64,000 bases of DNA, taken from the NCBI RefSeq assembly GCF_021555155.1, contig NZ_JAKGBU010000008.1, positions 20,488 through 84,487 of the forward strand. The letters are read 5' to 3'. Origin of the DNA: Rhizobium alarense. GTDB lineage: Bacteria; Pseudomonadota; Alphaproteobacteria; Rhizobiales; Rhizobiaceae. The stretch's first letter is position 1, and every line of letters starts with the position of its first letter. Below are positions 1-64,000 of the stretch, one piece after another. The notes under the pieces are model-generated. The model did no database searches, had not been told where the DNA came from, and saw only the letters and a list, made by a program, of their open reading frames with translations. The translations under genes were made by a program, and so were the position numbers.

Positions 1-1201
1 CGCGTGCGCCGGCGACCAGCTTGACGAAGCCCGTCGTCTCGCCCTCGATCTGCGCCCGGTCGTTCTCGGCGAAGGGCCAGCGAACGATCTGCACGCGGCG
101 ATGCCGCCGACGTGCCTCCGCCTCGGAAAGGCCGACAAAGGCGATTTCCGGATCGCAATAGGTGACGGCGGGGACGATCTCCGGCCGGAATCGCGCCCAT
201 GCGCGAAACAGGATTCCTTTCAAGACGAGGGAGGCCTGGTGGCCAGCGACATGGGTGAATTGCGGGCCACCGGCGACGTCGCCGACCGCGTAGATCCGTC
301 GGTTGGACGATCGCTGGCCGCCATTGACGACGATGCCTCCGGGGCCGTGACGAACGCCGGCGCTCTCCAGCCCGAGACCATCCACGACGGGCCTGCGGCC
401 CGCTGCGACGAGCAGCCGCACGCCCGCGACCGCCGTTTGCCTGCCGTCGCTCGCCAGGAGGTGCGCCGTGACGCCGCCGGCACGGTTTTCGACCGCCTCG
501 ACCCGAACGCCTTCCAAGAGCGTCACACCCTCCGCGCGCAGCCGGTCGACGACGATGCGGCGCAAGTCCGGATCCGCCCGGCCCAGAATCTCGCGATTTT
601 CGAGCACCGTCACCCGGCTGCCGAGGCGGCAGAAGGCCTGCGCCATCTCGATGCCGACCGGACCGCCGCCGAGGACGAGCAAACTTTCCGGCAGCTGTTC
701 CAGGTCGAACAGGCTCTCGTTCGTCAGGTAGTCGACCGATTCGAGACCCGGAATGTCCGGCGCCGCCGGCGCGGACCCCGTGGCGATGACGAAGCGGCGG
801 GCACGGATCGTCTGCCCGCCGGCAACAAGCGTACGGCGATCGACGAAACGGGCATCGGCACGGAGAACCGTCACACCGAGGGCCGTAAACCGTTCCACCG
901 AATCATTCGGCGCGATGGCGGCGATCGCCGCCCGGATCTCCTGGCGGATTTTCGGGAAATCGAGCTGTGGCGGCTGCGCGGTACCGAGATAGGGCCCGGC
1001 GCGGCGCAGGAGATGCACCCTCCTGGCGGCGGCGATGAGAGCCTTCGACGGCACACAGCCGTAATTAAGGCAATCCCCGCCCATCCGGCCGCGCTCGACG
1101 AGGACGACGGAGACCCCGAAGGCCGCGGCGCCCGCAGCGACCGACAGGCCGCCGGAACCTGCACCGATCACACAGATGTCGGGTCGCACGACGCCAGCCA
1201 T
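1..1201 (-). CDS. FAD-dependent pyridine nucleotide-disulfide oxidoreductase (mercuric reductase-like), 3' end cut by window edge
   Basis: Class I flavoprotein disulfide reductase of the dihydrolipoamide dehydrogenase / mercuric reductase type, expected to pass electrons from NAD(P)H through FAD to a disulfide or metal substrate in the cytoplasm. Read on the minus strand from an ATG at 1201, it opens with the dinucleotide-binding motif VIGAGSGGLSVAAG. The redox-active CxxxxC follows in GGDCLNYGCVPSKAL, then the NAD(P)-binding motif VLGGGPVGIEMAQAF and the FAD-contacting YAVGDVAGG. About 400 codons are present; the C-terminal dimerisation domain runs off the window. The start directly abuts the stop of the TVP38-like gene (TGAATG), so the two are surely co-transcribed. 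The real substrate is not shown by the sequence; mercury is only a family label, and no N-terminal HMA domain is present. Confidence 0.85.
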   Translation of the reverse strand, partial: MAGVVRPDICVIGAGSGGLSVAAGAAAFGVSVVLVERGRMGGDCLNYGCVPSKALIAAARRVHLLRRAGPYLGTAQPPQLDFPKIRQEIRAAIAAIAPNDSVERFTALGVTVLRADARFVDRRTLVAGGQTIRARRFVIATGSAPAAPDIPGLESVDYLTNESLFDLEQLPESLLVLGGGPVGIEMAQAFCRLGSRVTVLENREILGRADPDLRRIVVDRLRAEGVTLLEGVRVEAVENRAGGVTAHLLASDGRQTAVAGVRLLVAAGRRPVVDGLGLESAGVRHGPGGIVVNGGQRSSNRRIYAVGDVAGGPQFTHVAGHQASLVLKGILFRAWARFRPEIVPAVTYCDPEIAFVGLSEAEARRRHRRVQIVRWPFAENDRAQIEGETTGFVKLVAGAR

Positions 1202-2008
1202 TCACTCCGCCCCTTCCGCGCCCCGCCCGCCGCCGGCCGTGTTCCGGCGCAGCCAGTACCGGTACACAAGGGGAAGCGCAGCAAAGACGGCAAGGGCAGC
1301 GAGCGTCAAAGTCAAGCCCGGCGTCACGAAATCTTCGGGCTTGAGCGACCGCCCGGCCTGCGCCGCACGGTCCAGCACGCTCTCGAGCCCGCTCCCCAGG
1401 AAGGCGAAGGCGAAGGTTCCCGGCAGAATGCCGAGGAACGTGGCGGTCACGTAGGTCCGCGTGCGCATGTCGAAGAAGGCCGGCGCCACGTTGACAAGGA
1501 AGAACGGGAAGGCGGGGACAAGCCGAAGAATGAGCAGGTAGCTGAAGCCGTCCGCCCGGAAACCCGCGGCGAACCGGCTGACGAGCGGCCCCGCTCTTTC
1601 GCTGATAGCGGTGCCGAACGCCGTTTTCGCAGCAAGAAAGAGCAGCGTGGCGCCGATGGTTGCCGCGACCGCGACGAGCAATCCGCCGACAATGGCGCCG
1701 AAGAGAAACCCCGCCGCGATCGTCAGGACGAACGCGGCCGGAAAGGAGACCGCGACGGCCGCGACATAGGTGACGAAGAACAGCACGCCGTAGAGGGCGG
1801 GCTTTTCGGCGACCATGATCTTCAGGTCCTGGTGATGCCTGCCGAGCGAGGCGACGGAAAGGTAGCGATCGAGCCCCGCGGCATAGGCGACGACCAGGCC
1901 AACCACGATCAGGCCGAGGGGCAGGAAACGGCGCAGAAGGGCATGCCGTCCACGTCGCGGCCGGGCACCGTCTCCGGCTGTGGTTCCCTTCGTCTCGGTT
2001 CCTGGCAT
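1202..2008 (-). CDS. TVP38/TMEM64 (SNARE-associated/DedA-like) membrane protein
   Basis: Multi-pass inner-membrane protein of the TVP38/TMEM64 family (VTT domain), about 268 aa. Hydrophobic segments lie near residues 27-45 and 70-110, followed by the family's typical G-rich re-entrant stretch and further helices up to a C-terminal segment just before an acidic tail. I chose the ATG at 2008 because a strong AAGGAGG lies 11 nt before it; an in-frame ATG at 2041 would add 11 residues. Members are proposed to act in membrane or lipid homeostasis, and the exact activity is unknown. The gene sits directly upstream of the disulfide oxidoreductase with no spacer, a pairing that suggests a joint role. 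A G+C-rich hairpin (2150-2179) separates it from the chemoreceptor gene upstream. Confidence 0.8.
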   Translation of the reverse strand: MPGTETKGTTAGDGARPRRGRHALLRRFLPLGLIVVGLVVAYAAGLDRYLSVASLGRHHQDLKIMVAEKPALYGVLFFVTYVAAVAVSFPAAFVLTIAAGFLFGAIVGGLLVAVAATIGATLLFLAAKTAFGTAISERAGPLVSRFAAGFRADGFSYLLILRLVPAFPFFLVNVAPAFFDMRTRTYVTATFLGILPGTFAFAFLGSGLESVLDRAAQAGRSLKPEDFVTPGLTLTLAALAVFAALPLVYRYWLRRNTAGGGRGAEGAE

Positions 2009-2202
2009 CGGCGGTCCTGCCTCCTTCTCTGAGGCTGCCATATCCGCTTGCCGGGCGAACCGCCAATAAACTCTTCTCGCGGGCACAAACGACAGCGTGA
2101 TGGCGGCGTGCGGACCCGACCGGGCGCCGCTGCCGGCCATCAAATGCCGAAGGGCGCGGCAGTCTCCCGCCACGCCCTTGCCAATTGCGTCGGCCGGGAA
2201 GG

Positions 2203-4218
2203 TCAGAACTCCTCCCAGGCCTCCCGGGTGGATGCCTGTGCCGCCGCGGCATTGCCGGCGAACGCGCGCTTCACGGTCCCGATCATCCGACGGGCCGGCG
2301 ATTCGACGGAGGCGTGCTGGGCGACTGCGGCGACCGCGCGCACATGGTCCGATCCGGTGCGGAAGCGGGAGACGAGCTGCGCCAGGCTGTCGGCCTCGCC
2401 CTTCAGCTTGTGGGTCGCAGCCGAGGTTTCCTCGACCATCGCCGCATTGTGCTGCGTCACATGGTCCATCTGGTTGATAGCCGTGCTGACTTCCTGGAGG
2501 CCGGTCGACTGCTCCTGCGCCGCCGTCGCGATCGAATGGATGTAGTCGTTGATCTTGAGGACCCGATTCTCGATATCGCTCAGCGACGAGCCCGTGGCCT
2601 GGACATATTTCACACCGACCGCCACCTCGCCGCTCGACTTGGTGATGAGCCCCTTGATGTCCTTGGCGGCGCTGGCGGCGCGCTGGGCGAGTTCACGCAC
2701 CTCCTGAGCAACAACGGCGAAGCCCTTGCCGGCATCGCCGGCGCGTGCCGCTTCGACGCCGGCGTTCAGGGCGAGCAGATTGGTCTGGAAGGCGATCTCG
2801 TCGATCACGCCGATGATCTGGCTGATCTCGCTCGACGCCTGCTCGATCCGGCCCATCGCATCGATGGCATTGCGCACGACGTCGCCGGACTGCTTGGCGC
2901 TTTCCTTCGCCTCGCCGACCATCATCGTCGCTTCCTGGGCACGTTCCGTCGAGTTCTTGACGGCGGCCGTGATCTCCTCCAGCGCGGCAGAGGTTTCCTC
3001 CAGGGCGGCGGCCTGCTGCTCGGTGCGCTTGGAAAGATCGTCGGATGCGGTGCGAAGCTCGCCCGAATTCGCATTGATCGAATCGGTCGACGCCCGGACC
3101 TCGCGCATCGTCTTCTGAAGCGTCTCGAGCGTGTTGTTGACGTTGCGCTGCAGCTCGGCGAAGGCGCCCTGGAACGTGCCGCTCATGGCGCAGGTCAGAT
3201 CGCCCTCCGCGAGGGCGGCGATCACGCGTCGCGTCTCATTGACGCCCGTGTCGACGCCCGACACGAGCTCGTTGACGCCCCCGGCAAAGCGGTTGAGGTC
3301 GTCGTTGCCGTAGTCCTTCGTGATGCGGCAGGTAAAGTCGCCTGCAGCCGCGGCATGCACGACGGTCGCGATGCTCGACTGGAGATCGGCGCTCTTGACG
3401 CGCAGCACTTCCTCCTGGGCGTTGAGATCGCGCACCGCAATGGCATTCTGCCGGAAAACGGCAACCGCAGCCGCCATCTGGCCGATCTCGTCCTTGCGGC
3501 CGGCAAAGGGCACTTCCGCGTCGAGATTGCCGCCGGCAAGCGCATTCATCGTTTCGGTGACTTTCCGGATCGGACGGCTCAGCTGGTTGGTCGCCATGTA
3601 GAAGGCGGCGCCTCCGCCAGCCAGAAGACCCACGCCGACGGTTCCTGCCACCAGCACCAGCATGAAGCTTTCGAACGCAGAGATGTCCGCTTTGATCGCA
3701 GCGAGGTTTTCCCGGTCGGTCTGCACGACGGCGTCGATCTCGCCCTGGAACGCCTTGCGGTTGGCGCGGTTGCCTTCGTTGTTGCCTTGCTCGTTCGCCG
3801 CGGCGATCGACACTTCCGTACCGAGGCGCGCCGTTTCCGTGCGGAAGGTGCGGAATTCGGCGGCGCGGGCGACGACGGCGTCGAAGGCGGCAACCTGACT
3901 CTCCGGCACGAGAGGACGCCACGTGGCGAGGGTCGCGTCGATTCCGTCGAGTTCCTTGAGAATCCCGTCCGCGAACTTCCTGGCGCCGTCGGTGTCCTTC
4001 GAAGCGTAGACCCCGCGGGCTTCCATGACGACAGCCGTCACCTGGCGATTGAGGTGCTCGCCGAGGAATGCGCGATCCGAGGCGTTCTCGAATTGGCGCA
4101 GCTTCACATTATACTCGTCGACCACCATGAGCGCCATGGCGCCGATCAAGACCGAGATCAGCCCCATCGCGCCGACGATCAGGTAGATTTTACCTCGAAT
4201 GTTCACTGCGGTCTCCAC
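2203..4218 (-). CDS. Methyl-accepting chemotaxis protein with short periplasmic domain
   Basis: Transmembrane chemoreceptor of 671 aa that would signal to CheA/CheW. It has TM1 at about residues 10-33, a periplasmic region of about 150 residues with the predicted helical character of a four-helix-bundle sensor, and TM2 at about 186-209. A HAMP domain follows at about 210-262 and then a second HAMP-like linker. The long cytoplasmic coiled coil carries the hairpin tip motif EIAFQTNLLALNAGVEAARA. The protein ends in AWEEF, which fits the xWxxF tether for CheR/CheB, so it is probably a high-abundance receptor subject to methylation control. The ligand is unknown. The start METAVNIRGK lies next to TM1. 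An A+T-rich region with repeated TTAA motifs lies just upstream. Confidence 0.93.
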   Translation of the reverse strand: METAVNIRGKIYLIVGAMGLISVLIGAMALMVVDEYNVKLRQFENASDRAFLGEHLNRQVTAVVMEARGVYASKDTDGARKFADGILKELDGIDATLATWRPLVPESQVAAFDAVVARAAEFRTFRTETARLGTEVSIAAANEQGNNEGNRANRKAFQGEIDAVVQTDRENLAAIKADISAFESFMLVLVAGTVGVGLLAGGGAAFYMATNQLSRPIRKVTETMNALAGGNLDAEVPFAGRKDEIGQMAAAVAVFRQNAIAVRDLNAQEEVLRVKSADLQSSIATVVHAAAAGDFTCRITKDYGNDDLNRFAGGVNELVSGVDTGVNETRRVIAALAEGDLTCAMSGTFQGAFAELQRNVNNTLETLQKTMREVRASTDSINANSGELRTASDDLSKRTEQQAAALEETSAALEEITAAVKNSTERAQEATMMVGEAKESAKQSGDVVRNAIDAMGRIEQASSEISQIIGVIDEIAFQTNLLALNAGVEAARAGDAGKGFAVVAQEVRELAQRAASAAKDIKGLITKSSGEVAVGVKYVQATGSSLSDIENRVLKINDYIHSIATAAQEQSTGLQEVSTAINQMDHVTQHNAAMVEETSAATHKLKGEADSLAQLVSRFRTGSDHVRAVAAVAQHASVESPARRMIGTVKRAFAGNAAAAQASTREAWEEF

Positions 4219-4280
4219 ATTGGTTCGGCCAGCGATCCGCCGTCACACGACGGCACGCATTTCAGGATGCGCTTAAGTTA

Positions 4281-4311
4281 ATCATTAAAAGTTAATGAGA
4301 GTTTTAATGAT
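4281..4311. promoter_or_regulatory. Inverted repeat with TTAA cluster upstream of mcp
   Basis: ATCATTAAAA at 4281-4290 is the exact reverse complement of TTTTAATGAT at 4302-4311, with an 11-base centre. TTAA occurs at 4273, 4278, 4285, 4292 and 4304, the middle three with a 7-base period. The element lies 63 bases upstream of the chemoreceptor start, where an operator would be expected. The binding protein is not known; the TTAA spacing does not match the CtrA box (TTAA-N7-TTAA). Confidence 0.4.
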
Positions 4312-4488
4312 CGCCCAATTTCCAGGCACCTCCGAACGCCGGCCTTCGACCCTGAAAATGACGCAGAAGGAAAATCAAATACTTCATCTAACGTTAGGGA
4401 AGCTTGAAATGCTTACTTTATAAGCCGATGCAATTTATGGCTGCATCGCCGTTAACTTTTGCGACAATCGCAGCCGCGTCGAGCGGAA

Positions 4489-4518
4489 TTGACTTTTGCG
4501 CCGGTTTGCCCCTATAAG
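4489..4518 (+). promoter_or_regulatory. Sigma-70 type promoter of rpmH-rnpA-yidC
   Basis: A perfect first half TTGACT at 4489-4494 is followed by CTATAAG at 4512-4518, a 17-18 base spacer. This matches the alphaproteobacterial housekeeping consensus (CTTGAC / CTATAT). Transcription would start near 4525, giving an rpmH leader of about 110 bases. Confidence 0.6.
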
Positions 4519-4634
4519 CCGCGCACGTCCGGACAAGCCCGCCTTTTCCAGGAGAGGATTGGTGTGTCCCGGCACGTAACGCTCCTTGCTTGAACGCAAA
4601 CCTAAGAAGGGCCGCACACCGCGGTATTAAATAA

Positions 4635-4772
4635 ATGTCGAAGCGTACCTACCAACCCTCCAAGCTTGTCCGCAAGCGCCGGCACGGTTTCCGCGCCCGT
4701 ATGGCAACCAAAGGCGGCCGCGACGTTCTGTCCGCTCGTCGTGCCCGCGGCCGCAAGCGTCTTTCGGCCTAA
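4635..4772 (+). CDS. rpmH: 50S ribosomal protein L34
   Basis: Small, highly basic ribosomal protein of 45 aa, a component of the large ribosomal subunit. The translation begins [19 protein letters not shown] and ends GRKRLSA, which is essentially the family consensus. It has one extra residue after Met compared with the usual 44. The ATG is preceded by an A+T-rich stretch (TATTAAATAA) with no Shine-Dalgarno sequence close by; the nearest purine run (AAGAAGGG) is about 22 bases away. It is the first gene of the classic rpmH-rnpA-yidC cluster. The gene is too short to be found by length alone, but the identity is certain. Confidence 0.97.
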
Positions 4773-4804
4773 GGCCGTGCTTGCCCGAACGGAGACGACG
4801 GGCA

Positions 4805-5194
4805 ATGACAAAGACTGTTAGACAATCCGCTGTCGGACGGCTGAAAAGCCGTCCGCAGTTTCTTTTCGTGCGCGAAGGCGAAAGACGCAAGGGTCCTCTG
4901 TTCCTCCTTGAGGTGCGCGACCGGCACTGTCCGGACGAGCCCCCGCGTGTCGGCTTCACCGTCACCAAGAAACATGGCAACGCCGTCGAGCGCAATCGAA
5001 TGCGGCGCCGGCTCAAAGAAGCAGTGCGTCTATCTGCCGGGTTTGCAATGGAGCCCGGACACGACTATGTGGTGGTTGCCAGACGGGAGGTGCTCACTGC
5101 CTCCTTCGACGCGCTCCAGGCCGGCCTCCGAGACCGAATAGCGACCAGGCAGAAACACAAGCAGCAGGGCCGCACTGCTCCCGGGAAGACATGA
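4805..5194 (+). CDS. rnpA: Ribonuclease P protein component
   Basis: Protein subunit of RNase P, which assists the catalytic RNA in removing the 5' leader of precursor tRNAs. The 129-aa basic protein contains the diagnostic RNR box [18 protein letters not shown] and the preceding [11 protein letters not shown] strand. I chose the ATG at 4805 ([19 protein letters not shown]), with GGAG 10-14 bases before it; an in-frame TTG at 4781 would add eight residues. It lies 32 bases after rpmH and overlaps the next gene yidC by four bases (ATGA), so translation of the two is coupled. Confidence 0.95.
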
Positions 5195-6987
5195 TGGAAA
5201 ACAACCGCAATTATTTCGTGGCGATCGCCCTGTCCGTGCTGATTCTCGTCGCCTGGCAGTTCCTGTACGTCAATCCGAAGCTTGAGCGGGAACGGGCGAA
5301 TATCGAGGCGCAACAGAGCGAACTTCAGAAGACTGCGCCACAGACCCAGTCCACCGGCATCGGCGAGAAGACGGTCCTGCCGGACGGCTCCGTTCCGGGT
5401 GCCGCCGCGGAGAACCGCGACCAGGCGGTCGCAAAATCGGCGCGCGTCGAAATCGACACGCCGGCACTCGCGGGCTCGATCAACCTGACCGGCGCGCGTT
5501 TCGACGACCTTCGGCTGAAAGAGTTCCGCGAGACCGTCGACAAATCGAGCCCGATCATCACGCTTCTGAGCCCCGCCGACACCAATCACGGCTACTTTGG
5601 CGAGGTCGGCTATGTCGGCAGCGATGCGACCGGCCAGGTGCCGGGACCGCAGACCGCCTGGACGCAGGAGGGCGACGGCAAGCTGACGCCGGCGACGCCG
5701 GTGACGCTCACCTTCACCAACGACAAGGGCCTCGTCTTCACCCGGACGATCTCCGTCGACGATCACTACATGTTCCGGGTGAAGGACAGCATCCGCAACG
5801 GCGGCGCGGCGGACGTGACGCTGTCGCCCTACGGCCGCGTGACGCGGTTCTTCAAACCTGCCGAACCGGGTATCTACGTCCTGCACGAAGGCTTCATCGG
5901 CGTGCTCGGCGACATCGGCCTGCAGGAGGTCGACTATGCCGACACCGAGGAAGATACGACGGTCGCGCCCGGCAAGGCGACGGGCGGCTGGCTCGGCATC
6001 ACCGACAAGTACTGGGCGACGGCGCTCGTGCCGCCGCAGTCGGCGGCCTACGAAACGCGCTTCTCCTATTTTTCCGACGGCCGGCCACGCTACCAGGCGG
6101 ACTACCGCCAGGATCCGCTGACGATCGCCGCGGGCCAGTCGACGGACGTCACGAACCTCTTCTTCGGCGGCGCCAAGGAAGTGCCGACCATCGACCAGTA
6201 CGAGGCGCAGTATTCCATTCCGCGCTTCGACCTGATGATCGACTGGGGCTGGTTCTGGTTCTTCACCAAGCCGATGTTCCAGATGATGGACTTCTTCTTC
6301 CGCTATTTCGGCAATTTCGGCATCGCCATCCTCATCACCACCATCGTCGTCAAGGCGATCTTCTACCCGCTCGCCAGCAAGCAATATGCCTCCATGGCGA
6401 ACATGAAGAAGGTCCAGCCGAAGATGGAGGAGCTGAAGGCGAAATTCGGCGACGACCGGATGGGCTTGCAGCAGGCGATGATGCAGCTCTACAAGGAAGA
6501 GAAGATCAATCCGATCGCCGGCTGCTGGCCGATCCTGCTGCAGATCCCGGTGTTCTTCGCGCTCTACAAGGTGATCTACGTCACCATCGAGATGCGGCAC
6601 GCGCCGTTCTTCGGCTGGATCCAGGACCTTTCCGCCCCCGACCCGACGTCGCTTTTCAACCTCTTCGGCCTGCTGCCCTTTGACGTGCCGCCTTTCATGA
6701 TGATCGGCGTCTGGCCGCTCATCATGGGTGTCACCATGTTCCTGCAGATGCGCATGAACCCGACGCCGCCGGATCCGACGCAGGCGATGATCTTCACGTG
6801 GATGCCGGTGATGTTCACCTTCATGCTGGCGACCTTCCCCGCCGGGCTGGTGATCTACTGGGCGTGGAACAACACGCTGTCGATCATCCAGCAGGCAGCC
6901 ATCATGAAGCGCCACGGCGTGAAGATCGAACTGTTCGAGAATCTGAAGTCGCTGTTCAGAAAGAAGAGCAGCGATCCGGCGAAATAG
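5191..6987 (+). CDS. yidC: Membrane protein insertase YidC
   Basis: Inner-membrane insertase (Oxa1 family) that works alone or with SecYEG to insert and fold membrane proteins. The 598-aa length is typical for Gram-negative YidC. TM1 lies at about residues 7-24 after MMENNRNYF, a large periplasmic beta-sandwich domain covers about 50-340, and the conserved five-helix core follows from about 355. That core includes the hydrophilic-groove region around [20 protein letters not shown] and [19 protein letters not shown] short basic tail ([11 protein letters not shown]) follows for ribosome contact. The start overlaps the rnpA stop. A second ATG follows at once at 5194 and could serve equally well. 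A strong terminator lies 25 bases after the stop. Confidence 0.97.
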
Positions 6988-7011
6988 CCGGCATAGCGCC
7001 AGAAGCCCTCC

Positions 7012-7041
7012 GAACCCCGGCATCGTCCGGGGTTCTTTTTT
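7012..7041 (+). terminator. Rho-independent terminator of rpmH-rnpA-yidC
   Basis: A perfect 9-bp stem GAACCCCGG / CCGGGGTTC (7012-7020 and 7027-7035) with a 6-base loop is followed directly by six T residues (7036-7041). This is a textbook intrinsic terminator, 24 bases after the yidC stop. Confidence 0.9.
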
Positions 7042-7157
7042 CACCCCGATCTTTCCAGGACTGCCGTCGTTGCGACGGCGGCGCGTCGCTGCTGCGGACG
7101 CGGGCGCGGTCATCATCAGGCATGATCCGCTCGGTTTCCATCCCTTGCGAGGCGTCG

Positions 7158-8081
7158 ATGTCCGCTCCCGTCATGCCCGCAGCTTCCGCCGACAGCCGCG
7201 GCCAGGCCTATGGCGCAGCGCTTGTCTTCCTCTCGGCGCTCATCTGGAGCTTCGGCGGCATGCTCGCCCGTTTCCTCGATATCGCGGACGGCTGGACGAC
7301 CGTCTTCTGGCGGTCGGTCTTCGCGGCGCTCTTCCTCTACGGTTTCATGCTCCTGCGCGACGGCGCCGCATCGACCCGGACCCTGATCCGCGGCATGGGC
7401 TGGCCCGGCATCGCCGTCGGCCTCTGCTTCGCCATCGCTTCCACCGCCTTCATCCTCGCGCTCTCCTACACCACGGTCGCCAATGTCGTGCTGATCCAGG
7501 CCTGCGTGCCGCTGATCGCGGCGCTGCTCTCCTGGCTGCTTTTCCGGGAACGCATCGCCTTCCACACCTGGATCGCCATTGCCGTCGTGATCGGCGGCGT
7601 CGCGATCATGGTGTCCGGCTCGGTCACCGGACAGGTCTCGCCGATCGGCGACGCTCTGGCGCTGCTGATCGCCTTTGTCTTCGCCACCGCAACGATCATC
7701 ACCCGGCGCTACGCCCATGTCCGCATGACACCGGCCGCCTTCCTGGGAACGGTCATCGCCGGCAGCGTCGCGGCGAGCCAGGCAGGCGGCCTCGCGGTCA
7801 GCGCCTACGAACTCATGATCCTCATCGCCTTCGGTGCCCTGAACTTCGGCCTCGGCCTCGCCTTCTTTGTGACCGGCGCCCGGCTCATCCCGTCGGCGCT
7901 CGCAGCCCTGCTCGGCACGATGGAGACAGTGCTGGGGCCACTCTGGGTCGCCGTCGTGCACGGAGAGATCCCGGATGCGCGTACGCTGGTCGGCGGTACC
8001 ATCGTGCTTGTTGCCCTGCTCAGCTATCTCGGCGTCGAGATGTGGCGGCAAAGGCCGCGTGCCGCGCAGCCCGTGGCGTAG
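7158..8081 (+). CDS. DMT-superfamily (EamA) transporter
   Basis: Ten-helix inner-membrane transporter or exporter of the drug/metabolite superfamily, 307 aa, with two EamA repeats. The first starts at [20 protein letters not shown] and the second in the C-terminal half around [20 protein letters not shown]. The motif of successive G/A-rich hydrophobic segments ends with the usual [12 protein letters not shown] ... [14 protein letters not shown] chose the ATG at 7158, which has GCGAGGCG just upstream; an upstream ATG at 7122 is possible. The substrate cannot be read from the sequence. It sits between yidC and engB, a gene pair often adjacent to each other in rhizobia, so it may be a local insertion. 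Confidence 0.85.
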
Positions 8082-8167
8082 CGGATCGCAAGGCACGCAC
8101 GGCCTTTGGCTTGACTTTGGCCGGCAAAAGCTCGAAGCCGGGCGCACGACATGCAGAAAGCCGCTCG

Positions 8168-8821
8168 ATGACCGACCGCCGCGCAAAAGACGACAAACCG
8201 CTTTTCGGCCGACCGTGGATCTTCATCCGCGGCGTGCCCGCCATGAAATTCCTGCCGCCGGAGGGTCCGCCGGAGATCGCTTTTGCCGGCCGCTCGAATG
8301 TCGGCAAGTCGTCGCTCATCAATGCGCTGGTCGGCCACAAGGGGCTCGCCCGTACGTCGAACACGCCGGGGCGAACACAGGAGCTGAACTATTTCGTGCC
8401 CGACGGCTATTCGGGTGCCGAGGACGACTTGCCGCCGATGGCGCTCGTCGACATGCCCGGCTACGGTTACGCCCAGGCCCCGAAGGAACATGTGGACGCC
8501 TGGACGAAGCTCGTCTTCGACTACCTGCGCGGACGCTCGACCCTGAAGCGCGTCTACGTGCTGATCGACAGCCGGCACGGCATCAAGCCGAACGACGAGG
8601 ATGTGCTCGACCTGCTCGACAAGGCCGCCGTCTCCTACCAGGTCGTGCTGACCAAGACGGATAAGATCAAGGAGGCGGGCGTGCCCCGCCTCGTCTCCGA
8701 AACGGCAGAGAAAATCCGCAAGCGGCCGGCGGCCTTCCCGGAAGTGCTTGCGACCTCGTCCGAGAAGGGCCGCGGCCTTGATGTGCTTCGCGAGGCGATC
8801 GGCTGCACCATCACGCGCTGA
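8168..8821 (+). CDS. engB: Ribosome biogenesis GTP-binding protein EngB (YihA/YsxC)
   Basis: TrmE-Era-EngA-like GTPase needed for late assembly of the 50S subunit and for normal division. The 217-aa protein shows G1 [10 protein letters not shown] at residues 41-50, the switch-I region NTPGRTQ, G3 DMPGYGYA, and G4 TKTDK. The ATG at 8168 gives the expected short N-terminal tail. The stop lies only six bases from the convergent msrB stop, so the two transcripts must overlap at their ends; no intrinsic terminator is visible between them. Confidence 0.95.
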
Positions 8822-8827
8822 CCGGTG

Positions 8828-9310
8828 TCAGGCGCCCGCTGCAGCGAAGGTCAGCGCAAAGCCGTTGATGCAGTGACGCTTTCCGGTCGGCGGCGGTCCG
8901 TCGTCGAAGATATGGCCGAAATGCCCGCCGCACCGTCGGCAATGGCATTCCGTGCGGGTCATGAACAGCGAACTGTCCTCGCGCATGCCGACGGCATCCG
9001 GCAGCGATTGCCAGAAGCTCGGCCAGCCCGTGCCGCTGTCATATTTCGCGTCGGACGAATAGACCGGCAGGCCGCAGCCTGCGCAATGGAAGAGGCCCTT
9101 GCGCTTTTCCGTGTTGAGCGCGCTGGTAAACGGCCTTTCCGTGCTGTGGGCGCGAAGGATCGCATATTGCTCTTTCGTAAGGATCGACTTCCATTCGGCA
9201 TCCGAATGCGCGATTTCGAATTCCTCGCCCGCCCGCGCGCCGCGCGCGCCGCCGAAGAGCGCCGAGAGGAAGGTAGCTGCCGACGTCATGATCATCTCTC
9301 TCCGCAACAT
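8828..9310 (-). CDS. msrB: Peptide methionine-(R)-S-oxide reductase, probably exported
   Basis: Reduces the R epimer of methionine sulfoxide in proteins. The 160-aa product has the two zinc-binding CxxC pairs (CAGC and CRRC), the substrate-site motif GTGWPSFW and the catalytic cysteine in RHCING near the C terminus. The N terminus MLRREMIMTSAATFLSALF continues into GGARGARA before the mature domain. It has two arginines followed by a hydrophobic stretch and an A-x-A-like site, so a Sec or Tat signal and periplasmic location are likely (inference). The ATG at 9310 has GGAG six bases upstream; ATGs at 9295 and 9289 would still leave a short hydrophobic leader. Confidence 0.9.
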   Translation of the reverse strand: MLRREMIMTSAATFLSALFGGARGARAGEEFEIAHSDAEWKSILTKEQYAILRAHSTERPFTSALNTEKRKGLFHCAGCGLPVYSSDAKYDSGTGWPSFWQSLPDAVGMREDSSLFMTRTECHCRRCGGHFGHIFDDGPPPTGKRHCINGFALTFAAAGA

Positions 9311-9452
9311 CGCGTTCTCCAATGTGCCACCGTTGCCGGAAGCATAGGCCGCAAGCCGCCGCAAACCAAAGCAACTCGCCTCAAACAGCCGTGATCGAAA
9401 AAGGGCGGCGGCGGGCGGCCAAGGGCTGCCGGAAATCCGACGCCGGGGAGTT

Positions 9453-9478
9453 GCGCCGCCCGTGACCCCGGGCGGCGC
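9453..9478 (-). terminator. G+C-rich hairpin after the fasciclin gene
   Basis: A perfect 10-bp stem (GCGCCGCCCG at 9453-9462 and its complement at 9469-9478) with a 6-base loop starts seven bases after the fasciclin stop. No T-run follows on the minus strand. It could be a weak terminator or a 3'-end stabilising structure. Confidence 0.4.
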
Positions 9479-9485
9479 CGTCGCG

Positions 9486-10043
9486 TCAGGCCTTCGGCAG
9501 CAGAACCTTGTCGATGACGTGAATCACGCCGTTCGACTGCTTGACGTCGGCAATCGTGACAGTGGCGACGCCGCCATTCTCGTCGGTCAGGGTGATCGTG
9601 TCGCCGTCCATCTTGGCCGACAGCATGCAGCCGCCGACCGTCTTCACCGGATGATTGCCGCCGTCGGCGGCGATCATCTTGCCGATCGCATCGGACATGG
9701 CATTGGCGGAGACAACGTGGCAGGTCAGCACCGCGGTGAGCCGGTCCTTGTTTTCCGGCTTGAGCAGCGTGTCGACCGTGCCGGCGGGCAGCGCCTCGAA
9801 GGCCGAATTGACCGGCGCGAAGACGGTGAACGGTCCATCCCCCTGCAGCGTCTCGGCGAGGCCTGCAGCCTTGACGGCGGCCACGAGCGTGGTGTGGTCC
9901 TTGGAGTTCACGGCATTCTCGACGATGTTCCTGTCTTCATACATCGCCGCGCCGCCGACCATCGGATTTTCGGCATGGGCAGCGACGGCGCCTGCGAGGA
10001 CGATCGAGACTGCGGCGGCGGTGCGGATCGTGGACTTCAACAT
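9486..10043 (-). CDS. Secreted fasciclin (FAS1) domain protein
   Basis: 185-aa exported protein with one FAS1 domain. A signal peptide (MLKSTIRTAAAVSIVLAGAV, cleavage near AHA-E at residue 24) precedes the domain. The domain shows the H1 motif DGPFTVFAPVNSAFEALP and the H2-like end GVIHVIDKVLLP, with the usual YH-type stretch LTCHVVSANAM between them. FAS1 proteins act in adhesion or cell-surface interaction, and related bacterial ones resemble mycobacterial MPB70. The ATG at 10043 follows a purine-rich GGAAGGAAACAAG. The gene lies downstream of, and in the same direction as, the ECF sigma and anti-sigma genes, with its own ECF-type promoter, so it is a likely direct target. Confidence 0.9.
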   Translation of the reverse strand: MLKSTIRTAAAVSIVLAGAVAAHAENPMVGGAAMYEDRNIVENAVNSKDHTTLVAAVKAAGLAETLQGDGPFTVFAPVNSAFEALPAGTVDTLLKPENKDRLTAVLTCHVVSANAMSDAIGKMIAADGGNHPVKTVGGCMLSAKMDGDTITLTDENGGVATVTIADVKQSNGVIHVIDKVLLPKA

Positions 10044-10123
10044 CTTGTTTCCTTCCTGTTGCTCTGCCCGGAACCGGGCTTCTTCCTGGCTGGATGGCTT
10101 TCCCCGCATGGGGAACATTGCGA

Positions 10124-10152
10124 GCAACGGAGGGTTTTCGGGAAGAGTTTCA
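10124..10152 (-). promoter_or_regulatory. Putative ECF-sigma promoter of the fasciclin gene
   Basis: On the minus strand TGAAAC (complement of 10147-10152) is followed after 17 bases by CGTTGC (complement of 10124-10129). This matches the -35 (GGAAC/TGAAAC) and -10 (CGTT) pattern typical of group IV sigma factors. It lies about 80 bases upstream of the fasciclin ATG and 62 bases after the anti-sigma stop. Confidence 0.5.
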
Positions 10153-10213
10153 GCCGAACGCAGAATTCCAATAAAATATTGATCTGGTTTTTAATTTTCT
10201 ACATTTCCGGCAA

Positions 10214-10948
10214 TCAGCGCGCGCGCACGGCACCCGACGCGATGACCGGACCGGTCGCGGCGCCGGTCGGCGATCCGCCAAAGGGTTCGACGCTGACGGC
10301 AAGAACGGCGCCGGCCGCGATCCTGCGATGCGCATCCTGGCTTATTGCAAGAGCAGCCTCGCCCGATTCCGGCAACACGCCGAGCGAGACGGGAGGCTTG
10401 TCGCCCTCGGCGAGCCAGAGCTCAAGCGACTTCGCTTCGGCGGCGCCGGCGGCAACGGGCGTGAAGCGCAGAACGCCCGCCCGCTCATCGTAGCGCGCCA
10501 CGAGCGAAATCGCGCTGTCGTCGCCCGAAAGCTCGGCGACCAGTGCGGACGTTCCGATCCGCTGCGAAAACAGACCGCTGCCGGCCATGGCGAAGACGGC
10601 AGCGGCCGCAATCGAGACGGCCGAGACCGATCGCCAGAAGACGACGGAGTTCCAGAACCCGCCCGCGAGCGAACCGGACATGACCGCATCGCCGACACCG
10701 GCGCTCGTGATGCGCCGTTCGACGGCCGCATAGATCTGCGACGGCGGCGCGATCGTCTCGTAATCGTCGTTGAAGGAGGACAGGTTCTCCTCCCACCGAT
10801 TGACCCGCGCCGCAAACCGCCTGTCGCTTGCAAGGCGCGCCTCGACGCGGCGGCGATCCTCGGCCGACAGGATGCCCAGGACATATTCGCCGGCGATGAC
10901 CTCGTCGCGATGGGAGTCGTGCTCTTCCTTGTCCTGCGGCGTCGTCAT
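10214..10948 (-). CDS. Anti-sigma factor, RskA/anti-sigma-K family
   Basis: Membrane-anchored inhibitor of the neighbouring ECF sigma factor, 244 aa. The cytoplasmic N-terminal part carries the anti-sigma domain (VIAGEYVLGILSAEDRRRVE, residues 17-36). One transmembrane helix lies at about 103-126, and the periplasmic C-terminal RskA domain contains the repeated pattern LELWLAEGDKPPVSLGVLP. The ATG at 10948 overlaps the sigma-factor stop as ATGA, giving tight translational coupling and a balanced ratio; an upstream ATG at 10960 lies inside the sigma gene. The signal that releases the sigma factor is unknown; in mycobacterial RskA it is redox- and protease-linked. Confidence 0.88.
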   Translation of the reverse strand: MTTPQDKEEHDSHRDEVIAGEYVLGILSAEDRRRVEARLASDRRFAARVNRWEENLSSFNDDYETIAPPSQIYAAVERRITSAGVGDAVMSGSLAGGFWNSVVFWRSVSAVSIAAAAVFAMAGSGLFSQRIGTSALVAELSGDDSAISLVARYDERAGVLRFTPVAAGAAEAKSLELWLAEGDKPPVSLGVLPESGEAALAISQDAHRRIAAGAVLAVSVEPFGGSPTGAATGPVIASGAVRAR

Positions 10949-11484
10949 CGATCCATGCACTCTCTCAGCTTCAGCAGGCTCCGCCGGAGCCAGGTTCTCA
11001 TCGTGTTCAGAGGTAGCTGGTAAAGCGCGGCCAGTTCCTCATAGCTCAGTCCTTCGACATAGGCCCGCCTGACAGCGGATGCGCGATCGGGATGGAGCTC
11101 TCCCATGCACGTATCGATCCGCCGCCCCTCAGAGCGCAACAGCGCCGCCTCCTCGGGATTGGCCTGCGGGTCAAATATATCATAAGCCTCATCCAGTTCG
11201 CTTGCCACTGGTCTTCGCCGTCTCAACACATCGATCGCGTGATTTCGCGCGATCGCCGCGAGCCAGGCCATGGGGCTTGCGTCCACCGATGCATAGCGCA
11301 CCGCCTTTTCCCAAACCTTCACATAGATCTCCTGAAGCGCCTCTTCCGCATCGGCTCTGTCTTTCAGGATACGCAGGCAGATGCCGAAAAGTTTCGAACT
11401 GCTCACGGCGTAGAGGCGGGCGAAGCTTTTCGTATCGCGCAGCGACACGCGGCCGATGAGATAGGACAGATCGTCGTTGGCCAC
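10945..11484 (-). CDS. ECF RNA polymerase sigma factor, SigK-like
   Basis: Group IV sigma factor of 179 aa. Region 2 covers about residues 20-90, with the core-binding and -10 segment DAEEALQEIYVKVWEKA and the melting segment WLAAIARNHAIDVLRRR. Region 4 covers about 120-175, with the helix-turn-helix YEELAALYQLPLNTMRTWLR. I chose the GTG at 11484 because GAGG sits seven bases upstream; the GTG at 11490 would place that ribosome site only one base away. It is followed by its anti-sigma factor (ATGA overlap) and a fasciclin gene. This arrangement resembles mycobacterial sigK-rskA, which controls the fasciclin-type antigens MPT70/MPT83. Confidence 0.9.
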   Translation of the reverse strand: MANDDLSYLIGRVSLRDTKSFARLYAVSSSKLFGICLRILKDRADAEEALQEIYVKVWEKAVRYASVDASPMAWLAAIARNHAIDVLRRRRPVASELDEAYDIFDPQANPEEAALLRSEGRRIDTCMGELHPDRASAVRRAYVEGLSYEELAALYQLPLNTMRTWLRRSLLKLRECMDR

Positions 11485-11646
11485 GGGCACACCTCATTCC
11501 TTCGCCGCGGGCGCGCCAATCAGGCCCGGCTGGCCCGCGGCTGCCCGCGTTTGCTCGCTCCCGATACGGCCATATCTTTTTCGCGGATCATTTCCTCGTC
11601 ATGAAACTTCGGTTAAACAAGCGACCGTCCAAATCACGAGGCCGCC

Positions 11647-12534
11647 ATGACGACGAATGAAAGCGAAACCCAGGCACGTCTTCTCGCGCAGGCGCTGCCC
11701 TTCATGCAGCGCTACGAGAACAAGACCATCGTCGTGAAATACGGTGGCCACGCCATGGGCAACGCGGAACTCGGCAAGGCCTTCGCAAGCGACATCGCGC
11801 TGCTGAAGCAGTCCGGCGTCAATCCGATCGTCGTGCACGGCGGCGGCCCGCAGATCGGCGCCATGCTGACCAAGATGGGCATTGAATCGAAGTTCGAGGG
11901 TGGCCTGCGCGTGACGGACGCCAAGACGGTCGAGATCGTCGAGATGGTGCTCGCCGGCTCGATCAACAAGGAAATCGTCGCGCTGATCAACCAGACGGGC
12001 GAATGGGCGATCGGGCTCTGCGGCAAGGACGGCAACATGGTCTTCGCCGAAAAGGCGAAAAAGACGGTGATCGACCCCGACAGCAACATCGAGCGCATCC
12101 TCGATCTCGGTTTCGTCGGCGAAGTGGTCGAGGTCGACCGCACGCTGATTGACCTGCTCGCCAAGTCGGAGATGATCCCGGTCATTGCCCCGGTCGCCCC
12201 CGGCCGCGACGGCCATACCTACAACATCAACGCCGACACCTTTGCCGGGGCGATCGCCGGGGCGCTGAACGCCACGCGCCTGCTCTTCCTCACCGACGTG
12301 CCGGGCGTGCTCGACAAGAACGGCCGGCTCATCAAGGAGCTTTCCGTCGCGCAGGCCCGCGCGCTCATCAGCGACGGCACGATCTCCGGCGGCATGATCC
12401 CGAAGGTCGAGACCTGCATCACGGCGATCCAGGCCGGCGTGCAGGGCGTCGTGATCCTCAACGGCAAGACGGCCCATTCCGTACTGCTCGAAATCTTTAC
12501 GGAGCGCGGCGCCGGCACGCTGATCGTGCCGTAA
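11647..12534 (+). CDS. argB: Acetylglutamate kinase
   Basis: Phosphorylates N-acetyl-L-glutamate in the second step of arginine biosynthesis; cytoplasmic amino-acid kinase fold. The 295-aa protein shows the ATP-site glycine loop [11 protein letters not shown], the substrate motif [14 protein letters not shown] and the late segments [17 protein letters not shown] and [14 protein letters not shown]. These include the residues that form the arginine-responsive and catalytic sites in hexameric enzymes. The ATG at 11647 is preceded by GAGGCCGCC. It is divergent from the ECF sigma gene. A terminator follows 49 bases after the stop. Confidence 0.96.
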
Positions 12535-12582
12535 CCTCGCATTTTGCCCTTTCGGTTAAGTTTTTCTCCAAGGCTCGATCCT

Positions 12583-12615
12583 AAAATCCCGGCGGTTGCA
12601 TTCGCCGGGATTTTT
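12583..12615 (+). terminator. Intrinsic terminator between argB and the GH16 gene
   Basis: A perfect 12-bp stem runs from AAAATCCCGGCG (12583-12594) to its complement (12603-12614) with an 8-base loop, the 3' arm ending in a T-run (12611-12615). It ends just two bases before the ATG of the next gene, so its 3' arm occupies the place where a ribosome-binding site would lie. Confidence 0.75.
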
Positions 12616-12616
12616 C

Positions 12617-13357
12617 ATGATTACCAAGCTGCTCGCACTCCTCCTGCTGCCGCTCGCGGCGCTCTCCATGACCGCGGCGAGTGCTGTCGCAAAGACCCTC
12701 CGCTTCTCCGGGTATGACTTCGTCGTCAGGGCCGCCGGCAAGGGCGGGCCAGGGCCGAACAACTGGGATCCCGCCAACGCCTGGCTCGACAAGCAGGGCC
12801 GGCTTCATTTGAAGCTCGACAAGCGCGGAGGCCGATGGTTCGCCGCCGAGGTCTACACGAAGAAGCGCCTCGGATTCGGCACATACGAATTCAAGGTGTC
12901 GGGGCGTGTCGACAAGTTCGACCGCAATGTCGTGCTCGGCCTCTTCAACTACCCGCCGGCCGACGTGGGCGAAGACACGACGAACGAGATCGACATCGAA
13001 TTTGCACGCTGGGGCAGGAAGACCAACGCGATCGGCAACTATTCGATCTGGCCGGCGGAAAGCGGCGTCGACTACACGACGAAGAGCTTCGACTTCACGC
13101 TCAACAGCGGCGCGGCGTCCACCCATAGCTTCGACTGGCGCAGCAGGGCGATCGACTTCCTGTCCCGGGAAGGCCATCGGACGGACAAGGGGCGCGTGAT
13201 CCACCGCTGGACCTTCGCGCCGAAACAGTACCGCAAGCGCATACCCCAGGATCCGATGCCGCTGCACATCAACCTCTGGGCCTTCCAGGGCACGCCGCCG
13301 AGCGACGGCAAGCCGGTTGAGATCGTGATCGACAGCTTCCGTTTCACGCCGAACTGA
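12617..13357 (+). CDS. Secreted glycoside hydrolase family 16 protein
   Basis: 246-aa exported protein with a signal peptide (MITKLLALLLLPLAALSMTA, cleavage near ASA-VAK) followed by one concanavalin-A-like beta-jelly-roll domain of the GH16 type. The catalytic signature E-x-D-x-E is visible as NEIDIEF, with E124, D126 and E128 as nucleophile, helper and acid/base. Tryptophans of the substrate cleft (NLWAFQGTPPSDGKPVEI) follow. Such enzymes cut beta-1,3/1,4-glucans or remodel exopolysaccharide; the substrate here is unknown. No Shine-Dalgarno sequence is free in front of the ATG because the terminator hairpin fills that space. It is convergent with ogt, 14 bases apart. Confidence 0.85.
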   Translation: MITKLLALLLLPLAALSMTAASAVAKTLRFSGYDFVVRAAGKGGPGPNNWDPANAWLDKQGRLHLKLDKRGGRWFAAEVYTKKRLGFGTYEFKVSGRVDKFDRNVVLGLFNYPPADVGEDTTNEIDIEFARWGRKTNAIGNYSIWPAESGVDYTTKSFDFTLNSGAASTHSFDWRSRAIDFLSREGHRTDKGRVIHRWTFAPKQYRKRIPQDPMPLHINLWAFQGTPPSDGKPVEIVIDSFRFTPN

Positions 13358-13371
13358 CGGAGACCAACCGG

Positions 13372-13905
13372 TCAGAGCGCGAAGAGCCCGACGGGGCGCA
13401 TCCGCCCCTCGTGCCGCAACAGCCAGCGCTTACGCCAAAGGCCGCCGCCATAGCCGGTGAGCGAGCCGTCCGAGCCGATGCAGCGGTGGCAGGGGATGAC
13501 GATGGCGATCGGATTGGCGCCGTTCGCCTGGGCGACGGCTCTCACCGCCTCCATCGTCGCGACGGTGCGGGCTATGTCGCCGTAGGATACCGTCTCGGCG
13601 AGCCGAATCTTCAGCAGCTCGGCCCAGACGGCCTTTTCGAAATCCGAGCCCAGGGGTTCGAGCGGCGTGCGGAAGTCACCGCTGGCACCTGAAAAATAGG
13701 CATCGAGTTCCGCCGCGATCTGCCGGGTCACGGCATTGTCGCCTTCCGCGACCGCGGCGCCGGCCCGCTGCTCGATGCTGCGCATCTCCTTGTCGAGGAT
13801 CGCACGGTCGTGAAATTCGAGGAGATGCAGATGGGTCCCGCTCGCCACGGCGATCATCTCCCCGAGCGGCGTTTCCAGCCAGCGGGCGACGAGCGTATCG
13901 ACCAT
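13372..13905 (-). CDS. ogt: Methylated-DNA--protein-cysteine S-methyltransferase
   Basis: Suicide DNA-repair protein that transfers the alkyl group from O6-alkylguanine or O4-alkylthymine to its own cysteine. The 177-aa protein shows the active-site motif IPCHRC with Cys139, the helix-turn-helix arginine-finger region SYGDIARTVATMEAVRAVAQ, and the downstream GYGGGLWRKRWLLRHE. It has no Ada-type AraC domain, so it is an Ogt/MGMT-type repair enzyme rather than the adaptive-response regulator. The last residues (GRMRPVGLFAL) follow the usual end of the domain. It lies 54 bases upstream of the following minus-strand transporter gene. Confidence 0.93.
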   Translation of the reverse strand: MVDTLVARWLETPLGEMIAVASGTHLHLLEFHDRAILDKEMRSIEQRAGAAVAEGDNAVTRQIAAELDAYFSGASGDFRTPLEPLGSDFEKAVWAELLKIRLAETVSYGDIARTVATMEAVRAVAQANGANPIAIVIPCHRCIGSDGSLTGYGGGLWRKRWLLRHEGRMRPVGLFAL

Positions 13906-13959
13906 GGCGTTTCCTCCTTCGGGCCCGATTCGAACCGTCAGCAGTCAACCTCCGTCCGG

Positions 13960-14874
13960 TCAGACAAGCAAGAGCAGAAGCACCCCGAGCACGATCAGCG
14001 CGCAGCCGAGGATCTCCAATCGGTTGATGTGCTCGCGGAAGACGAAGACGGTGGAGGCGAAGGTGAAGAGCATCTCCACCTGCGCCAGCGCCTTCACCAC
14101 GGCGGCCTGCTGCAGCGTCATCGCCATGAACCAGCCGAAGGACGCCGTCGCGCCGACGAAGCCGACGACGAGCGACGGCCGCCAGGCGTGGATGACGCGG
14201 CCGATCTCGGCCGGCGCGCGCCACAGCATCCAGCCGAACATCAGCACAGTCTGCAGCAGGATTACGAAGACGAGCGTGTAGCTCGCCTGCATCATGTAGT
14301 CCGGAGACGGCAGGCTCGGCGCGAGCGCCAGGGACGCGGAGCGGTATGACACGCCGGAAAGGCCGAAGAACAGGCCGGAAAGCAGGCCGACCGCCGCCGT
14401 GCGGCTGAAGATCGATGTCAGCAGGGCACGGGGCGACGCGACACTGCGGGCGACCGAGATGATCATGACGCCCGCCACCGAGATGGCGATCGCCAGCAGC
14501 GTGCCCATCGAGGCCCGTTCTCCAAAGAAGACCAGTGCGAAGAGTGCCGCCTGTGCCGGCTCGGTGCGCGAATAGGCCGTGCCGACCGCGAAGTTCCTGA
14601 ACGCAAACAGATGGACGAGCAGGAAGGTCGCCGCGATCTGCGCGCCGCCGCCGACGGTCGCCCAGAGAAGGAAGCCGGCATTCGGCACCGGCAGCGGCCG
14701 GTCGAGCACTGCCACGAGCGCGCCCAGGTAGAGCAACGCGAAAGGCACGCCGAAACCGAAGCGCACGAAAGTGGCGCCGGTCGTGCCCATGACGCCCTTC
14801 AGGTGTTTCTGCATGGCGGAACGCACATTCTGCAGGAATGCGGCCGCGACGGTGATGATGACCCAGATTTCCAT
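13960..14874 (-). CDS. EamA/DMT-family transporter
   Basis: 304-aa protein with about ten hydrophobic helices and two EamA-type repeats. The N terminus MEIWVIITVAAAFLQNVRSA leads into QKHLKGVMGTTGATFVRFGF, and the second half contains VVKALAQVEMLFTFASTVFVFREHINRLEILG, a typical last-repeat motif. It is expected to export or import a small metabolite across the inner membrane, substrate unknown. It is only distantly related to the other DMT gene at 7158. It lies after ogt on the same strand and is divergent from the HAD nucleotidase gene, with 100 bases of shared promoter region. Confidence 0.82.
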   Translation of the reverse strand: MEIWVIITVAAAFLQNVRSAMQKHLKGVMGTTGATFVRFGFGVPFALLYLGALVAVLDRPLPVPNAGFLLWATVGGGAQIAATFLLVHLFAFRNFAVGTAYSRTEPAQAALFALVFFGERASMGTLLAIAISVAGVMIISVARSVASPRALLTSIFSRTAAVGLLSGLFFGLSGVSYRSASLALAPSLPSPDYMMQASYTLVFVILLQTVLMFGWMLWRAPAEIGRVIHAWRPSLVVGFVGATASFGWFMAMTLQQAAVVKALAQVEMLFTFASTVFVFREHINRLEILGCALIVLGVLLLLLV

Positions 14875-14974
14875 GACCGGCCGCTAGCACGCACCGGCCG
14901 CCGAATCCACAAGCGGCGCGGACCGGACCGCAAATTTCCTTCACCGCCGTCCTCCGCCGTGCCATAAGGCGGCC

Positions 14975-15676
14975 ATGAGCCAGCTTCCCGACAAGTCCGA
15001 CTTCGCGCATGTGCGCGACTGGGTGTTCGACCTCGACAACACCCTCTATCCGCACCACGTCGATCTCTTCGCCCAGATCGACCGAAACATGACCGCCTAT
15101 GTGTCGGAACTGCTCGGCCTGTCCCGCGAGGATGCGCGAACGCTGCAGAAGCGCTACTATCACGACCATGGCACGACGCTGCAGGGCCTGATGCTGCATC
15201 ACGGCGTCGAGCCGGGCGACTTCCTCGACAAGGCCCATGCGATCGACTACGCCGTGCTCAAGCCGGACCTCGCGCTCGGCGAGGCGATCAAGGCCCTGCC
15301 CGGCCGCAAGTTCATCTTCACCAACGGCAGCGTCCGCCATGCGGAAATGGCGGCCCGCGCCCTCGGCATCCTCGACCATTTCGACGACATCTTCGACATC
15401 GTGGCGGCCGAATACGTGCCGAAGCCGGCGGGCAGCACCTATGACAAGTTCATGGCGCTGCATCGGGTCGACACGGTGCATGCGGCGATGTTCGAGGATT
15501 TGCCGCGCAATCTGGTGGTGCCGAAGGCACTCGGCATGAAGACCGTCCTGCTCCTGCCGCGCGACGACGGCCATGTCTTCACCGACGCCTGGGAGAAATA
15601 CGCCGAAACCGACGAGCACGTGGATTACACCACCTCGGATCTCGCCGGCTTCCTGGAGCGGCTCGCCGAACGCTGA
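14975..15676 (+). CDS. HAD-superfamily pyrimidine 5'-nucleotidase
   Basis: 233-aa phosphatase of the haloacid dehalogenase fold. Motif I is VFDLDNTLYP (nucleophile D19 and acid D21), motif II FIFTNGS, motif III the lysine in PKPAG, and motif IV FEDLPRNL. The LDNTLYP form and the length are typical of the Phm8/Sdt1-like pyrimidine 5'-nucleotidase group, which releases nucleosides from UMP/CMP. The exact substrate is inferred from the family. It begins 100 bases from the divergent transporter and is convergent with the LOG-family gene, 16 bases apart. Confidence 0.88.
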   Translation: MSQLPDKSDFAHVRDWVFDLDNTLYPHHVDLFAQIDRNMTAYVSELLGLSREDARTLQKRYYHDHGTTLQGLMLHHGVEPGDFLDKAHAIDYAVLKPDLALGEAIKALPGRKFIFTNGSVRHAEMAARALGILDHFDDIFDIVAAEYVPKPAGSTYDKFMALHRVDTVHAAMFEDLPRNLVVPKALGMKTVLLLPRDDGHVFTDAWEKYAETDEHVDYTTSDLAGFLERLAER

Positions 15677-15692
15677 CGATCGCGGGCTGCGG

Positions 15693-16583
15693 CTATTCCG
15701 CAGCCCGGCCCTGCTCAGCCTCGAGCTTCTCGTAGAACTTCACGATAAGGTCCCAGGCCTCGTCGGCCGTCTCGACGAACTGCATGATCTCGACGTCGCC
15801 GGGGGCGATCGTGCCAAAGTCGGCGAGCGCCTGGAAGTCGATGATCTTCTGCCAGAAAGCCTTGCCGAACAGGATGAGCGGCACGAGCGCCATGCGCCCG
15901 GTCTGCATCAGCGTCACCGTTTCGAACAGTTCGTCCAGCGTGCCGAAACCGCCCGGAAAAACCGTAACCGCCTTGGCGCGCAGGAGGAAATGCATCTTGC
16001 GGATCGCGAAATAATGGAAGTTGAAGCTCAGGTCCGGCGTCACATAGGCGTTCGGCGCCTGCTCGTGCGGCAGCACGATGTTGAGGCCGATCGAGGGAGC
16101 GCCGACGTCGGCCGCGCCGCGATTGCCGGCCTCCATCACGCCCGGCCCGCCGCCCGTGACGATGACATATTCCTTGTAGCCGAGCTCGGCCGAGCGCTCG
16201 GAGCAGAGGCGCGCGAACTTGCGCGCCTCGTCGTAATACACCGAGGCCGCCTCGAGGCTCGCCCGCTGCGTCTCGTTGCGCGCCGCCCAGGCGTCGGTTC
16301 CCGGCGCCGGGATGCGGGCGCCGCCGAACATCACCACCGTCGACGTGATGCCGCGCTCGGCGAGCATCATCTCCACTTTCAGGAGCTCGAGCTGCAGGCG
16401 GACCGGGCGCAGTTCCTCGCGGCAGAGGAAGTCTTCGTCGACATAGGCAAGGCGATAGGCCGGCGACATGGACTGCGGGGTGCTCGGCACGGCCGAGGCG
16501 CGGTGCCTGTCGAACGCGCTGTCTGCGAGGGGATCCCAGACGCCATCCTTGCGGCGCAGATTCTGCTTCTTCAGTTTTGCCAT
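15693..16583 (-). CDS. LOG-family (TIGR00730) nucleotide phosphoribohydrolase, long form
   Basis: Lysine-decarboxylase-like Rossmann protein of the LOG family, which cleaves ribose-5-phosphate from nucleoside monophosphates; plant relatives activate cytokinins. The signature GGGPGVMEAGNRGA and the partner motif PGGFGTLDELFE are both intact, with the catalytic arginine and glutamate. At 296 aa it is about 100 residues longer than classical LOG proteins, the extra part being an N-terminal extension rich in charged residues (MAKLKKQNLRRKDG). This fits the longer bacterial subgroup. It is transcribed away from dapD. Whether it makes cytokinin-like signals or just recycles nucleotides cannot be told from sequence. 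Confidence 0.85.
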   Translation of the reverse strand: MAKLKKQNLRRKDGVWDPLADSAFDRHRASAVPSTPQSMSPAYRLAYVDEDFLCREELRPVRLQLELLKVEMMLAERGITSTVVMFGGARIPAPGTDAWAARNETQRASLEAASVYYDEARKFARLCSERSAELGYKEYVIVTGGGPGVMEAGNRGAADVGAPSIGLNIVLPHEQAPNAYVTPDLSFNFHYFAIRKMHFLLRAKAVTVFPGGFGTLDELFETVTLMQTGRMALVPLILFGKAFWQKIIDFQALADFGTIAPGDVEIMQFVETADEAWDLIVKFYEKLEAEQGRAAE

Positions 16584-16695
16584 TTCCAGTTCCGTTGCCG
16601 TGCCTCATCCCTAACGGATGAGCCTTTCATTTCGATCGGAGCCCGCCATTCGGCGCGTTCCTTCCCTCTGCGCGAAGCCCCGCGCGGACGCGACA

Positions 16696-16735
16696 GCATC
16701 CGCCGGAAAAGGACTTCAACTTTTCCGGTTCATGC
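16696..16735. repeat. Palindromic intergenic element upstream of dapD
   Basis: A 9-bp perfect stem CCGGAAAAG (16703-16711) / CTTTTCCGG (16720-16728) is extended by GCAT / ATGC arms (16696-16699 and 16732-16735) across a symmetrical 3x3 internal loop. Its sequence style (GCATGAACCGGAAAAG on the minus strand) resembles palindromic repeats scattered between genes in rhizobial genomes. I saw no second copy in this window. Confidence 0.4.
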
Positions 16736-16813
16736 TCTAGGACTCGCTGCCTGAAACCATCGCCCTTCCGGTATCCCGGTTCAAGGATAGTGACCGAAGT
16801 TTAAGGAAATCCC

Positions 16814-17668
16814 ATGAACAACTCCGCCACCGCCCTCTCCGCGACCATCGAACGCGCCTTCGACGAGCGCGATGCGATCAACACCGCCACGCGGGGCGAG
16901 GTGCGCGACGCGGTGGAGGCCGCGCTCAACCTTCTCGACAGCGGCAGGGCCCGCGTCGCGGAACGCGGCGAGGACGGCACCTGGACCGTGAACCAGTGGC
17001 TGAAGAAGGCCGTGCTGCTTTCCTTCCGCCTCAACCCGATGGAAATCGTCAAGGGCGGACCGGGCGAATCGGTCTGGTGGGACAAGGTGCCCTCGAAGTT
17101 CGAGGGCTGGAGCGTCAACGAGTTCGAGAAGGCGGGCTTCCGTGCCGTGCCGAACTGCGTCGTGCGCCGCTCCGCCTATATCGCGCCGAACGCCATCCTG
17201 ATGCCCTCCTTCGTCAATCTCGGCGCCTATGTCGGCGAGGGCACGATGGTCGACACCTGGGCGACGGTCGGCTCCTGCGCACAGATCGGCAGAAATGTGC
17301 ACCTTTCGGGCGGTGTCGGCATCGGCGGCGTGCTGGAGCCGATGCAGGCCGGCCCGACGATCATCGAGGACAACTGCTTCATCGGCGCCCGTTCGGAAGT
17401 TGTCGAGGGCTGCATCGTACGCGAGGGCTCCGTGCTCGGCATGGGCGTCTTCATCGGCAAGTCGACCAAGATCGTCGACCGCGCGACCGGCGAGGTGATG
17501 TATGGCGAAGTGCCGCCCTATTCGGTCGTCGTCGCCGGCTCGATGGGCTCGGGGGCCACGATGGCCAATGGCCAGCCGGCCCCCAATCTCTATTGCGCCG
17601 TCATCGTCAAGCGGGTCGACGAGAAGACCCGCTCGAAAACCGGCATCAACGAGCTTCTCAGGGATTGA
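16814..17668 (+). CDS. dapD: 2,3,4,5-tetrahydropyridine-2,6-dicarboxylate N-succinyltransferase
   Basis: Transfers succinate from succinyl-CoA to tetrahydrodipicolinate in the succinylase branch of lysine/diaminopimelate synthesis. The 284-aa protein has the N-terminal helical domain ([14 protein letters not shown] pattern) and then the left-handed beta-helix made of hexapeptide repeats, seen in [20 protein letters not shown] and [20 protein letters not shown] conserved end [11 protein letters not shown] follows. The ATG at 16814 follows AAGGAAATCCC, a good ribosome site. It leads a plus-strand run dapD - DUF805 - membrane protein - dapE - membrane protein. Confidence 0.97.
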
Positions 17669-17673
17669 CCCCG

Positions 17674-18066
17674 ATGACAGCCGGAGAAGACAGGACGCCA
17701 AACCTGACCTGGCTCTTCTTCGGCTGGTCGGGCCGCGTCGGCCGCAGCCTCTACGCGCTCGCCTGGCTGTTCTGGCTGATGCTGGTCTCCGCCTTTCTGA
17801 CGCAGCTCGTCGCGACGCCGGAGGGAGCACCCGGCTTCGTCTGGTGGTCGCTCGGCTTTTTCGCCACTGCAGCCCTTTCGACGGTCTCCTCCGTCATGCT
17901 GACCGTCAAGCGATTGCACGACATGAACCTGCCGGCGGCGCTCGTGCTTTGCCTCTTCGTGCCGGCCGTCTCCTTCTTCGCGCTCCTGGCCTTCCTGGTC
18001 TGGCCGGGTTCGGTCGGGCCGAACGACCACGGCGCCTTCACCAACCGTCCGAAAGACTGGCCATGA
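17674..18066 (+). CDS. DUF805 family membrane protein
   Basis: 130-aa protein of the DUF805 (YhaH-like) family with about three to four hydrophobic helices: WLFWLMLVSAFLTQLVA, WSLGFFATAALSTVSSVMLT and ALVLCLFVPAVSFFALLAFL. The family hallmarks are the GRVGRSLY-type start after an aromatic segment and the VKRLHDMN motif before the last helix. The short C-terminal tail GPNDHGAFTNRPKDWP is also typical (G-x-N-x-[FY]G pattern). Function unknown. It begins five bases after dapD and its stop overlaps the next start (ATGA), so it belongs to the dap operon. Confidence 0.85.
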   Translation: MTAGEDRTPNLTWLFFGWSGRVGRSLYALAWLFWLMLVSAFLTQLVATPEGAPGFVWWSLGFFATAALSTVSSVMLTVKRLHDMNLPAALVLCLFVPAVSFFALLAFLVWPGSVGPNDHGAFTNRPKDWP

Positions 18067-18797
18067 CGCGCTACAGGCGGCTTGATCCGGAGAAGATCGA
18101 ACGGACCTGCCGCCAGCTGACCCTGCGCATCGAGGAGCGGTTTTCCGCGTCGAGCCTGCTCGGCGTCGCCCGCGAGGTGGCGGGCATGTCGGCGGACATC
18201 GGCCGGCAGACGCGCGAACTTGCCCGCCCCATCGTCTGGCTCCGCGTGCTCATCCTCGCCGTCATCGCGGCAGCCGGCCTCGTCTTCCTGTTCGTCGGCA
18301 CCTTCCTCTCCTTCGACCGCCTCTCGACCAACGCCTTCGACCTGGTGGAGACGTTCGAAGCCGGAATCAACACGCTGATCATCGCGGGGCTCGGCCTCGT
18401 AACGCTCGTGCGGCTGGAGGAGCGTATCAAGCGCCGGCGCGTGCTCGATGGGCTGCACGACCTGCGTTCGATCATCCATGTCATCGACATGCACCAACTG
18501 ACGAAGGATCCGGCCGTGCTCGATCCGGATTTTCGGCCGACCGAGCATTCGCCTGCCCGAATCACGGATCGCAACGACCTCGCCCGCTATCTCGACTACT
18601 GCTCCGAGCTCCTGTCGATCACCGGAAAGCTGGCGGCACTCTATGCCCAGGAGATCAATGACGAGGTGGTGGTCGATGCCGTGAACGACATCGAGGAACT
18701 CGCCAGCAGTCTCTCCGGCCGCGTCTGGCAGAAGATCGTGCTGATCGACACGCTGCCACTGGTACCTGTCAGAAAGCAGGACAATCGGCGCCCGTGA
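18063..18797 (+). CDS. Hypothetical membrane protein in the dap operon
   Basis: 244-aa protein that I do not recognise as a named family. Visible parts are a basic, helical N-terminal region (residues 1-55) with many charged residues and two hydrophobic helices at about 57-83 and 103-118 joined by a short loop (FDRLSTNAFDLVETFEAG). A soluble C-terminal helical part follows, with KRRRVLDGLHDLRSIIHVIDMHQLTKDP and a YLDYCSELLSITGKLAALYA stretch. The N- and C-terminal parts are therefore probably on the same, cytoplasmic side. It overlaps the DUF805 gene by four bases. The RSIIHVIDMHQLTKDP motif looks conserved enough to be functional. Confidence 0.75.
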   Translation: MTRYRRLDPEKIERTCRQLTLRIEERFSASSLLGVAREVAGMSADIGRQTRELARPIVWLRVLILAVIAAAGLVFLFVGTFLSFDRLSTNAFDLVETFEAGINTLIIAGLGLVTLVRLEERIKRRRVLDGLHDLRSIIHVIDMHQLTKDPAVLDPDFRPTEHSPARITDRNDLARYLDYCSELLSITGKLAALYAQEINDEVVVDAVNDIEELASSLSGRVWQKIVLIDTLPLVPVRKQDNRRP

Positions 18798-18880
18798 CAG
18801 GCTCCGCGGGATCGGATAAGTCTGCGATGGGCGGCGCGTGAACGCCCGACTGACGATATCTGACACCGGTCGTGTTTCGC

Positions 18881-20074
18881 ATGAATTCTGCCAATCCCGT
18901 CGACAATCTCGCAACGCTCATCCGATGCCCGTCCGTGACGCCCGCCGAAGGCGGGGCGCTCGGCGCGCTGGAGGCCATGCTTGCGCCGCTCGGTTTCCGG
19001 ACCGAGCGCATGACGGCGCGCGACGCAGGCACACCGGACGTCGAAAACCTCTATGCCCGGCTCGGCTCGGCGGGGCCGCACCTGATGTTTGCGGGGCACA
19101 CGGACGTGGTCCCGGCAGGTGACGAGGCGGCCTGGACGCATCCCCCATTTGCCGCCGCGGTCGTCGACGGCAAGATGTACGGCCGCGGCGCGGTCGACAT
19201 GAAGGGCGGCATCGCCTGCTTCCTCGCCGCCGTCGCACGTCACGTCGAAAAGCACGGTCCGCCGGCGGGCTCGATCTCGTTCCTCATCACCGGCGACGAA
19301 GAGGGTCCGTCCGTCAACGGCACGGTCAAGCTCCTGCAATGGGCCGCAGAACGCGGCGAACGGTGGGATGCCTGCCTCGTCGGCGAACCGACCAATCCCG
19401 ATCAACTGGGAGACATGATCAAGATCGGCCGACGCGGTTCGGTCTCGGGAACGATCACCGTCCGCGGCGTGCAGGGCCACGCAGCCTATCCGCATCTCGC
19501 CGACAATCCGGTGCGCGGCGTGCTTGCGCTTGCCGACGCGCTGATGTGGCCGCCCTTCGACGCCGGCACGGAAAACTTCCAACCGTCCAATCTGGAAGTA
19601 ACGACCATCGACGTCGGCAATCCGGCGACCAATGTCATTCCGGCCCGGGCAACGGCCCGGTTCAACATCCGCTTCAACGACACCTGGAGTGCCGAGACCG
19701 TGCAGGCGGAGATCGTACGCCGGCTGGACGAGGCTGCGGCGCGCGAAAGGCTCCGGCCGGGACGGGCGCCGGTTTCCTACGAAATCGCCTGGGCGGAGCG
19801 GCCGAGCCACGTTTTCCTCACCCGCGACGAGAAGCTGATCGCGTCGCTCTCGGAGGCGGTCCGCGCCGTCACCGGCCGCGAACCGAAGCTGTCCACCACC
19901 GGCGGCACGTCGGACGCGCGATTCATCAAGGACTATTGCCCCGTCGTCGAATTCGGCCTGGTGGGGCAGACGATGCATATGGTCGACGAGCGTGTCGCCC
20001 TTGCCGACCTCGAAACCCTGACCCAGATCTACGAGACCTTCCTGGAGCGTTGGTTCGTCGATGCCCGGTCTTGA
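18881..20074 (+). CDS. dapE: Succinyl-diaminopimelate desuccinylase
   Basis: Zinc peptidase of the M20 family that hydrolyses N-succinyl-LL-diaminopimelate, two steps after DapD. The 397-aa enzyme shows the metal ligands in order: [24 protein letters not shown], and the catalytic glutamates in [12 protein letters not shown]. The dimerisation domain starts at about residue 175 ([20 protein letters not shown]), and the C-terminal ligand lies in the [13 protein letters not shown] segment. The ATG at 18881 is preferred; a GTG three codons upstream (18872) is possible, and neither has a strong ribosome site. The gene end overlaps the next frame by 14 bases. Confidence 0.95.
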
Positions 20075-20663
20075 CGAGGTCCTGCACTACCTGACCGGCA
20101 TCTGGCTGCTGATCCGACATCAGCAGGACGGCTTTCGCTGGCTGGATCTCAGCTGGCGCGGCCTCCGGCGTTCGTTCTGGGCCTTTGTCTGGTGCCTACC
20201 GGCGCTGGCCGTCATCTGGGCCTCCTGGCGACTCTATTTCCTCGGCAACATGCCGGAAGGCACCACGGCCGGACCGGGCTTCTTCGCCAAGATGCTGGCG
20301 ATCGACATCATCGGATGGCTGTTTCCGCTCGTCCTGATCGCGGCCCTCGCCGGGCCGCTCGGCTATGCACGCCATCTGACGACGATCGTGACGGCAAGCA
20401 ACTGGATGGCCGTCCCGCTGGCCTATCTGACGGCCGTGCCTTTCGCGGTGACGCTGATTGCCCCCTCGGCGGGCGCGTTTGCCGGACTGCTGCTCTATGC
20501 GGTCTTCGGGGCGAGCATCATCCTGCAATACCGGATCGTCTGGATGTGCACGGCCAAACAGGGACTGCTGGCGGCGGCGATCACCGCGCTCTTCGTCATG
20601 CCGCCGCTGCTCGTCGGCCAGAGCCTGCAGAAGTTCTTCGGCACGCTGCCCGTCGCGCTCTGA
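20061..20663 (+). CDS. Hypothetical inner-membrane protein downstream of dapE
   Basis: 200-aa hydrophobic protein with about five predicted helices, for example [58 protein letters not shown] and [20 protein letters not shown] do not recognise the family. The start [17 protein letters not shown] lies inside the last 14 bases of dapE, a sign of translational coupling within the dap operon. It carries few charged residues and no catalytic motif. It is convergent with truA, with a four-base gap, so this is the operon's last gene. Confidence 0.75.
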
Positions 20664-20667
20664 CGCT

Positions 20668-21411
20668 TCAGTAGTCGACCTGCATGAAATAGAGGCCGTC
20701 GGGCGGCGCCACGGGGCCGCAGGCCTTGCGGTCGCGCGCCTCCAGCGCAGCGCGCACGTCATCGACGTCCCACTTGCCCTCGCCCGCGAGCTTCAGCGTG
20801 CCCGCGAAGGAACGGATCTGATTGTGCAGGAAGCTCTGGGCGGTGGCCCTGATCTCGATCAGGTCGCCGCTGCGCGTGACGTCCAGGCGGTCGATGGTGC
20901 GCACCGGACTGTTCGCCTGGCATTGCGCCGCGCGAAAGGTGGTGAAATCGTGCTTGCCGACCAGCACCTGCGCCGCCGCGTGCATCGCTTCATGGTCGAG
21001 CGCCCTGGCGACGAACCAGGCGCGGCCGGCCTCCAGGGCGAGAGGCGCGGGGCGCGAAACGATGCGATAGAGATAGTGCCGGCGCAGGGCGGAGAAGCGC
21101 GCATCGAAGGCGTCGTCGACCGTGGCGGCGGCGAGAATGGCAATGCGCTCGCCGGCAAGCCCGAGATGGGCGTTGAGTGCGTTGCGCAGCGTATGCTCCT
21201 TCCATGATCGCGACAGGTCGGCATGGGCGACCTGACCCATGGCGTGCACGCCGGAATCGGTGCGCCCGGCGCCGCGGATGCTGACAGTCTCTCCGGTCAG
21301 CGACAGGATCGCCGCCTCCACCGCACCCTGCACCGACGGGCCATTGTCCTGCCGCTGCCAGCCGACATAGGGACCGCCGTGATATTCGATGGTGAGGCGA
21401 TAGCGCGGCAT
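20668..21411 (-). CDS. truA: tRNA pseudouridine(38-40) synthase
   Basis: Converts uridines 38-40 of the tRNA anticodon stem to pseudouridine. The 247-aa enzyme has the catalytic aspartate D52 in the motif [12 protein letters not shown]. The N terminus [19 protein letters not shown] is the usual first strand, and [20 protein letters not shown] is the conserved C-terminal helix. The start codon shares one base with the fmt stop (TGATG), so the order def-fmt-truA on the minus strand is a translationally linked set. Confidence 0.96.
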
Positions 21412-22349
21412 CAGCGAAGCACCGTGCCGGCCAGCACCGGCGTGCCGCGCAGGAAGTCGTCGGCGGCGAGCGGCTTTCCGCCGGCCCTCTGGAGGCGGAC
21501 GAGCCGGACGGCGCCGTCGCCGCACGCGACGACAAGGCCGTCCGACGGCAGCACCTCGCCGGGCCGGCCGCGGCCCTCGGCCTTCTGCGACAAAAGCACC
21601 TTCACGCGCTCGGGACGGCCCGCGACGTCGAGCTCGAACCAGGCTCCGGGGAACGGCGAGAGGCCGCGGATATGGTTGTGGACGTCCGCCGCCGGACGCG
21701 TGAAATCGATGCGCGTTTCACCCTTGTCGATCTTCGCGGCATAGAGCACACCGTCTTCAAGCTGCGGCGTCAGCGGCAGGTCGCCCGCTTCCAGCCTGTC
21801 CATCGCCTCGACCATCAGCCGCCCGCCGACCTGCATCAGCCGGTCGTGCAGCTCGCCCGCCGTCATGTCGTCGCCGATCGCCACGGTCTGCGTCAGCGCG
21901 ACGGGACCGGTATCGAGGCCCTTGTCCATCTTCATGACCATCATGCCGGTCTCGCCGTCGCCGGCCATGATTGCCCGCTGAATGGGTGCCGCGCCGCGCC
22001 AGCGCGGCAGCAGCGAGGCATGGCCGTTGTAGCAGCCGAGCCGGGTGCCCGACAGGATCGCCTCCGGCAGCAGCAGGCCATAGGCGACGACGACCGCCAC
22101 ATCGGCGTCAAGCGCACGGAAAGCCGCGCGGTCCGCCTCGTCCCTGAAGTTCACCGGCGTGAAGACCGGCACGCCGAGCAGGTCCGCGGCGGCATGGACC
22201 GGCGACGCCTGCAGCTCGAGACCGCGCCGCCCGGCGGGACGCGGTGGTTGCGAATAGACCGCAACGATCCGGTGTCCCGCCTCCGCGAGCGCCGTGAGCG
22301 TCGGAACCGAGAAGTCGGGCGTGCCCATGAAAACGATGCGTAGCGCCAT
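21411..22349 (-). CDS. fmt: Methionyl-tRNA formyltransferase
   Basis: Formylates Met-tRNA(fMet) with 10-formyl-THF to allow initiation. The 312-aa protein begins [18 protein letters not shown]. It has the catalytic triad residues in [19 protein letters not shown] (Asn and His) and in MDKGLDTGP (Asp), followed by the C-terminal OB-fold from about residue 205. I chose the ATG at 22349; an in-frame open stretch continues upstream to 22409 but lacks family similarity. It is located between def and truA, as in many rhizobia, and together with def handles formylation and deformylation. Confidence 0.96.
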
Positions 22350-22414
22350 GCTGGCCCCCGTTGTGGCATAAGCGGCGGGAACGGCGGCACGGACGCACCG
22401 CGCGGGCACTGTCC

Positions 22415-22939
22415 TCAGAGCGCCTTCGCGCCGCGCAGTTTCGCCGCCTTGGTGAACTTCCGGATGACCATCTCGCGTTTCAGCTTCGAAATGTAGTCGA
22501 TGAAGAGGACGCCGTTCAGATGATCGATCTCGTGCTGCAGACAGGTCGCGAGAAGCCCATCGGCCTCGATCGTCAGCCGCCTGCCGTCGCGATCGACATA
22601 GTCCACCGTAATGGCCGCCGGCCGCTCGACCTCGGCGTAATAGTCCGGAATCGACAGGCAGCCTTCCTCGTAGACGGAGCGCTCCTCCGAGGAGGCCACG
22701 ACCGTGGGATTGATGAAGACGAGCGGGCTCTTCTCCTCGCCGTCCTTCGAGACGTCGAGCACAAGCAGGCGGCGCGGGACGCCGATCTGGATCGCGGCAA
22801 GGCCGATCCCCGGGGCGTCATACATGGTTTCGAGCATGTCGTCGGCCAGGCGGCGCACGTCGGCATCGACGGTTTCGATCGGCGCCGACGACTGGCGCAG
22901 GAGCGGATCGGGAAGGATTATCAGCGGCTTGATGGTCAT
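22415..22939 (-). CDS. def: Peptide deformylase
   Basis: Iron-dependent hydrolase that removes the formyl group from new N termini. The 174-aa protein has all three family motifs: [10 protein letters not shown] (motif 1, Ile where Pro is common, as in several alphaproteobacteria), EEGCLSIP (motif 2 with the metal-binding Cys) and QHEIDHLNG (motif 3, the HExxH-type metal site with catalytic Glu). The start [15 protein letters not shown] is standard. It is first in the def-fmt-truA unit and divergent from rmuC across a 123-base promoter region. Confidence 0.97.
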
Positions 22940-23062
22940 TTGCCTCCCATAGCCTGTTGCTCGCGCGCTTTCAATCGTCGCGACCGCGCCACGGGGCCGG
23001 GCCTCACCCGTTTGTTCACGTTATGATCTGGTCATGCCGTAAATCGGTGCTATGCTGCGCCG

Positions 23063-24271
23063 ATGAATCAAGAGGTTCCCTTCCTTTCGCGCCTTGCCGA
23101 CGCCGCCGACACGCTTGCGCGCCAGCCGATGTTCGCCCTCCTTGCCGTCTTCGGCTTTCTGGTCGTGGTTGCGACGATGCTTCTCGCACGCCGCCGGGCG
23201 ACCCGGCAGCACGCCGCGATCGAAGAATCGAACGCCCGATTCGCCGAATTGCTGAAAGCACAAACCGAATTGCAGGGGCGGGTCGCGGCCATGACGGACG
23301 TGTTCGGTGCGCGGCAGGCGGAGACCAACCAGGCGATCAACCAGCGGCTCGACGGGCTGACGCGGCAGCTCGGCAGTTCCATCAGCGAGCAGACGCGGGC
23401 GACGCACGAGAACCTGCGCCGGCTGCAGGAGCGCCTCGCCGTGATCGACACGGCGCAAACGAACATCCAGTCGCTGGCAAAAGACGTCGTCGGGCTGCAG
23501 GCCATTCTCTCCAACAAGCAGACGCGCGGCGCCTTCGGCCAGTCGCGCATGGAGACGATCGTCGCCGACGGGCTGCCGATCGGCGCCTACCAGTTCCAGC
23601 CACAGCTTACCAATGGGGCACGTCCGGACTGCACGATCCGCATGCCGAACGGCCAGCCGCCGCTGGTGATCGATGCGAAGTTCCCGCTGGAGGCCTGGAA
23701 CGCGATGGGCACGGCCGAGGCGCCGGAAGCGGCCAAGGCGGCGGCACAGCAGTTCCGCCGCGACATGGAGGTGCATATCCGGGACATCGCGGAGAAGTAC
23801 CTGCTGCCGGGCGAGACCCAGGATACCGCGTTCCTCTTCGTGCCGTCCGAATCGATCTTCGCCAGCGTTCACGAGAATTTCGAAGGCATCGTGCAGCGGG
23901 CGCATCGCGCGCGGGTCGTCATCGTCTCCCCGTCCCTGCTGCTTCTGTCGATCCAGGTGCTCCAGGCACTCCTGAAGGACCAGCGCATGCGCGAGCAGGC
24001 GCATGTCATCCAGGGCGAGGTGACGCGCCTGATGGACGACCTGACGCGGCTCGACGATCGGGTGCGCAAGCTGCACGGGCATTTCACCGCCGCACAGAAG
24101 GACGTGGACCAGATCCTGACCTCGACGGAGAAGCTCGCACGGCGGGGTGCGCGGATCGGCGAGCTCGAGCTGGAGCAGGCCGTTGCAGACCCGGCGCCGT
24201 CCGGCTCCCCCGAACGATCGGCGGAGAGCCGGACCGGCCAGCTTCGTCTGCGGGTGGTTGACGAGGACTGA
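23063..24271 (+). CDS. rmuC: DNA recombination protein RmuC
   Basis: Membrane-anchored nuclease-fold protein proposed to limit inversions at short repeats. The 402-aa protein has one N-terminal helix (residues about 23-42, FALLAVFGFLVVVATMLLA) and then a coiled-coil region to about residue 140. The RmuC PD-(D/E)xK-like domain follows, with the motif PPLVIDAKFPLEAW carrying the D and K of the nuclease core and QDTAFLFVPSESIFA after it. The C-terminal 40 residues are low-complexity and variable. It is transcribed from the region shared with def; the ribokinase gene follows 48 bases later. Confidence 0.93.
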   Translation: MNQEVPFLSRLADAADTLARQPMFALLAVFGFLVVVATMLLARRRATRQHAAIEESNARFAELLKAQTELQGRVAAMTDVFGARQAETNQAINQRLDGLTRQLGSSISEQTRATHENLRRLQERLAVIDTAQTNIQSLAKDVVGLQAILSNKQTRGAFGQSRMETIVADGLPIGAYQFQPQLTNGARPDCTIRMPNGQPPLVIDAKFPLEAWNAMGTAEAPEAAKAAAQQFRRDMEVHIRDIAEKYLLPGETQDTAFLFVPSESIFASVHENFEGIVQRAHRARVVIVSPSLLLLSIQVLQALLKDQRMREQAHVIQGEVTRLMDDLTRLDDRVRKLHGHFTAAQKDVDQILTSTEKLARRGARIGELELEQAVADPAPSGSPERSAESRTGQLRLRVVDED

Positions 24272-24319
24272 TCCGCTCGGGCACTGTCCGGCCAACGACA
24301 AGGGACGGAACGCCTTCAC

Positions 24320-25228
24320 ATGATCACTGTCTTCGGCTCCATCAACATGGACCTCATCGCCACGACCGAGCGCCTGCCGCGCCCGGGCGAAACCGTGGCC
24401 GGCCGCAGCTTCCAGACAGCGGCGGGCGGAAAGGGTGCCAACCAGGCGCTGGCCGCCCGCCGCGCCGGGGCGCCCGTCCGCATGGCAGGCTGCGTCGGTG
24501 GCGACGCCTTCGCGGACGAGGCGCTGGCGCTGCTGCGCCATGCCGGCACCGACCTGTCGCAGATACGCGAGACGGCATCACCGACCGGAACCGCGCACAT
24601 CCTCGTCGGCGGCGACGGGGAAAATGTCATCGTCGTCGTGCCGGGCGCCAACGGCGAGGTGACCGCCAGCGACGCCCTTACGGCGATCGGAAGCATGCGG
24701 CCGCGGGACACGGTCATGCTGCAGCTCGAAGTACCGGCCGCGGCCGTGGAGACAGCGCTCGACGAGTCACGGAAGCGCGGCGTGCGTTCCGTCATCAACC
24801 TCGCGCCGCTGACGCCCGAGGCGCGGCGGCTCGGCGCCAAGGCCGACATCCTCGTCGCCAACGAGACGGAATTCGAGCTGTTCGCCGGCGAGAACGCTCT
24901 CTCTCCCGAGGCCCGCGAGGCGGCCATGCGCAGACTGCACGCCGCATCCGGCCAGACGATCATCGTGACGCTCGGTGCTGATGGCGTCGTTGCCATCCGC
25001 GACGGCAACATGCACAGGGCCAAGGGTCTGGTGATCGAGCCGGTCGACACGGTCGCCGCCGGCGACACGTTCTGCGGCTACCTGGCCGCCTCGCTGGACC
25101 AGGGCCTCGATTTCGACCGCGCCCTGCGGCGCGCCGCCGTCGCGGGCTCGCTTGCCTGCCTGAAACGCGGCGCGCAGCCGTCGATCCCGATGGCAGAGGA
25201 GGTCGAGGCACACTTGCAAACTGGCTGA
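24320..25228 (+). CDS. rbsK: Ribokinase (PfkB family)
   Basis: Phosphorylates ribose to ribose-5-phosphate. The 302-aa protein shows the N-terminal PfkB signature AAGGKGANQALAARRAG with the double Gly of the sugar site, and the C-terminal signature VDTVAAGDTFCGYLAASLD with the catalytic aspartate in AAGDTF. The start MITVFGSINMDLIATTERLP is typical of ribokinases rather than fructokinases. It could in principle act on deoxyribose or a nucleoside. Its neighbour two genes on is a nucleoside hydrolase, which would supply ribose, so a nucleoside-salvage context is likely. Confidence 0.9.
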   Translation: MITVFGSINMDLIATTERLPRPGETVAGRSFQTAAGGKGANQALAARRAGAPVRMAGCVGGDAFADEALALLRHAGTDLSQIRETASPTGTAHILVGGDGENVIVVVPGANGEVTASDALTAIGSMRPRDTVMLQLEVPAAAVETALDESRKRGVRSVINLAPLTPEARRLGAKADILVANETEFELFAGENALSPEAREAAMRRLHAASGQTIIVTLGADGVVAIRDGNMHRAKGLVIEPVDTVAAGDTFCGYLAASLDQGLDFDRALRRAAVAGSLACLKRGAQPSIPMAEEVEAHLQTG

Positions 25229-25543
25229 TCATCCAGCCTTGACGGCAAGCGGGCATCGCGGTCGATCCTGAAGCAAGGGAGTTGCACAGCCGGAGACGCG
25301 CGCCCGGGCACGCGGCAGAATGACGCAGATATTTCGACCAGTATCCACGACGTTCATTTCGCGTTTTATTAATATTCTCTAGGTTAATCAAAGGATGACG
25401 GTCGGACTTCCGCAGGATCAGGATCTCCCGCCTTCGATGCCGGTCGGCATCGCCTCCTCCATGACGGAGCTTCCCTTCAAGTTTGACTTCACCGCTTCGC
25501 CACCACCACGGTGAGCGATTTGCCCAGTTCGTGAGGATACTTC
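25229..25543. other. Intergenic region between ribokinase and chemoreceptor
   Basis: These 315 bases contain an A+T-rich patch (around 25360-25390) that could hold the promoter of the chemoreceptor. They also contain an exact 18-base palindrome (CGATGCCG-GT-CGGCATCG, 25435-25452) and a GAGG-containing ribosome site just before 25544. A 39-codon open frame (25395-25514) is present but has no proper ribosome site; I do not call it a gene. Confidence 0.6.
25435..25452. repeat. 18-base palindrome upstream of chemoreceptor
   Basis: CGATGCCG and CGGCATCG flank a GT centre, an exact 8-bp inverted repeat. It lies about 95 bases before the chemoreceptor start and could be an operator or a small hairpin in the leader. 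Confidence 0.35.
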
Positions 25544-27853
25544 ATGTTCAGTTTCAAGGCCAAGTCGCTCGCGACGAAGCTCATGGCCGTGACAGGCGGA
25601 ACGATCGCGATCGTCATGCTCGCCTCCAACTTCGTTCTGATCTCCGAAACGCAGGACCGCGTGGCGAAGCTTGTCTATGCCGATGCCGATGCCCAGGCCA
25701 AGGCGATCGCGTCGGACATCGGGAGCAATATCGCCGAGCTGGCGGGCGCCGCGCGCTCCATGGCCGGCGTCGTCGGCAACGGCCACCAGGCCGGCCTTCT
25801 CGACCGGAAGATGACCATCGAGTTCCTCAAGACCAATGTCGAAAAGAACGCCTTCGCCTTCGGAAGCTGGTTTGCGGAAGAGCCGGCGGCCTTCGACGGC
25901 AAGGCGACTGAGCTTGCCGGCCAGACCGAACTCGGCGCGGCCAAGGACGGAACCTTCAATCCCTACTGGACCAAGGGCAAGGACGGTATCTCCTTCTCAA
26001 CCTTCGATTCCGATTACAAGGCCGAATGGTATTCGCTCGCAGCCAAGAGTGGCAAGGGCGCGATGACGCAGCCCTATACCGAGACCTCCACCGGCTCCAA
26101 CACGGCGATGGCTTCGATCGCCTATCCGGTGGTCTCCAACGGCAAGCTCATCGGCGTCAGCGGCGTCGACGTTTCGCTCAAGACCCTGTCGGACAAGCTT
26201 TCGGCGCTGCGCCCCTTCGGTTCGGGCCGCGTGACGCTGCTCTCCCAGAGCGGCAAATGGCTCGTCTCGCCGATCCCCGACCTGCTCATGAAGGAATACG
26301 AGGGCCAGGGCGCGGACATCGTCAAGGAAGCGCTCGCGTCCGGCAAGGTCGGCCGTATCGAGAACCTGACCTTCGATGAGTTCGAATCCTTCGATCGCGT
26401 CGTCTATCCCTTTGCCCTGCCGGACGTGAACACGAGCTGGATCGTGCTCGTTGACGTTCCGCGGTCCGCGATCAACGCGCCGGTCATGGACCAGACCTAC
26501 ATGATGATCGCCGGCGGGCTGATCGTCCTCGCGGCCGTGCTGCTCGGTCTCTACGCCGCGGTGCGCCGTTTCGTCCAGAAGCCGCTTGCCGGCCTCGTCC
26601 ATGACGTGACGCAGCTCAGCGGCGGACAGTACGGCAATGCGGTCTCCGGCCAGGACCGCGACGACGAAACCGGCGCCGTCGCGAAAGCGCTGGAGGGCTT
26701 CCGCCACCAGCTTGCCGACACGAAGCGGCTCGAGGCCGATGCAGCGGCGCAGCGCCAACTGACGGAAGAGGAGCGCCTGCGTTCCGAAGCCGAACGCAGT
26801 GCCTCCGGCGTCCTGCAGCGGGACATCGTCGCCCGCCTCGGCGACGGGCTTTCCCATCTCTCGTCCGGCGACCTCGCCTTCCGTCTCTCCGGTGAATTCC
26901 CGGGCGAATACGCGAAGCTCAAGACCGACTTCAACTCGGCGATGGCAAGCCTCGAGGAGACCATCCAGACCGTCAATGCGTCCGTCGGCAACATCGGCAA
27001 CGGGACGAGCGAAATCTCGAACGGTGCAGCTGACCTTTCGCACCGCACGGAACAGCAGGCGGCAAGCCTCGAGGAGACGGCGGCGGCACTCGACGAGCTG
27101 ACGTCGCAGGTCAATTCGAGCGCCGACAATGCCCGCGTCGCGGCGCAGTCCGTCGAGGTCGCGAGCGCCGATGCGGCGAAATCCGGCGAGGTGGTGCAGA
27201 AGGCAATCACCGCGATGCACGGGATCGAGAAGTCTTCCGGCGAGATCTCCAACATCATCGGCGTGATCGACGAGATCGCCTTCCAGACGAACCTGCTGGC
27301 GCTGAACGCCGGCGTCGAGGCGGCACGCGCCGGCGAGGCCGGCAAGGGTTTCGCGGTTGTGGCCCAGGAGGTGCGCGAGCTGGCACAGCGTTCCGCCAAC
27401 GCCGCCAAGGAAATCAAGGCGTTGATCAACGCTTCGGAAGTCCAGGTGCGCGAAGGCGTCGACCTCGTCGGCCGGACGGGCGACGCGCTGAAGACGATCG
27501 CCGCGCAGGTCCTGCAGATCAACGGGCTCATCCGGCAGATCTCAGGCTCCGCCTCGGAACAGGCCGTCGGCCTCCGTGAGATCAACTCTGCGGTCAACCA
27601 GATGGACCAGGTGACCCAGCAGAATGCGGCAATGGTGGAAGAGACCACCGCCGCGAGCATGGCGCTGAACGAGGAAGCACAGACGCTGAAGTCGCTCGTC
27701 GCACGCTTCCGTGCAGGCTCGGCGGTCGCGGCGCCGGCGACGCGATCGGCCCCCGCCTATGCACCGGCGCTCCAGCGCGCCACCCCGGTCCGCCCCGTTC
27801 CGCAGGTTTCGGGCAATACGGCGCTGGCGCAGGATGCCTGGGAGGAGTTCTGA
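25544..27853 (+). CDS. Methyl-accepting chemotaxis protein with large periplasmic (dCache-like) domain
   Basis: Chemoreceptor of 769 aa. TM1 lies at about residues 12-33, and a periplasmic ligand domain of about 280 residues carries dCache-type features (KEGTF-like KDGTFNPYWTKGKDG, then YTETSTGSNTAMASIAYPV and GVSGVDVSLKTLS). TM2 lies at about 317-340 (GGLIVLAAVLLGLYAAV), with a HAMP domain after it. The signalling helix pair has the tip EIAFQTNLLALNAGVEAARAG. It ends AWEEF, the same CheR/CheB tether as the first receptor of the window. dCache domains often bind amino acids or related metabolites; here ribokinase and nucleoside hydrolase genes flank it, which suggests but does not prove a nucleoside or ribose ligand. 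Confidence 0.94.
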   Translation: MFSFKAKSLATKLMAVTGGTIAIVMLASNFVLISETQDRVAKLVYADADAQAKAIASDIGSNIAELAGAARSMAGVVGNGHQAGLLDRKMTIEFLKTNVEKNAFAFGSWFAEEPAAFDGKATELAGQTELGAAKDGTFNPYWTKGKDGISFSTFDSDYKAEWYSLAAKSGKGAMTQPYTETSTGSNTAMASIAYPVVSNGKLIGVSGVDVSLKTLSDKLSALRPFGSGRVTLLSQSGKWLVSPIPDLLMKEYEGQGADIVKEALASGKVGRIENLTFDEFESFDRVVYPFALPDVNTSWIVLVDVPRSAINAPVMDQTYMMIAGGLIVLAAVLLGLYAAVRRFVQKPLAGLVHDVTQLSGGQYGNAVSGQDRDDETGAVAKALEGFRHQLADTKRLEADAAAQRQLTEEERLRSEAERSASGVLQRDIVARLGDGLSHLSSGDLAFRLSGEFPGEYAKLKTDFNSAMASLEETIQTVNASVGNIGNGTSEISNGAADLSHRTEQQAASLEETAAALDELTSQVNSSADNARVAAQSVEVASADAAKSGEVVQKAITAMHGIEKSSGEISNIIGVIDEIAFQTNLLALNAGVEAARAGEAGKGFAVVAQEVRELAQRSANAAKEIKALINASEVQVREGVDLVGRTGDALKTIAAQVLQINGLIRQISGSASEQAVGLREINSAVNQMDQVTQQNAAMVEETTAASMALNEEAQTLKSLVARFRAGSAVAAPATRSAPAYAPALQRATPVRPVPQVSGNTALAQDAWEEF

Positions 27854-27877
27854 GACCTCGTCCATGTCAATCTGACG

Positions 27878-27903
27878 ACGGCGCCTTCGGGCGCCGTTCG
27901 TTT
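27878..27903 (+). terminator. Hairpin terminator after chemoreceptor
   Basis: An 8-bp perfect stem ACGGCGCC / GGCGCCGT (27878-27885, 27890-27897) closed by a TTCG tetraloop is followed by TCGTTTCC. It lies 25 bases after the stop, between two convergent genes, and is a likely though T-poor terminator. Confidence 0.55.
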
Positions 27904-28023
27904 CCGGGCGGAGGTCAACCGCGCAGCGGTCATAAACGCCAGCATCCCGGCATGGAGCCGCATCTCCGCGGTTCGGCCGCCCTTCCCGCCCACCGGGTGC
28001 CGGATCGCATGCCGCGTTGCCGC

Positions 28024-28968
28024 TCAGAGCCGTGCAAGTCGCTCGGTCAGCAACTCGAAGAACCCTTCGGCGTCGATGTCCCGCATCACCCTTGCATTGC
28101 GTTTGCGGTCCGTCACATGCCACCAGTCGACGACGGTCATGCCGACAGTCAGCGACGACGCCACCTCGATCTCGACGTTGCAGTCGCGCCCGCTGAAGAG
28201 TTCCGGCTTGAGCAGGTAGGCGACGACGGTCGGATCGTGCAGCGGGCCGCCGTCCGAGCCGTATTTTTCGATGTCGAAGCGTTCGAAGAACTCCAGCATC
28301 TCGGCCATCGCCACTGCCGCCCGGCTGCCGATGGCCTTGATCCGCTCGACGCGCCGCCTGAGCGTCAGGACCTTGTGCGTGACGTCCAGCGGCATCATGA
28401 CGATCGGCACGCCCGCGCGCAACACGCGGTCGGCGGCTTCCGGATCGACAAAGATATTGAACTCGGCAGCGGGCGTGATGTTGCCACCCTCGAAGAAGCC
28501 GCCGCCCATCATGACGATCTCGTGCAGACGGGCAACGATCCGCGGCTCCTTCTCGAAGGCGAGCGCGATATTCGTGAGCGGTCCGAGCGTGCAAAGCGTC
28601 ACCTCGCCCGGTTCGTGCGTCATGACGCACTCGACGATGAAATCGACGGCATGCTGGGCCTGCAGCGCCATGCGCGGCTCCTCCAGCACAGGACCGTCAA
28701 GACCCGTCTTGCCGTGCACGTGCTCCGCGGTCACCAGCGGCCGGGCGACGGGACGGTCCGCACCGGCGAAGACCTTCACGTCCGGCCGGTTCGACAGTTC
28801 GCAGACGATCCGCGCGTTGCGCTGCGTCAGTTGCAGCGGCACGTTGCCGGCGACCGTGGTGATCCCGAGAAGGTCGAGCTCCTCCGGGCTCCCGAGCGCC
28901 AGCATGATGGCGGCTGCGTCGTCCTGTCCCGGATCGGTGTCGATGATGATTTTGCGTGGCTGCGGCAT
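28024..28968 (-). CDS. Inosine/uridine-preferring nucleoside hydrolase
   Basis: Cleaves ribonucleosides to base and ribose. The 314-aa protein begins with the calcium-site signature IIIDTDPGQDDAAA (D10, D12, D16, D17). It continues with LGITTVAGNV, the MMGGGFFEGGNITPAAEFN block that binds ribose, and ends with a calcium-ligand aspartate in GGPLHDPTVVAY. The ATG at 28968 has a GGGGAACAG ribosome site; the upstream in-frame stretch to 29139 lacks similarity. Base preference (inosine, uridine or purine) cannot be read. It is convergent with the chemoreceptor and divergent from hsp20. Confidence 0.93.
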   Translation of the reverse strand: MPQPRKIIIDTDPGQDDAAAIMLALGSPEELDLLGITTVAGNVPLQLTQRNARIVCELSNRPDVKVFAGADRPVARPLVTAEHVHGKTGLDGPVLEEPRMALQAQHAVDFIVECVMTHEPGEVTLCTLGPLTNIALAFEKEPRIVARLHEIVMMGGGFFEGGNITPAAEFNIFVDPEAADRVLRAGVPIVMMPLDVTHKVLTLRRRVERIKAIGSRAAVAMAEMLEFFERFDIEKYGSDGGPLHDPTVVAYLLKPELFSGRDCNVEIEVASSLTVGMTVVDWWHVTDRKRNARVMRDIDAEGFFELLTERLARL

Positions 28969-29057
28969 CTGTTCCCCTGTGGTGGCGCTGCGGAATCGCG
29001 CTGCGGCGCGCCCGGACTGGCGGCGACTATATTTGCAGACGCGCCGACCGCAAGCGC

Positions 29058-29087
29058 CTTGCGCCGAACACGCCCAGTCCCCATATT
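29058..29087 (+). promoter_or_regulatory. RpoH (sigma-32) type heat-shock promoter of hsp20
   Basis: CTTGCGC at 29058-29064 and CCCCATATT at 29079-29087 are separated by 14 bases. This matches the heat-shock consensus CTTGAAA-N13-15-CCCCATnT very closely in the -10 half. The start point would fall near 29094, giving a leader of about 55 bases. Confidence 0.6.
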
Positions 29088-29096
29088 GCTGAATAT

Positions 29097-29143
29097 CAAG
29101 GCGCCGGTTTCGGGCCTTGGGATGGTCGCTTGAAGGCAAGGAC
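29097..29143 (+). promoter_or_regulatory. ROSE-like RNA thermometer in the hsp20 leader
   Basis: Two hairpins are visible. The first pairs CAAGGC (29097-29102) with GCCTTG (29114-29119). The second pairs GTC-CTTG (29125-29132, with a bulged G at 29128) with CAAGGAC (29137-29143), closing an AAGG loop. The 3' arm contains the Shine-Dalgarno AAGGA (29138-29142), seven bases before the ATG, and the opposing strand reads TCGCT. That is the U(U/C)GCU-opposite-AGGA arrangement with bulged G known from rhizobial ROSE elements, though this leader is shorter than most. Confidence 0.55.
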
Positions 29144-29149
29144 TAGCGC

Positions 29150-29581
29150 ATGTCGAGAATGACTCCCTTCACAAGCCCGCTTCTGCTGGGCTTCGATGCC
29201 ATGGAAAAGACCCTTGAGCGTATTGCCAAGGGCAACGATGGCTACCCTCCCTACAATATCGAACGCCTTCGCGCCGACGACGGCGCCGGCCTGCCGGAAC
29301 GGCTTCGCATCACGCTTGCCGTCGCCGGCTTCTCCGAGGAGGAGCTGGATGTGACGACCGAGGAGAACCAGCTTGTCGTGCGCGGTCGCCAGAACGACGC
29401 CGGCGAGCGGGACTATCTCTACCGCGGGATTGCAGCCCGGCAGTTCCAGCGCATGTTCGTCCTCGCCGACGGAATGCGCGTGCTCGGCGCCGAATTGCGC
29501 AACGGCCTGCTCTCCATCGACCTCATGCGGCCGGAGCCGGAACGCATGGTAAAGAAAATTAACATTTCCGTACCAGACTAG
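29150..29581 (+). CDS. Small heat-shock protein (Hsp20/IbpA family)
   Basis: Alpha-crystallin-type holdase that binds unfolding proteins during heat stress. The 143-aa protein has a short N-terminal arm (MSRMTPFTSPLLLGFDAMEK) like the IbpA-type class A of rhizobia. The crystallin domain runs at about residues 36-130 (IERL...LRITLAVAGFSEEELDV, GRQN...DYLYRGIAARQFQRMFVLADGM) with the LRNGLLSIDL strand, and a C-terminal KKINIS patch follows. The gene has its own RpoH-type promoter and a hairpin over the ribosome site, so both transcription and translation should respond to heat. A DUF1150 gene follows on the same strand. Confidence 0.93.
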   Translation: MSRMTPFTSPLLLGFDAMEKTLERIAKGNDGYPPYNIERLRADDGAGLPERLRITLAVAGFSEEELDVTTEENQLVVRGRQNDAGERDYLYRGIAARQFQRMFVLADGMRVLGAELRNGLLSIDLMRPEPERMVKKINISVPD

Positions 29582-29718
29582 ATCATGCGCCGTTCCCTGC
29601 GGAACATTCGCGGGAGCGACATGCGACTAGACTGAGTATGCCGGACGCACCGCCGGATCGTCGTGACCGCGGGCGTGCGGACAGCCGGACCTTCCGGCTC
29701 CCAGCCACGGAGGCGATC

Positions 29719-29976
29719 ATGGGACTGAAGTCACTTACCCCCCAGGTTTCGAAGGCGGACCTCGCGCATCTCGGCGCAGGCGAAGTCGGCTATATCCGCA
29801 AGATGCGCGCCGACGAGGTATCGCGCTGCTTCCCGGAAGCGCCGGAAATCGATCCGGATCTCGATCTGTGGGCTCTTTTCGGGGCGGACGGCACGCCGAT
29901 CCTCCTGACCGACAACCGCTCCAGCACCTTCTACAAGGCGGCCGAAGACGAGCTGCGCACCGTCAGCCTGCACTGA
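29719..29976 (+). CDS. DUF1150 family protein
   Basis: Small protein of 85 aa from the DUF1150 family, found in alphaproteobacteria, often right after an Hsp20 gene. It starts MGLKSLTPQVSKADLAHLGA and has the conserved GEVGYIRKM and the DLDLWALFGADGTPILLTD stretch. The ATG at 29719 is supported by GGAGG at about 6 bases; the open frame reaches further upstream to 29638 but has no similarity there. Function unknown; co-occurrence with Hsp20 suggests a stress role. The stop is 12 bases from the convergent trmB stop. Confidence 0.85.
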   Translation: MGLKSLTPQVSKADLAHLGAGEVGYIRKMRADEVSRCFPEAPEIDPDLDLWALFGADGTPILLTDNRSSTFYKAAEDELRTVSLH

Positions 29977-29988
29977 CCGTCCGGCGGC

Positions 29989-30690
29989 TCAGAGCCGCTG
30001 GAAGGTGAGATAAGCCGAGCTGCGCCCCTCGCGCCGTGCCTTGGCTTCGTAACGGGTACCCGGCCAGCCCGCAAAGGGTGTGAGCCAGTCCGCGGCATTG
30101 TCCGCCGTCCAAACGAACGCGGGATGCGCCGCGCAGTGCTGCAGCGTCCAGTTGACATAGGTATCGATGTCGGACGCGAAACAGAAGAGACCGCCCGGCT
30201 TCAGCACGCGGGCGAATCGATCCAGATTGACCTTCGAGACGAAACGCCGTTTCCAGTGCTTTTTCTTCGGCCAGGGATCCGGGTAGAGAAGATCGATCTG
30301 GTCCAGGGAATGCGATGGCAGCCAGTCGAGGAGTTCGGTCGCGTCATCGTCATAGAGCCGGATGTTGCGCGCGCCGCTCTGCTCCACACGTCCAAGCAGT
30401 TTCGCCATGGAATTGACGAAGGGTTCGACGCCGATGAAAGCGGTGTTCGGCGCCTCCAGCGCGCGATGCATCAGGTGCTCGCCGCCGCCGAAACCGATTT
30501 CGAGGCGGACGCGGTCCGCAACGAAGCCGAAGAGCTCGGCAACGTCACCCGGTGCAGGCCCGGCGGGATCGAGGCGCAGTCGCGGCAGCAGCGCCGTCAA
30601 CTGACTCGCCTGCCGCTCCCGCAGCGGCTTGCCCTTGCGGCGACCGAAAAACGCTTCGGTCGCCCGTTGGCGGCGCTCGCCTTCGCTCAT
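29989..30690 (-). CDS. trmB: tRNA (guanine-N7-)-methyltransferase
   Basis: Class I SAM-dependent enzyme that makes m7G46 in the variable loop of tRNA. The 233-aa protein shows the SAM motif [16 protein letters not shown] and the signature block [18 protein letters not shown], and the C-terminal [19 protein letters not shown] completes the family pattern. It begins seven bases after metK and is the last gene of the long minus-strand block that starts at nfuA/tsaB. Codon use is like its neighbours. Confidence 0.96.
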
Positions 30691-30697
30691 CGGCGGC

Positions 30698-31936
30698 TCA
30701 GTTCCTTATTGCATCCTTGAGCGGCTTGACGAGGTCGAGACGCTCCCACGAGAAGGAACCGTCGCGGCCTGCCTTGCGGCCGAAATGACCATAGGCGGAC
30801 GTCTTCGCGTAGATCGGCTTGTTGAGGTCGAGATGACGGCGGATGCCCGACGGCGAGAGGTCGATGACCTTGCGGATGGCCGCCTCGACCTGGTCTTCCG
30901 TCACTGCTCCCGTGCCATGAAGATCGACATAGACAGACAGAGGCTGCGCGACGCCGATCGCGTAGGAAAGCTGGATCGTGCAGCGCTCGGAAAGACCGGC
31001 CGCCACGACGTTCTTCGCGAGATAGCGCGCGACATAGGCGGCGGAGCGGTCGACCTTCGTCGTGTCCTTGCCGGAGAAGGCTCCGCCGCCGTGCGGCGCA
31101 GCGCCGCCATAGGTGTCCACGATGATCTTGCGGCCGGTCAGGCCCGCGTCGCCGTCAGGCCCACCGATCACGAACTTTCCGGTCGGATTGATGTACCAGA
31201 CGCAATCGTCGGCGATCTTGATGTCGGACAGAGCCTCGCGGATGTAGGGCTCCACGACCTGGCGGACCTTCGCGGAGTCCCAGTCCTCGTCGAGGTGCTG
31301 CGTCGACAGCACGATCGAGGCCACATCGGCGGGTTTGCCGTCAACGTAGCGGACCGTCACCTGGCTCTTGGCGTCCGGCCCGAGCCTGGCGGCGTCGCCC
31401 TCGCCCTTCTTGCGGGCGGCTGCGAGGAGCTGGAGAATGCGGTGTGAGTAATAGAGCGGCGCCGGCATGAGCTCGGCGGTCTCCTTGCAGGCGTAACCGA
31501 ACATGATGCCCTGGTCGCCGGCACCCTCGTCACCCTGCTGATCGGCGGCGCTGTCGACACCCTGCGCGATGTCGGCGGACTGGGAGTGCAGCAGCACGTC
31601 GATCTTGGCCGTCTTCCAGTGGAACCCGTCCTGTTCGTAGCCGATGTCGCGGATCGCCTTGCGTGCCGCAGACTTGAACTTCGACGGATTGATGACGTCC
31701 CGGCCGTCCTTGTCCTTCTTCATCAGGCTCGCGGGAAGGCGTACCTCGCCGGCGATGACGACACGGTTGGTGGTCGCCAGCGTCTCGCAGGCAATGCGGA
31801 CGGACCACGGATCGACCTTCGTCTTGGCTGCCTCGCGGTAGACCAGATCTACGATTTCGTCCGAAATCCGGTCGCACACCTTGTCAGGATGCCCTTCCGC
31901 CACGGATTCGCTGGTGAAGAGATAGCTGCTGCGCAT
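30698..31936 (-). CDS. metK: S-adenosylmethionine synthetase
   Basis: Makes SAM from methionine and ATP and so supplies the methyltransferases in this window. The 412-aa protein has the N-terminal motif [20 protein letters not shown] (ATP site), the [12 protein letters not shown] loop and [19 protein letters not shown]. It is about 28 residues longer than the E. coli enzyme, with extra segments ([16 protein letters not shown], and ARLGPDAKS in the middle), as usual in alphaproteobacteria. Ribosome site GAGGGGAA precedes the ATG. I looked for a SAM riboswitch in the leader and could not match one. The gap to the praR-type gene holds a perfect 20-bp inverted repeat. Confidence 0.96.
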
Positions 31937-32044
31937 CGGGAATTCCCCTCAAAGAAGATGACGTGAATCTGTTAGTCAGTTCACACACGAAAAACAAGCA
32001 CACAACGACATAAATATATCTTTATATCTAAAAAGAGATGCGCC

Positions 32045-32092
32045 GGACACGCCAGGGCGGGCGAACCGGAGGTCGCCCGCCCTGGCGTGTCC
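32045..32092. repeat. Perfect 20-bp inverted repeat between praR-type gene and metK
   Basis: The arms at 32045-32064 and 32073-32092 are exact complements, with an 8-base loop (ACCGGAGG on the plus strand). The core is GCCAGGGCGGGCGA and its complement. On the minus strand the hairpin begins 13 bases after the regulator stop, and TCTTTTT follows about 8 bases beyond it. It may terminate the regulator transcript, or insulate or stabilise the metK leader. Confidence 0.75.
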
Positions 32093-32105
32093 GTTTGAAC
32101 AGGAA

Positions 32106-32528
32106 TCAGTCGTTGTCGACGTTCTCGGCGGCCAGCGCTTTGACCAGATCGACGATCCGGCGCCGGACCTTCGGATCGGTAAGCTTGACGAAGGCGCGGT
32201 TGAGCTGCAGCCCCTCGGCGGAGGAGAGGAAGTCCACGACGTAATTCGAGCTTGTTGCCTCGGACAGGCCGCTCGCCACGCCGACCCCCTCGCCGGGAGC
32301 GTCCTCGAAGAAGAAGGAGACGGGGACATTGAGGATGCTGGAAATGTTCTGCAGGCGGCTTGCCCCGACGCGGTTGGTGCCCTTCTCGTATTTCTGGATC
32401 TGCTGGAAGGTGATGCCGAGACTTTCCCCCAGCTTCTCCTGGCTCATTCCGAGCATGGTGCGACGCAAGCGAATCCGGCTGCCAACGTGAATGTCAATCG
32501 GATTCGGCTTTTTCTTGTTCTCGCTCAT
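32106..32528 (-). CDS. praR: XRE-family transcriptional regulator, PraR/PhrR type
   Basis: 140-aa DNA-binding protein with a Cro/C1-type helix-turn-helix at about residues 17-71 (VGSRIRLRRTMLGMSQEKLG, then GITFQQIQKYEKGTNRVGAS and the third helix). A short C-terminal domain contains the conserved LNRAFVKLTDPKVRRRIVDL segment. Position (between lnt and metK) and sequence match the rhizobial PraR/PhrR regulators. Those control biofilm, surface attachment and quorum-sensing genes or respond to low pH; the specific role here is inferred. Ribosome site is weak (TTAGGAAACACAC). Upstream is an A+T-rich zone with several ACGT palindromes that could be self-binding sites. Confidence 0.82.
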   Translation of the reverse strand: MSENKKKPNPIDIHVGSRIRLRRTMLGMSQEKLGESLGITFQQIQKYEKGTNRVGASRLQNISSILNVPVSFFFEDAPGEGVGVASGLSEATSSNYVVDFLSSAEGLQLNRAFVKLTDPKVRRRIVDLVKALAAENVDND

Positions 32529-32680
32529 GTGTGTTTCCTAACGCGAAATGCCCCAGTTCCCCACCGCAAGCCTCGCCGGCTCCGCGTACGTAACGTAACG
32601 TTGTATTGAAGAATTTCAACCGCGCCATTCTAGTCGCGCCGCAACGTTCCAGGCCACTATGCAATTTTAGGGGTTTCCGG

Positions 32681-34270
32681 TCAATTCTTCGCTCTAATGA
32701 AACCAAAGCGCGAAACAAGAGCTGTTAAAAGTGCCATTGCCAGCAGAATATAAAACCTTAGGTTTTGTTTAGCGATGTCCTGATATGAAACGGAACTTCC
32801 CGACAAAGTTGAATCTATATAACCACCTATATTATAAGAAAGCCCTAATACGACTCGCCCCTTCGAATCGACAAACGCAGAAATGCCGCTGTTGGCCGCC
32901 CGCACCAGCGGCACACCTGTCTGTACCGCGCGCACCTGCGCCTGCCGGAAATGCTGGTAGGGGCCCGGCGTATTGCCGAACCAGGCATCGTTCGTGAGAT
33001 TGAGAAGCGCGTCGGACTGCGCGGCATCCGCGGTGATCTCCTGCGGAAAAATCGCCTCATAGCAGATGAGGGGATAGAAGCTCCGCCCGCCGGCCGTACG
33101 CAGCAACGGATGTTCCCGCGCCGCCGAGAACCCGCCCGGCATGGCCGCGACCGCATTGATACCCCAGGACTCCAGAAGCGGGCCGAACGGCATATATTCC
33201 CCGAACGGCACGAGATGCACCTTGTCGGCCGCGCCGATGATCTGGCCCTTGCCATCGATCGCATAGATCGAATTGTAGTAGCGCGGCGGCTTGCCCGCGC
33301 CGGCAGCTTCCATCCGGACCGCGCCGGCAATCAGGGTCTGGTCGTCGTCGAGAACCTCGGCAATCCGCACGAGCGCGTCCGGATTGTCGGTCAGGATGAA
33401 GGGGATCGAGGTTTCCGGCCAGATCACGATCTCCGGCTTGCGCCCGCCGTTTCCGGGAGGAGCCGCCGTCAGGGCGAGATGGCGCTCGAAGATCTCCGCC
33501 CGCACGGTGTCGTCAAGCTTCATCGCCTGGTCGATGACCGGCTGGACGATGCGCACGCCCGTCCCCGTCGCGGCGGGGTCGGGCGAAAACCGCAATTCGT
33601 AAACGCCATAACCGAGATGGGCGACCAGCGCGACGCCCGCAAGCGCGAGACCGCGCCGCGCGCCGCGGCGCGTGCCGAGCAATGCCGGCGATGCGAAGAC
33701 GAAGACGGCCATGAGGTTCATGGCGTCCATGCCGGCGAGCTTCACCGACTGCATCATCAGCGGCACCGGCATCAGGCCGTATCCGACGGCATTCCACGGA
33801 AAACCGGTGAAGAGCGTCCCGCGCAGCCATTCGGCGGCGGCGAATGCGACGGCAAGGGCGGCAAGTCGGCCGGCGCCGTCAGACCACAACAGGCGGGCGG
33901 CGGCTGTCGCCAGCCCGTAGTAGAGGGCGAGGAACGCGGGCAGGCCGAGGACGGCGAGCGGCAGCGCCCAGGCATAATCCTCCGCCTCAACGAGGAGCGC
34001 GTTGCCAAGCCACCAGAGCCCGCCCAGGAAATAGCCGAAGCCGAAGAACCAGCCGATCCAGAACGCCGGAAGCAGGCGGCGCACCCACCCCGATCCGGCC
34101 TCGCCGGTCGCCCCGTCAACGAGCCATACCAGGATCGTGAAGGACAGGAAGAGGGCCGCGAAAAAGCCGAAGGGCGGCAGGGCGACGACGCCGATGAGTC
34201 CTGCCGAGAACGCCATCAGTGCCCGCCGCCAGCCCGACAACAACATGACCCCGCCCGCGAGACGCTCCAT
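32681..34270 (-). CDS. lnt: Apolipoprotein N-acyltransferase
   Basis: Last enzyme of lipoprotein maturation, adding the third acyl chain to the N-terminal cysteine in the inner membrane. The 529-aa protein has about seven N-terminal helices (residues 1-210) and a periplasmic nitrilase domain with the Glu-Lys-Cys triad in IVIWPETSIPF, AADKVHLVPFGEY and YPLICYEAIFP. A last helix (FYILLAMALLTALVSRF) closes it. I chose the ATG at 34270, preceded by GGAGAGGGGATTCC. The last 55 codons are strikingly A+T-rich (64 G+C of 160 bases at 32701-32860 by my count) compared with the rest. lspA also lies in this window. Confidence 0.95.
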   Translation of the reverse strand: MERLAGGVMLLSGWRRALMAFSAGLIGVVALPPFGFFAALFLSFTILVWLVDGATGEAGSGWVRRLLPAFWIGWFFGFGYFLGGLWWLGNALLVEAEDYAWALPLAVLGLPAFLALYYGLATAAARLLWSDGAGRLAALAVAFAAAEWLRGTLFTGFPWNAVGYGLMPVPLMMQSVKLAGMDAMNLMAVFVFASPALLGTRRGARRGLALAGVALVAHLGYGVYELRFSPDPAATGTGVRIVQPVIDQAMKLDDTVRAEIFERHLALTAAPPGNGGRKPEIVIWPETSIPFILTDNPDALVRIAEVLDDDQTLIAGAVRMEAAGAGKPPRYYNSIYAIDGKGQIIGAADKVHLVPFGEYMPFGPLLESWGINAVAAMPGGFSAAREHPLLRTAGGRSFYPLICYEAIFPQEITADAAQSDALLNLTNDAWFGNTPGPYQHFRQAQVRAVQTGVPLVRAANSGISAFVDSKGRVVLGLSYNIGGYIDSTLSGSSVSYQDIAKQNLRFYILLAMALLTALVSRFGFIRAKN

Positions 34271-34318
34271 GGAATCCCCTCTCCACCAGGCCAACCGAAT
34301 CAGCCGGTCCAGAGTCTT

Positions 34319-34393
34319 CCAAAAAAAGGGGGACTTGTCCTGCTCGTGGACCTGCGCACCGCCCGGAAAAGCCCGGCGAGGCGCAGGTCCACG
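34319..34393 (-). terminator. Hairpin and T-tract between corC and lnt
   Basis: On the minus strand a 13-bp stem CGTGGACCTGCGC / complement (34381-34393 with 34345-34357) encloses a 23-base loop. A short GGAC-AA-GTCC palindrome comes next and then CCCC with seven T residues (complement of 34321-34327). The distance between the long stem and the T-run is large, so termination may be partial; the downstream lnt start is about 50 bases away. Confidence 0.4.
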
Positions 34394-34396
34394 GCG

Positions 34397-35536
34397 TCAG
34401 GCGGCGGGCTCGCGCTCTGTCTCGCCCGTTCCGGAGGGTGCCGCATCCGGGGCGCCGGCCTCGGTTCTCGGCTGACGCCGCCGCGTGGCGGCCCGCTTGC
34501 GCGTGATGCGCACCCGTTTCACACGCCGCGGATCGGCGTCGAGGACGTGAAATTCGAAGCCCGGCAGAGCCTGAACCACCTCGCCGCGCGCCGGGATTCG
34601 CCCGAGCGCCGAGAAGATCAGGCCGCCCAGCGTGTCGGAGTCCTCAAGCTGCTCACGGATGTCGAAGTCGTTTCCGATCGTCTCGGCAAGCTCCTCAAGC
34701 TCGACGCGCGCGTCGGCGATGAAGACGTCGTCCGACGTGCGCGAGATCATGGCCTCGTCGTCGTCATGCTCGTCCTCGATGTCGCCGACGACCATTTCGA
34801 CAATGTCTTCCAGCGAGGCCAGGCCATCCGTGCCGCCATACTCGTCGATGACCAGCGCCATCTGCGTGCGGGCCGCCTGCATGCGGGCCATGAGATCCGA
34901 GGCGAGCATGGACGGCGGAACGAAGAGAACCGGGCGGATGATGCCGGCCTCGGCGACCGTCTTGCCGAGCTCGACGCGGGCCAGGTCGAATTCCGCCTTC
35001 GGCGCCCGTGACGGCGGCTTCTCGCCGCTTGCCGCCCCGTTGCCGTTGCGGCTGCCGGCGCGGCGCTTGTTGCGCGCCTGCTTGGTGACATAGGCGAGCA
35101 GGTCACGGATATGAACCATACCGCGCGGGTCGTCGAGGCTCTCGCTGTAGACCGGCATGCGCGAGCGGCCGGACTCCTCGAATATGACCATCAGTTCGCC
35201 GATCGTCACGGACTCGTCCACCGCCTCGATGTCGGCGCGCGGCACCATGACATCCTCCACGCGCACCTCGCGGAAACGCAGGATGTTGTGAAGCATCGCC
35301 CGCTCTTCGGGCGAAAAGGCCGTATCGCCAGCCCCGCTGGTCAGCAGTGCTTCGGCGAGGTCGTTGCGGAGGCTCGAGCCGTCGCCGCTTCGCCAGATGC
35401 GCATGGCGCGCGCCCAGAAGGATGTTGCCGGTCTTCCTCCAGTTTCCGGCCTTCGGGGACTGCCTGCGTCGTCCTGGTCGGAGGCGTCGGCCTCCATCTT
35501 GTCAGCCCCAGGCGGCTGCGTGCTAAAGTCGCTCAT
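34397..35536 (-). CDS. corC: CBS-domain transporter-associated protein (CorC/HlyC family)
   Basis: 379-aa soluble protein of the CorC/TlyC/hemolysin-like family, usually linked to Mg2+/Co2+ homeostasis. A charged N-terminal tail (about 70 residues) precedes two CBS motifs around VEDVMVPRADIEAVDESVTI and ESGRSRMPVYSESLDDPRGM, with the second pair near IRPVLFVPPSMLASDLMARM. The transporter-associated domain follows with VFIADARVELEELAETIG. A basic region with repeated KR/RR ends it. It lies between ybeY and lnt in the conserved order phoH-ybeY-corC-lnt, as in E. coli and rhizobia. Confidence 0.93.
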   Translation of the reverse strand: MSDFSTQPPGADKMEADASDQDDAGSPRRPETGGRPATSFWARAMRIWRSGDGSSLRNDLAEALLTSGAGDTAFSPEERAMLHNILRFREVRVEDVMVPRADIEAVDESVTIGELMVIFEESGRSRMPVYSESLDDPRGMVHIRDLLAYVTKQARNKRRAGSRNGNGAASGEKPPSRAPKAEFDLARVELGKTVAEAGIIRPVLFVPPSMLASDLMARMQAARTQMALVIDEYGGTDGLASLEDIVEMVVGDIEDEHDDDEAMISRTSDDVFIADARVELEELAETIGNDFDIREQLEDSDTLGGLIFSALGRIPARGEVVQALPGFEFHVLDADPRRVKRVRITRKRAATRRRQPRTEAGAPDAAPSGTGETEREPAA

Positions 35537-35548
35537 TGTTCCAAACTG

Positions 35549-36052
35549 TCAAACCGGATCGTACCCGTAGGGGTCAGATAGGCCAAGCTCCGCCAAAATG
35601 CGAGTCTCGAGCCCTTCCATTCTTTCCGCGTCTCTAATTTCGATATGATCATACCCGAAGAGATGCAGAAATCCATGGACGAGAAGATGTGTGAGGTGGT
35701 CGTCGAAGGTTTTGCCCATCTCTTCGGCCTCACGCGCGAGGGTCTCCTGTGCCAGAATGATATCGCCGAGCATCGGCCCGGGCACCTTTCCCGGCGTCAC
35801 GGGAAAGGCCGGGAAGGAAAGGACATTGGTCGGCTTGTCCTGCCGGCGCCACTCGGCGTTGATCGTACGGATCGAGGCATCATCCGTGAAAAGAAGCGAC
35901 AGTTCCGTGGAAACGTCGGGAAAGGGCTGCTTTTCAACATGCGACAGATGGCGTGCCGCTGCTTCCAGCACCCTTTCGCTCAGGGTCTCGAGCACATCCT
36001 CGGACGGCCAGATGCCGCCTTCCACGCTGATCTGTATGTCGAGTTTGCCCAT
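35549..36052 (-). CDS. ybeY: Endoribonuclease YbeY
   Basis: Zinc-dependent endoribonuclease for 16S rRNA 3'-end maturation and ribosome quality control. The 167-aa protein has the three-histidine metal site HLLVHGFLHLFGYDH (HGxLHLxGYDH) and the preceding GDIILAQETLAREAEE segment; NVLSFPAFP is the conserved N-terminal motif. It lies 16 bases after phoH and 12 bases before corC, with no promoter between. It belongs to the same polycistronic unit. Confidence 0.96.
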   Translation of the reverse strand: MGKLDIQISVEGGIWPSEDVLETLSERVLEAAARHLSHVEKQPFPDVSTELSLLFTDDASIRTINAEWRRQDKPTNVLSFPAFPVTPGKVPGPMLGDIILAQETLAREAEEMGKTFDDHLTHLLVHGFLHLFGYDHIEIRDAERMEGLETRILAELGLSDPYGYDPV

Positions 36053-36068
36053 GGTCCCGCGGCCCGCC

Positions 36069-37124
36069 TCAGCGGTCCAGTTGTTCGCTTTCGTCCTGCA
36101 CCGCGGTCTGTGCCTCGTAGGCCTTGACGATGCGTGCCACCATCGGGTGACGGACGACGTCCGTGTCCTTGAAGCGGACGACGGAGACGCCTTCCACGCC
36201 CTTGAGGATCTGCAGCGCCTCCACCAGGCCCGATTTCACGCCGCGCGGCAGGTCGACCTGGCTCGGGTCGCCGGTGACGATCATCCGGCCATTCTCGCCG
36301 AGGCGGGTCAGGAACATCTTCATCTGCATCGATGTCGTGTTCTGCGCTTCGTCGAGGATGACCGCGGCGTTGGCGAGGGTGCGGCCGCGCATGAAGGCGA
36401 GCGGCGCGATCTCGATGACACCCGCCGTGATCGCCCGCTCCACCTTGTCGCCGGGCATCATGTCGTAGAGCGCGTCGTAGAGCGGACGGAGATAGGGATC
36501 GACCTTCTCCTTCATGTCGCCGGGCAGGAAGCCGAGCCGCTCGCCCGCCTCGACGGCCGGCCGCGACAGCACGATGCGGTCGACGGCGCCGCGCTCGAGA
36601 AGCTGCGCCGCATAGGCAACGGCGAGATAGGTCTTGCCCGTGCCGGCCGGGCCGACGCCGAAGACGAGTTCGGACCGCTCGAGCGCGCGGATATAGGCAT
36701 CCTGCGTCGGCGTGCGGGCGGCGATCGTCTTCTTGCGGGTGGAAATCTGCGCCATGGTGAGCTTCGCCTTGCGTTCCATGGTCGGCAACGAGAGCTGGTC
36801 ATCCGCCGCGATCGCCATGCGGATTGCGCCCTCGACGTCGGACGTCTCGACGGATCCGCCGTTCTGAAGCCGGTCATAGAGATAGTCGAGGGCCCGGCGC
36901 GCCTGATTGGTCGCGACCACGTCGCCGGAGATGGCGACGGAATTGCCCCGCGCCCGCGCATCGACGTTCAGCCGCTGTTCGATGAGCTTGAGATTCTGAT
37001 CGAACTGTCCGAAGAGCTCGCTGGCGTAGCGGTTGTTCTCGAACGTGAGCACGAAGTGATTGGCGTCTGACGCTGTCTGTTTCGACTGGCGCGGCGATGT
37101 CGTCATCAGTTCATGTCCGTTCAA
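36069..37124 (-). CDS. phoH: PhoH-like ATPase
   Basis: Cytoplasmic P-loop ATPase of the PhoH (PhoL/YbeZ) family, related to superfamily I helicase cores and often paired with YbeY in RNA metabolism. The 351-aa protein has a KH-like N-terminal part and then the Walker A GVGPAGTGKTYLAVAYAA, Walker B VILDEAQN (with TTSMQMKMFLTRLGENG after it) and VTGDPSQVDLP, all intact. A short tail QDESEQLDR ends it. The name comes from phosphate-starvation genes; no Pho-box is seen here. Confidence 0.95.
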   Translation of the reverse strand: MNGHELMTTSPRQSKQTASDANHFVLTFENNRYASELFGQFDQNLKLIEQRLNVDARARGNSVAISGDVVATNQARRALDYLYDRLQNGGSVETSDVEGAIRMAIAADDQLSLPTMERKAKLTMAQISTRKKTIAARTPTQDAYIRALERSELVFGVGPAGTGKTYLAVAYAAQLLERGAVDRIVLSRPAVEAGERLGFLPGDMKEKVDPYLRPLYDALYDMMPGDKVERAITAGVIEIAPLAFMRGRTLANAAVILDEAQNTTSMQMKMFLTRLGENGRMIVTGDPSQVDLPRGVKSGLVEALQILKGVEGVSVVRFKDTDVVRHPMVARIVKAYEAQTAVQDESEQLDR

Positions 37125-37151
37125 GCAGGCATGCTCCCTTGCTTTCGACCT

Positions 37152-38540
37152 TCAGCCTATGGCTTCCGCAAAGAGGCTGTTCGGGCCGGCATCGGTGATT
37201 CGTACCTTGATAATGTCACCGATTTCCGACCCATTTGCACCAACATTCACAGGTTGCAGCCAGGGAGAGCGCCCGACGAGCTGGTCAGGCATGCGGCCCG
37301 GCTTCTCAAGCAGGAGATCAATCGTCTTGCCGACGCAGCGAGCGGCGAAGTCGCGCTGCTGGGTAAACAGCAAGGATTGAAGTCTTTCAAGACGTTCCGC
37401 CTTCACGGCCTCCTCGACATGGTTCTGCATGTCGGCGCCAGGCGTGCCGGGGCGGACGGAATATTTGAAGGAGAATGCCTGTGCATAACCCACCGTCCCG
37501 ACCAGGCGCATCGTCGCTTCGAAGTCTTCGTCGCTCTCGCCGGGGAAGCCGACGATGAAATCACCGGAGATCGCCAGATCCGGCTGGACGGCGCGGACGC
37601 GTTCGATCAGCGCGATATATTCGGCGGCCGTGTGACGACGGTTCATGGCCTTGAGAATGCGGTCGGACCCGGACTGCACCGGCAGATGCAGATAGGGCAT
37701 CAGTTTCGGCAGATCCCGATGCGCGGCGATCAGACTGTCATCCATGTCGCGGGGATGGCTGGTCGTGTAGCGCAGCCGGGCAAGGCCCTCGACCTCCGAA
37801 AGGCGCCGCAACAGGTCGCCGAGCCCCCAGGGACGGCCGTCAGGACCTTCCCCGTGCCACGCATTGACGTTCTGGCCGAGCAGGGTGACCTCGCGCACGC
37901 CGCCCTCGACGAGCTTCTCCGCCTCGGCAAGGATCTGCGAGACGGGACGGGAGACCTCGGCGCCACGGGTATAGGGCACCACACAGAATGTACAGAACTT
38001 GTCGCATCCCTCCTGCACCGTGAGGAAGGCGGTGACGCCGCGCTGGCGGGTCCTCGCCTTGTCGGGTGCCGGAAGATGCTCGAACTTGTCCTCGATCGCA
38101 TAGTCCGTCTCGATGACGCGTTCTCCGCCCTTGGCGCGGCGAAGCGCGTCCGGCAGCCGATGATAGGTCTGGGGGCCGATCACGAGATCGACAGCCGGCG
38201 CGCGACGCAGGATCTCCTTGCCCTCGGCCTGCGCGACACAGCCGGTGACGCCGATCACCATCTCGCGGCCGTCGCGTGCACGGGCCTTCTTCATCTCGCG
38301 CAGGCGGCCGAGTTCGGAATAGACTTTTTCCGCCGCTTTCTCGCGGATATGGCAGGTGTTGAGCAGCACGAGATCCGCGTCCTCGACCCGGTCGGTCGCC
38401 TCGTAGCCGTCTTTCGACAGCGCATCCGTCATGCGGTCGCTGTCATAGACGTTCATCTGGCAGCCGTAGGTCTTGACGAAGACCTTGCGGGCGCGCACAG
38501 GCGCGGCCACGTCGTCGAGAAATACTGTCTGTTCGCTCAT
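37152..38540 (-). CDS. miaB: tRNA-2-methylthio-N6-isopentenyladenosine(37) synthase
   Basis: Radical SAM methylthiotransferase adding ms2 to i6A37 of tRNAs that read UNN codons. The 462-aa enzyme has the N-terminal MTTase domain with cysteines in [20 protein letters not shown] and GVTGCVAQ. The radical-SAM CxxxCxxC follows in [19 protein letters not shown], and the C-terminal TRAM domain around residues 385-455. The ATG at 38540 has GGGTG nearby; another in-frame ATG at 38552 would add four residues. It is followed by phoH 27 bases on. Confidence 0.95.
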
Positions 38541-38582
38541 GCGGGCACCCATAGTGCAAAAAGCCCGGAAAATGAAGCCCCG

Positions 38583-39371
38583 TCACCGGCCACGCAGGCG
38601 GGCGGAGAGCATGGCGCGGATGCGGGTCTCGATCTGGCGGCTGACGACCTTCCGGTTGCTGTCGCCGCCATAGTCCAACCGCTCGCCAAAATCCACGTCG
38701 ACGTCGACCGCCCCTTCCCGCATGATGCCGATGAGATGCGGGGCAAGCGCAATGTCGCCCGGCCAGGCAGCGATCGGGCGATGAAAGCGGCCCATCGCCA
38801 TGCCGTGGACACCGGTATAGGCGATCGAGACCGGCTGGATGTGAACCACGCCACCCGGCGCGTGCGGAACGGCAGACGCGGCCGCGCCGAAAAGCGACGA
38901 CTTGATCTCGAGCAGCCGGTTGCCGTCCGAGGTCGTGCCTTCGGGAAACAGCACCACGACCTCGCCATCCGCCAGCCGCCGCCCGATCTCGTTCACCTGA
39001 TCGCCAGCCTTGCGCTTCTCCTCACGCACCACGAAGATCGTCGCCTGCAGGCGCGCCAGGATGCCGAAGACGGGCCAGGCGCGCACTTCCGACTTTGCGA
39101 TATAGACGACATCCGCGATGGCGCCGAGGACGAGGATATCCTGCCAGGCGACGTGGTTGGAAACGAGAAGAAGCGGGCGGCTCTCCTCGAGCGCGCCGTG
39201 AACCCGGACATGGATGCCGACCGCAAGGCAGGCGGCCTTGTGCCAGAGGCGCGGAAGGCGGCGGCGGAGCGACCAGTCGAACCGCAGCGCGACCAGTTGG
39301 AACGGCAGAAGGCAGAGCGTGACGAGCGCGAGGAACAGCACCGCAAGCGCCAGCCGGATCCAGGAGATCAA
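38583..39371 (-). CDS. olsA: 1-acyl-sn-glycerol-3-phosphate/lyso-ornithine lipid acyltransferase
   Basis: 262-aa PlsC-type acyltransferase bound to the inner membrane by an N-terminal helix (residues 4-28). Motif I NHVAWQD (N72, H73, D78) is the catalytic HX4D, and motif III FPEGTTSDG binds the acceptor phosphate. Position next to miaB and fur matches olsA of Sinorhizobium meliloti, which adds the second acyl chain to lyso-ornithine lipid. A general PlsC activity is the alternative, and sequence alone does not decide. The matching N-acyltransferase gene olsB lies 15 kb away in the same window. Confidence 0.78.
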   Translation of the reverse strand: MISWIRLALAVLFLALVTLCLLPFQLVALRFDWSLRRRLPRLWHKAACLAVGIHVRVHGALEESRPLLLVSNHVAWQDILVLGAIADVVYIAKSEVRAWPVFGILARLQATIFVVREEKRKAGDQVNEIGRRLADGEVVVLFPEGTTSDGNRLLEIKSSLFGAAASAVPHAPGGVVHIQPVSIAYTGVHGMAMGRFHRPIAAWPGDIALAPHLIGIMREGAVDVDVDFGERLDYGGDSNRKVVSRQIETRIRAMLSARLRGR

Positions 39372-39408
39372 CCTCCACCTCCGGCGCGACGCGAAATCCG
39401 CGACCTGA

Positions 39409-39837
39409 TCATTTTTCGTCCCGGGTCAACGGCACGCCGTAGAGCTCGAGACGGTGATCGACCAGCCTGAACCCGTGTTCCCGGGCAATGCGCTCCTGCA
39501 GCGCTTCGATCTCGGGGGAATGGAACTCGACGACCTTTCCCGTCTTCAGATCGATCAGGTGGTCGTGGTGCTCCTCGGGCACGGTCTCGTAACGCGACCG
39601 GCCGTCCCGGAAATCGTGTCGCTCGATAATGCCCGCATCCTCGAAAAGCTTGACCGTGCGATAGACAGTCGAGATGGAGATGCGTGGATCGACCTCGACG
39701 GAACGGCGGTAGAGCTCTTCCACGTCCGGATGGTCGGCAGAACCTTCGAGCACGCGCGCGATCACGCGGCGCTGCTCCGTCATACGCATGCCGCGCTCGA
39801 CGCACAGTTCCTCGAGCGTTTTTTCGAGATCGGTCAT
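39409..39837 (-). CDS. fur: Fur-family metalloregulator (Fur/Mur)
   Basis: 142-aa ferric-uptake-type repressor. The winged-helix part covers residues 1-80 (MRMTEQRRVIARVLEGSADH, then STVYRTVKLFEDAGIIERH), and the metal-binding and dimer part includes EEHHDHLIDLKTGKVVEFHS. It lacks the CxxC structural-zinc cysteines of E. coli Fur, as is usual for the rhizobial Fur/Mur branch that responds mainly to manganese. The ATG at 39837 has GGAG at about 5 bases. It lies between rimI and olsA; the frame that runs upstream to 40116 is only an overlap with rimI on the same strand. Confidence 0.9.
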   Translation of the reverse strand: MTDLEKTLEELCVERGMRMTEQRRVIARVLEGSADHPDVEELYRRSVEVDPRISISTVYRTVKLFEDAGIIERHDFRDGRSRYETVPEEHHDHLIDLKTGKVVEFHSPEIEALQERIAREHGFRLVDHRLELYGVPLTRDEK

Positions 39838-39880
39838 GTCGCTCCGGTCCCCGTCGTCTGCAACCCTATCCAAGGGGGAA

Positions 39881-40375
39881 CTATCGAAGATCGAGCCGCA
39901 TGACAAGCGCCGTGGATCGTCGCCCCGCGGCATCCGCATAATAGGCCTTGCGCTCGCCGACCTTGGCAAAGCCGAGCTTGGCATAGAGCCTGCGGGCTGG
40001 TGCGTTGTCCTCGTCGACCTCCAGAAACAGGGCTTCCGCGTCGCGCATGCGCGCCTCGCGGATCGCACCCTGCATGAGCCGCCAGCCGAGGCCGGCACTT
40101 TCGACACGACGGTCAACGCCGATCGTCAGGATTTCCGCCTCACCCGCCGCCGCCCGCGCCATCACGAAGCCGCCGGCGGCCCGCGCCATGGTGTTCGACT
40201 GCCAGGCGATGAAGCCGAAGACGGGCTCCTGCGCGAGAAGGGAATGGAATTCACCGTCGTTCCACGGTTTCGCAAAACGCGACCGGTGGATGGCCGCCGC
40301 GGCTGCGACGTCTGCTTTCTCCAGCGGGAAGATTTCGAATTCTGGCCGGCGCGTGAAAAAGTCCGTGAGCGCCAT
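39881..40375 (-). CDS. rimI: Ribosomal-protein-alanine N-acetyltransferase
   Basis: GNAT-fold acetyltransferase of 164 aa. The acetyl-CoA loop is visible as VESAGLGWRLMQGAIREA (R/Q-x-x-G-x-G/A type) and the family motif LFLEVDEDNAPARRLYAKLGFAKVGERKAYY is intact. RimI modifies the N terminus of ribosomal protein S18. The start MALTDFFTRRPEF lies three bases after the tsaB stop, so the two are coupled. This is the usual tsaB-rimI pairing. Confidence 0.92.
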   Translation of the reverse strand: MALTDFFTRRPEFEIFPLEKADVAAAAAIHRSRFAKPWNDGEFHSLLAQEPVFGFIAWQSNTMARAAGGFVMARAAAGEAEILTIGVDRRVESAGLGWRLMQGAIREARMRDAEALFLEVDEDNAPARRLYAKLGFAKVGERKAYYADAAGRRSTALVMRLDLR

Positions 40376-40378
40376 CGA

Positions 40379-41041
40379 TCAGACCCGCGCGATCGCGAAA
40401 CCCGCCTGCGGCTTCGCGTCCGGCCCGCGCAGATAAAGCGGCTTCGGTGCGGCGGATCGAGGGTCGGCAAGCGCCCCGAGCCGCGCAACGGCCACGATGT
40501 CGACCGGGCTGTCCGACCGCGGGGCCGGCTGCTCGACGAGCAGCGCCGCGCCCGAACCGGTAACCGCCGCGAAACGTGCGGCAGACGCGCGGGCATCGCC
40601 GAGCGCGAGGATCGCCGCATCGTCGAGCGCCGCGCCGTCGGTGGCAAAGGCCTGGATATAGACCTCGTCCCGCCTGGCATCGATCGCCACGAGGAACGAC
40701 GCCGTCGCGCCTTGGTCGGCATGGGCGAGCGCAAGGGCGGCCAACGTGCTGATCCCGACGACCGGAACTGCCAGCGCCAGCCCCAGGCCGCGCGCTGCCG
40801 CCACGCCGACACGAACCCCGGTGAAGGATCCCGGGCCGATCGTGACCGCAATGCGGTCAACGTCGCAAAGTTCGATGCGCGCCGCAAGCAAAGCCGCGTC
40901 GATGACGTCCATCAACCGCTCCGCATGGCCGCGGCCGATCTCTTCGCCTGCCGTCGATAGAACCAGTTGCTTGCCGCTGTCGAAGACACAGGCGAAGCAG
41001 CCGCTTGCGGCCGTGTCGATCGCAAGCACGATCATCGGCAT
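40379..41041 (-). CDS. tsaB: tRNA threonylcarbamoyladenosine biosynthesis protein TsaB
   Basis: Partner of TsaD and TsaE in making t6A37 of tRNAs that read ANN codons. The 220-aa inactive ASKHA-fold protein begins MPMIVLAIDTAASGCFACVF and has the motif VGPGSFTGVRVGVAAARGLGLAL (as IGPGSFTGVRVG...) that forms the TsaB-TsaD interface. It ends with a variable C-terminal region. It is 18 bases downstream of nfuA and begins the long block with rimI. Confidence 0.94.
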   Translation of the reverse strand: MPMIVLAIDTAASGCFACVFDSGKQLVLSTAGEEIGRGHAERLMDVIDAALLAARIELCDVDRIAVTIGPGSFTGVRVGVAAARGLGLALAVPVVGISTLAALALAHADQGATASFLVAIDARRDEVYIQAFATDGAALDDAAILALGDARASAARFAAVTGSGAALLVEQPAPRSDSPVDIVAVARLGALADPRSAAPKPLYLRGPDAKPQAGFAIARV

Positions 41042-41059
41042 GCTCCGCCGGCGGCGGTC

Positions 41060-41629
41060 TCACATGACGGCTTCAACTTCCTGCACTTCCGGTACGAAAT
41101 GGCGGAGCAGGTTCTGCACGCCATGTTTCAGTGTCGCTGTGGACGACGGGCAGCCCGAGCAGGCTCCCTTCATGTTCAGATAGACCTTGCCGTCGCGGAA
41201 TCCCTTGAAGGTGATATCGCCGCCGTCCTGGGCAACTGCCGGCCGCACGCGGGTTTCGAGCAGTTCCTTGATCGTCGCGACGATCGTCTCGTCCCCTTCG
41301 TCGAAGAATTCGCCTTCCGGCTCATCGCTTGCAGACATCGCGCCGCTTGCGAGCGTCGGCTGGCCCGACATGAAATGCTCCATGATCGAGCCGAGGATCG
41401 CCGGCTTGAGGTGCTGCCAGTCGGCACTGTCCTTCGTCACCGTGATGAAATCGTAGCCGAAGAACACGCCAGTCACGCCGGGGATACCGAACAGCCGTGC
41501 GGCAAGCGGCGAGGCGGCTGCCGCTTCCGTCTCGTCACGGAATTCGGCCGTGCCCTGCTCCAGCACGATCTTGCCCGGCAGGAACTTGAGCGTTGCCGGA
41601 TTGGGCGTCGATTCTGTCTGGATGAACAT
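41060..41629 (-). CDS. nfuA: NfuA-type iron-sulfur cluster scaffold/carrier protein
   Basis: 189-aa protein with an N-terminal Nfu_N domain (MFIQTESTPNPATLKFLPG, to about residue 95) and a C-terminal NifU-like domain holding the [4Fe-4S] ligands CSGCPSS. An acidic linker (ASDEPEGEFFDEGDE) joins them. It delivers Fe-S clusters to enzymes such as MiaB. The ATG at 41629 has GGAG six bases before it; a further ATG at 41641 is possible. Upstream there is a sigma-70-like promoter. Confidence 0.93.
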   Translation of the reverse strand: MFIQTESTPNPATLKFLPGKIVLEQGTAEFRDETEAAAASPLAARLFGIPGVTGVFFGYDFITVTKDSADWQHLKPAILGSIMEHFMSGQPTLASGAMSASDEPEGEFFDEGDETIVATIKELLETRVRPAVAQDGGDITFKGFRDGKVYLNMKGACSGCPSSTATLKHGVQNLLRHFVPEVQEVEAVM

Positions 41630-41680
41630 CGCTATCTCCATGCGGTCGGCGAGCCGTGCCGCGGTTTTTAGAATGGTTCA

Positions 41681-41709
41681 AAAATAGTGCGTTCCGACCG
41701 ATCATTCAA
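41681..41709 (-). promoter_or_regulatory. Putative sigma-70 promoter of nfuA
   Basis: On the minus strand TTGAAT (complement of 41704-41709), a 17-base spacer and TATTTT (complement of 41681-41686) lie 52 bases before the nfuA ATG. The spacer is ideal and both boxes deviate by two or fewer positions. Confidence 0.4.
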
Positions 41710-41752
41710 GCGCACAGTCGACCGGCCATCGACGCGAAACCGAAAGATTTTT

Positions 41753-42244
41753 CTAGCTGAGCGCGTCGATCTCGTCGTCGGTTAGCGATTCGGGAATGAC
41801 GGTGACGGGAATGGGGAAGGCCGCCCCGCGTCCCGCGAGCGAGGACACGAGCGGGCCAGGTCCTTCCTTCGCAGAACCCGCCGCCAGCACGAGAATGGCG
41901 ATGTCGCGATCCTCCTCGATCAGCGCGTTGATCTGCTCCGTCGCAATACCTTCCCGGATCACGCTCTCCGGCTCGATTCCAAGCGTCTCGCGCAACGACT
42001 GGGCCGCCTTCGCGAGCACGGCTTCGGCCGCCTCGTGCGCCTCGGCCCGCATGATTTCCTCGACGCCGAGCCATTGCTGGAAATCGCCGTTGGCGATCAC
42101 GTAGAGCAGGACGACGCCGCCGTTCGAATTCCTCGCGCGCGCCGCGGCATAGTGGGCGGCACGCTGGCATTCCGGCGTATCATCGATCACCGCCAGGAAT
42201 TTGCGGCGATGGCCCTCCTGCCTGGAAAGTCGTCGAGAAACCAT
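41753..42244 (-). CDS. Universal stress protein UspA family
   Basis: 163-aa single-domain Usp of alpha/beta-fold. It starts with a basic tail (MVSRRLSRQEGHRRKFLAVI), has the strand RRKFLAVIDDTPECQRAA, and ends with a G-x-x-G-type nucleotide region AAGSAKEGPGPLVSSL and IPVTVIP. Ligand binding is uncertain because the usual G2xG9G(S/T) spacing is only partly kept. It lies between trpS and nfuA on the same strand, with its own probable promoter between 42245 and 42311. Confidence 0.88.
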   Translation of the reverse strand: MVSRRLSRQEGHRRKFLAVIDDTPECQRAAHYAAARARNSNGGVVLLYVIANGDFQQWLGVEEIMRAEAHEAAEAVLAKAAQSLRETLGIEPESVIREGIATEQINALIEEDRDIAILVLAAGSAKEGPGPLVSSLAGRGAAFPIPVTVIPESLTDDEIDALS

Positions 42245-42311
42245 GAGGCCCCCTCGTTCTCACGTCGATTCCGGGTGACCTTATAGGAATTTCCGGCAAT
42301 GGGAATTGGCC

Positions 42312-43382
42312 CTAGCGGAGAAATCCGACGATGTCGCGAACCTCGTTCATGGTCACCTCGGCCCGCGCCCGCGCCCGCTCGCCGCCGTCGCGCAGGATGG
42401 CATCGATGTGCGACGTGTCGCCGAGAAGCCGCCGCATCTCGGCGCCGACCGGGGCCAGAACCTCGACCGCAAGCTCGACGAGCGCCGGCTTGAACACCGA
42501 GAACTGCCGGCCGCCGAAATCGGCGAGCACGTCCGCCTTGGTCTTGTCGGCGAGTGCCGCATAGATGCCGACGAGGTTGTCCGCTTCCGGCCGTCCTTTC
42601 AGTCCCTCGACCTCGCTCGGCAAGGCATCGGGGTCGGTCTTGGCCTTGCGGATCTTTTTCGCAACCGTATCCGCGTCGTCGAGCAGGTTGATGCGCGACA
42701 GGTCCGACGCATCCGACTTCGACATTTTCTTCGTTCCGTCGCGCAGCGACATGACGCGCGGCGCCGGGCCGCCGATCAGCGGCTCGATCATCGGGAAATA
42801 GGCATGCACCGGCTCCTCGCCGACGACGATGTCGATACCCTTGCCGGTCGCCCGGATGTGTTCCTTGAAGTCGATGTTGAACTTCTGGGCAATGTCGCGG
42901 GCAAGCTCCAGATGCTGCTTCTGGTCGTCGCCGACCGGCACGTGGGTGGCGCGGTAGACGAGGATGTCGGCAGCCATGAGGCTCGGATAGGCGAGCAGCC
43001 CGAGCGATACCTGCTCGGCATTCCTGCCGCCTGCCTTGTCCTTGAACTGGGTCATGCGTTCCATCCAGCCGATGCGGGCGACGCAGTTGAAGACCCAGGC
43101 GAGCTCCGCATGCTGCGGCACAGCCGACTGGTTGAAGACGATGTGTTTGCGGGGGTCGATGCCGGAGGCGATGAAGGCGGCCGCGATGGAGCGGATCTGA
43201 CTGCGCATGTCGTCGTGCACAAGCTGGGCGGTGATCGCATGCAGATCGACCACGCAATAGATACAGTCGTTGTCCTGTTGCAGCGCCACGAACTTGCGGA
43301 TCGCACCGAGATAGTTGCCGAGATGGAGATTGCCGGTCGGCTGAACGCCGGAAAAGACGAGTGGCTTGAAGGTCCCTGTCAT
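42312..43382 (-). CDS. trpS: Tryptophanyl-tRNA synthetase
   Basis: Class I aminoacyl-tRNA synthetase of 356 aa. The HIGH-type motif is [17 protein letters not shown] and the KMSKS motif [10 protein letters not shown]; the Trp-binding segment around [20 protein letters not shown] is conserved. Ribosome site AGGAA lies six bases before the ATG at 43382. A small open frame with an excellent ribosome site occupies the leader (43470-43520). Confidence 0.96.
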
Positions 43383-43469
43383 TGCTTGTTCCTGCAGGCT
43401 GGTGGAGGGCCCGGGCCCTTCTATCGGACGCGCTTATGCACGGCACAGGGTCGGCGATCAAGAGGCCCG

Positions 43470-43520
43470 CTACGCCGCTTCGGAAGCCGACCGATCGAGG
43501 AACCCCAAATCGCCGTGCAT
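43470..43520 (-). CDS. Possible 16-aa leader ORF upstream of trpS
   Basis: On the minus strand an ATG at 43520 has a near-perfect Shine-Dalgarno (TAAGGAG, six bases upstream) and encodes MHGDLGFLDRSASEAA before a TAG. It contains no Trp codon, so it is not a classical trp attenuator. The stop lies about 88 bases before the trpS ATG. It could be a translated leader or chance; a ribosome site this strong without a gene is unusual. Confidence 0.3.
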   Translation of the reverse strand: MHGDLGFLDRSASEAA

Positions 43521-43630
43521 GCAAAACTCCTTATAATTGACATCTTCCGGTTCTCTGCTCCCGGCGGGGAGACGGCCAGGCGGGCCTTGATCGGCCGCGT
43601 TTGACGCAGGGGCGCAAACAGGAGCGTGCC

Positions 43631-44122
43631 ATGCGGAGAAACTGCTCAACCCTCCTCACCTGGGTCGTTGCCCTGACATCGATCTTCGCAACCGAAACCA
43701 TGGCCGGCGACAGTCGCAATGCGGCGAAAAGCGAGAAGGCAAACGACGCCAGAATCTACGCCGTCCAGACCTCGCGCGTGCGGCATCGATGTTTCCCGGG
43801 CAGGCTGCGGGCCGTGCTCGCCCATATAACACGGCAGGTCGGGCGCCGCCCCCTCGTTACGTCGGGTTATCGGTCGTCCGGCCGCAGCGGCTCGCTGCAC
43901 CGCAAGTGCCTTGCAGCCGACATCCGTGTTCCCGGCGTATCCGTCAAGCGGATCGTGGCGGCCGCCAGGTCCGCACCCGCCATCGGCGGCATCGGCACCT
44001 ATTGCAACGGCATCGTCCATGTCGATGTCGGTACGAAACGGCGCTGGCACCATTGCGGCGGCCGCAAGCGCGGCCTGGCCGAACTGACCCGCTCGACGGC
44101 TGAGACCGTGGCGATGCGCTGA
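43631..44122 (+). CDS. M15-type (DUF882-like) zinc peptidase, exported
   Basis: 163-aa secreted protein with a signal peptide (MRRNCSTLLTWVVALTSIFA, cleavage near TMA-G). The D,D-peptidase-like metal site reads TSGYRSSGRSGSLHRK then CLAADIRV (His90, Asp97) and GIVHVDVG (His130), the pattern of the peptidase M15 / YcbK (DUF882) group. A substrate in peptidoglycan is likely. The protein is rich in arginine and has four or five cysteines (C54 region, C93, C125, C142), which may form disulfides. It stands alone on plus between trpS and a convergent VOC gene, six bases apart. Confidence 0.75.
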   Translation: MRRNCSTLLTWVVALTSIFATETMAGDSRNAAKSEKANDARIYAVQTSRVRHRCFPGRLRAVLAHITRQVGRRPLVTSGYRSSGRSGSLHRKCLAADIRVPGVSVKRIVAAARSAPAIGGIGTYCNGIVHVDVGTKRRWHHCGGRKRGLAELTRSTAETVAMR

Positions 44123-44127
44123 GACGA

Positions 44128-44520
44128 TCAGCGGGCCGGCTGCAGCAGGTCCCACTTGTTGCCGAAGGCATCCTCAAAGACGGCGACCGTGCCGTAGGCC
44201 TCCCTGCGTGGTGGCTCGTGGAAACGTACGCCCGCCGCGGCGAAGGCGGTGAAGTCGCGTTCGAAGTCGTCGGTGTGGAGAAAGAAGCCGACGCGGCCGC
44301 CGGTCTGGTTGCCGACGACCGCCTGCTGTGACGCATCAGCCGCTTCGGCCAGGAGCAGCCCCGTGCCTTCGCCTCCTTTCGGGCGAACCACCACCCAACG
44401 CTTTCCGTCGGGCAGTTTCGTATCCTCGACGAGAGCGAAGCCCAGTGCGCCGCAATAGAAGGCGATCGCCCGATCGTAGTCGGGCACGACAAGCGTCACC
44501 AGCGCGATCAGGCCGCTCAC
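44128..44520 (-). CDS. VOC-superfamily (glyoxalase/bleomycin resistance-like) protein
   Basis: 130-aa single-domain vicinal-oxygen-chelate protein with two beta-alpha-beta-beta-beta units. The first (IALVTLVVPDYDRAIAFYC) and the second (VGFFLHTDDFERDFTAFAAAG) lead to the closing VFEDAFGNKWDLLQP, where a metal-ligand Glu could sit. The enzyme activity is not readable. The start is a GTG at 44520 that overlaps the murJ stop (GTGA), so it belongs to the glnD-murJ unit. Confidence 0.85.
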   Translation of the reverse strand: MSGLIALVTLVVPDYDRAIAFYCGALGFALVEDTKLPDGKRWVVVRPKGGEGTGLLLAEAADASQQAVVGNQTGGRVGFFLHTDDFERDFTAFAAAGVRFHEPPRREAYGTVAVFEDAFGNKWDLLQPAR

Positions 44521-46112
44521 TCGCCACCATCCGCAGGATCGGGCTTCACCGCCGCCTTGCGCCTGATGTTGCGGCGGATCATGCCGAGATCGGCACCACC
44601 GATGAGGAAGGCCACGCCGAAATAGATCCCCATGGCGAGCACCACCAGAGCCGCAAGTGCACTCACCTGGTCGAGCAAGGGCGATGTCGGTGCGAGCCGG
44701 TCGGCGAGTGCTCCGGAGGCATAGTGGAGACTGACCGCCATGATGATCGTCGCGGTCACAAGCCGCGCCACGCGCCAGGCCAGCGCCTTTTCCAGCGGCC
44801 AGTGACCGCGCCGGACGAGAGTTGCGAACAGGAAGATCGCCGTCAGCCAGCCGGAGACCGCTTCGGCGGTCGCAATGCCGCGCTCGTGAAAGAGCGGGAA
44901 GAGCGAGACGGCAAGGATGCAGTTGACGACCACCGACAGCAGCGTGATGCGCATCGGCGTCTTCGTATCCTCGCGGGCGAAAAAGCCGGGATTGAGCGCC
45001 TTGATCATGACGAAGCCGGGCAGGCCGAGACCGTAGATGGCGAGAGTGCCGGCAACCACCGCCGTCGTCTCGGTGCCGAAGGCGCCGCGCTCGTAGAGCA
45101 CGCGGACAATCTCGTCGGAGATGACCCAGAGCGCGCCGGCGGACGGCAGTGTCAGGAAGAGCACGAATTCCAGCGAGCGGTTCTGCAGATTGCCGGCCTC
45201 CCGCTCGTGGCCGCCCTTCAGGGCACGCGCGAGCTCGGGCAGGAGCACGACACCGACCGCGATGCCGACGACACCAAGCGGCAACTGGTAGACGCGGTCG
45301 GCATATTGCAGCGCCGAGATGGCGCCGTCCTTCGTGGAAGCGATCATCTGGCCGATCAATTGATTGATCTGCGTGATGCCGCCTGTCACCGCGGCCGGCA
45401 GGGCGAGCCACAAGAGGCGCTTCACGTTCGGCGTCATGCGCGGCCGGCGGAAGCCGATCTTCATGCCGGCATGACGCACACCGGCATAGAGTACGGCCAT
45501 CTGCAGAAGCCCCGCTGCAAGCACGCCCCACGACAGGTACCAGGCCGTATCGAGCGGCGAGGCCCCCGCATGGAGCGCATAGCCGAGCGCCCCGATCAGC
45601 ACCACGTTCAGGAAGACCGGCGCAACGGCGGCGGCGAAATAGTGGTGCAGCGAATTGAGCATGCCGGAGAGCATCGCCGTCAGCGACATGCACATGAGAT
45701 AGGGGAACATCACGATCGCAAGCTCTACCGTGATGTCGAACTTCTCCGCGTCGCCGACAAAGCCCGGCGCGATGATCCAGGCGACGATCAGCGGCATGGA
45801 AAGTTCCATGACGATGGTGATCAGCAGCAGGACCGTGAAAAGAACGCCGAACACCTCCTCCGAGAACCGCTTGGCGCCGTCCGGCCCGTTCGCCTCGATC
45901 TCCTTCGCGAAGAGCGGAACGAAGGCTGCGTTGAAGGCACCCTCGGCAAAAAGCCGCCGGAAGAGGTTCGGGAAGCGGAAGGCCGCATAGAAGGCATCCG
46001 CCATCGGCCCGGTGCCGAGTGCTGCCGCCATCAGGGTCTCGCGCGCGAAGCCGAGCACGCGGCTGCCGAGCGTCGCGCCGCCAACGGTCGCGAATTTGCT
46101 GACCAGACTCAT
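44517..46112 (-). CDS. murJ: Lipid II flippase MurJ
   Basis: MOP-superfamily flippase that moves lipid II across the inner membrane. The 531-aa protein has about 14 predicted helices and starts [20 protein letters not shown]. It has the N-terminal arginines and the [25 protein letters not shown] segment that line the central cavity in MurJ. It overlaps glnD by four bases (ATGA). In rhizobia the glnD-murJ pair is conserved. Confidence 0.95.
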
Positions 46113-49006
46113 TGTTCCGCCCTGGCCCTCTTCTGCCCCGGCGGGGTCGATGGGGCGATCATGCCCGACGGCATGCGGTCGCGCAGTTCGTCCGCCTCGT
46201 CGGCCATCACGGCCTTGAGACGTGCGGCGATGTTGCCGTGGCGGTTCTCGTTGGTGATCTTCTGGCCGAGAAGATCGGTCACGTAGAACGTATCGATCAC
46301 CTTCTCGCCGAACGTGGTGATGTGGGCCGAGGCGATGTCGAGCGACAGGTCCGAGAGCACCGAGGCGACCTCGGAGAGCAGGCCGGGCCGGTCGAGGCAC
46401 TCGATCTCGATGACGGTAAACTTGTTGGAGAGTGTGTTCGAGATCGTGACGGCCGGCGGCACGGTGAAGGTCTTCGTGCGCTTGCGGCCCTTCGTCCGCG
46501 TCGCGATCACCTCCGGCAGCCGTTTGCGGCCGGCAAGCACGTCCTCGATCATCTTGCCAATCGTCCCGGCCCGGCGCGTCTCGTCCGCATCGTCCGGAAA
46601 TTCGCGATTGACCAGAATCGTGTCGAGCGCCCGCCCGTCCGATGTCGTGAAGATCTGCGCATCGACGATATTGGCGCCCGCCGCCGCGCAAGCGCCGGCG
46701 ATCACCGAAAGCAGGCGCGGATGGTCCGGCGAAAGCACCGTAATCTCGGTGATTGCATGAAAGGAATCCGTGCGCACCATCGTGGCGAGTGCCTGGCCGG
46801 CCTTGTCCGACGACCAGATGAAATTCGCATGCCGGACCTGGTCCTCGAGCGGGACGCTCAGAAGATAGGGCTCGTAGTGCAGCTTCGAATAGGCCTTGCG
46901 GTCCCTCTGGCTCCAGTCTACGAGCGCGCCGGAAAGCGTTTCGCGAGCGTGTTTCGCCCGCTCCCGGCGCGAGACCTGCGAAAAGCCGCCGGAGATCAAC
47001 AGCTCGGTCTCGTAGTAGAGCGTGCGCAAGAGCTGACCCTTCCACCCGTTCCAAACGCCGGGGCCAACGGCACGGATGTCGCAGACCGTCAGCACAAGAA
47101 GCATTTTCAGCCGCTCCATCGACTGGACGCGGTCGGCGAAATCCATGATCGTCTTGCGGTCGTTGAGGTCGCGCGTCTGCGCCACCATCGACATGGTGAG
47201 ATGTTCCTCGACGAGCCAGACGACGAGTTCGGTCTGCTTCGGCGACAGCCCGAAGCGCGGGCAGAGCTTGCGGGCCACCCGCGCACCGGCCGCCGAATGG
47301 TCTTCCGGCCGGCCCTTGGCGATGTCGTGCAACAGAACCGCGACATAGAGCGACACGCGGTCTTCGACGCCCGGCAGGATCTCCGCGGCCAGCGGATGCG
47401 CCTCGCGCTCGCGGCCCTGGTCGATGTCGGCGAGCACGCCGACGGCGCGGATCAGATGCTCGTCCACCGTATAGTGATGATACATGTTGAACTGCATCAT
47501 CGCGACGATCTTGCCGAATTCGGGGATGAAGCGGCCGAGCACGCCCGCTTCGTTCATGCGGCGGAGCATGAGTGCCGGATCGCGCGGGGACGTCAGGATG
47601 GACAGGAAGAGGCGGTTCGCCTCGTCATTGTCCCGAAGCGCGTTGTTGATCAGCTTCAATGACCGCGTCACCTGCTTCAGCGCATCCGGATGGAATTCGA
47701 GATCGTTGATGTCGGCAATGTGAAACAGGCGGATCAGGTTGACGGGATCACGGCGGAACACGTCCGGGTCGGCAAGGGTGATGCGACCGCGATCCTCGAG
47801 GAAATCCAGCGTGCCCGGAATCTTGCGGTGCCGCCGGGTGAAGCGGCTGATGACGGCGCTGATGCCGGGTGCTTCCTTGGCCTGCTGGTCCTCCAGCGTC
47901 GCACACAGGATGCGGGTCAGGTCACCGACATCCTTGGCGACGAGGAAATAATGCTTCATGAAGCGCTCGACGGCCGAGAGGCCGGGATGTGGCTGGTAGC
48001 CGAGCGCCTCGGCGATGTCGCGCTGGATGTCGAAGGACAACCGCTCCTCCGCCTTGCCCGTCAGGAAATGCATGTGGCAACGCACCGCCCAGAGGAAATC
48101 CTCGGCCTTCTGGAAAAGCTTGTATTCGCGCCGCGACAGCACGCCGAGCTTCACGAGCTCGGCCGGGTCGCGCACCTGGTAGAAATATTTGGCGATCCAG
48201 AACAGCGTATGCAGGTCGCGCAGCCCCCCCTTGCCCTCCTTCACGTTGGGCTCGACGAGATAGCGGGTGTCGCCGGCCTTGCGATGGCGCTCATCGCGTT
48301 CGGCAAGCTTCGCGGCGATGAACTCGGGGCCCGTGCCGCGCACGACGTCGCGCTCGAAGCGCAGCGAGAGCTCGTCGAAAAGCGGTCGTGATCCGCAAAG
48401 GAAACGCGCCTCGAGGATCGCGGTGCGGATCGTCATGTCGCTCTTCGAAAGCCGGATGCTCTCCTCGATGTTGCGCGTCGCGTGCCCGACTTTGAAGCCG
48501 AGGTCCCACAGGACATAGAGCATGAACTCGATAGCCGGTTCGCTCCAGGGTGCCGGCTTGGCGGGCAGCAGGAACAGGAGATCGATGTCCGAGCCCGGCG
48601 CCAGCGTGCCGCGGCCGTAACCGCCCACGGCGGTCACGGTGATGCGCGAGGCGGGCGGCGCATGTGCCGCGCTGAAGACATGGTTCAACGCGAAATCGTG
48701 CAGCACGGAGATGATCTGGTCCTGCAGCCAGGAAATCCGTGCCGCGCAGGCAAGACCTCCGCCGTCGACGGAGAGAAGCGCGCGCGCCCGGGCGCGCCCG
48801 CCTGCATTCGCCTGCTTCAGCGCGGCGACCAGCGCCTGCCGCATCTGGTCGCGGTAGTCCGCATGGGCGCTCGCGATGAACTCGCATTTCTGACGCAATG
48901 CCGTAACGTCGAGCAGCCCCATCTCTTCGGGCGCCGGTATGTGTCTATTCATCGAATGCCGGCCCGAATCGTGCCCCTGTACCTCATTCGCCCTTTCGGT
49001 GCGCAT
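46109..49006 (-). CDS. glnD: Bifunctional [PII] uridylyltransferase/uridylyl-removing enzyme
   Basis: Senses glutamine and adds or removes UMP on PII proteins (GlnB/GlnK), controlling nitrogen assimilation. The 965-aa protein has an N-terminal nucleotidyltransferase domain with the [10 protein letters not shown] motif (residues about 138-147) after [11 protein letters not shown] middle UTase domain follows, then an HD domain with [17 protein letters not shown], and two C-terminal ACT domains ([20 protein letters not shown] and [20 protein letters not shown]). The start at 49006 has AAAAGGG upstream; ATGs at 48952 and 48922 would shorten the N terminus. Confidence 0.95.
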
Positions 49007-49050
49007 GCGCTATACCCTTTTCGAGCCCGTAAAGACAGTGATCCTAAGCG

Positions 49051-51804
49051 TCAGGCATTGCCAAGTTGTTTCTTGAGCGCATAGAGCGCCTCCAGAGCGT
49101 CTCTCGGCGTCATGTCGTCCGGGTTCAGGGCCTTCAGCGCCTCCTCGACCCTGGATGCGCCCTGGCGGCCCTTCGCCTCTTCCCGCCGTACCGCCACCTG
49201 GAAGAGCGGCAGGTCATCGATGAGCTGGCTTGCCGGATTCTTCCGGTCGGCGTCCTCGAGTTTCGCCAGCACGTCCCTGGCGCGGGCAACCACGGAGGCG
49301 GGAAGGCCGGCAAGGCGGGCGACCTGGATGCCGTAGGAACGATCCGCCGCACCGGGGCCGACCTCGTGCAGGAAGATCACGTCGCCGTCCCACTCCTTGA
49401 CGCGCATCGTGGCGTTTGAAAGACGCGCGAGCTTCTCCGACAGCACCGTCAATTCGTGGAAATGCGTTGCGAAGAGGCCACGGCAGCGGTTGGCCTCATG
49501 CAGGTGCTCGACGGCCGCCCAGGCGATCGACAGGCCGTCGAAGGTGGCCGTGCCGCGGCCGATCTCGTCGAGGATCACGAGCGAGCGCTCGGTCGCCTGG
49601 TTGAGGATCGCCGCCGTCTCGACCATTTCGACCATGAAGGTCGAGCGGCCGCGCGCCAGGTCGTCCGACGCACCGACGCGGGAGAAGAGCCGGTCGACGA
49701 CGCCGAGATGCACCTCGTCCGCAGGCACATAGGCGCCCATCTGCGCAAGGATTGCGATCAGCGCGTTCTGGCGCAGGAATGTCGACTTGCCGCCCATGTT
49801 CGGACCGGTGAGCAGCCAGATCGCGCCAAAGGCGCCGCCGTCCCGCGGCGAGAGATCGCAGGAATTGGCGACGAAGGCGCCGCCGCCCTGCCGCCGCAAC
49901 GCCTGTTCCACCACAGGATGACGGCCGCCGACAATCTCGAACATCGTCGAGGAATCGACGACGGGCCGGCAATAGGCCTGTTCCTCGGCAAGGGCCGCAA
50001 GGCCCGCCGTCACGTCGAGCACGGCGAGCGCGCGCGCCGCCGCCTTGAGGGGTTCGGCATCGCAGACGACTTTGGCCGTGAGGCGGTCGAAGACGGCGAG
50101 TTCGATCGCCAGCGCCCGGTCTGCAGCATTGGCGATCTTGGTCTCCAGCTCCGAAAGCACCGTCGTCGTGAAGCGCATGGCACCGGCCATGGTCTGGCGA
50201 TGGATGAAGCGCGCCTTCGCCGTGTCGCCCTCGGTCAATGCCGCGGCGTTTCCGGCGGAGACCTCGATGAAGTAGCCAAGCACGTTGTTGTGCTTGATCT
50301 TGAGGGAGCGGACGCCGGTCTCCTCGGCATATTGCAGCTGCAGCCCGGCGATCACGCGGCGCGACTGGTCGCGCAGTGCCCGCATCTCGTCGAGCTCCGC
50401 ATCCGCCCCTTCCCGCACGAACCCGCCGTCGCGCTTGAGGAGCGGCAGTTCGTCGGCGAGCTGTGCCGAGAGCGTATCCAGCAGCGGCTGGGGCAGCGCG
50501 TCGATCGCGGTCCGCGCCTCCGCAAGCTCGCCGTCGAACGCCTTTCCGGCCGCAAACGACGCGATGGCGCGGGCGACGCGAAGCCCTTCCAGGATGGCGC
50601 CGAGGTCGCGCGGCCCGCCGCGTCCGAGCGCCAGACGGGCGATGGCGCGCGGCATGTCGGGCAGGCGCTTCAGATGATCGCGCAGTTCGGCCGCATATGC
50701 CGGAAGGCCGATCAGCGCGGAAATCGAATCGAGCCGCCGGTTGATCGCCGCCGGATCGGTGAGCGGCGACATCAGCCGCTCGGCCAGCAGCCGCGCTCCG
50801 CCGCCGGTCACCGTGCGATCGATCGCCTTCAGAAGCGTGCCGCCCTTCTCGCCGGACAGTGTCCGTACCAGCTCGAGATTGGCGCGCGTCGCGGGATCGA
50901 TGAACAGCGTCGAAGCGGAGCTCTCGCGCTCCGGCAACCCGAGCGGCGGGCGTTCGGCGATCTGGGTCTTCTCGACATAAGCTATCGCTGCCGAAGCGGC
51001 CGACATCTCGGCACGCGAGAAGGTGCCGAAACCGTCCAGCGTGCGCACGTCGTAAAAGCGCGCAATACGGCTCTCGGCCGTCGCACTGTCGAAAAGCACG
51101 GCGGGCTGTGGCACGGCAACCCGCCCGATCACGTCGAGCACCGGCCGGAACTCCGGATCATGGAACAGTGTGTCGGGCAGGATCAGCTCACGCGGCTCGA
51201 CGCGCATGATGTCGGCAAGAAGGCGTTGCGGCGCCGTCTCGGAGAGGCGGAAGACGCCGGTCGAGATGTCGACCCAGGCGAGTGCCATTGCCGGCTCGCC
51301 GCCGCCGCGAATGCGCGACAGAGCCATCAGATAGTTGGAATCCGACGGCGACAGCAGCTTTTCCTCGGTCAGTGTGCCGGGCGTGACGAGCCGCACGACG
51401 TCGCGCCGAACCACCGACTTGGAGCCGCGCTTCTTCGCCTCCGCCGGGTCCTCGACCTGCTCACAGACAGCGACGCGGAAGCCGAGGGCGATCAGCCTCT
51501 GAAGATAGTCGTCCGCCGCATGCACCGGCACGCCGCACATCGGGATGTCCTGGCCGAGATGCTGGCCGCGTTTGGTGAGCGTGATGCCGAGTGCCCGCGA
51601 CGCGTCGGCGGCATCCTGGAAGAACAGCTCGTAGAAGTCCCCCATCCTGTAGAACAGCAGGCTGTCCGGATTGGCGGCCTTGATCTCGATATACTGCTCC
51701 ATCATCGGCGTGGCCGATGCCCGGCTCTCGCCCGTGGCGAGCTCGGCCGTCGTCAGGATGTCGTTCGGGCGCAGGATCTGATCGTTCACGGAAAGACAGT
51801 TCAT
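49051..51804 (-). CDS. mutS: DNA mismatch repair protein MutS
   Basis: Mismatch sensor ATPase of 917 aa. The N-terminal mismatch-binding motif is GDFYELF with Phe57 and Glu59 (F-x-E), followed by connector, lever and clamp domains. The ATPase domain has Walker [21 protein letters not shown], Walker [18 protein letters not shown] and the conserved [17 protein letters not shown]. The ATG at 51804 is chosen because family similarity begins soon after it, although the frame is open up to 51921. It is divergent from maeB with 107 bases between the starts. Confidence 0.96.
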
Positions 51805-51911
51805 CCAAAAAAACAGGTGCCACCCTAGCCATGGGCCGCTATAGAAGACAACACCCAAGGGTCGGCGCGGGGATGCCGCCCACAGGAGCTTGGGCCGATG
51901 AGGGAGGGCAC

Positions 51912-54194
51912 ATGGCGGCAACCGACAAAGCCGATCGCACGACGGCGACAGTAACGGATCAGGAAGCCCTGGACTTCCATGCCTCCGGCCGCCCCGGCAA
52001 ACTGGAAATCTCCCCGACGAAACCGATGGCGACGCAGCGCGACCTGTCGCTCGCCTACTCGCCGGGCGTTGCCGTCCCGGTGAAGGCGATCGCAGCCGAC
52101 CCCGCGACCGCCTACGACTACACGACCCGCGGCAACATGGTTGCCGTCATTTCCAACGGCACGGCGATCCTCGGCCTCGGCAATCTCGGCGCGCTCGCCT
52201 CGAAGCCGGTGATGGAGGGCAAGTCCGTCCTCTTCAAGCGATTCGCGGATGTCGATTCGATCGACCTCGAGGTCGACACCGAGAATGTCGACGAATTCGT
52301 CAACTGCGTGCGCTATCTGGGCCCCTCCTTCGGCGGCATCAATCTCGAGGACATCAAGGCGCCGGACTGTTTCATCATCGAGAGCCGCCTGCGCGAACTG
52401 ATGGACATCCCGGTCTTCCATGACGACCAGCACGGCACGGCCATCATCGCCGCCGCCGGCCTGATCAACGCGCTGGCACTGACCGGGCGGGACTTCAAGT
52501 CAACGAAACTCGTCTGCAACGGTGCGGGCGCTGCGGCGATCGCCTGTGTCGAACTCATCAAGTCGATGGGCTTCAATCCGGCGAACGTCGTGCTCTGCGA
52601 CACCAAGGGCGTGATCTACGAAGGCCGCACCGAGGGCATGAACCAGTGGAAGTCGGGCCATGTCGTCAAGACGGACCGGCGGACACTGGCGGAGGCGCTC
52701 GACGGCGCGGACGTGTTCTTCGGGCTCTCCGCAAAGGGGGCGCTCTCGTCCGACATGGTGCGCTCGATGGCGCCGCGGCCGATCATCTTCGCCATGGCCA
52801 ATCCCGATCCGGAGATCACGCCGGAAGAAGTCGCCCGCATCCGCGACGACGCGATCGTCGCGACGGGCCGTTCCGATTATCCGAACCAGGTCAACAATGT
52901 CCTGGGCTTTCCCTATATCTTCCGCGGCGCACTCGACGTCCGTGCCACGACGATCAACGACTCCATGAAGATCGCCGCGGCGGAAGCCCTTGCAAGCCTT
53001 GCAAAGGAAGACGTGCCGGATGACGTGGCGGCCGCCTACCAGGGCAATCGGCCGCGCTTCGGCCCGCAATATATCATCCCCGTGCCGTTCGATCCGCGGC
53101 TCATCTCGGCGATCCCGGTCGCCGTCGCGAAGGCGGCGATGGAGAGCGGCGTGGCGCGCCGCGCCTTGCCGGATCTCGACGCCTATGCCCGCGAACTGAA
53201 GGCCCGGCGCGACCCGATCGCCTCGACGCTGCAGCAGATCTACGCCCGCGTGCGCCGCCAGCCGAAACGCGTCGTCTTCGCCGAGGGCGAGGAAGAGCAG
53301 ATGATGCGCGCCGCGATCTCCTACGTGAACCAGCAACTCGGCACGGCGATCCTCGTCGGCCGGGAAGAGCGCATGCGGGAAACGGCGGAGAAGGCCGGCA
53401 TAGACCTGGACAGACCGGGCGTGGAGCTGCTCAACGCCCGCATTTCGAAGCGCAACGACGCCTATACCGACTATCTCTACGCACGCCTGCAGCGGAAGGG
53501 CTACCTGTTCCGCGATGCGCAGCGGCTGATCCACAATGACCGCAACCACTTCGCCGCCTGCATGGTGGCTCTCGGCGACGCGGATGCGATGGTCACGGGC
53601 CTGACCCGCAACTATTCGACTGCGCTCGAGGATGTCCGGCGCTGCATCGACGCGAAACCCGGCCACCGGGTCATCGGCGCGTCGCTTGCGCTCTGCCGGG
53701 GGCGCACGGTGCTTGTCGCCGATACGGCCGTGCACGACATGCCCTCGTCCGAGGAGCTTGCGGACATCGCCGAGGAGGCAGCGGGGCTCGCCCGCCGGCT
53801 CGGCTACGTGCCGCGCGTCGCCATGCTCGCCTATTCGACCTTCGGGCATCCGTCCGGCGAGCGCTCCGAGCGGGTGCGCGAAGCCGTCAAGATCCTCGAC
53901 AAGCGGCGCGTCGACTTCGAATACGACGGCGAGATGGCGGCGGACGTAGCGCTCAATCCGAAGATCATGGAGCAGTATCCCTTCTGCCGCCTGTCGGGTC
54001 CGGGCAACGTGCTCGTCATGCCGGCCTTCCACTCGGCTTCCATCGCCACGAAGATGCTGCAGGAACTCGGCGGTTCGACCGTCATCGGCCCTCTGCTCGT
54101 CGGCCTCGACAAGTCGGTGCAGATCGTCTCAATGGGTGCGAAGGATTCCGACATCGTGAACCTCGCCGCACTCGCCGCCCACAACGCCGGCTGA
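51912..54194 (+). CDS. maeB: NADP-dependent malic enzyme with phosphotransacetylase-like C-terminal domain
   Basis: Oxidatively decarboxylates malate to pyruvate and CO2, supplying NADPH; called Tme in Sinorhizobium. The 760-aa protein is chimeric. Malic-enzyme N-terminal and NAD-binding domains cover residues about 1-430 ([31 protein letters not shown], then [16 protein letters not shown]). A phosphotransacetylase-like domain covers about 445-760 ([16 protein letters not shown], then [18 protein letters not shown]); in known Tme it is regulatory, not catalytic. Ribosome site GGGAGGGCAC. A hairpin lies 20 bases after the stop. Confidence 0.95.
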
Positions 54195-54213
54195 GACGAG
54201 AGCGCGAACGAAA

Positions 54214-54239
54214 GAGGCTCGTGCCGGAGCACGAGCCTC
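54214..54239. terminator. Hairpin between convergent maeB and olsB
   Basis: An 11-bp perfect stem GAGGCTCGTGC / complement (54214-54224, 54229-54239) with a CGGA loop lies 20 bases after the maeB stop and 80 bases before the olsB stop. No T-run follows on either side, so it may be a rho-assisted or bidirectional end. Confidence 0.5.
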
Positions 54240-54319
54240 GCTATATCTTGACTATACCGATCTTCATTCAATCCGCTCAGATCCGGCCGGCGCGACGTTG
54301 GCGCCTCCGGCAAATCCGC

Positions 54320-55201
54320 TCAGCTCGCGAAACGGCCGGCGTCGGCGCCGTAATAGCTGAGATACCGGCCGGAGATATTGCTGATGGGGAGCACGATCAG
54401 GACATCGGTCGTCCGGAAGGCATGGTCCACGACGGCACCGTCGCCGACCATGGCGCCGAGCCGCAGGTATCCCTTGATCAGCGGCGGCATGGCGGCAAGC
54501 GCCTTACGAGCATTCACTGCCTCGCTCGGCACGAGATCCATCGTCCTGTAGAGCTCCGGACGCGCCGCAACGGACCATTCGCCGCCCGCAAGCGCGTTCT
54601 GATGCAGGAAGGACAAGGCCAGCGCGTGTTCTTCCGGCACGACGCCCCCAAAGGAACCGCAGCCGAACATGGCGTCCACGCCGTGCTTCAGCGCATAGGC
54701 CCAGTTGCCCTGCCACAGAAGCTCGACGGTGCGCTTGGTGCGATATTCCGGCAGCACGCAGGACCGGCCGAGTTCCATGAAACGCTTTTCCGGATGACGC
54801 TGAAGAAGCGCTTCCACGTCGAACTCGCTCTGCGAATAGAAGCCCCCGGACTGGCGGGCGATGTCCTGGCGCAGCAGCCGGTAGGTCCCGACAATCTGTT
54901 CCTCGGTGTCGCCCTCGATGCTGGTGTCGAGCACCAGAAGATGGTCGCAGACCATGTCCCAGGCATCGGTGTCGCGCTTGCGGCGCATGGCATCCGGGGC
55001 GATCTGCGCCTTCATCTCCTCGACGAAGACGCGGTACCGCACGGCCTGTGCCGCATCGATTTCGGCATTGGTCCGTGCAAGACGCGTTTCCAGCGGTCCG
55101 ATGCGCCCGAGCACGTCACCCGCCGTCCGCGCCGGCTTCACCGCGGGAGCGGCGGGCGTGACATCCGCAAGCGGAACGGGGTTGATGAGATCGACGGCCA
55201 T
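54320..55201 (-). CDS. olsB: L-ornithine N-alpha-acyltransferase
   Basis: Forms lyso-ornithine lipid by transferring a 3-hydroxy-acyl chain from ACP to the alpha-amino group of ornithine. The 293-aa protein is GNAT-like: conserved blocks are RYRVFVEEMKAQIAPDAMRR, CDHLLVLDTSIEGDTEEQIV, FMELGRSCVLPEYRTKRTVE and LLWQGNWAYALKHGVDAMFG. The ATG at 55201 is preceded by AGGAAG at six bases. A Pho-box-like repeat and a -10-like hexamer lie just upstream, matching the known rise of ornithine lipids under phosphate limitation. Confidence 0.92.
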   Translation of the reverse strand: MAVDLINPVPLADVTPAAPAVKPARTAGDVLGRIGPLETRLARTNAEIDAAQAVRYRVFVEEMKAQIAPDAMRRKRDTDAWDMVCDHLLVLDTSIEGDTEEQIVGTYRLLRQDIARQSGGFYSQSEFDVEALLQRHPEKRFMELGRSCVLPEYRTKRTVELLWQGNWAYALKHGVDAMFGCGSFGGVVPEEHALALSFLHQNALAGGEWSVAARPELYRTMDLVPSEAVNARKALAAMPPLIKGYLRLGAMVGDGAVVDHAFRTTDVLIVLPISNISGRYLSYYGADAGRFAS

Positions 55202-55232
55202 GTCGCACTTCCTGACACACTGATGTGACTGC

Positions 55233-55266
55233 CTTAAAGCATGAGTCTGCGACAGGAAAGTGACAT
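55233..55266 (-). promoter_or_regulatory. Putative Pho box and -10 of olsB
   Basis: On the minus strand ATGTCAC-TTTC-CTGTCGC (complement of 55249-55266) matches the CTGTCAT-N4-CTGTCAT PhoB site at 10 of 14 positions, with both TGTC cores at 11-base spacing. Ten bases on comes TTTAAG (complement of 55233-55238), a -10-like hexamer. The geometry is that of a PhoB-activated promoter; the leader would be about 25 bases. Confidence 0.5.
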
Positions 55267-55333
55267 CGCCGGGGCGTTCCTCAAACGGCGGCACAGGACG
55301 TCCCGGTTCCGCCGGGCACCGGAGAACCGCGGA

Positions 55334-57616
55334 TCAGGCGTTCAGAAGACGCTCGATCTCACCCAGGAATTCGGACGGCTCGGGCGGCTTGGCCAGCACG
55401 ATATCCGCGCCGGCGGCAAGGAGCTGGTGCCTGAGCGCATCGCGCCGATCGGCGGTCAGCACGACGATCGGCAGGGCAGGTTCGAGCGCGCGCAGATGCC
55501 CGACGGTCTCAATGCACTCGCCGCCCGGCATGTTGACGTCGGTGACGATGAGGTCCGGGCCCGCAGAGCCTTGTGCACAGGCTGCAAGCAACGCTGGAAA
55601 GTCGCCGACCACCCGCACGGCGTGGCCCGCCTTGCTCAGCATCGCGCGCACGAGCATGGCGTTGACGGGATCGTCTTCCGCCAGCACGATCGTGCGTTGC
55701 CGCTCGGGTTTTCCGGGCGTTTCAGGGTTGCCTGAAAATTCCGTGCCGGTTGGCTGGTTGTCGTTGATCGCGTCGCGCGTCTCGATGCCTTTCATGCGTC
55801 CGCGCAGGACCTCGACCAGCGAGCGCTCGCGGAGCGGACGGATCAGCCAGGAATCGAAGCCTTCGCCGTTGCCGATCGCGCGGCCGGTGCGCTCCTCCGG
55901 ATTGACGAGATATATGCGCCGGGCGGAGCGGTCACGAAAGGCCGGAAGACCCGCGAGTTCCCGACGGAACGGTCCCGCCACGCGGTTGTCGACGATGATG
56001 TCGGTCCATTCCGTCGTGCCTGCAGTCCGCGCCAGCTCCAGGGCATCTTCCACGTCCGACACGAGTCGGCATCGACCGCCGAGTCCGACGACGGTGCGGA
56101 CCAGGGCAGCCGAACACGGCCCCTGTGGCGCGAACAGGAAAACGTTCGCCATGCGCAGGATGCCGCGACGCGACGTGACGGCCTCCGCCATGCCCGCAGG
56201 CATGCCGACGGGCATGCGGATCGTGAAGGTGCTGCCCTGCCCCTGAACGCTTCTGACCGTCAGCGAGCCACCGGCCATGCGCAGAATATTGGCGGAGATT
56301 GCGAGACCGAGGCCCGTCCCGCCGGACTTCTGCGATGCACTGCCGGCCTGCTCGAATTCCGCGAAGATTCTCGCCTGCGCCTCCGGCGACATGCCTGGTC
56401 CGGTATCGGCCACCGCGATCGCGACATGGCCGTCCTCCAGCCGCGTCTCAAGCGAGACGCCGCCGGACGGGGTGAATTTCACCGCATTGCCGACGACATT
56501 GTAGAGAATCTGGCGCAGCCGGGCGCCATCCAGATCGAGCAGCAGCGGCACGTCGGACGAGACGAAGGAACCGATCTCGATCCCCTTCTCATGCGCCCGA
56601 GCCGACAGCATTTCGACAACGCTTTCAAGAATCGGCCGGACGGGCTGCTCGGTCGGACGGAGCTGGAACCGGCCCGCCTCGATCGTCGAGAAGTCGAGAA
56701 GGTCGTCAACCAGTTGGACGAGCGCGTGGCCGGACTGGCGGATTCCCGCAAGATAGTTCTTCTGCTCGGCGGACAGCCGCGTCTGTCCGATCAGATGCGA
56801 CATGCCGAGGATTCCGGAAAGCGGCGTTCGGATCTCGTGGCTCACAGTCGCAAGCAGCCGCGACTTCGCCTCGCTCGCGCGCTCCGCCTTCAGCCGTGCC
56901 TGCTCCCGCTCTCCCTCTGCACGGCGTTCCTCGGTCACATCGCGCGCGATGCTATGGACGACAAGCGCGCCGGTTTCGGGGTCGCGAACGGTGATGTCAT
57001 GCCAGCAGAAGACCCGAGGGCCTTCCGCCATCTCGATCTCGATATCGTAGCGGTGCGGGCTCGATTGCGACCGGAAGGCGAGACCCAGCGCTTCGCAGGT
57101 GCTACCGACCACCTCCATCCCGCCGAACAGCGTCTGCATGGTCCGGTTGGCACGAAGGATGCGGCCGTCGAGGGTGCGCACGACCACGATATCGCCAAGC
57201 ATGTCGTGCACAGCCGAAACGATGAGCGACGTCTCGTCCCGCTCCCAGCTTCTGTCGGCGCGCTCCTCGCCCTCGTGCACGGCTTGCCGCCGCGAGGACC
57301 GCCGGTCGTTCAGGAGATAGACGCCGCCCGCCAGGCCGGCGAATGCGAGCGCCATCGCGGAAAGATAGAACCCGGCCGTCATTCCGGTCGCCAGCACAAA
57401 GGCGGCGAAGATCAGGCCGGTGCCGGCAATGACGCGCCGGACAGTCGCCGCGCCCTCCGGTTCCCCTTCGCTGTCCACGTCGTCAGGGTGGGGACCGAGG
57501 GGATGGGGGGCGTCGGACAAGCCGCCGTCTCGCCCGGCGGCAGGCTCGTCGCCCGGCCGCGCCGGAGACCGGAACTCGGCTTCCAGCCGCTTCTGAAGCT
57601 TTGCGGGTTCACTCAT
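55334..57616 (-). CDS. Hybrid sensor histidine kinase with PAS, one degenerate and one intact receiver domain
   Basis: 760-aa hybrid kinase. Two N-terminal helices lie at about residues 62-78 and 82-103, followed by a PAS domain (about 128-230, VVVRTLDGRILRANRTMQTL). A HisKA domain carries phosphorylatable His260 in LLATVSHEIRTPLSGILGMS, and a HATPase follows with NAVKFTPSGG, VADTGPGM and GGTGLGLAIS. The next 120 residues look like a receiver but lack the acidic pair (VFLFAPQGPCSAALV); the last part is a true receiver with EDDPVNAMLV and the phospho-acceptor in VTDVNMPGG. No partner response regulator is adjacent. The ATG at 57616 was chosen where similarity begins. Confidence 0.9.
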   Translation of the reverse strand: MSEPAKLQKRLEAEFRSPARPGDEPAAGRDGGLSDAPHPLGPHPDDVDSEGEPEGAATVRRVIAGTGLIFAAFVLATGMTAGFYLSAMALAFAGLAGGVYLLNDRRSSRRQAVHEGEERADRSWERDETSLIVSAVHDMLGDIVVVRTLDGRILRANRTMQTLFGGMEVVGSTCEALGLAFRSQSSPHRYDIEIEMAEGPRVFCWHDITVRDPETGALVVHSIARDVTEERRAEGEREQARLKAERASEAKSRLLATVSHEIRTPLSGILGMSHLIGQTRLSAEQKNYLAGIRQSGHALVQLVDDLLDFSTIEAGRFQLRPTEQPVRPILESVVEMLSARAHEKGIEIGSFVSSDVPLLLDLDGARLRQILYNVVGNAVKFTPSGGVSLETRLEDGHVAIAVADTGPGMSPEAQARIFAEFEQAGSASQKSGGTGLGLAISANILRMAGGSLTVRSVQGQGSTFTIRMPVGMPAGMAEAVTSRRGILRMANVFLFAPQGPCSAALVRTVVGLGGRCRLVSDVEDALELARTAGTTEWTDIIVDNRVAGPFRRELAGLPAFRDRSARRIYLVNPEERTGRAIGNGEGFDSWLIRPLRERSLVEVLRGRMKGIETRDAINDNQPTGTEFSGNPETPGKPERQRTIVLAEDDPVNAMLVRAMLSKAGHAVRVVGDFPALLAACAQGSAGPDLIVTDVNMPGGECIETVGHLRALEPALPIVVLTADRRDALRHQLLAAGADIVLAKPPEPSEFLGEIERLLNA

Positions 57617-57672
57617 GACGCCCCGCATACCATGCCGGGCGTTCAAAAGCGCTTCATCAAACCGATCGCATT

Positions 57673-58164
57673 TTAACGATCGCGCCGCCGCATTAGAACA
57701 AGCTCGTCGAGAATGATGAGCCCGGCGCCGATCGTGATGAAGCTGTCGGCAAGATTGAAGACGGCAAAGGACCACGTGCGCGTGTGGAAGAGCACATAGT
57801 CGATGACGTAACCATACAGCAGGCGGTCGACAAGGTTCCCGATCGCGCCGGCAATGATGAAGGCATAGCCCGCATGGGCGATGCCCCGCGCCTTCGGTGT
57901 CTGTCGCCAGAGCCAGACCACGAAGGCGACGACGACGAGACGCAGGCCGACGATGAACCAGCCCTCCATGCCCGACAGCATCGAGAAGGCCACGCCGTAG
58001 TTGTAGGTGCGATAGAGCGCCAGCATGGGGACGACCGGAACGGCATCCTGGAACGGCAGCAGCGTGTCGACGACGACCTTGAGCGCCTGGTCGAGAAGAA
58101 CGGCGAGAAGGATGAAGACGACGACCGGCGCCGGCCGCGACAACAGCGGTATCCTGTCGCTCAT
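57673..58164 (-). CDS. lspA: Lipoprotein signal peptidase II
   Basis: Inner-membrane aspartyl protease that removes signal peptides of prolipoproteins. The 163-aa protein has four predicted helices and the two catalytic aspartates in [16 protein letters not shown] and [13 protein letters not shown]. Its start overlaps the stop of the upstream RNA methyltransferase by four bases. It supplies the substrate that Lnt (same window) later acylates. Confidence 0.95.
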
Positions 58165-59018
58165 GCGTCAGCGTCCAGTGTCAGGAGATGACGACGCGCC
58201 TCGAACAGCATGATGCCGGTGGCGATCGCCAGGTTGAGCGAGTCGGCCCGGCCGGCCTGAGGAATGCGGGCAAGCGCATCGGCTTCCCGCGCAAGCTCGT
58301 CCGGCAAGCCTGCCTGCTCGTTGCCCATCAGCAGAACGACGGGCTTCCTGCGGTAGTCGATGGCGCGGTAATCGACAGCGCCTGCCAGATGGGTCGCGAC
58401 CACCATGGCGCCGCTCTCTGCCTTCCAGCGGACAAAATCCGCAACGTTCGTCCTGACGAGGGGGACCGCGAAGACCGAACCCATCGTCGCGCGAACCGTC
58501 TCCAGCGAGAAGGGGTCGGTCGTCTCTCCGACGAGGATGACGCCGGAGGCACCCGCGGCATCGGCGGTGCGGATGATGGTTCCGAGGTTGCCGGGATCGC
58601 GCACCCGGTCCAGCGCCACGTAGGTCTCGCCTGGCTTCGGCCGGATCTCCCGGAGCGGCGAATAACGCTGCTCGAAGACGCCGACGACCATCTGCGGATT
58701 GTCGCGACGCGTTACGGCGGAGAGCACTTTCTCGCTGACCTCGAGCACGAGGCCGCCGCTTGCCACGGTGCGCGCGGCAACCTGTTCCACCTGCGGCTTG
58801 CCCTTTGCGGCCTTGGCATAGACGAGGATGCGGATCGTCCAGCCGAGCTCGATCGCGTCGATGACGAGCTTCAGGCCCTCGGCGATGAAGGAGCGGCTTT
58901 CGTCCCGCGCCTTCTTCTGCGCCAGCGCCTTGATGTCCTTGACGATCGGATTGGCGAGGCTCGTAACCTCCTTCACCTGCCCGACACGGCGCAACTGTCC
59001 CGCATTGAACTCAGTCAT
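58161..59018 (-). CDS. SpoU/TrmH-family RNA 2'-O-methyltransferase
   Basis: 285-aa SPOUT enzyme that probably methylates ribose in rRNA or tRNA. An N-terminal substrate-binding domain (L30e-like, [20 protein letters not shown]) leads into the SPOUT domain with motif 1 [20 protein letters not shown], motif 2 [13 protein letters not shown] and motif 3 [16 protein letters not shown], which form the SAM knot. The ATG at 59018 overlaps the previous gene by four bases. Whether it is RlmB, TrmH or another member cannot be decided. Confidence 0.9.
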
Positions 59019-60130
59019 TCGCGTATCCAACGGCTGAAGAGGGATGTGGAGAGCGCGCGGCCCGCCGCGCGGCCCTCGAGGCCGCGTTCGCGGATGACCA
59101 GTTCGCCCGATTCGACAATGCCGCCGCAGCCGCGCATGGTCTCGCGCATCAGTTCATGAATGGAATAGAAGCTGGCGCGGATGGAATAGGCCGTCAGAAC
59201 AAATCCGACCGCCTGCGGCGCGAGGATCGCGCGGCACACGTCAAGCATCAGCGGCAGGTGCTCGAAGAGCTGCCAGACCTCGCCGTTCGGGCCACGGCCG
59301 AATTTCGGCGGGTCGGCGAGCACGATGTCATAGCCGTTGCCGCGCCGTTCTTCGCGCAGGATGAACTTCATCGCATCCTCGCAGATCCAGCGGATCGGCA
59401 GATTTTCGCCGCGGCAGAGCGCCTGGTTCTCGCGCGCCCAGCCGATCGCCTTCTTCGAGGCATCGACATGCGTCACATCCGCACCCGCTCGCGCGGCGAC
59501 GAGCGACGCCACGCCCGTATAGCCGAAAAGGTTCAGCACCTTCAGCGGCCGATCGGCCTTGCGGATGCGCTCCTGCACCCAGCGCCAGTGCGCGAGTTGC
59601 TCGGGAAAGACGCCGACGTGGCGGAAGGCGGTGAACCGCCCGTGGAAATCCGTGTCGAGCAGCTTCATCGGCCAGGTCTCGCCGAGCGCCATTCCCGGAA
59701 AACGCCAGCGGCCCATGCCGTCCTCGTCCGTATCGCCGGTGAAGACCGCGTCGGCTCCGTCCCAGACGGCATCCGGCAGGGCCCGCGGCCAGAGGGCCTG
59801 GGCTTCCGGGCGCACAATGCGGTAGGGTCCATACTGCTCGAGCTTCTCGCCGTTGCCGCTGTCGATCAGACGATAGGCATCCCCCCCGTCCGTTTCCAGG
59901 ATGAGAGGCACATTTTCCCGCGGCTTGTCGCCGGCGTGGCGTTGCAACGGCCGGGCGGCTTCGGCAGGCGATACCGCCTCCTGCCTGGCTTTCCTGACGT
60001 GGAGCAGCGGCGGCTTGCCGGCCGGTGCGCCGGCGGCCCGCCGCGGTTCGCCGCGCTTGGAGCCCGCGTCAGTCGTCCCACCTGGACGCGAAGAGCCGTT
60101 CTTCTGCCGCCGTGTTTTGTCTTTTACCAT
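59015..60130 (-). CDS. Class I SAM-dependent rRNA methyltransferase (RlmI/RlmK-like)
   Basis: 371-aa protein with a basic N-terminal region (about 60 residues rich in K/R/G, low complexity) and a Rossmann methyltransferase domain. The SAM motif is VLNLFGYTGVASLVAARAGA and the catalytic motif DIVLADPPKFGRG, the D-P-P-K-F form of the RlmI/RlmK group that makes 5-methylcytosine or related modifications in 23S rRNA. It is first in the run with the SpoU enzyme and lspA and is divergent from the coxG genes. Confidence 0.85.
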   Translation of the reverse strand: MVKDKTRRQKNGSSRPGGTTDAGSKRGEPRRAAGAPAGKPPLLHVRKARQEAVSPAEAARPLQRHAGDKPRENVPLILETDGGDAYRLIDSGNGEKLEQYGPYRIVRPEAQALWPRALPDAVWDGADAVFTGDTDEDGMGRWRFPGMALGETWPMKLLDTDFHGRFTAFRHVGVFPEQLAHWRWVQERIRKADRPLKVLNLFGYTGVASLVAARAGADVTHVDASKKAIGWARENQALCRGENLPIRWICEDAMKFILREERRGNGYDIVLADPPKFGRGPNGEVWQLFEHLPLMLDVCRAILAPQAVGFVLTAYSIRASFYSIHELMRETMRGCGGIVESGELVIRERGLEGRAAGRALSTSLFSRWIRE

Positions 60131-60268
60131 CCGTGCCCATCTTCACTCTGCGGCTCCCGATCGTCGACCGGGCCGAAGGCGAGACCAAATAGCATTCCGG
60201 TCCCACTTGGCAAAGCTGTTTCCGATCTGCGATAACGCGGACGACCGGCAGACGCGGGAGGGACAGTC

Positions 60269-60727
60269 ATGGACATGGTTGGCGAAGAGCGGATCAAGGC
60301 GCCGCGCGACATCGTCTGGGCGGCGCTGAACGACCCGGACGTCCTGAGGGACTGCATCCCCGGCTGCCAATCCCTGACGATGAAATCGCCGACGGAGCTG
60401 GAGGCGGTCGTCAAGATCAAAATTGGCCCGGTTTCAGCGACCTTCACCGGCGAGGTGACGCTGTCGAATCTCAACCCGCCCGAAAGCTATACGATTGCCG
60501 GCGAAGGCAAGGGCGGCATCGCAGGTTTCGCGAAGGGCGGGGCGGACGTGAAGCTGACGCCCGACGGCGACGAGACCATTCTCTCCTATGACGTGAAGGC
60601 GCAGATCGGCGGAAAACTCGCGCAGCTCGGATCACGCCTCATCGATTCCACATCCAAGAAACTTGCCGCGCAGTTCTTCGCCGACCTCGGCGCCCGCATC
60701 GGCGGAGAGCCCGCGCGGACATCCTGA
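60269..60727 (+). CDS. CoxG-family (carbon monoxide dehydrogenase subunit G) protein, copy 1
   Basis: 152-aa START-like SRPBCC-fold protein of the CoxG family. It starts MDMVGEERIKAPRDIVWAAL and contains the hallmark CIPGC motif (DPDVLRDCIPGCQSL), the FTGEVTLSNLNPPESYTIAG stretch and IGGKLAQLGSRLIDSTSKKL at the end. CoxG anchors or matures molybdenum hydroxylases of the CO dehydrogenase type, but no such structural genes are in the window. It may also act as a free lipid- or ligand-binding protein. A similar copy follows 14 bases later. Confidence 0.85.
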   Translation: MDMVGEERIKAPRDIVWAALNDPDVLRDCIPGCQSLTMKSPTELEAVVKIKIGPVSATFTGEVTLSNLNPPESYTIAGEGKGGIAGFAKGGADVKLTPDGDETILSYDVKAQIGGKLAQLGSRLIDSTSKKLAAQFFADLGARIGGEPARTS

Positions 60728-60741
60728 TCGGAAGACAGACC

Positions 60742-61200
60742 ATGCATCTGACCGGAATCCAAACGATCGCCGCTCCGCGCCAGGCCGTGTGGAATGCGCT
60801 CCACGACGTGGAGGTGCTCCGCACGTGCATCCCGGGATGCGTCTCCGCGCGGTTCAAGACCGAGACGCGACTCGTGACACGCATCAAGATCAATCTCGGC
60901 GTCATCGCGCCGGTGCTGAAGGGCGGCGTACACTTCAACGACGTCGAGCCCCCGACGAAGCTCGCGATCAGCGGCGCCGGCAAGGGCGGCCTTGCCGGCG
61001 ACAGCATCTGGCGGGCCACCGTAACGCTCGACGACGCCGATGGCGGAACGCGGCTGTCCTACGATCTCAATGCGGATCTCGGCGGCAAGCTTGCACAGCT
61101 CGGCGCCTTCGTGCTCGAACCGGTGATACGGCGAACGGTGTCGCGGTTCCTGGGCAGTCTGTCAGAGGCGATGGCGCAGAACCGGAAGGCCGTCGGCTGA
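60742..61200 (+). CDS. CoxG-family protein, copy 2
   Basis: 152-aa paralog of the preceding gene with the same length and the same motifs: PRQAVWNALHDVEVLRTCIP, then GC, then GGVHFNDVEPPTKLAISGAG and LGGKLAQLGAFVLEPVIRRT. The two differ in most other positions, so the duplication is old. Both are probably one transcript. Without a partner hydroxylase in the window the role is open. Confidence 0.85.
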   Translation: MHLTGIQTIAAPRQAVWNALHDVEVLRTCIPGCVSARFKTETRLVTRIKINLGVIAPVLKGGVHFNDVEPPTKLAISGAGKGGLAGDSIWRATVTLDDADGGTRLSYDLNADLGGKLAQLGAFVLEPVIRRTVSRFLGSLSEAMAQNRKAVG

Positions 61201-61204
61201 GCTT

Positions 61205-61549
61205 TCAGCGCCCGTCGGACAGCAGGCCGCCGTTGCCGGCAAGCGTTTCGGCGCGCGCCTTCTGCTTTTCCGCCTCGCTGTGCCACTTGACGGCTTCGGA
61301 CGCCTCGTTGCGCGCCCGCTTGCGGTGCTTGCCCTGGCTGAGCCAGGTTGCCGCGGAACCGAGCAGCAATCCGAGAATGACGGCCGAAAACAGATAGACG
61401 AAGAAAGGCGCCGTCACGGAAAGCACGCCGTCTTCGGGACGGAAGGGGTTAAGGGCCAGCGTGACCGGCTGGCGGTTGGCGACCGACAGGACGATCAGCA
61501 CGATACCGACCGGCGCCAGAATCGCAACATTGACGATTCTCTTCAGCAT
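61205..61549 (-). CDS. LapA-domain (DUF1049) membrane protein
   Basis: 114-aa inner-membrane protein with two predicted helices (residues about 7-23 and 45-69) and a basic, helical cytoplasmic tail (GKHRKRARNEASEAVKWHSE). This matches the lipopolysaccharide-assembly protein A (YciS) family, whose E. coli member helps regulate LPS synthesis. The start MLKRIVNVAILAPVGIVLIV follows the ihfB stop by 26 bases. It is the third gene of the sppA-ihfB-lapA unit. Confidence 0.85.
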   Translation of the reverse strand: MLKRIVNVAILAPVGIVLIVLSVANRQPVTLALNPFRPEDGVLSVTAPFFVYLFSAVILGLLLGSAATWLSQGKHRKRARNEASEAVKWHSEAEKQKARAETLAGNGGLLSDGR

Positions 61550-61575
61550 TCACGTCTCCCGCAGGGGTCCAGGTT

Positions 61576-61878
61576 TCAGTCGGCTGCGTCGTCCGCCTGA
61601 TCGGGGTTGAGGCGTTCGCGCAGTTCTTTGCCCGTCTTGAAAAAGGGGACCCATTTTTCCTCGACGAAGACGGAATCGCCGGTTCGCGGGTTGCGTCCCG
61701 AACGCGACGGGCGGTTCTTGACGGAAAAGGCGCCGAAGCCTCTCAGCTCCACGCGGTTTCCCGCGGCGAGCGCATCGGTGATCTCGTCCAGCACGGCGTT
61801 GACGATGTTCTCCACGTCACGGTGATAGAGGTGCGGATTTCGTGCCGCCACGATCTGCACCAGTTCCGACTTGATCAC
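61576..61878 (-). CDS. ihfB: Integration host factor subunit beta
   Basis: 100-aa DNA-bending protein of the HU/IHF family. It starts [20 protein letters not shown], and the beta-arm tip motif [20 protein letters not shown] is of the IHF-beta kind, with the intercalating Pro in RNPRTG. A short acidic C-terminal tail (PDQADDAAD) is present. It lies 27 bases after sppA and would be co-transcribed. Confidence 0.95.
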
Positions 61879-61905
61879 GTTATCCCCCTCAAAAATCCTT
61901 GTTTT

Positions 61906-62853
61906 TCAATCGGGACCAACCTGCCAAACGGAGACAAGACCGTCAAGAAACAACTTTTCGCCCCCGAGCCTTTCGATGGCGGTGGATGCGCCGATTCCAT
62001 CAAGGCCGATACCCTTCAGGACTTCGGAAACGGCCGCGGAGATCCAGAAGAGCCCGCCCGACCCCTTCGGCTCGTAGTCGACGACCTTCAGGCTCGTATC
62101 GACGCCCCTCTCCGTCAGATAGGCCCTGATGTCGTCGCCATCGCCGAGACGGTCGACCAGCTTGGCGGCAAGGGCCTGGCGGCCCGTATAGATGCGCCCG
62201 TCCGAAAGACGCAGAACCTCGCCGCGCGGCAGGCCGCGCCGAGCGGAGACGAGATCGACGAACCAGGCGTAGCTGTCGTTCACCATGGCCTGGATCATCG
62301 CCTTCGCCTCCTCGCTCGCCGGCTGGAAGGGCGAGGGTTCCGCCTTGAGCGGAGCGGACTTGATGGCTTCCAGCGAAACGCCGATCTTGTCCATCAGCTG
62401 CTTGACCTGCGGATACTGGAAGAGCACGCCGATCGATCCGGTGATCGAGCTTTCGCCGGCGATGATCGTGTCGCCGGCCGTCGCGACCAGGTAGCCGGCC
62501 GAGGCGGCGAGCGTTCGTATGTCCGAAACGACGGGTTTCTTCGCGGCGACCTTGCGGATCGCCTTGTACAGGATTTCGCCGCCGTAGGTGGTTCCGCCCG
62601 GCGAAGCGATCGAGACGACGAGCGCCTTCACCCGGTCGTTTCGCGCGATCCGATCGAGCCGTTCCAGCAGTTCCCTGTCATCCTGAATAATTCCGGCGAT
62701 CGATACGCGGGCGATATGGTCCTGCGTGGTCGCGGGCCACCGCGCCATCACGGCGGCAAACACCGCTGCGATCGCGACAACAACGGTCGCGACGCGCCAG
62801 AAAGTCAGCTTGCGCCGCATGGAGCGGCGCCCGGCGATAGCGGAAGGGTCCAT
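61906..62853 (-). CDS. sppA: Signal peptide peptidase SppA (S49 family)
   Basis: Short-form protease IV of 315 aa that degrades signal peptides after cleavage. A single N-terminal helix lies at about residues 17-37, and the S49 core follows with the serine in SITGSIGVLFQYPQV and the lysine in IKSAPLKAEPSPF, the Ser-Lys dyad of short SppA. ALVVSIASPGGTTYGGEILY is the conserved entry strand. It is divergent from lptC with 224 bases between. Confidence 0.94.
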   Translation of the reverse strand: MDPSAIAGRRSMRRKLTFWRVATVVVAIAAVFAAVMARWPATTQDHIARVSIAGIIQDDRELLERLDRIARNDRVKALVVSIASPGGTTYGGEILYKAIRKVAAKKPVVSDIRTLAASAGYLVATAGDTIIAGESSITGSIGVLFQYPQVKQLMDKIGVSLEAIKSAPLKAEPSPFQPASEEAKAMIQAMVNDSYAWFVDLVSARRGLPRGEVLRLSDGRIYTGRQALAAKLVDRLGDGDDIRAYLTERGVDTSLKVVDYEPKGSGGLFWISAAVSEVLKGIGLDGIGASTAIERLGGEKLFLDGLVSVWQVGPD

Positions 62854-63077
62854 GTCGATATCCTCAGCCAGTTGACGCCGACGCGCGCCGATCGTTCGAT
62901 TGCCAAAGTCCCGATCGTTATGGCATTAGATGGGTCGATAGCAAATGGTCGTCGCAATTTTTGCCGATCCATTGTTTCTTTGGGAATAATCGCCATATGG
63001 GCGAGGTCGTCGGACCGCGCCACGGCCGAGCATTTGTCACGCGACCGCGTCGCAGCCGCCGCACAACGAACGGAATC

Positions 63078-63743
63078 ATGCTGAATACGGTGACCAACTC
63101 GGGAATGTCGATGCCGCCGGTCGCGTCCGCGGCCGCCTATCGCATGGCGATGCGCCACTCCCGCCGCGTGCGCCTGCTCAAGCTCCTGCTTCCGGTTGCC
63201 GCCACCGTCATCGCAGCCATCTTTGTCGCCGTTTCGGTCGTCCGGACATACCTGCCCGACGACATCGAGATTGCCGGCGCGACGATCGAGAATGGCAAGA
63301 TCGTGATGCAGAACCCTGCGATCTCCGGGCGCAACCAGCAGGACATCAGCTACTCCATGAAGGCCGACCGGGCGCTTCAGGACATCAGGAACCCGAACGT
63401 CATCACGCTGGAGAACATCCGCGCCCAGATGCCGGTCAACGAATCGATTGTCGCGCAGGTCGATGCCAGCACCGGCGTCTATGACCGCGGCAAGAACGTA
63501 CTGGATATGATCGCGCCGTTCAGCATCAAGCTCAACACCGGCCTCCAGGCCTCTTTCCAGGATGCGCATCTCGACATCAATGGCGGGAGCATGTCCACCA
63601 GCCACCCGGTTTCGATCCAGTCCAAGGAAGCGTCGATTGTTGCGCAGTCCCTGAGAATGACAGATAAAGGCAGGATCGTCACATTCGAGGGAACGGTCAC
63701 GGTCAATATCGACCCGTCGGCCATTCGCAACAGCAAACAATAG
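63078..63743 (+). CDS. lptC: LPS export ABC transporter periplasmic protein LptC
   Basis: 221-aa bitopic protein of the LPS transport bridge. It has a short cytoplasmic tail, a TM helix at about residues 33-55 (LKLLLPVAATVIAAIFVAVS), then the beta-jellyroll LptC domain that takes LPS from LptBFG. I chose the ATG at 63078 (MLNTVTNSGM); upstream in-frame codons back to 62961 lack similarity. It is followed eight bases later by lptA. Confidence 0.85.
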   Translation: MLNTVTNSGMSMPPVASAAAYRMAMRHSRRVRLLKLLLPVAATVIAAIFVAVSVVRTYLPDDIEIAGATIENGKIVMQNPAISGRNQQDISYSMKADRALQDIRNPNVITLENIRAQMPVNESIVAQVDASTGVYDRGKNVLDMIAPFSIKLNTGLQASFQDAHLDINGGSMSTSHPVSIQSKEASIVAQSLRMTDKGRIVTFEGTVTVNIDPSAIRNSKQ

Positions 63744-63751
63744 GCTCAACC

Positions 63752-64000
63752 ATGCGCGTCGCTTCCGCATTCGTCCTGCGTCCTACAGCCGCCTTCCTTC
63801 TTGCGGGGGCCTGCGTCGCTGCCTGCCTGCCACCGGCAATGGCCCAGGAGACGAACAGCCGGATGAAGGGGCTGGAGCTTTCGAACGACAAGCCGATCCA
63901 GATCCAGAGCGACAAGCTTGAGATCCGCGAGCAGGAGAACAAGGCCGAGTTCAGCGGCAATGTGAAGGTCGTTCAGGGAACGACGACGCTGCAGGCCGGC
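63752..64000 (+). CDS. lptA: LPS transport periplasmic protein LptA, 3' end cut by window edge
   Basis: First 83 codons of the OstA-like protein that bridges LptC and LptD. A signal peptide (MRVASAFVLRPTAAFLLAGA, cleavage near AMA-Q) precedes LSNDKPIQIQSDKLEIREQE, the family start, followed by NKAEFSGNVKVVQGTTTLQA, the first beta-jellyroll repeats. The order lptC-lptA is conserved in rhizobia; lptB and rpoN usually follow. Confidence 0.9.
   Translation, partial: MRVASAFVLRPTAAFLLAGACVAACLPPAMAQETNSRMKGLELSNDKPIQIQSDKLEIREQENKAEFSGNVKVVQGTTTLQAG

Follow-up and report, generated by a model that had tools for sequence, protein, structure and literature searches.

The hsp20–DUF1150/larA mRNA of Rhizobium alarense is, very probably, driven by RpoH and headed by a ROSE-type leader in which two hairpins hide the Shine-Dalgarno (SD) sequence until warming opens it: the same leader design stands before the same gene pair across most Rhizobiaceae and in other alphaproteobacteria, which makes a heat-opened switch of this type by far the best reading. 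Such a leader is ancient and nearly always accompanies the hsp20–DUF1150 pair in the Rhizobiaceae and well beyond, yet the public RNA library misses it.

The locus and its promoter

The locus lies in a stretch of 64,000 nucleotides (hereafter the window) of a 5.2-Mb genome of the Rhizobiaceae, with Shinella, Mycoplana and Ensifer as kin. Its features, with the grounds for each, are the following:

29058..29064, + strand: -35 element of a sigma-32/RpoH-like promoter, CTTGCGC (sequence; conserved spacing)
29079..29087, + strand: -10 element, CCCCATATT (sequence; conserved spacing)
29094..29149, + strand: predicted 5' untranslated leader, about 55 nt (start site placed from the position of the -10 element)
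29097..29119, + strand: hairpin 1, CAAGGC-G-CCG / GUUU / CGG-GCCUUG, bulged G at 29103 (fold and leader alignment)
29124..29144, + strand: hairpin 2, the predicted thermosensor, GGUC-G-CUUG / AAGG / CAAGGACU, bulged G at 29128 (fold and comparison)
29126..29130, + strand: anti-SD motif UCGCU (ROSE consensus U(U/C)GCU; PMC3669281, PMC12857270)
29138..29142, + strand: SD sequence AAGGA, 7 nt upstream of the start codon
29150..29581, + strand: hsp20, encoding an IbpA-like small heat-shock protein (sHSP) of 143 aa, ATG at 29150 (PF00011, E 5.7e-17)
29719..29976, + strand: gene for a DUF1150 protein of the LarA family (PF06620, E 3.6e-30; NF052376 above its cut-off)

The hsp20 product also matches the IbpA model NF008013 (E 7.3e-31), under that model's cut-off. 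The pair is flanked upstream by a divergent nucleoside hydrolase gene and downstream by trmB, which faces it, and the sHSP–DUF1150 linkage was found in all 80 orthologous loci retrieved. According to PMC10665427, LarA, the DUF1150 protein of Caulobacter, is a heat-shock protein that activates Lon and is encoded in a sigma-32-driven operon with an sHSP gene. The Caulobacter shsp2–larA operon shares with the window the order sHSP gene, then DUF1150/LarA gene, and is under sigma-32 control; it differs in that no thermometer is described for it in the passages considered.

The window promoter reads CTTGCG-N16-CCCATAT, i.e. it has the elements and the spacing of the RpoH type, for which the RpoH1 consensus is CTTGAA-N15-16-CCTATAT (PMC4843759). 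The sigma-32-type promoter proposed in a preliminary description of this DNA (CTTGCGC / CCCCATATT) is indeed there, with a fixed spacing that is conserved across orthologues: in 170 of 214 upstream regions of orthologues, CCATAT begins 23 nt after the start of CTTG. From these sequences we infer that the promoter depends on RpoH. An apparently broken promoter in Agrobacterium, with CTTG and CCATAT 15 nt apart, was discarded as such, as inspection of the sequences by eye revealed a second CCATAT at the usual 23 nt.

Fold and conservation of the leader

The best structure returned by RNAfold (-22.9 kcal/mol) holds both hairpins and pairs the SD sequence with UC-G-CUU around a bulged G. The outer pairs of hairpin 2 (numbering 29xxx) are G124-U144, G125-C143, U126-A142 and C127-G141; G128 is skipped, and the inner pairs C129-G140, U130-A139, U131-A138 and G132-C137 close the loop AAGG. 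AAGGA lies entirely within this hairpin, while the AUG is unpaired and outside both hairpins. The claim made beforehand that a hairpin buries AAGGA opposite UCGCU, with a bulged G (G29128), is therefore borne out by the predicted fold; its wording, "the last hairpin", is right for the SD hairpin and has to be completed by the upstream hairpin (29097-29119), which is real and conserved as well.

Folding energy alone is unremarkable (z -1.6, 13 of 200 shuffles being as good; +0.4 with the coding sequence included). Folding at the two temperatures put forward in the preliminary description, 25 and 42 °C, predicts a rise in SD opening from 0.01–0.09 to 0.08–0.30, values that vary with the stretch folded and that leave the opening at 42 °C only partial. 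With the same folding procedure, the longer ROSE elements of Rhizobiaceae gave 0.04–0.09 at 25 °C and 0.09–0.27 at 42 °C, so that the predicted responses are comparable within the limits of crude folding models; many orthologous leaders showed little predicted temperature change, or a different predicted fold. The evidence that goes beyond chance is comparative and does not come from fold stability.

We aligned 50 distinct leaders, picked by protein similarity alone. Both hairpins are kept, with 95.4% of the cells of the alignment paired, and the structure has a covariation score of 0.222, compared to 0.098 in shuffles: none of 500 shuffled alignments reached the score, and no version of the structure slid along the alignment came near that of the true register. 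The two hairpins are conserved in different ways. Hairpin 1 shows two-sided changes in seven of its nine pairs, with a covarying lower stem, whereas hardly anything changes in hairpin 2, be it in UCGCU, at the bulged G (G29128 in 50/50) or in AAGGA. In a wider set of loci, the U131-A138 pair of hairpin 2 is U-A in 129, C-G in 53 and U-G in 16, G124-U144 is G-U in 93, A-U in 33 and U-A in 28, and G125-C143 is G-C in 199 of 201; the core positions of this set prove nothing by themselves, because the motif search had selected them. Compensatory changes in hairpin 1 and in the flanks of hairpin 2 thus keep the pairing in relatives; a lack of such conservation, one of the outcomes named beforehand as refuting the proposal, did not occur.

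A covariance model built from the 50 leaders (R1) found a single convincing site in the genome of origin (E 6.9e-9; next match E 5). Among 151 genomes of Rhizobiaceae it matched 45, at one site each, and all 45 sites lie directly before hsp20 followed by DUF1150. A second model (R2) recovered it from further families of the same order, where the 30 loci retrieved all precede hsp20–DUF1150. The leader is exclusively linked to this gene pair. Outside the order R2 matches were mostly not before hsp20; the compact model being weak there, the core motif was checked at hsp20–DUF1150 loci instead. Of 26 such loci, sampled from the wider class with the genome of origin left out, 25 have the core within 50 nt upstream of hsp20 (shuffle mean 1.1).

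The UCGCU/AGGA core with its bulged G is present in 80/80 of the orthologues retrieved with their loci. An orthologue exists in 134 of the 151 Rhizobiaceae genomes, and 76 of the 89 orthologues missed by R1 have a fully paired core, which brings the orthologues with the core to 121 of 134, compared to 0.9% of shuffles (37/4280). The other 13 had no ROSE core by the search used; some of them may have a misassigned start codon or have lost the leader.

Relation to known thermometers

The leader has the hallmarks of ROSE-like thermometers: a U(U/C)GCU motif imperfectly paired with the SD sequence in the last hairpin (UCGCU/AGGA, 29126-29142), a bulged G in the anti-SD strand (G29128), and a position in the 5' UTR of a small heat-shock gene of an alpha- or gammaproteobacterium. 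ROSE-like thermometers are 60 to over 100 nt long with two to four stem-loops (PMC10474464); the window leader has two, in about 55 nt if its start site is correctly placed. The fold also agrees with the short form known from Pseudomonas: two hairpins, G-C pairs flanking the core (G125-C143 and G132-C137), and an unpaired AUG. The Pseudomonas ibpA leaders, 61–62 nt long and with two hairpins, are experimentally verified ROSE-like thermometers in which the second hairpin melts and in which removal of the bulged G stabilizes the SD/anti-SD pairing, resulting in repression (PMC3669281). Since the two-hairpin architecture of the window leader is the same, it joins this known kind. The suggestion of a compact ROSE variant consequently holds as regards a short, two-hairpin leader of ROSE type, but such a leader is not unprecedented, given the Pseudomonas examples (61–62 nt, PMC3669281). 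The differences are that Pseudomonas belongs to another bacterial class, that the window leader precedes DUF1150/larA, and that in the rhizobial compact leader hairpin 1 bulges out a conserved G within its GCC...GGG core (a comparison made with sequences other than those of Pseudomonas).

The longer rhizobial ROSE elements described by RF00435 share with the compact leader a bulged G both in the SD core, which is of the UUGCU/AGGA type, and in the first hairpin, as well as a downstream sHSP gene. The model of these elements has 94 positions; a GC-rich hairpin stands at its centre, and its long final hairpin also encloses the AUG, features that the compact leader lacks. Rfam searches at gathering and relaxed thresholds gave no ROSE-type match in the window, and RF00435 gave none at E<=10 in the region, the leader falling short of the gathering score of 45 bits. 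This model scored above its cut-off in 28 of the 151 Rhizobiaceae genomes, never at an orthologous compact-leader site; in the genome of origin it has one weak match (E 1.8), at neither hsp20. The RF00435 search that the preliminary description had recommended was thus negative at the leader and at every orthologous site, because the model describes the longer ROSE form. The leader is a compact ROSE-like form that escapes the public model, and not a regulator of a new kind.

Two other thermometer classes were considered and rejected: fourU, as the strand opposite the SD sequence is UCGCUU and not four consecutive U, and ROSE-G, whose CUGCU carries a bulged G facing another one in the SD strand (PMC12857270), in place of the UCGCU and single bulge found here. 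The E. coli ibpA leader (PMC10474464) has in common with the window leader the UCGCU/AGGA SD motif and upstream hairpins with bulged Gs; it is longer and has more hairpins, and protein binding has been demonstrated for E. coli whereas it is hypothetical for the window leader.

The gene adjoining metK in S. meliloti is, we take it, SMc01106 and not ibpA. Two ROSE elements have been listed in this species, before ibpA and SMb21295 (PMC2873474). In Mesorhizobium loti, the class A sHSP genes are all reported to have ROSE elements (PMC3989490), a report that may already include the compact-leader orthologue.

Proposed heat control and possible roles of hairpin 1

The translational step of our preferred reading is modelled on the Pseudomonas ibpA leaders. 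After heat stress, RpoH (sigma-32) would drive transcription of hsp20–DUF1150/larA. At growth temperature the two hairpins would form, with AAGGA paired to UCGCU around the bulged G in hairpin 2, and the SD sequence so paired would be out of reach of ribosomes. Upon warming, the short and defective helix of hairpin 2 would open and translation start, the start codon being outside the hairpin, while hairpin 1 would be an upstream element with a part in folding, in mRNA stability or in the binding of a factor. In this scheme the transcript start site, the melting of hairpin 2 at physiological temperatures and the control of translation by the leader are all deduced, and so is the "double heat control" by promoter and thermometer that the preliminary description had envisaged. 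If translation of DUF1150 is coupled, an activator of the Lon protease would come under thermometer control as well, beyond the sigma-32 transcription and Lon turnover known in Caulobacter.

A simpler account would have heat control purely transcriptional, via RpoH, with a constitutive ribosome-binding site whose pairing is incidental. The promoter is well conserved, the folding energy by itself is unremarkable (z -1.6), and the Caulobacter operon has been accounted for by sigma-32 and Lon turnover, thermometers going unmentioned in the part of PMC10665427 considered. We nevertheless hold this account to be very unlikely: conservation of the SD sequence leaves unexplained an invariant anti-SD motif with a bulged G just upstream of it, as well as the changes on both sides of pairs in hairpin 1 and of U131-A138. 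Still less credible, to the point of being almost dismissible, is a switch between two folds, in which UCGCU gives up the SD sequence (GGACUU) to AGGUCC, the 3' arm of hairpin 1. Several Rhizobium leaders (e.g. L042 and L055) have this alternative as their minimum-energy fold, but the AGGUCC arm is absent from the window and from Mesorhizobium-like leaders, the alternative pairing is not conserved, and the SD sequence would be hidden in either fold.

One report invites caution about the heat-opened reading in individual species: Agrobacterium HspC is reported not to be heat-inducible (PMC3504140). In Agrobacterium-like genomes, recognised by their telomere resolvase gene, the chromosomal orthologue carries the compact leader; it is probably hspC. 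If so, a compact leader is no guarantee of heat induction in every species; low transcription is perhaps the cause here.

The bulged G of hairpin 1 (29103) and the adjacent C-G pair are invariant in 50/50 leaders. Leaders were scored for a hairpin with a bulged G, at least 4 outer pairs and a sufficient number of inner ones. Such a hairpin is present in 177 of the 203 leaders of the Rhizobiaceae set, and the same search with A, C or T as the bulged base succeeds in 11–12 of them; the class set gives 24 of 26 with G, 3–11 with another base and 26% in shuffles. A looser form of the test, applied to 30 ibpA leaders from the phylum, did not discriminate (G in 25/30 versus 59% in shuffles). A bulged G in a GCC...GGG core, found alike in this hairpin, in rhizobial ROSE elements of the longer form and in E. 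coli ibpA, may be a new observation. It gives a concrete lead on the role of the 5' hairpins of ROSE elements, a question posed in PMC3669281.

One possibility is that the hairpins form a binding site through which the sHSP keeps its own translation down until it is titrated by aggregates, as in the case of E. coli IbpA; temperature would then act mainly via the protein and not via RNA melting. E. coli IbpA binds its own 5' UTR in a manner that needs R93 and in which Y34 matters too, both residues being described as conserved among the IbpAs of alphaproteobacteria (PMC10474464); they are invariant in 131/131 aligned proteins of the window Hsp20 family, where position 97 is R or K throughout. 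Thermosensing by hairpin 2 leaves the conserved bulged G of hairpin 1 unexplained, and hairpin I is dispensable for thermoregulation in Pseudomonas (PMC3669281). On the other hand, K98, which is required in E. coli, is not conserved in the window family, Y34 and R93 could be kept for chaperone reasons, and Vibrio-like leaders do without the bulged-G hairpin, yet a Vibrio IbpA represses itself (PMC10474464). Self-repression is moreover compatible with melting, and both may act. Given a conserved hairpin 1 bulge and invariant R93 and Y34 (K98 not being so), docking of the sHSP on hairpin 1 is possible but unproven; as the main route by which temperature acts, we regard self-repression as a tentative and rather unlikely alternative to the heat-opened switch. 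We consider more doubtful still the broader proposal that the bulged-G GCC...GGG hairpin is a second conserved ROSE building block serving as an sHSP docking site, so that the leader would sense both temperature and free chaperone, and gate LarA too.

Related hairpins occur in other leaders, albeit not universally: the bulged-G GCC...GGG hairpin was not found in six Vibrio-like leaders. In the longer Rfam ROSE elements of Rhizobiaceae, the first hairpin mostly has a bulged G (GGUCGCC...GGGACC). The E. coli K-12 ibpA leader (L288, 1924-2040) and seven leaders of close relatives have two upstream bulged-G hairpins, of the ACGC-G-CC...GG-GUGU and CCU-G-UCC...GGA-AGG types. The second hsp20 of the genome of origin (contig C121, 3893-4255), whose product is 62% identical to E. 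coli IbpA, has a leader with a ROSE-type SD hairpin (GUCGCU...AGGAGGAC), several upstream bulged hairpins and no RF00435 match. Finally, the second hsp20 paralogue of Agrobacterium-like genomes is preceded by tandem bulged-G hairpins of the GGUCGCCAGAACGGGGCC and AUCGCCAGAACGGGAU types, followed by a UCGCU/AGGAGGA hairpin.
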